From assembly GCA_945888525.1 (NCBI GenBank), contig CAMDAF010000020.1, positions 1 through 43,382 on the forward strand: a DNA stretch of 43,382 nt, in the 5' to 3' direction. A program made the translations under genes and the position numbers. Positions within the stretch are counted from its first letter, which is position 1. Each line of letters begins with the position of its first letter. Below, in pieces: positions 1 through 43,382 of this stretch. This DNA comes from Chitinophaga pinensis (GTDB lineage Bacteria; Bacteroidota; Bacteroidia; NS11-12g; UBA955). Below the pieces are notes generated by a model. That model did no database searches and was not told the DNA's origin. It saw nothing but the letters and a program-made list of their open reading frames with translations.

Positions 1-549
1 CCAATGATGCCGAATTATATTGAGGATTTCATGAGCAATCCTACCGGCAGTTTGGTTACTATACGCTGCAACCCTTGGGTGAACAAAAAGTTTGCTTTAA
101 TAGGCGATGCAGCCCATGCGGTTATACCGTTTTATGGACAAGGCATGAATTGCAGCTTTGAAGACGTTAAGGAATTGGATGAAATCATAGAAGCGCATTA
201 CCCTAACTGGGACGATATCTTCAAAAACTACCAAGACGCGCGTATAAAAAACGCGAATGCCATTGCCGATTTGGCTTGCAAAAACTTTGTTGAAATGCGC
301 GACTTGGTTGGAAGACCAGAGTTTATGCGCTTCAAGAAAATTGACAACGACCTGTGCGCTCACTACCCTGAAATGTACAAGAGCCAATACGAATTGGTTT
401 CTTTCTCAAAAACGTCTTACAAATATGCGCAAGATATGGGCTACAAAAACGAAGCTTTGATTGCCCATATCATGGAGCACAATTTGGATACCAATATCCA
501 AAATTCAGAAGTAATTAAACCCCTAATCGAACGTTTTGTTTTAAATTAA
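1..549 (+). CDS. kmo: Kynurenine 3-monooxygenase, C-terminal part (5' end outside window)
   Basis: This is the last 182 codons of an FAD-dependent aromatic hydroxylase that converts kynurenine to 3-hydroxykynurenine in tryptophan breakdown toward NAD. The frame is open from the first base of the window, so the start lies upstream; the internal ATGs at 4 and 7 are not the gene start. The key motif is GDAAHAVIPFYGQGMN near the beginning, the second FAD-binding segment (GD motif) of this flavoprotein family, and the residues that follow are typical of bacterial KMO. The C-terminus is soluble, without the membrane anchor of eukaryotic KMO. It ends 19 nt before a strong terminator. Family assignment is firm; the N-terminal dinucleotide-binding domain cannot be seen. 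Confidence 0.92.
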   Translation, partial: PMMPNYIEDFMSNPTGSLVTIRCNPWVNKKFALIGDAAHAVIPFYGQGMNCSFEDVKELDEIIEAHYPNWDDIFKNYQDARIKNANAIADLACKNFVEMRDLVGRPEFMRFKKIDNDLCAHYPEMYKSQYELVSFSKTSYKYAQDMGYKNEALIAHIMEHNLDTNIQNSEVIKPLIERFVLN

Positions 550-568
550 AATTTCTGATACCCTACTG

Positions 569-599
569 AAAGCGCATAATTAATTATGCGCTTTTTTTT
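569..599 (+). terminator. Intrinsic terminator of kmo
   Basis: A perfect palindrome (arms AAAGCGCATAATT / AATTATGCGCTTT, 569-594) is followed by an uninterrupted T-run to 599, a classic rho-independent terminator for the + strand. The stop codon of the convergent DUF3050 gene (580-582) lies inside the hairpin, so coding sequence and terminator overlap. On the minus strand only three T residues follow the stem, so it should terminate weakly that way. Confidence 0.9.
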
Positions 600-1365
600 G
601 GCAAATTTCTTCATACACACCATCCCATAAGGCGATGCGCTGTTGCAATGAGCGCAAGCTATATGAGCTAGCTTCTTCCCAATAGGCAGGATTGTTTTGA
701 CACAAATGCTCGGTCATGGCTAGAGCCAAATGGCTGTGGTGGTCTCCATCCACTTCAATATGTCTTTCCAAATAGTATTTAAATACAGATACACTTTCAG
801 GGAATGTTTTGTGCAATTCGTTGACCAAACTCATAAACATACCAGGAATTAAATCCTCGCGTCCAAAGGTAAAAATGGCGGCTTGCAAATAGGCTTTTTC
901 GCTGCGTATCACTTCAAAGGTAAAATCAACAAACTGGCGAGCTGCTGCAGGGGTATTCGATTCTTGGTAGGCAGCATCAAAACTATTGCCCTGTTTAATG
1001 GCTTCAATAAATTTCAAGATTGGGCCTTCGTTAGCCCCACATTGCTGCATGCCATCGATGTACAATTCAAAGTGGCTTTTGCGCACGCCGTTGGCATCAA
1101 CATCTGACTCCTCGCCCACCACAATTTCATTGATCAAATGGCGGGTATCGGCAGAACCGGTAGGATACCAAGGCACAGAAGTACAGGTTAATTTATTTTG
1201 CAATGACTTAAGCAAAGACATAAAATCCCACACTGCATACACATGGTATTTCATGAATATTTGCAGGTCGTTAAGATCTTGAATAACTGAGTAAACTTTA
1301 TGGTTTATAATTTCTTGTCGAAGTGGCTCTATTTGGGCTTTAAGCTTCTCTATTTCTGTTGACAT
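580..1365 (-). CDS. DUF3050 family protein, heme-oxygenase-like fold
   Basis: A 261-residue soluble protein that I recognise as DUF3050, a family with a predicted all-helical heme-oxygenase-like fold. Visible conserved elements are MKYHVYAVWDFM (residues 38-49), VPWYPTG (64-70), VVGEESDVD (82-90) and ERHIEVDGDHHSH (200-212). The dense E/H/D ligands in the last segment suggest a metal site like that of heme-oxygenase-like diiron oxidases; this is inference, and no substrate is known. The ATG at 1365 is supported by a TATTTTCG box 8 nt upstream. It is convergent with kmo and its stop codon sits in the kmo terminator. A link to kynurenine metabolism is possible but not shown. Confidence 0.85.
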   Translation of the reverse strand: MSTEIEKLKAQIEPLRQEIINHKVYSVIQDLNDLQIFMKYHVYAVWDFMSLLKSLQNKLTCTSVPWYPTGSADTRHLINEIVVGEESDVDANGVRKSHFELYIDGMQQCGANEGPILKFIEAIKQGNSFDAAYQESNTPAAARQFVDFTFEVIRSEKAYLQAAIFTFGREDLIPGMFMSLVNELHKTFPESVSVFKYYLERHIEVDGDHHSHLALAMTEHLCQNNPAYWEEASSYSLRSLQQRIALWDGVYEEICQKKAHN

Positions 1366-1373
1366 TTGCGCGG

Positions 1374-1381
1374 CGAAAATA
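1374..1381 (-). promoter_or_regulatory. -7 box of the DUF3050 gene
   Basis: TATTTTCG (minus strand, 1381 to 1374) matches TAnnTTTG with C for the third T and ends 8 nt before the ATG. A TTTG at 1401-1398 lies 16 nt upstream, slightly closer than the usual spacing. Confidence 0.5.
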
Positions 1382-1663
1382 CTGTTTTTATTAGTAACAA
1401 ATGTGACGTAAATAAGTTTTAGAATCTAGGAATTCAGAAATGAGAAATTGGGACATTTATGAATTGAAATTCAATTGAATTAGGATATAAAAAAATCTCA
1501 ATTTTAAATTTCCTAACACCACAATAAGCCATATCAATTAGGAAGACGTTATTGGATGTAAAATTCGGAACATGGCGGGTCTAGCAGAATCTTAAATTTA
1601 CCCCTAAGGTTTTAATTACTGATAAACCCACCATATTCTCAAATTTAATGTTACGAACTAATT

Positions 1664-2434
1664 TTAATTCTCGTTTCTTCTTCTAATTGCTAATGGCAAA
1701 GCAAATTTTGGTAAAAAGTCAATTAAATTAGTAGCTAACTTAAGTATATAACTATAAACTTCTTTATATAAATAGAAAGCTATTAACACAATAAAAGAGG
1801 CCGCAAAACCTAAAACACCCATTTTTAGATACACATCAAAATGATCATAATCTCCATAGATTTGATTGGGTATAAACTGGTTAAACATTTGCATGCCAGG
1901 CGCAATCCCCATAATTATGGTTGGAAATCTTAATAAAGGAGCATACACATAAGAACCAACTAAAGAAGCGAATATCTGAAGAACACTAACGTATATCAAC
2001 AGAATAAAAAGCAATTCACCAATGATTAAAATCAATTTAGGTAAAGTTTTATTAAAAACGAAGTCTAACAAACCTGTGTATTCCAATCCATTCAATTGTT
2101 CTGTGCGTTTCTTTAAAACACTAAACAAAGACCAAGCTGTTATTATACTAGCCACGGAACCTAATAATAGACCAACAATAGAACCAACTTTTTTACCACC
2201 GACTATCATTTCATTGGTAACAAAGTTTTTAATAAATCCATCGTCGCCAAATAGTCCAGTAATTGTTAAATAAATGCCTCCAATTAAAAGACCAAGGGAT
2301 GAAATCGACAGGGATAATGTAATGATTTTTTTAAATACATTTCCGTCATCTAGTTTCCCTAAAAAAGGAAGAATGAATTTGTTGTATGCATTATCCGTAA
2401 AAGACAAGGATACAAAGGGTAAGTTTTTTTCCAT
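1664..2434 (-). CDS. Unrecognised multi-pass membrane protein
   Basis: A 256-residue protein I cannot assign to a family. It has four to five long hydrophobic segments: about residues 37-60, 82-103, 132-160, a shorter one near 165-180 containing a GIAPGMQMF stretch, and 205-225. The C-terminus is basic (AIRRRNEN), suggesting a cytoplasmic end. No catalytic motif is visible. It stands alone: 298 nt separate it from the DUF3050 start and 280 nt from the protease behind it. Base composition is AT-rich, like the nearby intergenic DNA. The ATG at 2434 is the only reasonable start. It is probably a real gene because the frame is long and the hydrophobic pattern coherent. Confidence 0.6.
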   Translation of the reverse strand: MEKNLPFVSLSFTDNAYNKFILPFLGKLDDGNVFKKIITLSLSISSLGLLIGGIYLTITGLFGDDGFIKNFVTNEMIVGGKKVGSIVGLLLGSVASIITAWSLFSVLKKRTEQLNGLEYTGLLDFVFNKTLPKLILIIGELLFILLIYVSVLQIFASLVGSYVYAPLLRFPTIIMGIAPGMQMFNQFIPNQIYGDYDHFDVYLKMGVLGFAASFIVLIAFYLYKEVYSYILKLATNLIDFLPKFALPLAIRRRNEN

Positions 2435-2491
2435 CTTAATTAAATTTTATTTTTCCTACTCGTTTGGCTTTTCGGTTACGCCTCGTTTTTT

Positions 2492-2518
2492 AAAGTGGTA
2501 TCTGAACTCCACTTTTTT
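2492..2518 (+). terminator. Orphan terminator-like hairpin
   Basis: AAAGTGG (2492-2498) pairs with CCACTTT (2509-2515) across a 10-nt loop and is followed by a T-run. It points along the + strand, but no + strand gene precedes it. It lies in the 280-nt gap between two minus-strand genes, where I see nothing else certain. It could end a non-coding or antisense transcript, or be a relic. Confidence 0.4.
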
Positions 2519-2714
2519 CTGTTTTGTCACTTTGGGTGGTCGGCCCGTTGGCTTTCGCAAACCGGATTATGATTTATTTGGAACATGAGGAAATGCAGCG
2601 AATAGCATTAGCGCATAAGAGGCGCAGTACCCTTAATTAGAGTGGTTTTATTTGCTGCAGATTGTTTATTACACTATTTCGTGTTTGTTTTATTAGATGT
2701 TTGACGAAATAATG

Positions 2715-3953
2715 TTATTGATTGGTTACTACAAAAATCTGTTTCAAATTCTCACCCAAACTGAACAAATAAATACCTGCTGCTAAATTGCCAATTTCAA
2801 TGGTCGAATTCTCTGAAAATATTACACCTTTTAAAATTATTTTACCAGTATTGTCATAAACCACATAAGCGGAGCCTAAAAGCTTTTTATCTGCACTTAC
2901 AGTGATTGCACTTTGGGCAGGATTCGGGAATACCGAAAACAAAGTCGTATTGTTTATTTCATTTAACCCTAAAGACCCACAGCCTCCTGAGCTTAACAAA
3001 CTTGCTCTTGGTGAAACTGAAGCTGTAGCTCTAATTCTATCTTTCTGTCCTTGGGTAAATCGGTTTACCAATGGACAATAAGACATATAATTATACCGGC
3101 TATTGTCCCACACACCATTGGAAGAGCATGGATTATTTGCAACACAATCCCCTTGTTTGTGCGGTGGTGTATCGCAAATACGGTCTCCATTTACAAGACA
3201 ATTTGTATCTACTGGACACGAAACATTTCCTCCATCACCATTAAAGGTATGGTAAAGGAAAAACCCATGACCAACCTCATGGGGTAAAGTTCCGCTGTTG
3301 CTTGTCATTGAGGTGGAAACGATAACCAAACCATCGTATAGCCCCCCCACCGGATAGGATGCATATCCAACAAAGCCACCATTGCATATTTTGCTAACTA
3401 CCCAAATATTATAATAATCAGAAACCGGCCATCTGCTTAAATCCTTTAATGTTTTTTCGACAGCACCAGTGCAGGTATTCCCTGTAGGAGCTACTCCATT
3501 TGATTGATAATTTGGGATACTTGAACCATTTATCCGATTTATACCATTGCTTGAATTCCCATTGGGGTCTTTACTTGCGAGGCAAAATTCCAATTCAACA
3601 TCAACACCCAAACCATTTGTGTTTTTAAAGCGGTCGTTGAGTCCTGAAATGGCTTGTTGAATTTGAATATCTGAAATATTGGTAGCTGTGCCGATAGCCT
3701 CTCCCAAATGCACCACATGAACAACCACCGGAATGCGGTAGCGGGTAGCTCGAAATTTTGTATGCACTTTGCTTTGCGCACTTATTTCAATTTGAGACTC
3801 AAGTAAAAGTATTTGCTTTCGATATACTGAATCTGATTGCATCAGATTATTGTGAATATAATCGGTGGCGCATTCAAAACTTTGTGCAATACTCTTATTC
3901 AGAAAAAGCGAAAAGAGAATGATTAATACAATATAATTTGACGTTTTTGTCAT
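2715..3953 (-). CDS. Secreted M43-family zinc metalloprotease with T9SS sorting domain
   Basis: A 412-residue exported protease of the M43 (pappalysin/cytophagalysin) family. Residues 1-24 form a signal peptide ending near SIAQ. The zinc site is HEVGHGFFLYH at 225-235 (three His ligands and the catalytic Glu), followed by the Met-turn segment YNYMSYC near 288-294. Cysteines around 246-276 probably form disulfides. The last 75 residues are a type A T9SS C-terminal sorting domain starting VFPNPAQS, so the protein should cross the outer membrane by type IX secretion and be surface-attached or released. I start it at ATG 3953, directly before the signal peptide; the frame extends to an upstream ATG at 3998, which would add 15 polar residues. 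Confidence 0.9.
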   Translation of the reverse strand: MTKTSNYIVLIILFSLFLNKSIAQSFECATDYIHNNLMQSDSVYRKQILLLESQIEISAQSKVHTKFRATRYRIPVVVHVVHLGEAIGTATNISDIQIQQAISGLNDRFKNTNGLGVDVELEFCLASKDPNGNSSNGINRINGSSIPNYQSNGVAPTGNTCTGAVEKTLKDLSRWPVSDYYNIWVVSKICNGGFVGYASYPVGGLYDGLVIVSTSMTSNSGTLPHEVGHGFFLYHTFNGDGGNVSCPVDTNCLVNGDRICDTPPHKQGDCVANNPCSSNGVWDNSRYNYMSYCPLVNRFTQGQKDRIRATASVSPRASLLSSGGCGSLGLNEINNTTLFSVFPNPAQSAITVSADKKLLGSAYVVYDNTGKIILKGVIFSENSTIEIGNLAAGIYLFSLGENLKQIFVVTNQ

Positions 3954-3998
3954 TTGATTTTTTATTGATGGGTCTTTATAATTTCGGTTTTGCAACAT

Positions 3999-4694
3999 TT
4001 ATATATTTTGTTTATTTTCTCAAGCTTTGCTTTTTTCAATACCACAATTTATTTTCAAGAACGCTTACAATTTGGCCCCATTACAAATGATATCTTTTGC
4101 TTTTCTAGACCATTTAATAGTCCCTTAGCAATTGATTACACTTCGTTAATATGGATAAATATTCAGTAAAAATTGGTTTAAGTTTCTCCTGAATTAGTTA
4201 AACAATGTTCGCAATTAAGTACAATTACGCGATATTGCCAAACTTTATTAAAAACAATAAATTAATTAAGTATATTCTAATTAAATATTAGTAATCAGCA
4301 TATTATAAAAAATAAATTGGCCTCAATTTTAGAAACTGCCCCCAAAGTGCAGCGGCAGCCCTAGGGCGCAAATTGATCTGTTAGAATCCGTAAACAGGGC
4401 GGCGTGGTAACTAGCCCCTGTTAAATATTATTAAAAAACCGATTATAGTCGCGCACTAGGCTATAGCGGAACTGGGTAAGGCAGAGAAAGGAGAAATTGA
4501 GGAAATGAGAAATTGATGAACCGATAAATTGATAGGTCGTTTACGGAAATATATGCACTTCATTTTTTTAAAATCAATACAAGTCAATATTTTATAACAA
4601 AAAAAGCGCTTTTATTCAACGAGGCTCCTAAAAAAACTATACCCTATACCCTACTTCGCCCACTGGAGTGTAACGCAGGTGGGTACCCTAGACC
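3999..4694. other. Gene-free region with dispersed repeats
   Basis: About 690 nt with no credible ORF. The first 330 nt are very AT-rich. From about 4330 composition changes: an imperfect inverted repeat AACAGGGC / GCCCCTGTT lies near 4393-4430, a 28-nt dispersed repeat at 4501-4528, and CCCTA-type short repeats at 4637-4697 that run into the 3' end of aroA. No promoter or RNA could be assigned. Confidence 0.6.
4501..4528 (+). repeat. Dispersed repeat, copy A (GGAAATGA type)
   Basis: GGAAATGAGAAATTGATGAA followed by ccgataaa matches 11221-11248 at 25 of 28 positions. A shorter relative (GAAATGAGAAATTG) is present near 1439. All copies are intergenic and on the same strand. Confidence 0.6.
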
Positions 4695-4727
4695 CTAGAT
4701 CTCCGGCCCTGGATCCACGGCCCTGAA
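4637..4727 (+). repeat. CCCTA/CCCTAGA-type short repeats entering aroA
   Basis: Iterated ACCCTA, ACCCTAGA, CCCTAGAT, CCCTGGAT and CCCTGAAT units, irregularly spaced. A similar cluster lies at 11450-11476. The last units form the final codons of aroA, giving its tail GPEI. Confidence 0.55.
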
Positions 4728-5945
4728 TGTTGCATTAAAATCCAACCAATAATTCGGATACGATTTTTTAACCACCGTTTCTTCATCTATTTCGATGTCG
4801 GTTTCGAATGCAAACAAACTCAAGGCCATGGCAATGCGGTGGTCGTTGAACGACTTGAATTGATACGCAGTTTTGGGTGTTGCGAAGTCTTCGTCGTATA
4901 CCAATTCGACCGTGTCGTTGTTTACCTGCTTGAGTTCAACACCACATTGCTTGAGGTTTTCAGCCATGGCTTCGATGCGGTTGCTTTCTTTATGTCTTAA
5001 ATTGGCCACGCCCATAAACACGGCCTTGGCTTTTTTAATGGCACATAAGGCCAGTAAAACCGGGAACATATCGGGCACATCTTCTACGTCAAATATGGGT
5101 GTTTCGGCAGTGGTTTCTTTCTTGCTCAAGGTCAAACCGTCGGGCCTGAACACTGCGTGAACGCCGAAATCATTGAATAGGAAAACCGCCATTGAATCGC
5201 CTTGCGGCGACTCTTTTTTCAAACCTGGTAAAAATATTTGTGCCGAATCAGACAAGGCCACCCAAGCAAATATAAAGCTTGCAGCACTCCAATCGGATTC
5301 CACCATTCGTCTGCCTTGGGTCTTGTATACGCCTTTGTTTATCCATATGGCTTCTTCTTCTTCATCCATTTCAACCCCTACGCCTGCCAATTCCATTTGA
5401 AATTGAGTGAGGTAGACATAGGGCGCAGAACTCAAGTCGCCTGTTATTTCAATGTTCAAGCCTTGGTCGAAGTAAGGTCCAATCAACATCAAAGCACTGA
5501 TGAATTGACTGCTCAATGATCCATTGATTTTCACTTCTTCAATTTTGCTGTCGGTAGACTTTATAACTTTAAGCGGCAACTGGTAAGGGTTTTCAAGAAA
5601 TTGAAATTCTGCCCCCAATTGCTCCAAGGCTTTAAGCAAAGGTTGAATTGGGCGTTCTTTCAAACGCTCATTGCCTGTGATGCTGAGTTCAATTCCCTTC
5701 AAAGCCGCATAGGCTATGTACAAACGCAGGGGTGTACCTGCATCTTTAAAATCAACTTCGCCTTCTGTTTGTGTCAAGGCTTTGTACAGCAATTGCACAT
5801 CGGTGCTGCCTTCTTGCACATCTTCTGCTGTCAAGGTCTGGTTTAAAGCCTTAATAATTAAATTGCGGTTGAGTATACTTTTAGATACCGGCAAGTACAC
5901 TTCACCTTTAATGTTTCTGTTTTTTATCTTCTTTAAACTCAGCAT
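4695..5945 (-). CDS. aroA: 3-phosphoshikimate 1-carboxyvinyltransferase (EPSP synthase)
   Basis: Joins shikimate-3-phosphate and phosphoenolpyruvate to EPSP, the sixth step of the shikimate pathway to aromatic amino acids. The 416-residue protein has the two-domain EPSP synthase hallmarks: LPVSKS (18-23, substrate-binding Lys/Ser), DAGTPLR (68-74), NGSLSSQF, ESDWSAAS, VEDVPDMFP with the catalytic Asp, RHKESNRIEAM and FNDHRIAMA. The residue after the Arg of DAGTPLR is Leu where many enzymes have Pro. The ATG at 5945 follows a good promoter by only 11 nt. Its last codons (VDPGPEI) are read from the CCCTGGA-type repeats, so the native C-terminus was probably a little different. It diverges from gpsA. 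Confidence 0.95.
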   Translation of the reverse strand: MLSLKKIKNRNIKGEVYLPVSKSILNRNLIIKALNQTLTAEDVQEGSTDVQLLYKALTQTEGEVDFKDAGTPLRLYIAYAALKGIELSITGNERLKERPIQPLLKALEQLGAEFQFLENPYQLPLKVIKSTDSKIEEVKINGSLSSQFISALMLIGPYFDQGLNIEITGDLSSAPYVYLTQFQMELAGVGVEMDEEEEAIWINKGVYKTQGRRMVESDWSAASFIFAWVALSDSAQIFLPGLKKESPQGDSMAVFLFNDFGVHAVFRPDGLTLSKKETTAETPIFDVEDVPDMFPVLLALCAIKKAKAVFMGVANLRHKESNRIEAMAENLKQCGVELKQVNNDTVELVYDEDFATPKTAYQFKSFNDHRIAMALSLFAFETDIEIDEETVVKKSYPNYWLDFNATFRAVDPGPEI

Positions 5946-5956
5946 AGAATGGACTG

Positions 5957-5987
5957 CAAATTTATGCCTTTTATGGGCGGCTACAAA
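5957..5987 (-). promoter_or_regulatory. aroA promoter
   Basis: On the minus strand, TTTG (5987-5984), 19 nt, then TAAATTTG (5964-5957) match the Bacteroidota -33/-7 consensus exactly. The box ends 11 nt before the aroA ATG, predicting a leader of only a few nucleotides. Confidence 0.75.
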
Positions 5988-6060
5988 GTGAAATCAAACG
6001 CTTGGCAAAAGCTGTGCAAGGATTCTAAACAAATAATGAGTAAATATTTCGTAAAACCTT

Positions 6061-6068
6061 TAATTTCG
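6061..6068 (+). promoter_or_regulatory. -7 box of gpsA
   Basis: TAATTTCG, the C variant of TAnnTTTG also seen before fumC, ends 9 nt before the ATG at 6078. No clear -33 TTG is seen. It favours 6078 over the in-frame ATG at 6036. Confidence 0.45.
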
Positions 6069-6077
6069 CAAGCAGAG

Positions 6078-7073
6078 ATGAGAAAGATTGGTATAATAGG
6101 CAATGGAAGTTGGGCTACGGCATTAATTAAAATCCTGTGCGATAATCCTGAGGAAAAACAAATCACTTGGTATTTGCGCAACGAAGCAGATATTGAATTT
6201 ATCCATGAATACGGCCACAACCCGAGGTACCTTACCGATGTATCGACCGATTTGGATCAGGTGCAACTCAGTAGCGATTTAAATGCTGTGGTGGCCAATA
6301 ACGATTTTATTTTGGTGGCTGTTCCCTCTGCTTTCGTTCACCAAGTGCTATCTGAATTGCCTGCAGACAGTTTCAAAAACAAAAAAATTATTTCTGCCGT
6401 TAAAGGCGTGAACCCTGAAACGCATCAGATTATTAGCCATTATTTTGAAAGCACTTGGATGGTTCCCGACGCCAGCATTGCGGCCATTAGTGGACCTTGC
6501 CATGCCGAGGAAGTGGCCATGGAAAAATTGAGTTATTTGACCATAGCATCCAACGAACAAACCTTGGCGGAAGAATTGGCTGCTTTGTACTGCTGCCATT
6601 ACATTTACACCAAAACCACCAATGATATTTACGGCATTGAATACGCTGCGGTTTTGAAAAATGTATACGCCATTGCCTGCGGCATTTGCCATGGTCTTGG
6701 ATACGGCGACAATTTTCAATCGGTGTTGGTATCTGCTGCCTCTCGTGAAACTGAGCGTTTCCTTGAAGCCAGCCATCAAACCCACCGCGATGTAAAGGAA
6801 AATGCCTACCTGGGCGATTTGTTGGTAACCGCCTATTCGCAGTTTAGCCGCAACAGAACCTTCGGAAACATGTTGGGTAAAGGTTATACCGTTAAAAGCG
6901 CGCAAATGGAAATGAACATGGTAGCTGAAGGCTATTATGCCACCAAAACCATGAAAGAAATTAACGAAACGGTAAATGCGGACACCCCGATATTGGATGC
7001 CGTTTACCAAATCATATACAAACACGGTTCAGCCCGCAAATTGATGTTGGAACTGACTAAAAAAATAATCTAA
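6078..7073 (+). CDS. gpsA: Glycerol-3-phosphate dehydrogenase [NAD(P)+]
   Basis: Reduces dihydroxyacetone phosphate to sn-glycerol-3-phosphate, the backbone of membrane phospholipids. The protein is 331 residues from the ATG at 6078, the usual family length. The N-terminus carries the Rossmann loop IGIIGNGSWATAL. Further family motifs are VSAVKGVNPE-like (SAVKGVNPE), ISGPCHAEEV, and EYAAVLKNVYAIACG with the catalytic Lys, then NAYLGDLLVTAYS and SRNRTFG. The frame extends upstream to ATGs at 6036 and 5949, but those add residues lacking family similarity and 5949 would sit inside the aroA promoter. polX begins 13 nt after its stop, so the two are probably cotranscribed. Confidence 0.93.
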   Translation: MRKIGIIGNGSWATALIKILCDNPEEKQITWYLRNEADIEFIHEYGHNPRYLTDVSTDLDQVQLSSDLNAVVANNDFILVAVPSAFVHQVLSELPADSFKNKKIISAVKGVNPETHQIISHYFESTWMVPDASIAAISGPCHAEEVAMEKLSYLTIASNEQTLAEELAALYCCHYIYTKTTNDIYGIEYAAVLKNVYAIACGICHGLGYGDNFQSVLVSAASRETERFLEASHQTHRDVKENAYLGDLLVTAYSQFSRNRTFGNMLGKGYTVKSAQMEMNMVAEGYYATKTMKEINETVNADTPILDAVYQIIYKHGSARKLMLELTKKII

Positions 7074-7086
7074 ATAGAAACGCGCT

Positions 7087-8757
7087 ATGCTTTCTAACCG
7101 CGACATATCAAACATACTCACACAATACGCAAAACTGTATGAGCTGCATGATGGCAATCCTTTTAAAGTAAAATCTCTGGCTGCAGCGGCTTTTAACATC
7201 AAGAAAATTGCAGCTTCTCTCACCGACATGAGCGAGGAAGAACTTAACAAGGTGCCTCAATTGGGGAAAAGCTTAGCCCCCAAGGTGATAGAAATTATCC
7301 AAACGGGAAGCTTCAAAGAACTGGATGAACTATTAGAAATTACCCCAAAAGGCATACAAGATATTCTGCAAGTAAAAGGTTTGGGTCCAAAGAAAGTTGA
7401 AGTGCTTTGGAAATCTGTAGGCATTGCCTCAATTCCTGAATTGTTAGACGCTTGCCGCGAAAACCGTTTGGTGGAAATCAAAGGTTTTGGCTTCAAATCA
7501 CAAGCGCAAATATTAAACGATATTGAATTTAAATTCAGCGCTGAAGGTCAATTCCATTGGGCCAAAATGCAAGCCGTTGTTGCTTATCTCGATCAAACCT
7601 TTGAGGGCATGCCTGAAGTTGAGCAATACCAAGTGGTTGGAGAATTCAGGCGCTTCAATGACATAGTCCACTCGGTTGACTATGTTTTGGTAACTGAAAA
7701 TCTGGAGGCCATTTCGGACCATTTGTGTGAAAGCGAAAATTTTGAATTGTTCGATTGCGACGAAGACTCATACACTCTAATCTACTTAGAAGCCTTAAAC
7801 GTTCGTTTGTTTAACAGCAGCCACGAGCGCTGGGGGAATTCTTTATTGGAACGCACGGCGACTGAAAGCCATCTCGACCTCATTAAATACCAATCTAGGG
7901 CCGGCAATTTTGAGGATGAAGAATCCATATTTAAAGCACTAGCCCTGCCCTATGTCTTGCCTGAATTGCGTGAGGGCTTGAACGAATTGCAGCATCTAGC
8001 TGAGCAAGACAAACTCATTACCTATAAAGATTTAAAAGGCACCTTGCACAACCACAGCACCTACAGTGATGGTTTGCATACCTTGGCAGAAATGGCCCAA
8101 GAAGCCCGTATGATGGGTCTGGAATACATCGGCATATGCGACCACTCTCAAACAGCTTCATACGCTGGTGGCTTGAGACCAGAAAGGGTCTTAGAACAGA
8201 TGCGGGAAATTGATGCCTTGAATGAAAAGATGGCGCCCTTTAAAATTTTCAAGGGTATAGAAAGTGATATATTATCCGATGGCAGTTTGGATTACAGCGA
8301 TGATATTTTGCAGTTGTTTGACCTTGTGGTGGCCAGTGTTCACAGCAACTTGACTATGGACCAAGAAAAGGCGCACATGCGTTTGACCAAAGCCATAGAA
8401 AATCCTTACACCAATATTTTGGGACACCCAACAGGACGTTTGCTTTTAATGCGTTCGGGTTATCCAATAGACCATGCCTATATTATTGATGCTTGTATAG
8501 CCAACCATGTGGTGATAGAACTCAATGCCCACCCTTACCGCCTAGACCTCGATTGGCGTTGGATAGATTACGCCCTCAGTAAAGGTGGCATGATTAGTAT
8601 CAATCCTGATGCCCACCAAAAAGAAGGTTTGTCCGACATGCAATACGGTGTTAATGTGGCCAGAAAAGGCTATTTAAAACCCGAGCAATGTTTGAATGCC
8701 TTAGATGTAAACGCCTTTATTCTGCACCTTGAAAACAAAAGAAAGCGCAGCTTATGA
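7087..8757 (+). CDS. polX: PolX-type protein: degenerate X-family polymerase domain fused to PHP nuclease domain
   Basis: A 556-residue protein with bacterial PolX architecture. Residues 1-150 hold the N-terminal helical domain and helix-hairpin-helix elements (VPQLGKSLAPKV, VKGLGPKKVEVL). The polymerase palm is present but damaged: where active enzymes have a GS..RR..E..GDID motif this reads GEFRRFNDIVHSVDYV (185-200), so the first catalytic Asp is Ser196, and the third aligns with Asn238 (EALNVRLF). The C-terminal PHP domain (318-556) looks intact: HNHSTYSDG (321-329), CDHS, KGIESDIL, ASVHSN, GHP and NPDAHQ. I infer a metal-dependent nuclease or phosphoesterase, not a polymerase. It overlaps the next gene by 4 nt. 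Confidence 0.9.
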   Translation: MLSNRDISNILTQYAKLYELHDGNPFKVKSLAAAAFNIKKIAASLTDMSEEELNKVPQLGKSLAPKVIEIIQTGSFKELDELLEITPKGIQDILQVKGLGPKKVEVLWKSVGIASIPELLDACRENRLVEIKGFGFKSQAQILNDIEFKFSAEGQFHWAKMQAVVAYLDQTFEGMPEVEQYQVVGEFRRFNDIVHSVDYVLVTENLEAISDHLCESENFELFDCDEDSYTLIYLEALNVRLFNSSHERWGNSLLERTATESHLDLIKYQSRAGNFEDEESIFKALALPYVLPELREGLNELQHLAEQDKLITYKDLKGTLHNHSTYSDGLHTLAEMAQEARMMGLEYIGICDHSQTASYAGGLRPERVLEQMREIDALNEKMAPFKIFKGIESDILSDGSLDYSDDILQLFDLVVASVHSNLTMDQEKAHMRLTKAIENPYTNILGHPTGRLLLMRSGYPIDHAYIIDACIANHVVIELNAHPYRLDLDWRWIDYALSKGGMISINPDAHQKEGLSDMQYGVNVARKGYLKPEQCLNALDVNAFILHLENKRKRSL

Positions 8758-9710
8758 AAATACTGATTTTAAGGTTTAGTTCCATTGGTGATATTGTATT
8801 GACCAGTCCTGTCGTGCGCTGCATAAAAACACAATTTCCCGAACACCAAATTCATTTTGCCACCAAAGCGAATTTTAAAAACCTTTTAATCCGCAATCCA
8901 TATATTGATAAAATCCATTGTTTAGACAATGACATCAGCACGCTGATATCTGAACTTAAAGCAGAAAAATTTGATTTAATACTCGACCTGCACAGAAACC
9001 TCAGAACCCGCATTATCCGAACCAAACTGAGGGTTAAGACCTATGCTTTTGATAAATTAAATTTGGAGAAATGGATGATGGTGAATCTCAAAATCAACAT
9101 GCTGCCCTACGAACATATTGTAGACCGCTACCTTTACACGGCTTTAGAACTCAAAGTACAGAACGACAGAAAAGGCTTGGACTATTTTATTGACCCGAAT
9201 TGCAGCATTTCTGAATTTAATCTGCCACAATCCTACCATGTATACGCCCTAGGCGCCCAACACAGCACTAAGAAACTTCCGCTCCATAAACAAATTGAAC
9301 TTCTTCAAAACATAAACCATCCCGTGGTTTTAATCGGGGGCAAAGAAGACGAAGCAGCAGGTCTTGCTTTGGCTGAAGTGGCCCCGAATGCCATTAACCT
9401 ATGTGGGCAATTGTCGATAGACCAAAGTGCATTGCTTATGCAAGGTTCGGCAAAAGTATATACCCACGATACCGGCATGATGCATATTGCCGCTGCATTA
9501 AAAAAACCAATTGTTTCTATTTGGGGCAATACCATACCTGAATTTGGCATGGGTCCATACTATGGCAAGCACCCTTTGAGTGAAGAAAATTTAATTTTGG
9601 AGGTCAGCTATTTGCGCTGCAGACCGTGTTCAAAAATAGGTTACAACGAATGCCCAAAGGGGCATTTCAAATGCATGGAGATGCAAGACTTTACATCCTT
9701 GAAAAATTAG
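8754..9710 (+). CDS. Glycosyltransferase family 9 protein (heptosyltransferase-like)
   Basis: A 318-residue GT9 enzyme of the WaaF/RfaF type, which moves ADP-activated heptose or a related sugar onto lipopolysaccharide core at the inner membrane. The N-terminus ILRFSSIGDIVLTSPVVR is the diagnostic acceptor-side loop with the catalytic Asp. The nucleotide-sugar site is THDTGMMHIAAAL near residues 240-252, followed by PIVSIWGNT. A late Cys cluster (RCRPCSKIGYNECPKGHFKCM) is common in Bacteroidota members. The start overlaps the polX stop as ATGA, indicating translational coupling. Acceptor and exact donor cannot be told from sequence. Confidence 0.9.
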   Translation: MKILILRFSSIGDIVLTSPVVRCIKTQFPEHQIHFATKANFKNLLIRNPYIDKIHCLDNDISTLISELKAEKFDLILDLHRNLRTRIIRTKLRVKTYAFDKLNLEKWMMVNLKINMLPYEHIVDRYLYTALELKVQNDRKGLDYFIDPNCSISEFNLPQSYHVYALGAQHSTKKLPLHKQIELLQNINHPVVLIGGKEDEAAGLALAEVAPNAINLCGQLSIDQSALLMQGSAKVYTHDTGMMHIAAALKKPIVSIWGNTIPEFGMGPYYGKHPLSEENLILEVSYLRCRPCSKIGYNECPKGHFKCMEMQDFTSLKN

Positions 9711-9717
9711 TCACAAA

Positions 9718-9748
9718 AAAACGGACCTACCAAAGGCAAGTCCGTTTT
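9718..9748 (+). terminator. Bidirectional terminator between the GT9 gene and fumC
   Basis: AAAACGGAC (9718-9726) pairs perfectly with GTCCGTTTT (9740-9748) around a 13-nt loop. A-tracts before and T-tracts after the GC-rich core let it act on both strands, as suits two convergent genes. Confidence 0.85.
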
Positions 9749-9768
9749 AGGATATAAGTTAAAAGAAA

Positions 9769-11175
9769 TTAATCTTTGCTTCCAACCATGTCTTCTGGTC
9801 TAACCCAAGCATCAAACTGCTCGTTGGTTAATAAACCTAAATCGATGGCGGCTTGTCTCAAGCTGCTGTTTTCTTTGTGTGCTTTCTTTGCAATTTTAGC
9901 TGCATTTTCGTAACCAATATGGGTGTTTAATGCAGTCACCAACATCAAAGAATTTTCCAATTTGTGTTTAATCTCTGGCAAGTTTGGCTCAATACCTGCA
10001 GCGCAGTTCGTGTCAAAACTCAAAGAAGCCTCACCGATCAAACGGGCAGATTGCAATACGTTAGCCGCAATCATTGGTTTGAACACATTCAATTCAAAAT
10101 GGCCATTAGAACCGCCAATGGTTACCGCCACATCGTTGCCCATTACCTGAGCACACACCATGGTTAAAGCCTCGCATTGGGTTGGGTTAACTTTACCTGG
10201 CATAATGCTGCTGCCTGGCTCGTTGTCGGGAATTAATATTTCGCCAATACCACTTCTAGGACCGCTGCTCAGCATACGGATGTCGTTGCCAATTTTCATC
10301 AAACTAACTGCAACACGCTTCAAAGCACCGTGCAATTCAACCATTGCATCGTGGGCGGCCAGAGCTTCAAATTTATTTTCAGCACTTACAATTGGCAAGC
10401 CTGACAATTCAGCGATGGTTTTAGCCACCAATTCAGAATAGCCCTTAGGGGTATTGATACCGGTACCAACAGCAGTTCCACCAAGCGCAATTTCACTTGA
10501 AGGCACCAAGGCACGGTTGATACAATCGATGCCATTTTTTAATTGTTGAACATAACCTGAAAACTCTTGACCCAAGGTAATTGGGGTTGCATCCATAAAG
10601 TGGGTTCTACCAATTTTGATGATGTCCATAAAGTCGCGCGACTTGTGTTTCAGGGTTGTTTTTAAGGCTTGTAAACCAGGAATGGTATAATCTACCACTT
10701 GTTTATAGGCCGCAATGCTCATAGCAGTAGGAAACGTATCGTTGCTGCTTTGAGATTTATTTACATCGTCGTTCGGGTGTAATACTTTTTCATCATCGCT
10801 CAATTTTCCACCTTGCATCACATGGGCGCGGTTGGCAATAACCTCATTCACGTTCATATTGCTTTGGGTACCGCTACCGGTTTGCCAAATTACAAGCGGG
10901 AATTGCTCGTCGTGCATACCTTCTAAAATCTCATCACACACAGAGCAGATCAAATCGCATTTCGTTAAAGAAAGTACGCCTAATTTATTGTTGGTAATAG
11001 CAGCGGCTTTTTTCAAAACGGCGAAAGCTCTAATAATTTCAATTGGCATACGTTGGTTACCAATTTTAAAATTCTGAAGCGATCTTTGGGTTTGTGCACC
11101 CCAATAAACGTGTGAAGGAACTTTTACTTCACCCATGGTATCGCGTTCGATACGGAATTCTTGAGCACTGTTCAT
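9769..11175 (-). CDS. fumC: Fumarate hydratase, class II
   Basis: Reversibly hydrates fumarate to (S)-malate in the TCA cycle, without an iron-sulfur cluster. The 468-residue length is normal for class II fumarase. It has the superfamily signature loop [15 protein letters not shown] containing the catalytic Ser, plus [22 protein letters not shown] and [10 protein letters not shown]. The N-terminal stretch [15 protein letters not shown] separates it from aspartase and argininosuccinate lyase. Transcription is probably monocistronic: a TAATTTCG box lies 18 nt before the ATG and a strong shared terminator lies just after the stop. Confidence 0.95.
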
Positions 11176-11193
11176 ATTGTTTTAAATGAGCGG

Positions 11194-11201
11194 CGAAATT
11201 A
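11194..11201 (-). promoter_or_regulatory. -7 box of fumC
   Basis: TAATTTCG on the minus strand (11201 to 11194), identical to the box before gpsA, ends 18 nt before the fumC ATG. A -33 TTG is not evident. Confidence 0.45.
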
Positions 11202-11500
11202 CGAAAAAAAGGGAAAAGGGGGAAATGATAAATTGATGAATTGATAAAATACAGAATTGGGCGCCTTTCCGTGCCCTATGTCTTCGCTTCGCTGCGGCTT
11301 TGTGGCCAAAGCGCCACAAGAGCACCACGTCGGTCATCGGGGCGCGAAAAGAGAGTGAGAATGAAAATGAGAATGAGGAATTAAACCCCGTAGGGGTGAC
11401 AGATTGGGTTCAGATATTCGTAAACATGAAGTAATTCCGAAACAAACTAAACCCTAGACGCTAGCCCCTAGTCCCTTGATTCATTCCCCAATATTCCCTT
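11202..11500. other. Intergenic region with several dispersed repeats
   Basis: About 300 nt without an ORF. It holds copy B of the GGAAATGA repeat (11221-11248), a GC-rich stretch with small inverted repeats (11265-11345), the short palindrome CCCCGTAGGGG at 11386-11396, and a CCCTAGA-type cluster at 11450-11476. The order of the GGAAATGA repeat before the CCCTAGA cluster is the same as at 4.5-4.7 kb. Confidence 0.6.
11221..11248 (+). repeat. Dispersed repeat, copy B (GGAAATGA type)
   Basis: GGAAATGATAAATTGATGAA followed by ttgataaa matches 4501-4528 with three substitutions in 28 nt. Confidence 0.6.
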
Positions 11501-11507
11501 ATCTTTA
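11476..11507 (+). promoter_or_regulatory. Probable promoter of the 11513-14043 unit
   Basis: TTG (11476-11478), 21 nt, then TATCTTTA (11500-11507), one mismatch from TAnnTTTG. The box ends 5 nt before the ATG at 11513. Confidence 0.45.
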
Positions 11508-11512
11508 CAGCC

Positions 11513-12214
11513 ATGAAAATCCTCCTCAATGCCCGCGACTATATTCCGTTTTTTGCCAATCAATTTGTTGAAGATGACAGCGAAGACATTGAATTTGATT
11601 ATCAGGCTTACAACAATTTAATCAATTCGAACCGTGCGCACTTGCAAGGTTTTGAGCGATACATCAGCCGTTTGCACGACAGTTGGATTAAAGGCATAGA
11701 GGTGAAAGACGATTCAATGTGTATTTCTTTGAATGATTTTGACACCCATGTGTTTGCCGATGCGTTGGTGGAAAAATACGATTTAAAAATCAAACACGAG
11801 GCGCTTAATTTTCCTCTGGTTCTGAATTTCTCTGGCAATCTTTCTTATAGAGCTTACACGGTTGTAGATGGAAGCGATGGCGACTTAAAGCCGATGTATA
11901 TCGGTACACTTAACGAAGAACTACCTAAAACCCAACAGTATTTGTATGAGCAAATTTTGGAACTGGATGCCGAGCATATCAAAATGGCTTTCGCGCTCTG
12001 GAACTGGGAAGGAAAGTATTTAATTCTTGAAGTCAGTGCCAATAATTTTAGCTTTGAGGAAAAACAATCTGAAAATTGGGATGTGGTTTTTGAAGGCAAA
12101 TACCAAGAGGAACTTGAGTATTTTGAAAACTTACGCTTCAGCGCCTACCAAGACATGGGTATAGCGAAATGCCGCGAAATATTAAAGCAATTTTACGCAC
12201 AACAAGGAAAATAA
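11513..12214 (+). CDS. Unrecognised acidic cytoplasmic protein
   Basis: A 233-residue protein I do not recognise. It has no signal peptide, no membrane segment and no obvious catalytic motif. It is rich in acidic and aromatic residues (ENWDVVFEGKYQEELEYF near the end) and probably soluble and globular. A TATCTTTA box 5 nt upstream supports the ATG at 11513 and makes it the first gene of a transcription unit. The hydrolase gene follows 17 nt after its stop. Neighbours give no clear hint of role. Confidence 0.65.
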   Translation: MKILLNARDYIPFFANQFVEDDSEDIEFDYQAYNNLINSNRAHLQGFERYISRLHDSWIKGIEVKDDSMCISLNDFDTHVFADALVEKYDLKIKHEALNFPLVLNFSGNLSYRAYTVVDGSDGDLKPMYIGTLNEELPKTQQYLYEQILELDAEHIKMAFALWNWEGKYLILEVSANNFSFEEKQSENWDVVFEGKYQEELEYFENLRFSAYQDMGIAKCREILKQFYAQQGK

Positions 12215-12231
12215 ATTAAACAGACTCATAT

Positions 12232-13245
12232 ATGCGCATTTTAATAGCATTTGGCCTGATGGTTTTTATGATGGCCTGTCAGCAGAATAAGCCAACAAAC
12301 GAATTAAAAACCTTTTTCACCTACAACGATTCTGTAGAATCTGCTGGGGTTAAAATGATACCGATTCAAACACCCATTGGAAACTTTAAAGTATGGACCA
12401 AACGCTTTGGCAACAACCCAAAGATAAAAATATTGCTGTTGCACGGCGGCCCTGCCATGACCCACGAATACATGGAATGTTTCGAAACCTTTTTCTTACG
12501 CGAGGGTTTTGAGTTTTACGAATACGACCAGCTCGGTTCTTATTACAGCGACCAACCCAAAGACAGCAGCTTGTGGACCACCGAGCGTTTTGTTGAAGAA
12601 GTAGAACAGGTGCGCAAAGCCATAGGGGCTGATGCTTCCAATTTTTACATCTTGGGCAATTCTTGGGGTGGTATCTTGGCCATGGAATACGCACTTAAAT
12701 ACCAGGCCAACATAAAAGGTCTATTGGTTGCTAACATGATGGCCAGCGCTGTTGAATACGGTCAATACGCCGACAATGTTTTGGCCAAACAAATGGATCC
12801 AAAAGTATTGGAGGAAATAAACACCCTTGAAACAAACAAAGACTTTAACAATCCTAGGTACTTCGAATTGTTGATTCCGAATTATTACAAAGTGCATTTG
12901 TGCCGACTAAACGAATGGCCCGATGGATTTAATCGATCCATGAAACATGTCAATTCAGAAATTTACACCATGATGCAAGGGCCAAGTGAATTTGGCATCA
13001 GCGGACGTTTGGCGAAATGGGACATCAAAGCCCGTTTGAAAGAAATTGCAGTGCCAACCCTAATGATAGGCGCTAAATACGACACCATGGACCCAAAAGC
13101 CATGGAGGAGCAAAGCAAACTGGTACAGCATGGACGTTATTTGTATTGTCCCAATGGCAGCCATTTGTCGATGTGGGACGACCAAAAACTTTTTATGGCT
13201 GGAGTTGTTGATTTCATCAACGATGTGCATTCAAATACATTTTAA
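12232..13245 (+). CDS. Alpha/beta hydrolase lipoprotein, S33 (proline iminopeptidase-like) family
   Basis: A 337-residue alpha/beta hydrolase related to proline iminopeptidases (S33), which release N-terminal residues from peptides; related enzymes hydrolyse amides or esters. The family HGGP oxyanion motif is at 71-74, the nucleophile elbow GNSWGG at 142-147 (Ser144), the acid probably in GAKYDTMDP and the catalytic His in GSHLSMWDD. The N-terminus is a lipoprotein signal with lipobox FMMAC, lipidated at Cys16, so it should be anchored to a membrane facing the periplasm, unlike cytoplasmic family members. It is second in a three-gene unit, 17 nt after the previous gene and 3 nt before the next. 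Substrate unknown. Confidence 0.85.
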   Translation: MRILIAFGLMVFMMACQQNKPTNELKTFFTYNDSVESAGVKMIPIQTPIGNFKVWTKRFGNNPKIKILLLHGGPAMTHEYMECFETFFLREGFEFYEYDQLGSYYSDQPKDSSLWTTERFVEEVEQVRKAIGADASNFYILGNSWGGILAMEYALKYQANIKGLLVANMMASAVEYGQYADNVLAKQMDPKVLEEINTLETNKDFNNPRYFELLIPNYYKVHLCRLNEWPDGFNRSMKHVNSEIYTMMQGPSEFGISGRLAKWDIKARLKEIAVPTLMIGAKYDTMDPKAMEEQSKLVQHGRYLYCPNGSHLSMWDDQKLFMAGVVDFINDVHSNTF

Positions 13246-13248
13246 ACG

Positions 13249-14043
13249 ATGTTAGACTTTATACAAAACTTAAAAGCACGCAATGAAACCATGTTTTATT
13301 TTGGTTTGATTTGCCTTGTGTTTTCAATCATTTGTTTGGTGTTGACCAAAACAAGCAGCGTTCAAGTAAACAATGTGAGCGCTTGGTATAAGCCTTTTAA
13401 ATTTGCCTCATCAACATTTTTCTTTGTATGGACCATGGCTTGGTATTGTTATTATTTACCAAACTTCAACATCAACTTATTCAATTGGAGTATAATAGTC
13501 TTATTAGGATTTGAAATCATTTACATCGCTATTCAAGCTGCTCGCGGACAATTGTCTCACTTCAATATGAGTACACCCACTTATGCAAGTTTGTATTCAT
13601 TGATGGCATTTGCCGCATCTGCAGCAACAATTTACACGGCCTATGTAGGCTATTTATTTTTCACCACCAATTTTCCCGAACTACCAAGTTACTATGTTTG
13701 GGCCATCCGCTTAGGATTACTAATATTTGTTATCTTCTCATTCGAAGGCTTCGTTATGGGATCAAAGTTAACCCATACCATTGGAGGAGCTGATGGTGGA
13801 CCAAGCCTTCCAGTGCTTAATTGGAGTACAAAATTTGGCGACCCACGCATCGCACATTTTATTGGCATGCACGCCTTACAAGTATTGCCACTACTCTCCT
13901 ATTTTCTGTTTAAAAACAGCAAAATAACTTTTGTATTTGCAGCCTTGTATTTTCTTTTGGCCTTGTTTACTTTGGTCCAAGCCTTGAAAGGAAAGCCTTT
14001 GTTTAAAGGAAAAACCGAGGTGGTGTTAAACAAGAAGAATTAA
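13249..14043 (+). CDS. Conserved multi-pass membrane protein of unknown function
   Basis: A 264-residue integral membrane protein with about seven hydrophobic segments (near 17-37, 50-68, 78-96, 110-135, 148-172, 200-222 and 226-248). Between segments five and six is a conserved-looking polar stretch, GGADGGPSLPVLNW, followed by GDPRIAHFIGMHALQVLP with two His in the membrane boundary, which could bind a metal or act catalytically. I do not recognise a named family. The start is 3 nt after the hydrolase stop, so it is surely cotranscribed with it. A joint role, such as processing or import of a small molecule, is conceivable but unsupported. Confidence 0.7.
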   Translation: MLDFIQNLKARNETMFYFGLICLVFSIICLVLTKTSSVQVNNVSAWYKPFKFASSTFFFVWTMAWYCYYLPNFNINLFNWSIIVLLGFEIIYIAIQAARGQLSHFNMSTPTYASLYSLMAFAASAATIYTAYVGYLFFTTNFPELPSYYVWAIRLGLLIFVIFSFEGFVMGSKLTHTIGGADGGPSLPVLNWSTKFGDPRIAHFIGMHALQVLPLLSYFLFKNSKITFVFAALYFLLALFTLVQALKGKPLFKGKTEVVLNKKN

Positions 14044-14092
14044 TTCCTTTGATACAGATTCAAAAATTGTTTTAAACTTTTTTAATTGCAAT

Positions 14093-14122
14093 ATTTGTCT
14101 TAATTTTGTGGACAAATGTCCA
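14093..14122 (+). promoter_or_regulatory. Promoter and probable operator of the RES-Xre pair
   Basis: A perfect TAATTTTG -7 box (14101-14108) ends 7 nt before the antitoxin ATG. It lies between the arms of an exact inverted repeat, ATTTGTC (14093-14099) and GACAAAT (14111-14117), with an 11-nt spacer. A second, smaller inverted repeat, TGGAC-AAAT-GTCCA (14109-14122), covers the start codon. This is the expected place for autoregulation by the Xre antitoxin. Confidence 0.65.
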
Positions 14123-14634
14123 AAGTATCAAATTTATCGAATCAAAATAAGTTAAACGCAAGTCTAAATAAAGAGGTTTTGCTTTTAATGAACTTAAGTG
14201 AATTCAGGTCCCATAAAACTGAACCCAACAAAGGTATTTCATATCAAGAGTTCATAAAAAATAAAATGCTTCTAGTTTATGCGATTAGGGCTGGCATTCC
14301 CTACACTTTTTTTGAGCAAATTCAAGCCCACACACCATTTACAGAAAATGATTGGATTGTTTTTTTAGACCTTTCTAGCAAATCATTGCAACGCTATAAG
14401 GCAGAGGCTTCACACACTTTCAAGCCTAGCCATACCGAAAAAATATTTGAGGTTGCAGAGGTTAGTGAATATGGATTAGAAACCTTTGGCAGTATGGACA
14501 AATTTAAACTATGGTTACAAACCCCTAACTACAGCTTAGGCAAATTAACACCAATGGAATTGCTTAAAGATTCGTACGGAAAGGAAATGGTAATGGCTGA
14601 ATTAACCCGCATCAACTACGGCATTTTAGCTTAA
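14116..14634 (+). CDS. Xre/MbcA/ParS-type antitoxin (RES-Xre system)
   Basis: A 172-residue antitoxin of the Xre/MbcA/ParS family. The N-terminal two thirds form a helical DNA-binding region (helix-turn-helix about 60-105, with TENDWIVFLDLSSKSLQRYK). The last 55 residues match the DUF2384 toxin-binding domain: FGSMDKFKLWLQTPN, then GKLTPMELL. It should bind the RES toxin, block its active site, and repress its own promoter with the toxin. Its stop overlaps the toxin ATG by 1 nt (TAATG), so translation is coupled. A TAATTTTG box 7 nt upstream fixes the start. Confidence 0.9.
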   Translation: MSKVSNLSNQNKLNASLNKEVLLLMNLSEFRSHKTEPNKGISYQEFIKNKMLLVYAIRAGIPYTFFEQIQAHTPFTENDWIVFLDLSSKSLQRYKAEASHTFKPSHTEKIFEVAEVSEYGLETFGSMDKFKLWLQTPNYSLGKLTPMELLKDSYGKEMVMAELTRINYGILA

Positions 14635-15092
14635 TGGAAGTTTTCCGACTATCGCGTGAGGCTTTTGCCAAACCTTTATCCGGCATTGGCGCCTCGCTTA
14701 AGGGCGGACGATGGAATTCTATAGGCATTGAAATGATTTACAACGCTCAAAATCGATCATTGGCAATGGCCGAAGTAGCAGCACATTTCAGTTTGGCTTG
14801 TATGCCTGAGGATTATGTAATGTGCAGCATCAACATACCTGATACCCTTAAAATAAAAACAATAAAGGAGCAGGACTTGCCTAAAAATTGGCGAACATTT
14901 CCACATCCAAACTCTACCCAAAAATTTGGAGATAAATTTATTTTGGAGAATAAATATGTAGCTTGTAAAATCCCATCTGCAGTAACAAAAGGCGACTACA
15001 ATATCCTAATCAATCCAAGACATAAAGACTTCAAATTGATAAAGATTGGGCACATTGAAAAGTTCCCATTTGACGAAAGGATACTAAAATAA
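14634..15092 (+). CDS. RES-domain toxin (NAD+-degrading, RES-Xre system)
   Basis: A 152-residue RES-domain toxin. Characterised homologues (MbcT, Res of Pseudomonas putida, ParT) consume NAD+ or transfer ADP-ribose when unrestrained. The name-giving residues are present: Arg26 in GGRWNS, Tyr36, Glu47 (MAEVAAHF) and Ser115 in IPSAV, followed by DYNILINPRH with the conserved Asn and His. Nothing looks inactivated, so the module is probably functional. It lies directly after its antitoxin. Its stop codon is immediately next to the stop of the convergent ricT gene with no base between, leaving no room for a terminator. Confidence 0.92.
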   Translation: MEVFRLSREAFAKPLSGIGASLKGGRWNSIGIEMIYNAQNRSLAMAEVAAHFSLACMPEDYVMCSINIPDTLKIKTIKEQDLPKNWRTFPHPNSTQKFGDKFILENKYVACKIPSAVTKGDYNILINPRHKDFKLIKIGHIEKFPFDERILK

Positions 15093-16517
15093 CTAAACTA
15101 CCGGATTTTCTCCACCCTCTTTTTTAGGTGCATCACCAGAGTTATTGTTCCTAGGACCATTGTTCCTATTGTTGTTGCGGTTCTCTGGATTTCTATTTGG
15201 ATTAGGACCACGGCTTTCAGGATTTCTGTTGTCGTTAGGTTTTCTAGGCTCATTTGGTCCTGTATTTGGGTTAGGCCCAGTTGGTCTATTGTTGTTGCGT
15301 TGGTTTGGATTTGGTCCACGGTTATCCGAATTGTTTCTATTGTTCGGATTAGGTCCTCTGTTATCAGGGCCATTGCCAGATTTACGCTTGTTGTTATTGT
15401 TCTGCCTTGGCTGCTTCTTGTCCAAACGGGTAATGTCATCACTGGCCAAATCGGTTGCTATATAAGGCGCATTCTGACCATCAGAATCTGTTTTAGCTTC
15501 GACAACTTCGCCTACCAATTCAGGTGCTTTTTCACCACGGGCATTCATTTCTAAATACTGGTTAATGGTGTCAAGTGGCATACAAATCCAAGTATGTTCT
15601 TCCTCGTATACAAACCAAGTAAGACGTTTTAAAATATCTGTCTTAACCATAAACGCTGCACCTGTAACGGTTTCAACACGAACGGTTTTTGCTTTTGGAA
15701 ACTCATCCAAGGCCTCCATATAGGTATCGAGTTCGTAGTTCAAGCAACATTTAAGCTTGCCACACTGACCCGACAATTTCAACATATTGATGGAAAGGTT
15801 TTGGTAACGCGCCGCTGAGGTATTCACCAATTTAAAATCGGTTAACCAGGTAGAGCAGCACAATTCACGTCCACAAGAACCCAGTCCACCAAGGCGCGAA
15901 GCTTCTTCACGGTAACCAATCTGACGCATTTCAATGCGCAGTTTGAACTCTTCAGCAAAACGTTTGATCAGTTCTCTAAAATCGACACGGCTTTCAGCGG
16001 TGTAAAAGAAAATAACTTTCTTGTTGTCCCCTTGAATTTCGATATCGCTGAGTTTCATTTCAAGCTTCAACATCAGAGCAATGGTGCGCGCTCTTTCAAG
16101 CATTTTCACTTCTCTAAACTTTGCTTCTTGATAACGCTCTAAGTCTTTATCTGTCGCTTTTCTTGAAATTGTTCTAATAGAATCTGAATCATCGCGAATG
16201 CCTCTTTTCTTAAGTTGCAAGCGCACCAATTCACCAGCAATAGACACGTGGCCAACATCGTAGCCCATTTCAGACTCCAAGACCACTGGATCACCTGTGT
16301 ATAATTCTAATCCATTTCTATTTTTGAAAAACTCTTTTCGACTCCCTTTGAATCTAATTTCTACGACATCAAAAGGTATATAGTTATCTGGCATAGCAGT
16401 ATCACTAAGCCAATTGTAAACATTTAATTTATTGCAACCACCGGTGCTGCATGAGCCATTGCTTTTACAGCCTGCTGGCGCACATCCTCCGGTTGTTCCA
16501 CAACTACCACATCCCAT
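15093..16517 (-). CDS. ricT: PSP1-domain protein RicT (YaaT) with Asn/Pro/Arg-rich tail
   Basis: A 474-residue RicT/YaaT homologue. In Bacillus RicT joins RicA and RicF in an iron-sulfur complex that assists RNase Y. The first 28 residues are Cys/Gly-rich (seven Cys). The PSP1 core covers about 85-290 and includes GSCGRELCC and GQCGKLKCC, likely Fe-S ligands. From about residue 365 the protein becomes a disordered tail with four GPNPN units and many Asn/Arg repeats; the matching DNA is a degenerate tandem repeat prone to length change. It follows holB by 19 nt, the same gene order as in Firmicutes. The partner complex in Bacteroidota is not established. Confidence 0.85.
   Translation of the reverse strand: MGCGSCGTTGGCAPAGCKSNGSCSTGGCNKLNVYNWLSDTAMPDNYIPFDVVEIRFKGSRKEFFKNRNGLELYTGDPVVLESEMGYDVGHVSIAGELVRLQLKKRGIRDDSDSIRTISRKATDKDLERYQEAKFREVKMLERARTIALMLKLEMKLSDIEIQGDNKKVIFFYTAESRVDFRELIKRFAEEFKLRIEMRQIGYREEASRLGGLGSCGRELCCSTWLTDFKLVNTSAARYQNLSINMLKLSGQCGKLKCCLNYELDTYMEALDEFPKAKTVRVETVTGAAFMVKTDILKRLTWFVYEEEHTWICMPLDTINQYLEMNARGEKAPELVGEVVEAKTDSDGQNAPYIATDLASDDITRLDKKQPRQNNNNKRKSGNGPDNRGPNPNNRNNSDNRGPNPNQRNNNRPTGPNPNTGPNEPRKPNDNRNPESRGPNPNRNPENRNNNRNNGPRNNNSGDAPKKEGGENPVV
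15110..15410 (-). repeat. Degenerate coding repeats of the RicT tail
   Basis: About 300 nt of imperfect repeats encoding GPNPN, NNRN and DNRGP-type units. Irregular units and interruptions suggest an old, drifting repeat tract rather than a recent expansion. Confidence 0.6.
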
Positions 16518-16536
16518 TATTCTTATATTTATATTT

Positions 16537-17658
16537 TTAATTTGTCTTATACGGTTCTGGCATTCTAAGACAATTTTTAAGTTTCAAAGATAGGTTAATT
16601 AATATTAATTTTACACTACCGTTGCGGTCGATCTCGAATATCGCCTTGTTGAATCCGTCGTAAATCTGACTGATGTTTCCTATATGAATAAATTTGGAAA
16701 GCTTATTAGCGAACTCCAATTCAGACTCAGTTAGTTTGTTGTTTTCTGGTCTATGCCTCACCAATAAGGAAGAGCGCAAAAGGTGAACCCCATAATTTAA
16801 AAACAATTTCAAACCCTCTTTGCCCTTGTCGGTGTAGGCATCCATATCAGAAATGATCTTACTGACATTGCCTTGGTAACAATCCAAAAGCCATTGGCGA
16901 AAATCATCAAACTGCGGGTTCTCAATTTCAGAGGACAATTGTATGGCCTTGCTCAAGTTGCCCTCAGCCATTAGGGCCGCATTGCGGGCCAAATCGATGT
17001 TTGCAAAATTCTTTTCTACAAGGTATTGGTTTATTTCTTCATATGAATACGAAGGAATGCGGGTAAACTGGGTTCTTGAAATAATGGTGCTTAAAATTGA
17101 TTCTTGGTTTTCAGTAACCAAGATAAACAAAGTGTTTGCAGGCGGCTCTTCCAACAACTTTAACAAAACGTTCCCCTCTTTCCCTAGATATTCCGGCAGC
17201 CAAATAATTAAAACTTTGAATTCGGATTCATAAGGTTTTAGTGCCAATTTTCGGATAATATTTCGACATTCCTTTATTGGAATATTGGGCTTTTTGTTTT
17301 CTGCATTCAAGGAAGTAAACCATGAATTGATGGTCAACAATGGATCGGCAAGCAAAGCGGTTCTGAAGTCATTAATAAATTCATCACAATTAACATCAGC
17401 CCCGTAAATCGGAAAAGAAAAATGCAAATCAGGGTGCACCAGGTTTTGGTATTTTATACAAGAAGAACAAATCCCACAGCTATCGTGTTCACCACGGTCG
17501 AGGCATGACGCGTATTGGGCATAAGCCACTGCCAAGCCAAGAGCACCATTGCCCTCGCGCCCAATAAACATTTGAGCATGCGCAATCCTTCCCTGTTTTA
17601 TACTGGATACAAAACCTTCTTTGATGGCTTGGTGGCTATGAATATCTGCAAATTTCAA
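16537..17658 (-). CDS. holB: DNA polymerase III subunit delta'
   Basis: The delta' clamp-loader subunit, which helps load the sliding clamp for replication. It has the AAA+ clamp-loader fold with a degenerate, non-hydrolysing nucleotide loop (GREGNGALGLA, no GKT), a zinc module with spacing CX8CX2CX2C (around CLDRGEHDSCGICSSC), LLKLLEEPPANTLFIL, and SRTQF in place of the usual SRC motif. All of this is normal for delta'. The frame is open to a TTG at 17676, but a TATTTTTG box at 17671-17664 lies just before a second TTG at 17658, where the family N-terminus (KFADIHSHQAIKE) begins; I prefer 17658. No ATG is available. It is 19 nt upstream of ricT. Confidence 0.88.
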   Translation of the reverse strand: MKFADIHSHQAIKEGFVSSIKQGRIAHAQMFIGREGNGALGLAVAYAQYASCLDRGEHDSCGICSSCIKYQNLVHPDLHFSFPIYGADVNCDEFINDFRTALLADPLLTINSWFTSLNAENKKPNIPIKECRNIIRKLALKPYESEFKVLIIWLPEYLGKEGNVLLKLLEEPPANTLFILVTENQESILSTIISRTQFTRIPSYSYEEINQYLVEKNFANIDLARNAALMAEGNLSKAIQLSSEIENPQFDDFRQWLLDCYQGNVSKIISDMDAYTDKGKEGLKLFLNYGVHLLRSSLLVRHRPENNKLTESELEFANKLSKFIHIGNISQIYDGFNKAIFEIDRNGSVKLILINLSLKLKNCLRMPEPYKTN

Positions 17659-17663
17659 TCTTG

Positions 17664-17671
17664 CAAAAATA
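17664..17671 (-). promoter_or_regulatory. -7 box of holB-ricT
   Basis: TATTTTTG on the minus strand (17671 to 17664), a perfect TAnnTTTG match, ends 5 nt before the TTG at 17658. No -33 TTG is clear. Confidence 0.5.
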
Positions 17672-17741
17672 TTCAATTTGAACTTAAGTTTTTCGTTTGT
17701 GCCTAACTTTTATGAAAAACTTGAAATAAAATTTAATATGC

Positions 17742-20700
17742 TTAAAAATGAAAGCTTAATTGATCAATAATGCCATACTCAGGCTTGTGAAAAAACACCC
17801 CAAAATTTCCATCCTTTCTCACCCCTCTTAAAAACAGGTAAAACACGCCCCCAAAATCAGTTTCGTAATTAAAATCTGCCTTGCGCATTTTTAAATATTT
17901 ACAAACTGCACTGGTGTAAATATGGTATTGCAAATGGTAGTTATTTTCATCCATTGCAGCCCATACTTCGTCCTGCCCATAATCTTCCAATCGATCCCCT
18001 AAAAAGTTCGACTTCCAATCGAGTATATAATATTTGCCAGCATGCTCGAAAAACAAATCTATTTTACCATTCATCATACCTTCTAATTGATCAAAATTTC
18101 TCAAATGAAAGGGCACTTTTTCAGTTGACAATTGTTTGATGGCTTGCGATTGAAAGGGCTTCACACAGAAATCAAATTCGAACTCATTTAAACGCAAGGT
18201 ATTGCCCACTTCCGATAATTTAAAACTTCTCTGTCCATCGTGCAAGTCTGTCTCCGTTACATGGTCCAACAAATTCAACAAGTGTTCATTGTACAAATCT
18301 TGATTCACCAAGGCCAAGCGCTTCAATGAGCGCTTAACGATTTTATCCCAATGGTAACGGTCGTTAAACGCAATATTCTCAAAAATACTGTGCAATAAAT
18401 TTCCAGTAAATGCACCCTTCTTTAATTTTTTAAAGATAAAATCACCATACACATCCTGCCCAATTCCAGAACTTAACTTCGGAACGATGGGGTGCTCAGG
18501 GTTCAAATACGTATAACTTAATTTGCGCCAATTGACTTCTTTTAAATCAAACCTTTGGGCTTTGGCATAGTCTAATGGAAACTTTTTATGGCCCGACTTA
18601 TAACGAAACGCTGAGTCCATTTCAATTGGATTGATAAACTCAATTTCATCTGGTTTTACTTCTTCTACAGCCCGCAGAATCGGATCCAAAGCGGAACCTA
18701 TTTTTTGTCTGCTTGAGGAATTTTCGATTACATAACATTTATATTTCGCTCGGGTGATCGCCACATAAATTAAACGTCTGTTTTCTTGCTGCAATTGTAA
18801 ATTCAGAGCTGCATTTTGCGCCTCGCTCATTAGTCTTGGATTCCCAAAATAATAGATCGAATTTACTGGGTCTCTGAAACTTGGATACCCTTTTACCACT
18901 GGCTGCAAATCCAAATAAGGGGCAATAACCACATTGTATTCCAGGCCCTTACTTTTATGGATGGTCAAAATCTTTACCGCATCTTCATCGCTTTCTATTC
19001 TTTGCTCAAATTCATCGCCTGCCGCGGACGAATTTTCTATGGCTTTTTGCAACCAGTTGATCAATTCATTGGGTGCATATTGGTTAAATGTTTGGGTCTT
19101 ATGCAATATTTCCAACAACTGTAAAACATTTGACAACTGACGTTCTCCACTGGCATGGTCTTGCTCAAGCAAATGGGTCTTTACTTTGTAATCGCTTATA
19201 AAGCGCATCAACATCACAAATACCCCGTTTTGTATCCATGTTTCCTGATAGGACTTAAATTGATTTAAAACAGATTCTTCATTGATGGTTAAAACAGATT
19301 CAAGATCTAAACCACTTAAATTGCTTAACAAAGCCTTGTTGATGTTCGAACGGCTAATCTCAAAGACGGCACGCAACACATACAAAATCTCTTTGGCTTC
19401 AATTGTATCAGACAATTTTGTTTCATCAATGGTGATGGCTGGTATATTCGATTTACTTAAAATCTGTTTGATTAATTTCCCTTCAAAATTACTGCGCACC
19501 AAGATGCCAATATCGGAAGGCTTTATGGACCGCTTAACACCTTTTGAAACAATTCCATACCCATTGTCGCCCAATAATTTAACCACTATGGCAGCTGTTG
19601 CATTGGCTATTTTATTTTTACTGCTTTCCTTAATAATGCTTATAGGTTTTTCAACACCGATTCCACTTACAAAATCGCCTTTCTCATTGTCCATAGGGGC
19701 ATCAACATGAATGTATTCAATTGCATCTGCGGCACCTCTATACTCAAAGGTGTCGAAGTCAGACTTGGGTTTGAAAAAAGCATTTTGCGCCGCCACTATG
19801 GCATCGCTCGAACGAAAGTTTGTGTTCATGCCATACACATTTTTAACCATTTTCTTGGCACTGAAATAGGTGTTTATATCTGCCTTGCGCCAAGCGTAGA
19901 TTGATTGCTTGGGGTCGCCAATGAAAAACAAAATGGAAGGCGCTTCGGAAAACAAATGGCTAAAAATTTCATACTGCATTTTATCGGTATCCTGGAACTC
20001 ATCGATAAATACAGCCTTGTATTTGATGCGCAAGGCATCGCGCAAGCTGAGATGGTTTTTAACCACAACAGCCTCATGCAGTTTCTGAATCATGTCGTCG
20101 AAGGTTAAGAAACTGTTGCGCTCTTTTAGCTCTTTAACTTCTTTAACAATTTGTTCTAAAGCAAATTGTTGAAGTTTATTGACAAACACATCTACTTCAT
20201 ATTGAAGTTCTTTTTGAGGCCCGACAGCCTGATCCAGAATATCCAACAGGTCTCCAAATATTTTTTTTATGTATTTTATCTCTCTATTTTTCAGAACCTC
20301 TTTAAACAATTCATCTGGGTTGTCTAATAATTCTGGATAGTTTTTCTTTGCATTGTTGTCGGCCAAAACCTTATCCATCAAGTCCGTATAGTTTGCATCA
20401 AGATAGCCCTTAGCCTGATTGATTACCGCTTCAATAGCTGCCTCTAATTCTGTTAAGACTGCAACAAGTTCTTTCTGTTTGTTAAGTTCTAAAAAGTCTG
20501 GCTCATAAGACTCAAGCTGAACCAAAACTTGCCCGCCTAAAACATTCTTTGCAAATTGTTTTAAATCTTCGCGTTTAAAACCAGCTTCTAAATGCCTCAA
20601 CAATTCTATTTCTAAGCGGGTAATCTCTTTGCGCCAAAACTGATTCACTGAGGCTTCCAACACAAGATTTAATTCGGCTTCACTGGTTGCGCCTGAGCCA

Positions 20701-21122
20701 AAAATTTGATTGGTCTCGAAGGCATATTCATTCAAAGTCCTTTGGCAAAATCCATGTATGGTGTTGATGGCGGTTTCATCCAAAAACAAAATGGCGGTTT
20801 TCAAACGGCGTTCAACCTCTGGCCTTTGAAAATGGCCAATAGACTCGAGCACCAAATCATTTATTTTTTTATCCTCTATTTTCTGACCCACACAAGCCAT
20901 GTGCGCCAAGCGGATAAATAAACGCACCCTGGTCTCCAACTCGGCCACCGCAGCCTTGGTAAAGGTTACCATCAAGATTTCTTGAATTGGAATATTTTTT
21001 TCCATCACCAAGCGCAAAGCCAAGATGGCGATCGAATAGGTCTTTCCTGTTCCAGCACTTGCCTCAATTAAATTACTGCCCTGCAAGAGCACGTCCTCTG
21101 CAACAAATTGTTTTACTTCCAT
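17742..21122 (-). CDS. recB: Exodeoxyribonuclease V subunit beta (RecB)
   Basis: The 1126-residue helicase-nuclease subunit of RecBCD, which resects double-strand breaks and degrades foreign linear DNA. It is a 3'-5' superfamily 1A helicase: Walker A ASAGTGKTYS (21-30), TFTKAAVAEL, FIDEFQDTD (Walker B), GDPKQSIYAWR, NFRSS, LTIHKSKGLEYNV and VAITRAK. The C-terminal nuclease keeps GKIDLFFEHAGKYYILDWKSN, the metal-binding Asp and Asp-X-Lys of active RecB nucleases. The ATG overlaps the recC stop by 10 nt. It is slightly shorter than E. coli RecB but no motif is missing. Confidence 0.95.
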   Translation of the reverse strand: MEVKQFVAEDVLLQGSNLIEASAGTGKTYSIAILALRLVMEKNIPIQEILMVTFTKAAVAELETRVRLFIRLAHMACVGQKIEDKKINDLVLESIGHFQRPEVERRLKTAILFLDETAINTIHGFCQRTLNEYAFETNQIFGSGATSEAELNLVLEASVNQFWRKEITRLEIELLRHLEAGFKREDLKQFAKNVLGGQVLVQLESYEPDFLELNKQKELVAVLTELEAAIEAVINQAKGYLDANYTDLMDKVLADNNAKKNYPELLDNPDELFKEVLKNREIKYIKKIFGDLLDILDQAVGPQKELQYEVDVFVNKLQQFALEQIVKEVKELKERNSFLTFDDMIQKLHEAVVVKNHLSLRDALRIKYKAVFIDEFQDTDKMQYEIFSHLFSEAPSILFFIGDPKQSIYAWRKADINTYFSAKKMVKNVYGMNTNFRSSDAIVAAQNAFFKPKSDFDTFEYRGAADAIEYIHVDAPMDNEKGDFVSGIGVEKPISIIKESSKNKIANATAAIVVKLLGDNGYGIVSKGVKRSIKPSDIGILVRSNFEGKLIKQILSKSNIPAITIDETKLSDTIEAKEILYVLRAVFEISRSNINKALLSNLSGLDLESVLTINEESVLNQFKSYQETWIQNGVFVMLMRFISDYKVKTHLLEQDHASGERQLSNVLQLLEILHKTQTFNQYAPNELINWLQKAIENSSAAGDEFEQRIESDEDAVKILTIHKSKGLEYNVVIAPYLDLQPVVKGYPSFRDPVNSIYYFGNPRLMSEAQNAALNLQLQQENRRLIYVAITRAKYKCYVIENSSSRQKIGSALDPILRAVEEVKPDEIEFINPIEMDSAFRYKSGHKKFPLDYAKAQRFDLKEVNWRKLSYTYLNPEHPIVPKLSSGIGQDVYGDFIFKKLKKGAFTGNLLHSIFENIAFNDRYHWDKIVKRSLKRLALVNQDLYNEHLLNLLDHVTETDLHDGQRSFKLSEVGNTLRLNEFEFDFCVKPFQSQAIKQLSTEKVPFHLRNFDQLEGMMNGKIDLFFEHAGKYYILDWKSNFLGDRLEDYGQDEVWAAMDENNYHLQYHIYTSAVCKYLKMRKADFNYETDFGGVFYLFLRGVRKDGNFGVFFHKPEYGIIDQLSFHF

Positions 21123-24100
21123 AGTTTGCTCATTTTAGGCAATAAACGGTTAATCGGTCCATAAATAAACTGGATATTTTCCTCAAACTTATGCGCCTGA
21201 TCCAATTCAAAAAAGCCATGTTCCAAAGCCTTGATGTTGTATTCATTGTCTTTGAAAAAATAGTCATTGGGATTTTCTATCATCTTATAAACTGTAGAAA
21301 CAAATCCTTCTGGGCCATCTTTAAAATATTTCAATGGATTCCCTCCCATTGAAGGACAAAACATAAATGGTTCTTTGTATCCATTTTTGAAAAACTCCAA
21401 ATATTGCATCAATTCTTGCTCAGCCTCTGATTGTGAAATGGTGTTGCGTTTAAACCAAAAATCTTTAGACTTTTTTAAGTCAATAAAACTAAAGTCCAAT
21501 TCATTTCCCGCAGCAGTTAAAACCAGATATTCCAAATACGCTGAAACAACATGCTTTTTGTTGTTGCTCGAATCTGACCAAGCCAGGAACATATCAGCAA
21601 ACACATGGTCTGATTTTCCTGTAAGTATATGCTTCCCAATTTTAAAACTTAGGCCTATTGGGCTAGCATCTTTTCCTGTCGTTTGGGCTTCAATCATATC
21701 CTTCTTAAGCTTTAAGTCTTTTAAAAACTTTTGAAACACCAATTTTCCGGCATTCATTAGTGGAAAATTTCCCATCAAATTTTGACGTTCAAAATACGTT
21801 TCGTATTGATCAACAGGCAAGTTCAACAAGTCGTCTTTTATTTTCCAATTGCTTAAGGAGTCGAAGTCGAAAACCTCTGTATCTGGCAACAAAATGGCCT
21901 CTTCTCGGTAATAAATTCCCAATCTTTTATTGAAATAAAACTTAATGGGGTCTTTAATAAAATTCAAAAGGTCAGACAGCGCTATTTCATCAAAATTCAA
22001 TTCTATTTCGCTGCTCTCTGATTGTGAAGAACCAGCTTTGCTTTCATAGTTTGCATCGCTTAAATAGGTGTTCAAACCACTGCCGTCAAAGTACTTCTGG
22101 CTAAACCCTTGCAAAGGATGAACCGTTACAATTTGCTCGTATAAATTCTTGTTTGTTTTTGCAACACCTTGAACAATATATTCAATCAACTCATCCACCA
22201 ATGAGGAAGGTGGAATTGGCACTGCATCCTTGGCACTTCGACCGATGTAACTGAGATAGAAATTTTGCTCCGCAGACAATATGGTTTCTAAAAACAAGTG
22301 CTTGTCGTTGTCTTTGACATTTCGATCGCCTTTGCGTTTCTTTTGTTCGATGATGTTAAAACTAGGTTCGTTTTCTTTGCGGGGAAATTTATCGAAATTC
22401 ATGCCCAACATGGCCACCATTTTAAATGGAATGCTGCGCATAGGAATGAGTGAACAAAAAGTGATGCCAGCACCAGCAAAAGACTTGGCTTTGGTTTCTG
22501 TGTTCAGTACTTCTAAAAAACTGTGCCTGAAAACCTCAAAACTAATCGGCTCAGCACTAATTTCTTCAAAAGAACTTAAACGTTCTAAATACTGTATCAA
22601 GCGGTGGTAATCATCGTCCTCCTGTTCGCTCGATTGAAACACCAAATCTTCGACCAACTCTTGAATAAATTTCCCCCATTCGACTACCCCCTTGGCTGTA
22701 TTGCGCTTCAACAAGGTGCGTTCCAATTCTTGCATAAAATACCAAAAACGCACAAGATCGTAAGTATCTGAACCTTCAAAAGCATCGAGGGGTATTAACG
22801 TATCTCCGTCAATATCCACGATTGGTTCTCCGCTGACGCAAATGCCGTACATCATGCGTTTTAAGCCATAGTCCCAACTCAATACATGGGTTCCGTTTTC
22901 TAAGTTACCTCGCTGACCAAAACGAATATTGGCCGCTTCAATGCCTCGTCGTATCAGCGACACATCTTGAATACCAAAACGTTCTCTAATGTATTTTGAT
23001 TCAAACAAAACCATAATATCTTCGGTCTTGAAAGCCTCCAGTTGCAAGGAAATAATTTGCTCTATGGCGTTGAATATTGAATTGCCGACATTGATGTGCT
23101 CGTCGGCTATGGTGTATGGAAAACGGTAGGGGGCATTGTCAAATACCGCTCGAATATAGGGCGCATAGTTGTCGATGTCGCTGGCCATCACCACGAAATC
23201 GCGGGGTGAATATTCGCCGCTTCTATTTTCAACCAAATCGACCAAGTAGTTGTATAATACTTCCACTTCGCGCACGATGGTGTAACAGGCATTTATCTGC
23301 ACAGACCCATCGCTCAAATCGGCTTCACTCAAAACTGCCCGAATCTCCCTATCAGCATTGTTGAAAATATCATATTGAATTTTTTGCAACAATGATTCTG
23401 GTTCTGCTGGTTCTTCTGCCAAATCATCGTTGTAGCTGTTGATGTACATTTCGTCTTGAAACAAAAGCGAAAAACTATCCTTTATAATTGTGCCCCAACT
23501 GTTTAAAAGCTCATTCCCTTGGGTGCCAAAGGTGTTGTTCTCACGCTTAATTTTAGGAAATTTTTGAGCAAAACGGGCGATTTCTTTTTCCGACTTGTCT
23601 TCCAACCAATACATGGTAGGGGCCGGGTTTAATAGGTAAAAACGTATGTCAATGTGTTTTGCCAATTCATTAAACAAATTTAGATAGAACGGGGTGATAA
23701 CCGCTATACCGAAAAATTGTATATGGGGCAAATTGGTTTTTAATAGGTCTTGCTTTTCTTCTTGCTTAAGATGTTCAATAATCTCTTGAATAATATTGGT
23801 TTTATCCAACATGCTTTTGTTTACAATTTCTTGCAAACGCGCCCAAAGGTATTCTTGAAAATCGTCTACCACATTGACCAATTCTGTGCGGCTCCATTTT
23901 TCAATTATTTCTGGTCGGTATATTTGATACTGGTCGAATAAGTCGGCAAGCTTTGACGCCAAAGCGATTTGCTTCACATCATTGCCTGCATAATACTTGG
24001 CAATGCCTGAAAATTTGTCTTTAAATCCCTGCTCGGATAAAATATGGTATAAATTCCATTTGATGTAATCGACCCCCAAAATCGGCTTGCTAAACCCTCC

Positions 24101-24328
24101 CAATAAATAGTAAATTTTTGAAATCAAGTCGCTGGGTTTTCCAAACACCAAATTGGCGGCAATGCCCAGGTGCTGAGACAAACAAATTTTCAGCCAATTG
24201 TTCATCCCTTCAGTTTGGGTAATGATTTGCTCTGGTGCAAATACATTGGATTTATTTTGCTTTAAATCGCTGGCCATTTGAGCGGCCAGTTTGGGCAAAG
24301 CATTGGATACAAATAATTGAATTGACAT
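21113..24328 (-). CDS. recC: Exodeoxyribonuclease V subunit gamma (RecC)
   Basis: The 1071-residue RecC subunit, the scaffold that splits the DNA strands and scans for Chi-type sites. RecC is an inactivated helicase-nuclease relative with few catalytic signatures, so the call rests on size, position between recD and recB, and N-terminal segments typical of RecC (APEQIITQTEGMNNWLK, IAANLVFGKPSDLI), plus FCSLIPMRSIPFKMV in the middle. The Chi recognition tunnel cannot be read from sequence. The start lies 4 nt after the recD stop and the end overlaps recB, so the three subunits are translationally coupled. Confidence 0.92.
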   Translation of the reverse strand: MSIQLFVSNALPKLAAQMASDLKQNKSNVFAPEQIITQTEGMNNWLKICLSQHLGIAANLVFGKPSDLISKIYYLLGGFSKPILGVDYIKWNLYHILSEQGFKDKFSGIAKYYAGNDVKQIALASKLADLFDQYQIYRPEIIEKWSRTELVNVVDDFQEYLWARLQEIVNKSMLDKTNIIQEIIEHLKQEEKQDLLKTNLPHIQFFGIAVITPFYLNLFNELAKHIDIRFYLLNPAPTMYWLEDKSEKEIARFAQKFPKIKRENNTFGTQGNELLNSWGTIIKDSFSLLFQDEMYINSYNDDLAEEPAEPESLLQKIQYDIFNNADREIRAVLSEADLSDGSVQINACYTIVREVEVLYNYLVDLVENRSGEYSPRDFVVMASDIDNYAPYIRAVFDNAPYRFPYTIADEHINVGNSIFNAIEQIISLQLEAFKTEDIMVLFESKYIRERFGIQDVSLIRRGIEAANIRFGQRGNLENGTHVLSWDYGLKRMMYGICVSGEPIVDIDGDTLIPLDAFEGSDTYDLVRFWYFMQELERTLLKRNTAKGVVEWGKFIQELVEDLVFQSSEQEDDDYHRLIQYLERLSSFEEISAEPISFEVFRHSFLEVLNTETKAKSFAGAGITFCSLIPMRSIPFKMVAMLGMNFDKFPRKENEPSFNIIEQKKRKGDRNVKDNDKHLFLETILSAEQNFYLSYIGRSAKDAVPIPPSSLVDELIEYIVQGVAKTNKNLYEQIVTVHPLQGFSQKYFDGSGLNTYLSDANYESKAGSSQSESSEIELNFDEIALSDLLNFIKDPIKFYFNKRLGIYYREEAILLPDTEVFDFDSLSNWKIKDDLLNLPVDQYETYFERQNLMGNFPLMNAGKLVFQKFLKDLKLKKDMIEAQTTGKDASPIGLSFKIGKHILTGKSDHVFADMFLAWSDSSNNKKHVVSAYLEYLVLTAAGNELDFSFIDLKKSKDFWFKRNTISQSEAEQELMQYLEFFKNGYKEPFMFCPSMGGNPLKYFKDGPEGFVSTVYKMIENPNDYFFKDNEYNIKALEHGFFELDQAHKFEENIQFIYGPINRLLPKMSKLWK

Positions 24329-24332
24329 AGGG

Positions 24333-26120
24333 TTAGTTTTCTTTTAAGCGTTCAACAATACCTGAAGTTCGGCTAACCCCTTGGGCACAAGTTGAGCACA
24401 TAAGGGCTGCATTGCAATGCAAAATCAAAGATTCTTTGGCTCTGGTTACAGCGGTGTAAAGCAATTCGCGTGTCAGCAACTGGCCGCCACTGGCCTCTGG
24501 CAATACCACCATAACCTTAGGATACTCTGAGCCTTGCGACTTGTGTATGGTCATGGCAAATACCGTCTCCGCATGGGCGATATACCCCGGCATTACCGAA
24601 CGGATGTTCTTGTTGCTGTCTTCAAACCATGCGCGCATATTGCCAGCATTGTCTTTTCGCACTAGGCCAACATCACCGTTAAACAATTTTAAATCTGGGT
24701 AATTTTTTGTAATAATAATTGGTCGATTTTCGTAATAGTCGTTGTTGGGATTGATTAAATTTTTCTTACTCAAATAGGTCTCTATGGCCTTGTTCAAACT
24801 GTACAATCCTTGAGCACCCTCACGCACTGCACAAAGCACCCTTAATTGGTTAAACTTGTCCAAAGCCTTCGCTATATCAGCCTCTTTTATGTAGTCTGCA
24901 TAGCCGTCTATAAAGGTTTCAAAACCGTTGTGGTCTTTATGGTCTATGAGCCCAATTCCGGCATAAGGTGTTTTAATAAATTCTTGCAAAGCAGCCTCAT
25001 CATTTTGTATAATGGCTCGGCTTAATTTGCCAATACCACTGCCACTGCTAAAGCGGTGCGACTTCTGTAATTCGACCACATGGGCAAACAAGGGATGGTC
25101 AGACTGTCCGATGTGTATTGGCTTTAACTGTCTTTCTTTATCAGGTATAAATGCATTGACGTCTTGTACAGATTCTGCTGAGAAAAACAAATTGCTGTCT
25201 TGGGCCCGGCACAAATCGCCAAACAGAGAACCTGCTTCCACAGAAGCCAATTGGTTTTTATCGCCCAATAAAATCAAACGGGTATTGTCGCCCACAGCTT
25301 CAAGCAATTTGGCAAACAAGGCCACATCCAACATCGATGCTTCATCCACCACCACCACATCGTATGGCAAGGGATTGGATTTGTTGTGTTTGAAATTAAT
25401 ACTTTCGGGAACATAGCGCAACAAACGGTGTATGGTGTTTGGGCTTAAATTCTTCAGCACCGTTTTAATGCTGTCATCAATAGGCAAATTGGTATTTTTT
25501 AAACTCTCGGCCATGCGCATGGCAGCCTTACCAGTTGGTGCACACAAGGCTATTCTACACTCAGGATTTAAGTGCAACAACACCGCCAATATTTTTGCCA
25601 CCGTGGTGGTCTTTCCTGTGCCCGGTCCACCTGTAACAATCGAAAAATTATGCAATACACTTTGCACCACCGCCACCATTTGCCAATCAATTTTTTCTTC
25701 ATCCGGCAAAGCATCCAAACGGTAGTCGGCCTGCAATTTTTCCAATAGCCCCGCCTGGGTTTTCAAGGCATCCAAACGCTCTACTTGGCTTGACTTCTCG
25801 CTTGCCACAAAACCTTTAATGCGGTTTAAAATTTGGGTTTCGTAATTGAAATACCTTTGCAAGTACAAACGCTGATTGAACAGCACATAAGGAAGTATTT
25901 GATTTTGGTTTGTCGCTACAAATTTAATTAAGGAAGATAAAGGCGTTTTCAATTCAGCCTCTTCAAAGGGCGTGTCTTTTAAATTTGCTTGCACATCTTG
26001 CTCGTGAACACAGATATGTCCTTCTTGCATTTTTTTCGAAAGCAAATAGGCATAAGGCCTAAGTCGGGGCTCTGGAAAAAAGCTTGCAAATTGAAAATGC
26101 ACATCTGGTTTATTCATCAT
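24333..26120 (-). CDS. recD: Exodeoxyribonuclease V subunit alpha (RecD)
   Basis: The 595-residue RecD subunit, the fast 5'-3' superfamily 1B helicase of RecBCD. Motifs are GGPGTGKTTTVAKIL (Walker A), VVVDEASMLD (Walker B), LLGDKNQLASVEAGSLFGD, AMTIHKSQGSEY and YTAVTRAKESL. The N-terminal 150 residues are the RecC-contacting domain. Two consecutive ATGs (26120 and 26117) are possible starts. It is the first gene of the recD-recC-recB operon, 77 nt after the TonB receptor stop; no convincing promoter was seen in that gap, so readthrough from the receptor operon is possible. Confidence 0.94.
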   Translation of the reverse strand: MMNKPDVHFQFASFFPEPRLRPYAYLLSKKMQEGHICVHEQDVQANLKDTPFEEAELKTPLSSLIKFVATNQNQILPYVLFNQRLYLQRYFNYETQILNRIKGFVASEKSSQVERLDALKTQAGLLEKLQADYRLDALPDEEKIDWQMVAVVQSVLHNFSIVTGGPGTGKTTTVAKILAVLLHLNPECRIALCAPTGKAAMRMAESLKNTNLPIDDSIKTVLKNLSPNTIHRLLRYVPESINFKHNKSNPLPYDVVVVDEASMLDVALFAKLLEAVGDNTRLILLGDKNQLASVEAGSLFGDLCRAQDSNLFFSAESVQDVNAFIPDKERQLKPIHIGQSDHPLFAHVVELQKSHRFSSGSGIGKLSRAIIQNDEAALQEFIKTPYAGIGLIDHKDHNGFETFIDGYADYIKEADIAKALDKFNQLRVLCAVREGAQGLYSLNKAIETYLSKKNLINPNNDYYENRPIIITKNYPDLKLFNGDVGLVRKDNAGNMRAWFEDSNKNIRSVMPGYIAHAETVFAMTIHKSQGSEYPKVMVVLPEASGGQLLTRELLYTAVTRAKESLILHCNAALMCSTCAQGVSRTSGIVERLKEN

Positions 26121-26197
26121 ACAATTATATTGAAAAAATGAATTTACCTAACGCGATATTTATGCACGTTTTGAAAATTTAACCCACAGGACTTGCT

Positions 26198-28423
26198 CTA
26201 GTTTATTTTGTACCGAAAGCCCAAATACAATTCTCTTCCTCGGGTCGGACCCCAATTAAACGAAGTGTCGAAATACGGACTAAATGGGTTCTGCCAACTT
26301 ACTATGGGTTTTAATTGCCTATAGTCTAATACATTCTCGCAACCCATATACACATCAAGGCGCTTCCAAGTTTTGCTCAACTGAATATTAAAGGTTGAAT
26401 AGGGTTTCGATTGCTTGGCCTGTTGGTATTCTTCAGGATTTAAATCGGTGTTCGGCAAGCGTTGCACGCCAAACCAATGCGCGTTTACATCTATTCTCCA
26501 TTTCTTAGTCTTAGGTATATAAGATAAGGCAGCCAATACTTTGTGTTTTGAATTGAAGGGCAATAAGACTTTTACGCCATTCGTTTTTCTGTAAACATCC
26601 AAATAGTTGTAAGCCAATTTTATTTCCCAGCGTTTCCTGTACTTTACGTTGAGGTCGGTTTGAAATCCATTGGACACCGACAAACCAGAAAAATTTGAAA
26701 TGATGGCCTTGGTCGGCACGGCGTCATAGTCTGGGAAAAACTGATTTCCAAATCGTGTTTGGTAAAAATCGACGGTTACAAATCCTTCTATTTTTTTAGC
26801 TTTGATTTTATGCATTATATTGAGTCCCCAGTTAAAGGTTTGCTCTGGATTCAAGACTTCTTTAAACACGATATCGCGCGAACTCACCAAAAGTCCTATG
26901 TTTTCCGAAAACAAATTAACGGTTCGCCAACCTGTGCCTGCAGAGGCCCTTAAACTGGTCTTTTCACTGAGCTCAATTTTCAACATCGCCCTTGGTGTTA
27001 GTTTCCACCCAAACACGTTGTGGTGATCGGCGCGTAGGCCGGTAATCAACGTAATTAAATCGCCCCTCCACTTGAATATATTTTCTGCAAAAACACCTGG
27101 AACAAATTCTTGCTTCAAATAATTACCGGCATAACTGCGGCGTAAATTGGTATCGGTAAAACCAATTTGTTCGTTGATATTCAAACTGCGCAAAGACAAA
27201 CCTGTTTTAAACTCATGGGCAGAGCGCCATGTTTTTTCATATTGTGCATTGGCATACACTTGCTTTTGCTTGGCCTGGTAATGCACGGTTCCAAACCAAG
27301 AATTTTGCACATGCAAAACCCCTGAAGCCGAAACAGAAATGCGTTCATTTTCATTCCATCGGTAAGCCGATTTCAAATAGGCTTCGCCTTGGGTAAATTT
27401 CACCAATTGTCCATACACCAAGCTGCTGCCAATGTCTTTGTTTTTATCAAATTGCCACTGGCCACCAGAGCGTTCTTCATTAAATATTTTTGTACTCAAC
27501 AAAAAACTAAAACCGTTTTTATTCTCATCGCCATATTTCAATTTGTCATAAATCAAATAACGTTTCAAATGCGGCAAGTCTAAAAACCCATCGCCATCAC
27601 GGTCCCATTTCTGCGCAGGTTGCACCACATGCAAGGCGGTTAAATTGCTCCATTTGCCTTTGCCCAGACGAAAACTAAGGTTGTGTTGGTTTTCTCCAAA
27701 ACTGTTGACGTACGTATTTAAAAATAATTTTTCTCCTTTATCTGGACTTTTAGGCACCACATTAATTTGACCAACCATACTTTCATAGCCTTGCAAAACA
27801 GAGGTGCTGCCTTTTGATACAAAAATATTATCGACCAAAGTACCCGGCACACTGCTAATTCCATAGGTATAAGCCAAGCCCATAACCATTGGCATACCAT
27901 CCACCAATATCTGGTTGTATACACCCGAAAGCCCCAATATCCTGAGCTCCTTGGCATTGGTGATAATGTTGGTGGTCATGGCCTGAACAGTGCCTTGGGT
28001 CTCAAAACAACCCGCCAAATCGCAACAAGCAGCCTTTTTTAATTCAGCTTGATTGATCAATTCTGTTTTTACCACCAAGCCCGCCATTTTCGAATTGTTA
28101 TCATCCGAATTAATTGTAAAACCTTTAATGGTTACCACTTCTTTCAAAACATAAACCCTATTTGCATTTAATGGTTTACGTATGGTATCTTCAATATAAT
28201 TTAGGTGGTTCAACAACAAATAACCGGCATCAAGAAACGATTCTTTCACACTAAAATAACCCAAAGAATCGCTCAGCGCAATGACTTGTCTTTGCGCATC
28301 CAGTAGCTGAACATAGGCTATTGCCTCTTTTTTTTCATTGAGCACTCTGGCTTTAAACAAAACCTGAGCGTGAACAGACAATAGCCCTGTTGCAAAACAG
28401 AGCATTAAAACCAATAAGCGCAT
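26198..28423 (-). CDS. TonB-dependent receptor, putative metal-related type
   Basis: An outer-membrane TonB-dependent receptor of about 741 residues. A signal peptide (MRLLVLMLCFATG...VHA) leads to a carboxypeptidase-regulatory-like domain (about 25-100), a plug (about 115-230) and a 22-strand barrel ending in aromatic-rich GRELYLGFRYKIN. The plug contains KKAACCDLAGCFETQG, a Cys motif I associate with Bacteroidota receptors encoded beside HMA-domain proteins and linked to copper or other heavy metals. Here too an HMA-like gene precedes it. The frame starts at GTG 28429, overlapping the upstream stop as GTGA, but ATG 28423 gives the best signal peptide. Ligand not proven. Confidence 0.85.
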   Translation of the reverse strand: MRLLVLMLCFATGLLSVHAQVLFKARVLNEKKEAIAYVQLLDAQRQVIALSDSLGYFSVKESFLDAGYLLLNHLNYIEDTIRKPLNANRVYVLKEVVTIKGFTINSDDNNSKMAGLVVKTELINQAELKKAACCDLAGCFETQGTVQAMTTNIITNAKELRILGLSGVYNQILVDGMPMVMGLAYTYGISSVPGTLVDNIFVSKGSTSVLQGYESMVGQINVVPKSPDKGEKLFLNTYVNSFGENQHNLSFRLGKGKWSNLTALHVVQPAQKWDRDGDGFLDLPHLKRYLIYDKLKYGDENKNGFSFLLSTKIFNEERSGGQWQFDKNKDIGSSLVYGQLVKFTQGEAYLKSAYRWNENERISVSASGVLHVQNSWFGTVHYQAKQKQVYANAQYEKTWRSAHEFKTGLSLRSLNINEQIGFTDTNLRRSYAGNYLKQEFVPGVFAENIFKWRGDLITLITGLRADHHNVFGWKLTPRAMLKIELSEKTSLRASAGTGWRTVNLFSENIGLLVSSRDIVFKEVLNPEQTFNWGLNIMHKIKAKKIEGFVTVDFYQTRFGNQFFPDYDAVPTKAIISNFSGLSVSNGFQTDLNVKYRKRWEIKLAYNYLDVYRKTNGVKVLLPFNSKHKVLAALSYIPKTKKWRIDVNAHWFGVQRLPNTDLNPEEYQQAKQSKPYSTFNIQLSKTWKRLDVYMGCENVLDYRQLKPIVSWQNPFSPYFDTSFNWGPTRGRELYLGFRYKIN

Positions 28424-28425
28424 GC

Positions 28426-28791
28426 TCACGATTTGATTTTTACTTTGTGCACTTTGGCGTTCGGATCTTCGCAGGTTCCCGTATTTTCAATAATGGAAAA
28501 GATTTCCTTTACTGAAATTTTTTGAGGATTAAATGTAACCGTTACGGTGCCTTCAGACAAAATTACTTTCTTAATTCCTACCCGACGGTACAAAGCGGTT
28601 TGAACCATTTTCGAATCGGTTTTACACCCCATTTCGCTTACACTTAACACAATGGTGCTGTCGGTCGTATTGGCAAAATGATTTGTAGTTACTTTACTTG
28701 ATTTATTTTTTGCAGAAGCAAAGGAATTCTCTTGAAAGAACACCAAAAGACTGATGGCCAAAATAGCTTTGGCAAGTTGATTTTTATTCAT
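28426..28791 (-). CDS. Exported HMA-like (heavy-metal-associated) protein with atypical metal loop
   Basis: A protein of about 121 residues with a signal peptide (MNKNQLAKAILAISLLVFF...ASA) and a C-terminal ferredoxin-like HMA fold. The metal loop reads EMGCKTDSK, so the usual CxxC has only its first Cys. A lone Cys late in the domain (GTCEDPN) might substitute. The beta-alpha-beta pattern (KVILSEGTVTVTFNPQKISVKEIFSIIENTG) fits the family well. I start it at ATG 28791, right before the signal peptide, rather than 28866. Its stop overlaps the receptor's possible GTG start, indicating coupling. It may deliver or sense a metal in the periplasm for the receptor system. Confidence 0.78.
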   Translation of the reverse strand: MNKNQLAKAILAISLLVFFQENSFASAKNKSSKVTTNHFANTTDSTIVLSVSEMGCKTDSKMVQTALYRRVGIKKVILSEGTVTVTFNPQKISVKEIFSIIENTGTCEDPNAKVHKVKIKS

Positions 28792-28841
28792 TGGATTTAT
28801 GTTGGTAATTGATTGAAAGTTTAATTTAAATGTGTAGATAT

Positions 28842-29174
28842 TTAAACCAACTTTGGCGGTTGCCATTTATCAATAAAACAATCATCCGGAAAATTCAAGA
28901 AGCAATCGGCAAAGACATTGCAATTGTTTGGTGCACTAAGTGGAATAAAAATTTCAATTGTTTGAACGGAAAAACCGGCACATGAACCACAAGTAAAAAA
29001 CGGCGAGCAAATGCCACAATCTTTTTCAGGTTCCTCGGTGGTTTTTTCCTCCTTCGAACAACAAGCATCTTTCTTCACCCCAGCACATGCAGATTCGATC
29101 TCGAATGGCGCGCAACAAGGCGTCATTGAAGTACTCACAACCAAAGCAATAAGGCTATACAAAAACAGCTTCAC
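28842..29174 (-). CDS. Cys-rich exported protein, DUF6660-like
   Basis: A small secreted or membrane-anchored protein with about a dozen cysteines, including TPCCAPFE, DACCSK and CGICSPFFTCGSCAG, ending in DKWQPPKLV. The layout and the WQPP ending resemble DUF6660, a small family found beside TonB receptors for metals. The frame opens at ATG 29219, but a perfect TATATTTG box covers 29186-29179 and a GTG at 29174 immediately precedes a clean signal peptide (VKLFLYSLIALVVS), so I call the GTG start. With that start the leader is essentially absent. It heads the operon with the HMA-like and receptor genes; the Cys clusters suggest metal binding. Confidence 0.7.
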   Translation of the reverse strand: MKLFLYSLIALVVSTSMTPCCAPFEIESACAGVKKDACCSKEEKTTEEPEKDCGICSPFFTCGSCAGFSVQTIEIFIPLSAPNNCNVFADCFLNFPDDCFIDKWQPPKLV

Positions 29175-29178
29175 TTGG

Positions 29179-29186
29179 CAAATATA
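29179..29186 (-). promoter_or_regulatory. -7 box of the metal-related operon
   Basis: TATATTTG on the minus strand (29186 to 29179) fits TAnnTTTG exactly and ends 4 nt before the GTG at 29174. It lies inside the longer frame from 29219, arguing against that start. Confidence 0.55.
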
Positions 29187-29434
29187 AATATAAACCGATA
29201 AAATACCGCTTCGAAACAAGCTGCCACTTTATCTTGGTTCAATTTTTATCCATTCAAAAACTGTTTGTTGATTCTAGCCCAAAAAACCTTAATGGCAATG
29301 CAATTTACGTCAGAGCAAGCGCTAGAGTCAAGTTTTTGGTCTCGGCATGCGGGGTAAAAGCAAATCCAAAAACCAAAACTTAAGGCGGTATAAATTCAAG
29401 GGCAAAATGCAACAGCCCTCCAATATTTTCTGAA

Positions 29435-32344
29435 TTAGTTGTTGATGAACAACTTTTTCACTTCAGTGAATGAATCAGTTTTGATCTCTACAAAATATGC
29501 CCCTCTTAGATGTGTTAAATCCACTTGAACTTCATTGTAAACCTGATTGAATTCACAAACAACTTTACCACTTAGATCAAGCACTTTTACTGTACAAGGT
29601 TCTTGAGAACTTATTTTCAATGTAAACACACCGCTATTTGGATTGGGGTATATGTCAAAACCATATTCTGCAACATTGGCTAAACTGGTGTTTTTCTTCA
29701 CCATATTAAACGCAGCGATTAAAGGATCGTGGTCTGAAGATCGGAAGCAATTGTTTTGAAACAAATCTTGGGTCTTAAAACTGGTGGTGTAATCAATTAC
29801 CAATGGCTCATCGCAGTTGATATGCCATTTATCAGCACCAACAGATGATTTAAACATTGAAAAACTTGCCAAGGCATGGTCCAATGAACCAGCTTGTCCA
29901 TCAAACATATACGAATAAGTATTTCCTGCTAAATCATAAAAACCACCTGCTCTTACAATATCGATTGGATCTTCTTGTCCGTATGCATTTAGGTCTCCAA
30001 TAATTAGAACATCACTGTCGTTGCTATTGCTAACAATAGTGGAAATAAATTTCATCAATGACACAGCTTGTTTTTTTCTGGTTGAATTGAAACAACCTTG
30101 TCCGTCGTTTTGATCTAAATCTTTTGAGTCAGCAGGACTTGAAGAGCAACTTTTTGATTTAAAATGGTTCACAACCACAGAGAATTTTTCTGAATTTGAA
30201 TTAATTGAAAACAACTGAGCCAATGGTGGGCGACCTAACAAATTAAAAGCAGAATCATTATAGCTACTTGAATTTCCAACAGGCGTCACGTTAGCCTTTT
30301 TATAGACCATGGCAACCTTAATTGCATCAGTTCCAGGATTGCCATTTGACCCTTTCGAATCGTTTACCAATTCGTATACACTTGAGCCATATTCAGCATT
30401 GATTGCATTGACTAAATCTCTTAGCGCCGACAAAGAACTGTCTCCATCGTTTTCAATCTCCATTAAGCCCAGCACATCTGCGTCTAAAGCTTTTATGGCT
30501 GCGACAATCTTCGATTTTTGTCTGGTAAATTCATTGAGCGTTTTTGCACCTCTAGAGGTCGGAAAGCCTGAACCTTTTCCATCTCCATTAAAGTAATTCA
30601 ATACGTTTAAACTTGAAATTTTAAGATTTGAACCAGCAAAAACAGGCAAGGCTGGACGTGGCGCATATTTAATTTTCGGCGCAGCATTGCTTGGATAGAT
30701 TCTATAAAGGTTAAATCCATAACCCAATACCCCTGATAAAGTATCGATGCTAGAGCCAATTCTTAAGGTCTTTTCAATCGGATCCATAAATGGAATTGGA
30801 TTCGGATTTTGAGATGAAAGCTTGTCGCAAATTACCAACTTGCTTCTATTGTTTAAAGATTGTTGAGCCAATACTGCTGCAACATTGCTAAGCCCGGTAT
30901 AAGAATTCTGATTTTTATTGACATCATTGGGGTCGATAAAATTACTCGGGTTTTCCAACCTGCCATTTACTGAAACCTGAATTTCGCCATATCTGCCGAG
31001 TTGGTAGTTTTCAGTAACCGTTAACTTTTGATTTACCTGAACTTTCATCCCTTCTAAACGCTCTAAAAAGCCCAATGAATCAATTGGCAATTTAAGCACT
31101 GTCGCTTTTACTGTATTGTTAGAACTTACAATTTGCAAGCTGCTAATAGCCGACAAAACGGTTTGTCCAAATTCTTCAATTACCTTTCCCGTTACACGAA
31201 CTCTATCGCCTTCACTAACACTGTATGTGCTGGCTTCTTTTACAAAGATACCTTCTGAGGTACTCGAAAACGTATCATTTATTACATCTTGAATGTAGAA
31301 ACCACCTTGTTCATTGGTGCCTTGCAAATCAGCAACCACAACCCCCTCAATCAAAACAATAGAATTTTGCAGCAGACTGCTGTTTCCAGAACCTTGAACG
31401 GTTGAAATCCGAGTCAACAAAATGTCATTGTCTACAATGTTTATTGAAACATTTTGACCTAGCACCACATTGGTGTCTAATTTCGCTATGGCTATGCTTG
31501 CAGATTCTAATACTTCAACATCCGCATCGTCAATTACGACAAGTTTTAAGGTATCGTTCTTTTTTCCTTTTAATATGACAATTGAATCTCTGCCTAAAAA
31601 ACGGTAATCATTGCTGCTAATTCCAGTTCCCTTTAATGAAACCTTTGAACTCAAATTAACATTCAAAACATCTTTTAATTTAAAATAAACCGCTATGGTA
31701 TCTTTATTTGATTCTGATACATTGCTTTTTGATGCAGTTACATCTAAAACGTTTTTCTGAGACATGGTGGCAATTTTTCCATGTATTGTAACATTATCAA
31801 AACGCCAAGTTCCAGCAGTACCATAAGTGCTTGTCGATCCAGATGCCGCATAGGCGCTTCCGACAAAACCAGAAACAAGCTTTATCTGAATTTCAGTTTT
31901 ATTGTTTAAAAAAGTATAAGCACTTAAATCAATATTTTTTGCACTCCATACGGAGCCTGCGCTGGCAACTAAGCTGTCCACCTTGGTAAAATTGGTTCCA
32001 TCTCCAGAAACCAAAACAACGGTTTTCTTAGATGCGGTGCTGCTGTTGTACTGCTCAAATCGAAAAATCAATTCTTTAAACCCCGTTGTAGGAACCTTAA
32101 TTATGACACCGGCTTTTTCGTTGTTGCTGGATTGTGCTGGATAGGTATTTGTTCCATATGCTTTGCCTGTAAAAGGATTACCAGAAACGTAAGAGGTAAA
32201 AACGGTACCGCCTTCAGGAACAAAACTTCCAGAACCACTGTCAGGTGTATTGCTAGAATTATCAAAAGTCCATTTCGCAATCAGATTTTGTGATATGCAA
32301 AAATTGCAAATGATTAGCGAAAGAATGGTAAATACTATTTTCAT
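29435..32344 (-). CDS. Secreted ExeM/NucH-type endonuclease with T9SS sorting domain
   Basis: A 969-residue exported nuclease. After a signal peptide (about 1-18) comes a jelly-roll-like domain (20-190), a Calx-beta-like domain (about 200-310), an OB-fold region typical of ExeM/NucH nucleases (about 315-560), then an endonuclease/exonuclease/phosphatase domain (570-870). Catalytic signatures are SLNVLNYF, GLMEIEND (metal Glu), VVNHFKSK (His), IIGDLNAYG (Asp/Asn) and SSDHDPLIA. The last 80 residues (FDIYPNPNSGVF onward) are a type A T9SS sorting domain. It probably degrades extracellular DNA for nutrients or biofilm turnover. I start at ATG 32344, before the signal peptide, rather than 32377. 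Confidence 0.9.
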   Translation of the reverse strand: MKIVFTILSLIICNFCISQNLIAKWTFDNSSNTPDSGSGSFVPEGGTVFTSYVSGNPFTGKAYGTNTYPAQSSNNEKAGVIIKVPTTGFKELIFRFEQYNSSTASKKTVVLVSGDGTNFTKVDSLVASAGSVWSAKNIDLSAYTFLNNKTEIQIKLVSGFVGSAYAASGSTSTYGTAGTWRFDNVTIHGKIATMSQKNVLDVTASKSNVSESNKDTIAVYFKLKDVLNVNLSSKVSLKGTGISSNDYRFLGRDSIVILKGKKNDTLKLVVIDDADVEVLESASIAIAKLDTNVVLGQNVSINIVDNDILLTRISTVQGSGNSSLLQNSIVLIEGVVVADLQGTNEQGGFYIQDVINDTFSSTSEGIFVKEASTYSVSEGDRVRVTGKVIEEFGQTVLSAISSLQIVSSNNTVKATVLKLPIDSLGFLERLEGMKVQVNQKLTVTENYQLGRYGEIQVSVNGRLENPSNFIDPNDVNKNQNSYTGLSNVAAVLAQQSLNNRSKLVICDKLSSQNPNPIPFMDPIEKTLRIGSSIDTLSGVLGYGFNLYRIYPSNAAPKIKYAPRPALPVFAGSNLKISSLNVLNYFNGDGKGSGFPTSRGAKTLNEFTRQKSKIVAAIKALDADVLGLMEIENDGDSSLSALRDLVNAINAEYGSSVYELVNDSKGSNGNPGTDAIKVAMVYKKANVTPVGNSSSYNDSAFNLLGRPPLAQLFSINSNSEKFSVVVNHFKSKSCSSSPADSKDLDQNDGQGCFNSTRKKQAVSLMKFISTIVSNSNDSDVLIIGDLNAYGQEDPIDIVRAGGFYDLAGNTYSYMFDGQAGSLDHALASFSMFKSSVGADKWHINCDEPLVIDYTTSFKTQDLFQNNCFRSSDHDPLIAAFNMVKKNTSLANVAEYGFDIYPNPNSGVFTLKISSQEPCTVKVLDLSGKVVCEFNQVYNEVQVDLTHLRGAYFVEIKTDSFTEVKKLFINN

Positions 32345-32361
32345 GGGTTGATTTTTATTTG

Positions 32362-32390
32362 CAAAGTGAATATACAAAGCTTAAAACAAA
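32362..32390 (-). promoter_or_regulatory. Possible promoter of the secreted nuclease gene
   Basis: On the minus strand, TTTG (32390-32387), 17 nt, then TCACTTTG (32369-32362), one mismatch from TAnnTTTG, ending 17 nt before the ATG at 32344. Confidence 0.35.
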
Positions 32391-32617
32391 GTGAAAATGA
32401 AATTAAATTTACAAAACCATAAACCTAATTAATTGTGCATACAATTGATATTAAAATCCTTTTAAAATAGCAAAAATGAAACTTTGGATTAATAAGTGAT
32501 TTTTTTTAAGTCCTAATTAAGCCAGGCAGATAAGCACATCGCTAAGGAAGGTTTTCGTTTTTATGAATTAACTTAAAAAACACAAATACATTTTCTTTTT
32601 CATTATTTTTACATCGT

Positions 32618-33163
32618 ATGAAAAGCCTAATCTCACTACCAATACTTTCAGTTTGTTTTGTGGCATGCCAACCCAGCAAAGCCCCTGAACAAAAACAAAC
32701 AAGCAATCCAACAACTGAAGATACCGCGCGCATTGACAGCATTGTCTTAAAAACACAAGTTTACCCGCCCCCGCCACCTGCCCCAAAACACTTAGAGTTT
32801 GTAGCACCTACACTCGATGTAAAAGATATCGCTATTGAAGAAAGCGAAGAACTCAACGAAGATTTTGGCGCTGTTGCTTTAGGCGTAATGCTTGCTTATT
32901 TCGGCATCAAGACTCTTAAATTGGTATCAAGATATGTGTTAGGATCAATTGGAGACAGAGTCGAAGTAGAACCAGCTAAGCTTAAAAAACTTGCTGCAGA
33001 AATGATAACCAAGGCAGCTACTGAAACTGGTACAGGAGAAGGCTTCTTGATGGCATCAGCTCTTAAGAAAGAAATCGACGCAAAGATCGATTCTGGTGAC
33101 ATTAAAACAATCGGAGACATAAAGAAGTTTTACGAGGATTACCAAAAGAAAGAAACTAAATAA
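32618..33163 (+). CDS. Unrecognised lipoprotein
   Basis: A 181-residue lipoprotein: signal sequence with lipobox FVAC, lipidated at Cys17. Then a low-complexity linker with VYPPPPPAP (47-55), an acidic stretch (IEESEELNEDFG), one hydrophobic segment (about 84-105, possibly a membrane helix or buried helix) and a Lys/Glu-rich helical C-terminus. I recognise no domain. A TATTTTTA box (32604-32611, one mismatch) lies 6 nt upstream of the ATG. Its TAA overlaps an ATG (TAATG) that begins a short frame leading toward the TonB-C-terminal gene, so the two may once have been coupled. Confidence 0.65.
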   Translation: MKSLISLPILSVCFVACQPSKAPEQKQTSNPTTEDTARIDSIVLKTQVYPPPPPAPKHLEFVAPTLDVKDIAIEESEELNEDFGAVALGVMLAYFGIKTLKLVSRYVLGSIGDRVEVEPAKLKKLAAEMITKAATETGTGEGFLMASALKKEIDAKIDSGDIKTIGDIKKFYEDYQKKETK

Positions 33164-33580
33164 TGAATTTACTCAAATATCAAGACTTCTTAATCAAGGA
33201 ATCACAAAGGGCAATATGCTGATGTTCCAATGGAAGTGGATGATAGAACCTACAATCCTATTGTCTCCTATGAAAATGCGGAACAAAAACCGGAATTCAA
33301 TCCCAAAGACGGATATGAAGCCTATATCAAAGAGAATTTACATTACCCAAATGCGGCCGCAGTTGATGAAATTGAGTGCACGGTTGTCATTGCATTTGTT
33401 ATAGACAGAAATGGCAATATTACCAAAGCGCGCATTGAGAAATCATCTGGATACCGCGAGATGGATTATGAAGCCCTGCGCGTGATCAAAAAAATGCCGA
33501 GATGGATACCGGGCAAAGTCAATGGCCACCCAATAGCTGTAACGCATAGCATTTCAGTGGAGTTCGATATAGGGGAGTGA
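33163..33580 (+). pseudogene. TonB C-terminal-domain protein, probably frameshifted at its N-terminus
   Basis: The frame open from ATG 33230 encodes 116 residues with a clear TonB C-terminal-like domain: YIKENLHYPNAA, TVVIAFVIDRNGNITKARI, SSGYREMDYEALRVIKKMPRWIPGKVNG. The same frame is coding-like upstream of 33230 (GQYADVP) but meets a stop at 33191. A second frame starts at ATG 33163, coupled to the previous stop, and reads about 19 codons before TGA at 33220-33222. A one-base change near the AAAGGG at 33206-33211 would join them. Neither version has a signal peptide or membrane anchor, which such proteins normally need. If 33230 is a genuine start, the product is a small soluble TonB-domain protein. 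Confidence 0.55.
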
Positions 33581-33714
33581 AATCCAACAGTGCGACACAT
33601 GTTGTTGGTAGATTAGTCAAGCCAATCAAATGCAAAAAACAATTAATGGTGTAATCCAAAAGCAGTGCTACCTCCTCCCACCACCTTTTTTTAAACAAAT
33701 CCCTATTAAATTCT

Positions 33715-33722
33715 TAAATTTG
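33715..33722 (+). promoter_or_regulatory. -7 box of the PKD-repeat surface protein gene
   Basis: TAAATTTG fits the TAnnTTTG consensus exactly and ends 19 nt before the ATG at 33742. No -33 TTG at the usual spacing is clear. Confidence 0.5.
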
Positions 33723-33741
33723 TTCTTAAATGTAATGATCC

Positions 33742-36700
33742 ATGTTTAAAAAGTTCCTGCTTTTTGGTATTCTCTTGTCCAGCCAAATTCAATTTTTGAT
33801 GGCTCAAGGATACGTGGGCAAAGACTTTTATTTGGCAAACATGGAGTTTTATTTCACTTGCTACGACACCGTTAATGTAAACCAAGGGGTTTATATCACC
33901 TCGCCACACAAAGCAAGCATAAAATTCGTAAATCCAAACACCTTAGGGCCATCTTACACCGCTACATTGAGCCCCAACAAAGCCCAATATTTTTCTTTTA
34001 GCGAAATTATATACCCCATGCATCATTATGACGTAGAAAAAATTAGCAGCTATGTCGCCCATATTACCTCTGACTCTGATATCTCTGTGTTTTATGCCAT
34101 ACAAAACGATAGTTTTAAAAAGTATAGAACCAAAGGAGCTGCAGCCATATTAAACACCAACAGCATTCCTTATGGAACGGAGTACATGGTAACCACCAAC
34201 AAAGAATACAAAAAGTTTAATTGCATGGGTGGACCTGTAGACTTTGTTGCTCCTCAAATGATTATTTTGGGCATTGCGCCCTTGTCTAGAATTGAATTTA
34301 TTCCCATCGCTGCTTCACCCGTAAGCAACGACCGCATCCTCAAACCCTTTTACATAGAACTCAAGCGGGGCGAAACCTACAGCTATGTAGGCAAACGCAG
34401 CGATTTATCTGGAACCATTGTCCGGGCAAAGGACAGCCTTAGTCGTTTTTCTGTCTTTGCTGGCGACCATCTTAGTGGCAGTTCCTTGCCCGATTCCACT
34501 GGCGCAATTTGCAGCAGTGGCGACGATTATGGCATAGAGCAAATGATTCCAACAACGTCTTGGGGCAAATCGTACACCGCCCTGCCTTTTAAAGAATTGT
34601 TTTCAGGGTATTACTTAAAAACCATTGCCAGCCAAGGCAATACCCGTGTTTATGTCAATGGCATTTACAACCGAACCCTCAGAGAAGGCCAACATTTCAC
34701 CTACAATGTAACAACCCAAAAAGTCACCCGTATTTCGGCTGATAAACCCATATTTGTTTCTCAGTTTTTAAAAGGTGGCGCCTGCATCAACCACTCTTTA
34801 CCGAAATTTAAATTGGGCGATTACGAGCAACTTAATTTAACGGCTGATACGTTTTCAACAACCCGAGGCTATATCAGCACCTTGTCCAAATTTGATTTCT
34901 GGTATGGCGACACCTTTGTAATCCCCGAAAACTATGTCAACATCATTTGCAAAACTTCAGATACCGCCTCCATATTCCTCAACAATAAAAAAATTAAAAA
35001 CATTGAATGGAAACAAAGCGCAGTAATTCCCGGTAAATCTTATGCCCAAATTTACCTCGACAGTGGCACCCATTCTCTAAAATCAGCAAATCCATTTAAC
35101 TACTATGTTTATGGTTACGGCGACCGCATAGCCCATGCCTACCAAGGAAATTCTAACACTCAAACCGTCAACAACAATTTTGTGTACGACATGGGCTGTA
35201 AACTGGATTCAGTCAAATTCCAAGCCCTAAACACCACTAATTATTATAATTTTTCATGGCGCCTAGGCGATGGCAGTCCCACACTCACAGGCCCTAGAGT
35301 TAAACACAAATATGTTGATACCGGTTGGATGAATACGGTTCTGTATTTCCAACACAAAAGCAATAACCGCTACGACTCTATTACCAAACGGGTATACATT
35401 GCACAAGCTGGGCCAAGCGATATATTGGTTGACGACAACAAAGTCTTCGTGAAAGACACCCTTGTATGTGGTAAACTAGACCTCAATGTGTATGTAAATA
35501 ATTTCAGTTACGACGACGCTTACCTTTGGAGCGACAATGGCACAGCTTACTATAAAAACTTCAAGCTTCCCGGCCAGCACAGCATTATTATTCGTGAAAC
35601 CAATACCTGCACTTCCTTCGACACCATAAGACTCAGCACTAGGCCAAAACCAACTGCAGTATTCAATTCAACAGACACAGGATTTTGCGAGAATGAAGGC
35701 CGCTCCGTTACATTCTACAATAAATCGTATGCCGTTGACACCATCGTTAAAAATGTATGGGACTTTGGTGTGCTTGATTTCGAAAACAACGATTCTGTGC
35801 TCACCAACAACTTCAACAAAGCGGGGCAGTATCTTGTAAAACTGCGTGTCACTTCAAAGTACGGTTGTTGGCACGATACCTTCCAACAATTTACCATCTA
35901 CCCTTCCCCCCACCCTAAATTTGATGTGGTGAATCTCGACTCCTGTTTTAACAGCAACCAAGTAACATTTATTAACCGAACAGTTTTCGACACCACACTT
36001 TTTCAATGGTATAAATGGTACTTTTCTGAGGGCTATGTCATTTCACGCAGCAATCCTGTAGGGCCTAGAAAATATAATGCTCCCGGTAAATATACCGCCG
36101 ACCTCATATATAGTTACAACAATGGTTGTTTCGATACAGCCAAGGCCAATATTACGATTTATGAAAATCCGAAAGCCGATTTCAAACTGTTTAATCCAAC
36201 ACCTTGTTTTGGCGATTCCGTTCGCTTTGTGAATCTGAGTACTTCTGCGTATTCACCCCTGACATACAAATGGCAGTTTGGCGACAGCAAAGAAAGTGTC
36301 ATAAAACAGCCAAGCCATTTATATGCGGGCAAAGGCCAGTATTCGGTTAAACTTGTAAGCCACTCGCCACAAAACTGCAAGGATTCTATCATTAAAAACA
36401 TATTTCTTAATGCTGGCATACGCGCAGATTTCAAAATTGACGACACCCTGCAATGCTTCGATCAACATACATTTAAACTAAGCAATGCATCGGTCTCAGA
36501 TTCAGGAAAATTGGTATCCAGCAAATGGTCGTTTTCTGATGGCGGCTCAACCAGTATGGTGGATTCGGTGGACAAGAAATTCTCAAACCCTGGCAGCTAC
36601 AGCATGCAATTAAAAGTGGCTAACAGCTCGGGCTGTATAGACAGCATCAGCAAAAAGCTTAGAGTGGCCAGCAATCCAAAAGGCAGTATACTGGTAAACA

Positions 36701-37959
36701 AAGCCTCTCAATGTGAAAACAATCAGAATTTTAATTTTACATTTTCTCCGCTTTATTCAGGTCTTAACATCATCAACTACCGTTGGACTTACAACAATGA
36801 CAGCAGTTTAGGTGTGGCCAATTTGAAAAATCTTAAATTCACCCCCTCAGGACTGTATCAAGTACAATTAAAAACCAAGTCGATCGACGGCTGTGAGGCA
36901 ACAAGTCTGCGCACAATATCAATAAACCCTAGCCCTGTAGCCAAATTTAACACCCCAAGCAAAACCCAATGTTTCAGTGGCCATGCATTTCAGTTGCTCA
37001 ACCAATCAAGTATTTCTCAAGGAAAGATTAAGAATTACGCATGGAATTTTGGTGATGGGAATACCTCCACTTTGCAAAATCCGACAGCCAAAAACTTTAG
37101 TAAAGTTGGTCAATATCTCATTGAACTTCGTGTAGAATCCGATTCTGCATGTGTAAGCACCGATACCACCCGCGTTTATCTGGTGCCAAAAGCCAACATT
37201 CAAATTGCCGCTATACCAAATGTTTGTTTGAACGACAGCTCTGTATTTAAGGCAAACTTCAATGGTGGAAAATTTGTAAGCCTGCGTTGGGAATTTGGCG
37301 ATGCGAATTCGTCAACAGCCACTTCGCCCAAACATGTTTATTCCAAAGTGGGTTCTTACCCTATAAGACTTATTACAAGCTCGGGGCAAAACTGCATAGA
37401 CACCACCCTAGCGGCTTCCAATGCCCTTGTCTGGAACCTGCCTACAGTAGACTTCAAAACCACCTATACCGATGGTAAAAACAAGAATACTTTGGCAAAA
37501 TTCAGCAACACCAGCCGTGTTTCTAAAACCCAAGATTGGAACTTTGAGTCTTTTGGCAAAAGCCAATTAAAAGACACCACCCTCAACATTAAAGATTCGG
37601 TGACCATCAAAGCGACTTTAAGAATTTCGGATTACAATGGTTGTTACAATTCAAAAACAGAATACCTCTTTATTGCAGGTCCATTCATCGCATTCATACC
37701 AAATGTCTTTACACCCAATGGCGATGGAATTAACGAGGGCTTTGGACCCAAAGGCATGCAGTTTACCCGCGAATACAAATTTACCATTTACAACCGCTGG
37801 GGCGAAATTGTATTTTACACGGAAGACCCCAACGAAATCTGGGATGGCCAATACCAGAACAAACTTTGTCCAATAGGCGTTTACATATACAAAATAGATT
37901 TGCGCGACATTTATGGCCGCACCCACAATTTGGATGGCAGTTTTTTGATGAAGTATTAG
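33742..37959 (+). CDS. Very large PKD-repeat surface protein with type B T9SS sorting domain
   Basis: A 1405-residue secreted protein. Residues 1-22 form a signal peptide (ending LMAQG). Residues 25-480 resemble the IgGFc-binding-protein N-terminal type region found in Bacteroidota surface proteins. About nine PKD or Ig-like repeats of 80-90 residues follow (roughly 490-1310). Several carry the W-FGD-G core (WNFGDGNTST, WEFGDANSST, WQFGDSKES), and most have one Cys near the start and another in a GC motif near the end, suggesting one disulfide per repeat. The end (IPNVFTPNGDGINEGF to the C-terminus) is a gliding-motility-type (type B) sorting domain. Likely adhesin or motility-associated surface protein; ligand unknown. 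Confidence 0.9.
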   Translation: MFKKFLLFGILLSSQIQFLMAQGYVGKDFYLANMEFYFTCYDTVNVNQGVYITSPHKASIKFVNPNTLGPSYTATLSPNKAQYFSFSEIIYPMHHYDVEKISSYVAHITSDSDISVFYAIQNDSFKKYRTKGAAAILNTNSIPYGTEYMVTTNKEYKKFNCMGGPVDFVAPQMIILGIAPLSRIEFIPIAASPVSNDRILKPFYIELKRGETYSYVGKRSDLSGTIVRAKDSLSRFSVFAGDHLSGSSLPDSTGAICSSGDDYGIEQMIPTTSWGKSYTALPFKELFSGYYLKTIASQGNTRVYVNGIYNRTLREGQHFTYNVTTQKVTRISADKPIFVSQFLKGGACINHSLPKFKLGDYEQLNLTADTFSTTRGYISTLSKFDFWYGDTFVIPENYVNIICKTSDTASIFLNNKKIKNIEWKQSAVIPGKSYAQIYLDSGTHSLKSANPFNYYVYGYGDRIAHAYQGNSNTQTVNNNFVYDMGCKLDSVKFQALNTTNYYNFSWRLGDGSPTLTGPRVKHKYVDTGWMNTVLYFQHKSNNRYDSITKRVYIAQAGPSDILVDDNKVFVKDTLVCGKLDLNVYVNNFSYDDAYLWSDNGTAYYKNFKLPGQHSIIIRETNTCTSFDTIRLSTRPKPTAVFNSTDTGFCENEGRSVTFYNKSYAVDTIVKNVWDFGVLDFENNDSVLTNNFNKAGQYLVKLRVTSKYGCWHDTFQQFTIYPSPHPKFDVVNLDSCFNSNQVTFINRTVFDTTLFQWYKWYFSEGYVISRSNPVGPRKYNAPGKYTADLIYSYNNGCFDTAKANITIYENPKADFKLFNPTPCFGDSVRFVNLSTSAYSPLTYKWQFGDSKESVIKQPSHLYAGKGQYSVKLVSHSPQNCKDSIIKNIFLNAGIRADFKIDDTLQCFDQHTFKLSNASVSDSGKLVSSKWSFSDGGSTSMVDSVDKKFSNPGSYSMQLKVANSSGCIDSISKKLRVASNPKGSILVNKASQCENNQNFNFTFSPLYSGLNIINYRWTYNNDSSLGVANLKNLKFTPSGLYQVQLKTKSIDGCEATSLRTISINPSPVAKFNTPSKTQCFSGHAFQLLNQSSISQGKIKNYAWNFGDGNTSTLQNPTAKNFSKVGQYLIELRVESDSACVSTDTTRVYLVPKANIQIAAIPNVCLNDSSVFKANFNGGKFVSLRWEFGDANSSTATSPKHVYSKVGSYPIRLITSSGQNCIDTTLAASNALVWNLPTVDFKTTYTDGKNKNTLAKFSNTSRVSKTQDWNFESFGKSQLKDTTLNIKDSVTIKATLRISDYNGCYNSKTEYLFIAGPFIAFIPNVFTPNGDGINEGFGPKGMQFTREYKFTIYNRWGEIVFYTEDPNEIWDGQYQNKLCPIGVYIYKIDLRDIYGRTHNLDGSFLMKY

Positions 37960-38115
37960 GGGTATTAAAGGCACATACTTATATATTTGTGACCCAGAAT
38001 TGAGAGCCTATTTTTCAAACTTTATAGAAACAGAGTAATATAGGAAATCTTTATTTCGCATTGGCTTTAACTCGCGGAACATTAATTTTCTCCCGAAATC
38101 AATAAACACACAACA

Positions 38116-39087
38116 ATGTCACTACTCAATTTCGTCAAAAACAAAATGCGCATGTCACATGTGTACCAGCCGGTGATGATAAAAGCCTTATTGGAGAATG
38201 AAGGCAAACAAACCGTGCAGGGCATTGCGGAACAATTGTTAAAATACGACTAGTCGCAGATAGAATACTACATAGATGTAACCAAAAACATGGTTGGCAA
38301 AGTATTGCTGAGTCATGATATTGTAGACAAAGAAAAAGATATTTATATCTTAAAGGAATATTCAAAGTTAAATTCTCAAGAGAAGAAAGAAATCATTGAA
38401 GAATGCAACCGTAAAATTGATGAGTACATCAGCAAAAGAGGCATAAGCATTTGGCAGCATAGAAGAAGAAACAGAAGACCTGTACCCGGTAGTATTCGCT
38501 ATGAAGTTTTGAAGCGGGCCAAATACCGATGTGAATTGTGCGGCATATCAGCAGAAGAGAAGGCCTTGGAGGTCGACCACATCACACCTAAAAACCATGG
38601 AGGTGAAGATTCTATCAACAATTACCAGGCATTGTGTTACACCTGCAATGCTCAAAAGAAAGATTTAGACGACACAAGTTTTAGAGAGCAAGAAGCGGTA
38701 TACCATGTTAGAGAAAAAGAATGTGTTTTTTGTGAATTAGAAAACAGAAAAATGGTTTATGAAAACAATTTAGCCATGGCATTTTACGACCTCTACCCTG
38801 TTACTCAATACCATCTTCTAATCATTCCAAAACGTCATGCAATAAATTATTTCGCACTCAATCAAGCAGAAATAAATGCGATGAATCAAATAATCTTTCA
38901 AGCCCAAAAAGACCTAGTAAACAAAGACAGTAGCATTGAAGGGTTCAACATTGGCATCAACAATGGCAGTGTGGCTGGACAAACAATTTTCCATTGCCAT
39001 ATACATTTAATTCCAAGACGTAGGGGTGATGTTGCAAACCCGATTGGTGGGGTAAGGAATATTATTCCTGGGAAGGGTGAGTATTAG
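38116..39087 (+). pseudogene. HNH-HIT fusion protein gene with in-frame amber at codon 46
   Basis: From ATG 38116 one frame runs 323 codons to 39087, interrupted only by TAG at 38251-38253 (codon 46). Around it the text YD-stop-SQIEYY continues family sequence on both sides, so CAG to TAG (Gln lost) is the simplest cause. Domains: a helical N-terminal module (MRMSHVYQPVMIKALL at 11-26), an HNH nuclease (CELCG, EVDHITPKNHGG, LCYTCNAQKKD) and a C-terminal HIT domain with FHCHIHLIPRR. HNH enzymes cut nucleic acid; HIT domains hydrolyse or transfer nucleotides. TAG ends aroA and ricT in this window, so amber is a true stop here. Internal restart at ATG 38290 would still make a 265-residue HNH-HIT protein. 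Confidence 0.82.
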
Positions 39088-39109
39088 ATATCAACCATAT
39101 CTAAGGAAA

Positions 39110-39427
39110 TCAAATATCTAATCTCGAATGGGTATCATGCTGCTTATCATGACAAGGTCCACACACAGATACCAGCCAATGGATAGGTTCTTTACCGATA
39201 TTGTATTTTGCGTATTTTAAATGGTGCACTTGGGTGGCTTTCGCGCCACAATATTTGCATTTCCAATTGTCTCTTCTTAAAACCACAAACCGCTTGCGTT
39301 GCCATGCATCCGATTTAAGATAATCGTTTCGGTAATAATCGCGTCTGCTTTTACGCTTAATTTCAAACAGCATTCCTTTTATGATACCACCAGAAATTAA
39401 AACGATTAAAACAATTATTATTTCCAT
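39110..39427 (-). CDS. Small HNH-type protein with N-terminal membrane segment
   Basis: A 105-residue protein. Residues 1-20 are a single hydrophobic helix (MEIIIVLIVLISGGIIKGML); then a basic stretch (KRKSRRDYYRNDYLKSDAWQ) and a compact HNH-like zinc fold: CKYCG, VHHLKYAKY and CGPCHDKQH. The HH pair and four Cys match the HNH (McrA-like) nuclease core. A membrane-tethered HNH protein is uncommon, so either the helix anchors it or the true start is downstream, although no good internal ATG is seen. It is convergent with the HNH-HIT gene, 22 nt apart. Role unknown. Confidence 0.65.
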   Translation of the reverse strand: MEIIIVLIVLISGGIIKGMLFEIKRKSRRDYYRNDYLKSDAWQRKRFVVLRRDNWKCKYCGAKATQVHHLKYAKYNIGKEPIHWLVSVCGPCHDKQHDTHSRLDI

Positions 39428-39586
39428 TTTTAAATTTTACAAGATTTAAAATACCACTTATGGCAAAAATAAGAATTTATGAATTGATATAGCATTCACT
39501 CAAATAAGAATTCCTCAAAAACTATGAACTAAACCTGGCCTAAGTGCTAAAATAAAAAACGCAAACCATTTAAGGAATTGAGGAAG

Positions 39587-39614
39587 GGATTACTAGCGTG
39601 ATCCTAAAAGAGGG
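39587..39614 (+). repeat. 28-bp direct repeat, copy 1
   Basis: Begins GGATTACTAGCGTGATCC and ends AAAAGAGGG; identical to 39759-39786. As RNA, GGAUUAC and GUGAUCC could pair with one G-U around a UAGC loop. Weaker similarity continues about 30 nt upstream of each copy, with a one-base length difference. Confidence 0.85.
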
Positions 39615-39723
39615 TCCTGAACCCCTCACCGTGTGCAGCATAGGAGGTGGATTGGGCACTCTGGTGCTGGGGGCAAAAGCATTACAGTCAGCGGAGGCGA
39701 TGTCTCTTTTTTATGCCCTTTAA
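39598..39723 (+). other. Micro-ORF 1 (possible small Gly-rich hydrophobic peptide)
   Basis: The frame is open from after TAA 39571 to TAA 39721-39723. It has no ATG at its head; GTG 39598 is the only usual start. It would encode 41 residues containing TVCSIGGGLGTLVLGAKAL, a Gly-rich hydrophobic stretch that could span a membrane. Its homologous upstream part is frameshifted, so it may be a truncated copy. It overlaps the ATG of micro-ORF 2. Confidence 0.3.
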
Positions 39724-39796
39724 AAACCCACTCAAAACATTTCGTAAGATCGGGGAAAGGATTACTAGCGTGATCCTAAAAGAGGGCGTCTACTAA
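39713..39796 (+). CDS. Micro-ORF 2 (possible 27-residue basic peptide)
   Basis: ATG 39713 to TAA 39794-39796 encodes 27 residues with the pattern MPFKNPLKTFRKIGER then ITSVILKEGVY. The first half is strongly basic and the second amphipathic, as in membrane-active peptides or small toxins. Its ATG overlaps the end of micro-ORF 1, and a strong terminator begins 8 nt after its stop, so it is at least in a plausible transcript. It shares the ITSVILKEG module, in frame, with micro-ORF 1. Without a homologue it stays tentative; it could equally be a truncated copy of a longer small gene. Confidence 0.35.
   Translation: MPFKNPLKTFRKIGERITSVILKEGVY
39759..39786 (+). repeat. 28-bp direct repeat, copy 2
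   Basis: Identical to 39587-39614, offset 172 nt. It lies within micro-ORF 2. Confidence 0.85.
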
Positions 39797-39804
39797 GAAT
39801 GTAA

Positions 39805-39834
39805 AGGTTTGCTTTATTGCAAACCTCTTTTTTT
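39805..39834 (+). terminator. Strong intrinsic terminator of the micro-ORF unit
   Basis: AGGTTTGC (39805-39812) pairs perfectly with GCAAACCT (39819-39826) around a TTTATT loop, followed by CTTTTTTT. It is directed along the + strand, although no conventional + strand gene lies between 39087 and here. Confidence 0.88.
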
Positions 39835-39940
39835 ATTCCCTCAAAAAACTCAAGTTCATAAGTTTAAAGGTTCATTGTATTGTTTGAATTACAACGATAT
39901 ACTATAATTCATTTGTTTAACTTGGTTTTTTAAAGGCATA

Positions 39941-39971
39941 AAAAAAGGTTCTCTGTTAACAGAGAACCTTT
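39941..39971 (-). terminator. Terminator of tRNA-Arg
   Basis: A 28-nt perfect palindrome (arms AAAGGTTCTCTGTT / AACAGAGAACCTTT, 39944-39971), with an A-run at 39941-39946 that reads as T-run on the minus strand. It lies 10 nt downstream of the tRNA-Arg 3' end. Confidence 0.88.
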
Positions 39972-39981
39972 ACCTTTTAAG

Positions 39982-40055
39982 TGATCCCGAAGGGATTCGA
40001 ACCCCTGACCCACAGATTAGAAATCTGTTGCTCTATCCAACTGAGCTACGAGACC
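39982..40055 (-). tRNA. tRNA-Arg (anticodon UCU)
   Basis: Minus-strand cloverleaf of 74 nt: acceptor GGTCTCG pairs with CGGGATC (with G-U pairs), D-arm GCTCAGTTGGATAGAGC, anticodon arm CAGA-TTTCTAA-TCTG with anticodon TCT, T-arm AGGGGTTCGAATCCCT, discriminator A at 39982. The 3' CCA is not encoded. Confidence 0.96.
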
Positions 40056-40059
40056 ATAT

Positions 40060-40109
40060 AAAAAAAAAGGCAGTTACAGTTGAGGATAAATCTTACACTG
40101 TCAACTGCC
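40060..40109 (-). terminator. Terminator-like hairpin between tRNA-Pro and tRNA-Arg
   Basis: GGCAGTT-ACAGT (40069-40080) pairs with ACTGT-C-AACTGCC (40097-40109) with one bulged base; the A-run at 40060-40068 gives a T-run on the minus strand. It should end the tRNA-Pro transcript, yet its T-run stops 5 nt before tRNA-Arg, so tRNA-Arg would depend on readthrough or on a promoter inside this hairpin region. Confidence 0.7.
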
Positions 40110-40118
40110 ATCTTCGGT

Positions 40119-40170
40119 CGGGGTGGCAGGATTGGCTTCGCCTTTCACCGCTCCCCTTCAGCTCGAACCT
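40119..40170 (-). pseudogene. tRNA-Pro 3' fragment split by a 30-nt insertion
   Basis: The 15 nt at 40119-40133 and 7 nt at 40164-40170 equal the contiguous 22 nt at 40231-40252, the acceptor and T-arm 3' part of tRNA-Pro. Thirty nucleotides starting GGCTTCGCC separate the halves. TCTTCG precedes both copies. It cannot fold into a tRNA and looks like a duplicated, then interrupted, tRNA end. Confidence 0.7.
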
Positions 40171-40229
40171 AAAACCTTATTAAGGTAGTATGTTTTTGCT
40201 TTGACTCTGATTTAAACTTTTCTTCGATG

Positions 40230-40303
40230 TCGGGGTGGCAGGATTCGAACCTACGACCTTCTGCTCCCAAAGCAGACGCGATACCGGGCTACGCTACACC
40301 CCG
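40230..40303 (-). tRNA. tRNA-Pro (anticodon UGG)
   Basis: Minus-strand cloverleaf of 74 nt: acceptor CGGGGTG / CACCCCG (seven Watson-Crick pairs), anticodon arm TCTGC-TTTGGGA-GCAGA with anticodon TGG, T-arm with GGTTCGAATCC, discriminator A at 40230. The 3' CCA is not encoded. Confidence 0.97.
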
Positions 40304-40337
40304 AAGTTTTATTTTAATTCTTTTTTAGAACGGGTTG

Positions 40338-40367
40338 CAAAAGTACTACTTTTTTTGGCTTATGCAA
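40338..40367 (-). promoter_or_regulatory. Promoter of the tRNA-Pro unit
   Basis: On the minus strand, TTG (40367-40365), exactly 19 nt, then TACTTTTG (40345-40338), a full match to the Bacteroidota -33/-7 consensus. The box ends 34 nt before the mature tRNA 5' end, leaving a short 5' leader for RNase P. Confidence 0.8.
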
Positions 40368-40484
40368 GAAAATTTTTGCAAAATATTATAGCGCCTTTTA
40401 TTCCTCCTTTTTTAATTTAACCATTAACAATAAAAACGTCTAACCCTTTGGTTTGGAGCTTATCCAATATTCATTTTAGTTCTA

Positions 40485-41150
40485 TCAAAGAACCATACCA
40501 AGCCTTTTGTCCTCATTATTCATTTGTTTTAAAGTCCATACAATTGTTAGACTTCCCAAAGCGGCAAATAAACACCATACAGAAATTAGCACATCGCTAA
40601 ACAAGCACTCCGTTACCAAAAAAGAAGCAAAAACCACCAAACCCAACAAGCGAATAGGTTTGTGCGACGACAAAAAGGGGCTAAGCGCACAGTTTACCAC
40701 ATAAACAACGCCGCAAATGGTTTTAAAGGTGTCAGGGAATGACTGGGTGTAAAAAATATGGTTCCTGCGCAATTCAATCCCAAATTCATAGTTTATTAAA
40801 CAATGAACGATATAAACTGAAAACATCAAGCCCAAACTGCTTAAACTGATCAATAAATTCTTGCGTAGACTTTGTTTTTCCAACAACATAATAGAGATTG
40901 GAACCGCCGCTGGCCATATAACTTCTGCAAAACTGAGAAAAACGTATATAAATGGCTGCTGCCAGGAAGCGAAGAAGTTATAATCAGAAGACAACCAAAT
41001 AATACCTTCTGAAAATTGTTGTACCGAAAACAACAGGGGCAAACTGGCAAACACATACTGCCTTTTTTCCTTTACTTGCTTAAGGGCATAAACCCCTGCT
41101 CCAAATAGAACGGCTGAAGCCACAAAACTGACCGGCGCTGAAATACACAT
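40485..41150 (-). CDS. DUF6629 family membrane protein
   Basis: A 221-residue integral membrane protein that I place in DUF6629 by its start (MCISAPVSFVASAVLFGAGVY, close to the family's MCFSA..SF pattern) and by LLFSVQQFSEGIIWLS with the conserved Gln, Glu and Trp. About seven hydrophobic segments cover nearly its whole length. Function is unknown in the family. A perfect TACCTTTG box ends 17 nt before the ATG. It is monocistronic, ending about 118 nt upstream of the tRNA promoter region on the same strand. Confidence 0.8.
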   Translation of the reverse strand: MCISAPVSFVASAVLFGAGVYALKQVKEKRQYVFASLPLLFSVQQFSEGIIWLSSDYNFFASWQQPFIYVFLSFAEVIWPAAVPISIMLLEKQSLRKNLLISLSSLGLMFSVYIVHCLINYEFGIELRRNHIFYTQSFPDTFKTICGVVYVVNCALSPFLSSHKPIRLLGLVVFASFLVTECLFSDVLISVWCLFAALGSLTIVWTLKQMNNEDKRLGMVL

Positions 41151-41167
41151 GATTGTTTTTTAAAAAA

Positions 41168-41175
41168 CAAAGGTA
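41168..41175 (-). promoter_or_regulatory. -7 box of the DUF6629 gene
   Basis: TACCTTTG on the minus strand (41175 to 41168), a perfect TAnnTTTG match 17 nt before the ATG; no matching TTG 19 nt upstream. Confidence 0.5.
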
Positions 41176-41394
41176 GAAACCGTCAATAGCCCTCATAATT
41201 GTTTTTTAATTGCAACTCCGCCACTGGAATGCTCAAATAATTATCTTACACTAGAGCGCATCCCTTCAAATCAAAAAATTGTATAAATTCATTGTCAAAA
41301 ATCTATTTTATCAAATTTCAATAATAATATAGTGCGCCAGAAACAAATAATCATAAATTTAGCCGCGCATTTTACTGGCAAAACAACACGTTAT

Positions 41395-42150
41395 TCAAGA
41401 TTCCACGCGCTGAGCCATTGCCTCAGCTTGCTTACGTTTTATAATCCCCAAATATCGGTGAATTTGATAAAACAAATAAAAATGAACCAAAACCACCAGT
41501 TCCAAACCAACAATATACCATGGCCACTCTCCTATTACAAATGGATTGTTAGCCCCAGGCTTTTGGGCCAAATACATATAGTTCGACCCGCATAAATAAT
41601 TGATAAACCCTATAACAGGCAAACACAATTGGGTAAACAAAAAGACCTTGAACCAACTGAACTTGCGCGGCTCTAAACCCATTACCCAAGTAGCATAAAG
41701 GGCCACCAATATAACACCTCCATGTGACACGCAATAGGCCAATACCTGATAAGTCCCATAACCATGTGTTAGCTCTGGGGTTATGAAGGCATGTATCGCC
41801 CCAGCACTCCAAAAGATTAAAAGTTCATATATAAATTGCGAGCGTGTTAACAACATAAACACCGCCAATATCTCAGACATGGCGCACAAATGTAAAGGCA
41901 AGTTGTTCTGCAAAGTCCACATGCCTTGCGATGCAAAATAAACATGCGATACCAATACATTTAAACCCAAGACTAAGGCCATAAAAATGGCAATTTGCTT
42001 TTGTCTGCTCTCAGCACTTTGCTTCTTTGAAATCCAAAACAGAGCAACGCCAAAAAACAAAAACCCAAGGTTCATCTGCCACCACTCCATGCTTCCGGGT
42101 GCCACAACATAATGGTGTAAATTTCTATCCATAAATAATTTTAAGCCCAT
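41395..42150 (-). CDS. TIGR02206/YwaF family membrane protein
   Basis: A 251-residue integral membrane protein of the YwaF type (TIGR02206). Family landmarks are LPLHLCAMSEILA near the third helix, the H-rich loops (ITPELTHGYGTYQVL, CVSHGGVILVAL), GSNYMYLAQKPGANNPF, and GEWPWYIVGLELV. Six to seven membrane helices are visible. The family is sometimes described as an ABC-transporter-like permease, but no transport function is established. The N-terminus could begin at ATG 42150 or at ATG 42132 (MDRNLHHYVV). It stands alone, flanked by gaps of 244 and 183 nt. Confidence 0.82.
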   Translation of the reverse strand: MGLKLFMDRNLHHYVVAPGSMEWWQMNLGFLFFGVALFWISKKQSAESRQKQIAIFMALVLGLNVLVSHVYFASQGMWTLQNNLPLHLCAMSEILAVFMLLTRSQFIYELLIFWSAGAIHAFITPELTHGYGTYQVLAYCVSHGGVILVALYATWVMGLEPRKFSWFKVFLFTQLCLPVIGFINYLCGSNYMYLAQKPGANNPFVIGEWPWYIVGLELVVLVHFYLFYQIHRYLGIIKRKQAEAMAQRVES

Positions 42151-42253
42151 TAAAAGGATTATTCAATAAGCTTCGGTGTGCAATATATAAATATTTTTGT
42201 TAATGGTTAATCGTTACAATCGAAATCTTAACGTATTTCCGATTGCTCTGCTC

Positions 42254-42271
42254 TCCCGATAGCTATCGGGA
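42254..42271. repeat. Short perfect palindrome TCCCGATAGCTATCGGGA
   Basis: An 18-bp perfect inverted repeat in the gap between the hepT-like gene and the YwaF gene. The core CCCGATAGCTATCGGG is, to my knowledge, a common dispersed palindrome in Bacteroidota genomes; it has no T-run and is probably not a terminator. Confidence 0.7.
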
Positions 42272-42333
42272 CTTGCTAAACTTTTGGCTTTGGAAATATT
42301 CTAGCAGCAGGCTCTTGTTCCCTTGTCAAGGGC

Positions 42334-42675
42334 TTAGGCTTTACTAATTACTTCAGTAATCTGAATATACAATTCAGGTATCTTATTTTTTACCACATCC
42401 CAAACAATTGAATAATTAACGCCCATGTAATCATGTATTAGTCGGTCGCGCATTCCTGCCATATTCTTCCATGAGATACTTGACCATTTAATTTTATCAT
42501 CAATAGAAATTTTCTTAGTTGCTTCTCCAATTATTTCCAAACTTCTAACCATTGCTCTTTTAAGAACTTCATCTGAAATAAAATTCTCTTTTGTAAAATC
42601 TTCATGAATAACGGAGACAATAAAAAAACATTCATCTTGAATATGCCTAAGATATTCAACAGAAGATTTAGGCAT
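42334..42675 (-). CDS. hepT: HepT-like toxin (DUF86)
   Basis: A 113-residue HEPN-family toxin of the HepT-MntA system. It has the HEPN RX4HXY motif as R76-DRLI-H81-D-Y83 within MAGMRDRLIHDYMGVNY, plus SLEIIGEATKKIS and the helical pattern of DUF86. HepT is an RNase that the partner MntA neutralises by adenylylating a Tyr near this motif. The ATG at 42675 (two codons inside a longer TTG-started frame from 42681) overlaps the mntA stop by 8 nt. All catalytic residues are present, so it should be functional. Confidence 0.92.
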   Translation of the reverse strand: MPKSSVEYLRHIQDECFFIVSVIHEDFTKENFISDEVLKRAMVRSLEIIGEATKKISIDDKIKWSSISWKNMAGMRDRLIHDYMGVNYSIVWDVVKNKIPELYIQITEVISKA

Positions 42676-42964
42676 AAACAACTTCGTTTAATATACTCGG
42701 ACCAATATAAGGACTTAGCCCATTTTTAGTGACAATTTCAATCTTATCACCAATAAAAACTTGCTCCAATAGTGTGCAAACATGCAAGTAATTGTCAAAA
42801 TTCTCTGCACTAGGTTCAAAATCAAGCAATAAATCTATATCGCTATTTTTATTTTGTTCATTTCGCACATATGAACCAAACAAACCCACAGACACTACAC
42901 CATAACGATTTAATTCACTACGATGGGCTTGCAACATTTGTAATATGAGTTCTTTGTTTTTCAA
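42668..42964 (-). CDS. mntA: MntA-like nucleotidyltransferase antitoxin
   Basis: A 98-residue minimal nucleotidyltransferase. The signature GSX10DXD is complete: G30-S31, ten residues, D42-I-D44 (GLFGSYVRNEQ through DIDLLLDFE). In characterised pairs it transfers AMP to the HepT toxin. The start is TTG 42964; no ATG lies between it and the promoter, and the family N-terminus (KNKELILQMLQAHRSEL) begins exactly there. A perfect promoter ends 8 nt upstream. It overlaps hepT by 8 nt, the usual antitoxin-first order. Confidence 0.92.
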   Translation of the reverse strand: MKNKELILQMLQAHRSELNRYGVVSVGLFGSYVRNEQNKNSDIDLLLDFEPSAENFDNYLHVCTLLEQVFIGDKIEIVTKNGLSPYIGPSILNEVVYA

Positions 42965-42972
42965 CTTATGTT

Positions 42973-43004
42973 CAAAGATAAATAATTTTTACAAACATGA
43001 CAAA
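42973..43004 (-). promoter_or_regulatory. Promoter of mntA-hepT
   Basis: On the minus strand, TTTG (43004-43001), 20 nt, then TATCTTTG (42980-42973). The box ends 8 nt before the TTG start of mntA, which decides that start. Confidence 0.7.
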
Positions 43005-43035
43005 TGACAATAAACTTTTTGGTGACGCATATTCA

Positions 43036-43111
43036 TTTTACACCTAATAAGCCCACAGAACTATATACATTTAATTTCATTTGTTTGCTAAACACACAAC
43101 AAGACCATATG
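43036..43111 (+). repeat. 75-bp imperfect direct repeat, copy 1
   Basis: Runs from TTTTACACC through TAATAAGCCCACAGAACTATA and ATTTGTTTGCTAAACACACA to an ATG at 43109. It matches 43172-43248 at about nine positions in ten. The region after each ATG is unrelated. Confidence 0.8.
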
Positions 43112-43171
43112 GAACCCATAAAATATCCGTTTTTATCCGTAAATATACGAATCATGATACGCAAGACTGAT

Positions 43172-43248
43172 TTTTACACCCTAATAAGCCCGCGGAACTA
43201 TATCCATTTAATATTATTTGTTTGCTAGACACACAACAAGAACGTATG
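43172..43248 (+). repeat. 75-bp imperfect direct repeat, copy 2
   Basis: Runs from TTTTACACCC through TAATAAGCCCGCGGAACTATA and ATTTGTTTGCTAGACACACA to an ATG at 43246. After that ATG a 34-codon frame (MSGIGYWLLIDNSN...) ends at TGA near 43350; I see no reason to call it a gene. Confidence 0.8.
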
Positions 43249-43382
43249 AGTGGAATTGGTTATTGGCTATTAATCGATAACTCTAACACATTCCGACTGC
43301 CCTCCTCAACCCTCTTGCTTCACCCCGTGGTGTGTTTTCTGCTCTGAGAAAACTCTACCATGGGGCTCTTGCTGTTTTAAAC

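What the first reader, a model, noticed from the sequence alone, without database searches (positions are those of the whole stretch)
38116..39087. HNH-HIT fusion gene interrupted by a single amber codon
Seen: one 323-codon frame with a lone TAG at codon 46 and family-like sequence on both sides. TAG is a genuine stop for aroA and ricT in this window, which argues against recoding. HNH nuclease and HIT nucleotide-hydrolase domains in one protein suggest a nucleic-acid processing or defence role (inference). A C-to-T change from CAG is the simplest cause. Restart at 38290 could leave both catalytic domains expressed but strip the N-terminal module.
Basis: partly seen in the sequence, partly recalled or inferred. 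Interest (0 to 1): 0.5.

Follow-up and report, generated by a model that had tools for sequence, protein, structure and literature searches.

The report
Broken mobile HNH-HIT nuclease gene
A bacterial gene that joins a DNA-cutting domain to a nucleotide-handling domain is cut short here by a real stop signal; intact relatives are scattered across unrelated bacteria, some beside anti-virus genes, so this copy is most likely a recently inactivated one, while the family itself looks like an unstudied defence nuclease.

Summary
Frame 38116-39087 (323 codons) has one internal stop, TAG at codon 46, with family sequence on both sides. Relatives carry the same N-terminal module; none starts at the 38290 equivalent. 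TAG ends 6 of 28 window ORFs, including this gene at its conserved C-terminus, and no suppressor tRNA was found. So the copy is most likely a young pseudogene. Two details of the reading fail: the codon-46 column is variable (Gln in 9 of 54 rows), and Met 38290 lies inside a predicted winged-helix-like domain, which a restart would split. Eight of 57 copies are broken or rearranged, one by TAG two codons later. The family is patchy across phyla; some loci lie beside Cas9, Mokosh, AIPR, type IV restriction or recombinase genes. New here: the nearest stand-alone HIT genes sit beside an HNH gene in 13 of 43 loci, in both orders, so HIT and HNH form a recurrent pair, fused or split. I infer a solitary DNA-cutting defence enzyme. 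The interrupted copy is ordinary; the HIT-HNH pairing is the interesting part.

The parts
38116..39087 (+). wHTH-HNH-HIT gene, interrupted; codon 1 to terminal TAG
38251..38253 (+). in-frame TAG at codon 46, at the first residue of the predicted last long helix of the N-terminal domain
   Evidence: position on the model
38116..38352 (+). N-terminal winged-helix-like domain (codons 1-79), split by the TAG
   Evidence: homologues; secondary structure of the L001 homologue model; solved-structure matches are weak
38290..38292 (+). Met codon 59, invariant in the family (53 of 53 rows); a possible but unsupported restart, inside that helix
38530..38664 (+). HNH nuclease domain (CELCG, LEVDHI, LCYTCN)
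   Evidence: (PF01844)
38746..39024 (+). HIT domain by Pfam range; closest solved folds are FHIT and HIT-family hydrolases
38992..39006 (+). histidine triad H-C-H-I-H
   Evidence: sequence, alignment
37982..37989 (+). TATATTTG, match to the Bacteroidetes -7 box TAnnTTTG (motif recalled); candidate promoter

Best explanation
The window holds a recently inactivated copy of a horizontally moving single-gene nuclease: winged-helix-like DNA-binding domain + HNH nuclease + FHIT-type HIT domain. Shown: the architecture, a true stop at codon 46, intact relatives, patchy spread, defence and mobile neighbours in several loci, and a recurrent HIT-HNH partnership. Inferred: in intact copies the N-terminal domain docks on invading DNA and HNH nicks or cuts it. 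The HIT domain then acts on a nucleotide linked to the attack. I think the likeliest substrate is AMP, either on adenylated 5' ends that DNA ligase makes at the cut (so the cut cannot be resealed) or in a dinucleotide signal. In this genome the TAG stops translation after 45 residues, so the protein is most likely absent.
For: Same-frame homology on both sides of the TAG. TAG ends 6 of 28 window ORFs that I took as genes, among them this gene at the family's conserved C-terminus. 32 tRNA matches in the genome and no CTA anticodon. Intact relatives from Bacteroidota, Pseudomonadota, Acidobacteriota, Fidelibacterota and others; the HIT tree mixes phyla. Full-length copies in 6 of 108 genomes of the order, the window's own included, and in none of the 16 other genomes of the genus. 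Neighbours include two Cas9 (L004, L103), Mokosh MkoC (L020, 1253.8 bits), AIPR (L214), type IV restriction helicases (L003, L212), GmrSD_C (L014), MrcB_N-HNH 2.5 kb away (L032), HNH_2 nucleases, C5 methylases and recombinases. HIT beside HNH in 13 of 43 stand-alone loci, and in 2 of 3 loci found by searching with the HNH partner alone.
Against: No activity, phage test or expression data. The neighbour picks were made by hand, and the control set (stand-alone HIT neighbours) also holds defence genes, so no clean enrichment figure exists. Of 10 neighbours hand-picked for a PADLOC scan, 4 had no match, and many loci have ordinary neighbours (transporters, symporters, GlmS-like). No defence gene other than a weak HNH ORF was identified beside the window copy, but its neighbours were only partly annotated. 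The winged-helix reading has no significant Foldseek match (best E 0.71; VIA-align Z at most 3.3). The AMP/ligase step is not tested anywhere.
Confidence: 0.62

Rival explanations
1. The truncation is tolerated: translation restarts at Met 38290 and makes an HNH-HIT protein that still works, so breaks upstream of that Met are selectively mild.
For: Met 59/60 is invariant in 53 of 53 rows. Four of eight broken or rearranged copies (of 57 inspected) break between about codons 37 and 55, just upstream of it. A uniform model gives 4 within 18 codons with probability 0.034 for eight lesions and 0.009 for six.
Against: No homologue begins there; only 5 of 53 rows have a Shine-Dalgarno-like word before the Met; the Met is inside a helix of the N-terminal domain; the test was made after seeing the data; another Met column (12) is equally invariant.
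Confidence: 0.17
2. Assembly or sequencing error at 38251: the organism has an intact gene.
For: The assembly has 63 contigs, reads are not available, and the rest of the frame is intact.
Against: A second genome of the same family has its own, different TAG two codons further on (L086), and other relatives are broken by an insertion or a frameshift, so broken copies recur in the family. This is indirect: errors in those assemblies cannot be excluded either.
Confidence: 0.1
3. TAG is read through or recoded (programmed amber).
For: Two genomes of one family carry TAG in nearly the same place; two random nonsense codons fall within two codons of each other with probability 0.015.
Against: No CTA tRNA; TAG is used as an ordinary stop, including at this gene's own end; the two TAGs are at different columns, and the homologue rows otherwise have sense codons at both.
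Confidence: 0.03
4. The family is not defence but a homing or repair nuclease of mobile elements.
Against: I saw no shared insertion site, though I did not search for one systematically; several relatives lie beside different defence genes; the HIT partner is unusual for homing enzymes (recalled).
Confidence: 0.25

Closest known systems
HNH restriction-type nucleases (McrA/ScoMcrA-like, IscB/Cas9 HNH)
   Same: Same HNH core; PDB profile hits to Cas9, IscB and McrA chains; weak IscB and phosphorothioate-REase NCBIfam hits.
   Different: Pfam shows no further nuclease or base-recognition domain in the protein; a HIT domain follows instead; the NCBIfam hits lie under their cut-offs.
HIT family, FHIT / Ap3A-Ap4A hydrolase and Hint branch
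   Same: HIT fold and histidine triad; best Foldseek hits are NitFhit and FHIT.
   Different: Fused to HNH and an N-terminal DNA-binding-like domain; substrate unknown.
ThsC of Thoeris type II (PADLOC naming)
   Same: A HIT protein in a defence system (PMC8565338, passages seen); the PADLOC ThsC profile matches the HIT part at 47.7 bits.
   Different: ThsC is an additional, separate gene of Thoeris systems; here HIT is joined to, or paired with, HNH.
Septu PtuB HNH protein
   Same: Weak PADLOC PtuB hits in the HNH of both the fusion and the split partner.
   Different: No PtuA among the 25 of 159 PADLOC families shown for the neighbours; HIT takes the partner place.

Membership tests
HNH endonuclease (PF01844) | Profile score over the curated cut-off, with Cys pairs and DH core | tested here: met
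   48.8 vs 21.4 bits; C140, C143, D155, H156, N170, C175, C178, N179 invariant in 33 rows
HIT (PF01230) | Profile score over the cut-off and HxHxH motif | tested here: met
   73 vs 21.5 bits; H294, H296, H298 invariant in 33 rows
HinT / IscB / phosphorothioate REase (NCBIfam) | Score over the curated cut-off | tested here: not met
   73.7 of 130, 51.3 of 175, 25.3 of 180 bits
Thoeris type II (ThsC) | HIT gene beside ThsA and ThsB | tested here: inconclusive
   Only 25 of 159 PADLOC families matched by 91 neighbours were shown, and none was ThsA or ThsB
Modification-dependent (type IV) restriction | Cleavage of modified DNA only | not testable with these tools
   needs biochemistry
Anti-phage defence system | Protection in a phage assay | not testable with these tools
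   only neighbourhood evidence
Amber-recoded gene | Suppressor tRNA with CTA anticodon | tested here: not met
   32 tRNA matches, none CTA; only 150 of 237 first-look candidates were scored, so a diverged tRNA could be missed
Winged-helix DNA-binding domain | Three helices plus beta wing, and a significant structural match | tested here: inconclusive
   Predicted elements fit, pLDDT 94; Foldseek best E 0.71, VIA Z at most 3.3

The most novel reading that the evidence does not exclude
HIT and HNH form an undescribed defence pair that occurs as a two-gene operon in either gene order and, separately, as a single wHTH-HNH-HIT protein with a diverged HNH. HNH nicks foreign DNA, and HIT strips AMP from ligase-adenylated 5' ends so the nicks stay open.
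Probability: 0.3. Interest if true: 0.68.

Novelty: new variant of a known kind. Interest (0 to 1): 0.4.

Why it matters
The interrupted copy itself is ordinary decay. The family matters because a nucleotide-processing HIT domain is tied to a DNA-cutting HNH domain in two ways (fusion and adjacent genes), which is a strong hint of a shared task. If it protects against phage, it would be a small one-gene or two-gene system with a new use of the HIT fold, and a lead to why HIT genes occur in other defence systems.

Tried and rejected
Amber recoding: no CTA tRNA; TAG used as a normal stop. Conserved internal start at 38290: no homologue starts there, few SD-like words. Gln at codon 46: not supported by the column. 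Excess decay of this family: 8 of 57 copies broken or rearranged (about 0.14 per kb, my arithmetic), against 2 of 43 stand-alone HIT genes (L053 with a stop, L073 partial; about 0.13 per kb; L075 is cut by its contig end), so no excess shown. Accelerated change before the stop in G046: Ka 0.152 for codons 1-60 against 0.143 for the rest, synonymous sites saturated, so no conclusion. N-terminal module shared with the split HNH partner: profile comparison gives probability 0.3%; only the HNH cores align. Module shared with other viral proteins: 13 viral-contig loci found, each on a contig already found with the full family profile. Defence enrichment against stand-alone HIT neighbours: 159 PADLOC families matched among 91 neighbours against 39 among 71 control neighbours, but these are families, not proteins, and the control is not neutral, because those HIT genes are themselves often paired with HNH and some lie by restriction genes. 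Full-length copies in reference phages or plasmids: no record covers 80% of the query. Literature: PMC searches listed no paper whose title or start of abstract describes an HNH-HIT fusion or pair; only part of the matching papers was listed (20 of 244, 2 of 3, 15 of 117, 3 of 4); only passages of PMC8565338 were read; most subscription papers are not held.

Full report
What is there. Window 38116-39087 is one frame of 323 codons plus a terminal TAG, with a single internal stop, TAG at codon 46. A profile of intact relatives matches 38113-39084 in one piece with '1 TAG' inside (E 6.3e-158). The 265 codons from 38290 hold HNH (48.8 bits) and HIT (73 bits) domains over Pfam's cut-offs. The window is contig C20 of a 2.42 Mb, 63-contig genome estimated 98% complete.

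Is the stop real? The genome gives 32 tRNA matches (150 of 237 first-look candidates scored), and ARAGORN on their loci finds no CTA anticodon. I conclude that TAG stops translation here. Raw reads could not be seen.

Full length is ancestral. I inspected 57 copies: L001-L037, L083, L085, L086, 14 of the 16 full-length viral-contig loci (L098 and L105 repeat L018 and L027), L172, L232 and the window. Some are close relatives of each other (up to 97-99.8% in DNA), so they are not independent. Wherever the N-terminus lies within the contig, the module 'L..FI...MRMSHIYQPVML..LL..GG....IAKALL..D.SQIEYY...TKNMVGKVL' is present, apart from rearranged copies. At the window's codon 46, 54 rows (two of them duplicates) hold R, Q, E, T, L, I, V, P, A or F; Gln occurs in 9. 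The original residue therefore cannot be read from relatives.

Other broken copies. G046, of the same family but another genus, has its own TAG two codons later, at a column that is Gln in the 53 other rows. Palleronia (L018) is split near codon 38 by an insertion of about 1.4 kb with 19-bp inverted repeats and a transposase-like frame (transposase and IS256 type are recalled). L101 is frameshifted by one base in a run of A near codon 54, while a 99.8% identical sister copy, L097, is intact. Four more are altered elsewhere: L033 (unrelated sequence upstream, near the contig end), L035 (different N-terminus), L036 (HNH missing), L037 (frameshift in HIT). That is 8 of 57. Four of the 8 lie within about codons 37-55; uniform placement gives this with probability 0.034 (0.009 if only six lesions are counted), a test made after seeing the data. 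Stand-alone HIT genes show 2 broken or partial of 43, a similar rate per base.

The N-terminal domain and the restart. AlphaFold2 on 33 relatives (first row L001) gives mean pLDDT 83; the N-terminal 84 residues alone give 94, with helices 2-11, 19-28, 35-45 and 47-67 and strands 71-74 and 77-80. This is the order of a winged helix, but no solved structure matches well (Foldseek best E 0.71, a winged-helix protein; VIA-align Z at most 3.3). Window codon n is L001 residue n+1, so the TAG lies at the first residue of the last long helix and Met 38290 inside it. A restart there would not strip a clean module. Only 5 of 53 rows have a Shine-Dalgarno-like word before this Met; Bacteroidetes often lack such words (recalled), so this counts mostly for the other phyla.

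Spread and setting. Full-length copies occur in 6 of 108 genomes of the order including the window's, with none in the 16 other genomes of the genus, in 3 of 395 sampled genomes of the class and 3 of 395 of the phylum, the window's own counted in both. The HIT tree (95 rows; rows with a stop or a short match left out; 122 columns, weakly resolved) mixes Bacteroidota, Pseudomonadota, Acidobacteriota and others, and the fused HITs do not form one group (4 changes). No neighbour is conserved across the loci; the commonest shared neighbour clusters span 4 loci. Of 91 neighbour proteins picked by hand (90 of the 290 ORFs listed, mostly within 700 bp, some nearer ORFs left out, plus one from the window), matches include recombinases, type III/IV restriction helicases, C5 methylases, Cas9 in two loci, AIPR, a Schlafen-type helicase, GmrSD_C and Mokosh MkoC at 1253.8 bits; an MrcB_N-HNH gene lies 2.5 kb from the L032 copy. 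Ordinary genes were also found (PTR2 and SSF transporters, a SIS-domain protein that I take for GlmS, DXP reductoisomerase), and 4 of 10 neighbours picked for PADLOC had no match. The family lists show 25 of 81 and 25 of 159 families. No enrichment figure can be given, and beside the window copy itself only a weak HNH ORF was seen.

The pairing found in the control. As a control I took neighbours of stand-alone HIT genes (71 of 73 listed). Several turned out to be an HNH protein of about 335-350 residues: 12 of 43 loci (L038-L080) by tblastn, the query's own locus included, 2 of them at only about 30% identity, and a thirteenth, L040, by Pfam. Gene order is HNH-HIT in L061, L064 and L069 and HIT-HNH in the other ten. 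The genes overlap or lie within about 20 bp, except L043, where the ORF begins about 250 bp away (the L042 start is uncertain and the L053 copy is broken by two in-frame TGA). Searching 295 genomes of the class with the HNH partner alone gave 3 matches; 2 have a HIT gene within about 60 bp downstream, and the third is a truncated copy with no HIT in the 3.4 kb fetched. The partner's HNH core aligns with that of the fusion (profile comparison E 1.2e-5, probability 81%), but its N-terminus does not. So the tie between HIT and HNH exists in two forms. This is the strongest evidence that the two domains act together.

Mechanism. Shown: architecture, true stop, homology, patchy transfer, recurrent pairing. 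Inferred from the setting: anti-invader nuclease. Inferred from domain knowledge only: HIT enzymes act on AMP linked to a phosphate or an amine (recalled), so the HIT part may remove AMP from ligase-adenylated ends at HNH cuts, or clear a nucleotide signal, in the way proposed for ThsC (PMC8565338, passages seen). The window copy should be null, since only 45 residues precede the stop.

Verdict. The finding is a genuine nonsense allele of a family for which I found no description. As an interrupted gene it is ordinary; as a pointer to the HIT-HNH partnership it is worth a bench test.

Noticed in passing
L039:4001-5371, L045:4001-5401, L061:1273-2659, L064:2991-4375: Stand-alone HIT genes sit beside an HNH gene of about 335-350 aa in 13 of 43 loci, in both gene orders; the three partners scanned have only weak PADLOC hits (PtuB, PDC-M01B, Cas9).
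   Followed up: partly
L053:4001-5380: HIT gene with an in-frame stop and partner HNH gene with two in-frame TGA: a decayed copy of the split pair in a gammaproteobacterial MAG.
   Followed up: partly
L036:200-844: A copy in a MAG labelled Nitrosarchaeum lacks the HNH domain in frame while the N-terminal module and HIT remain.
   Followed up: no
L035:3497-4669: HNH-HIT part joined in frame to a primase-like (D5-type, recalled) sequence in place of the N-terminal module; real chimera or assembly join unknown.
   Followed up: no
L009:3821-6628, L007:3821-8419: In SAR86 genomes the gene lies by a GlmS-like gene (name recalled), the region where Tn7-like elements insert (recalled).
   Followed up: no
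window 39110-39427 (-): A short stand-alone HNH-like ORF (19.6 bits, just under the Pfam cut-off of 21.4) faces the interrupted gene; tRNA-Arg and tRNA-Pro follow at 39981-40303.
   Followed up: partly
L097 and L101: Two near-identical copies on contigs named after one IMG genome, one frameshifted in a run of A.
   Followed up: partly
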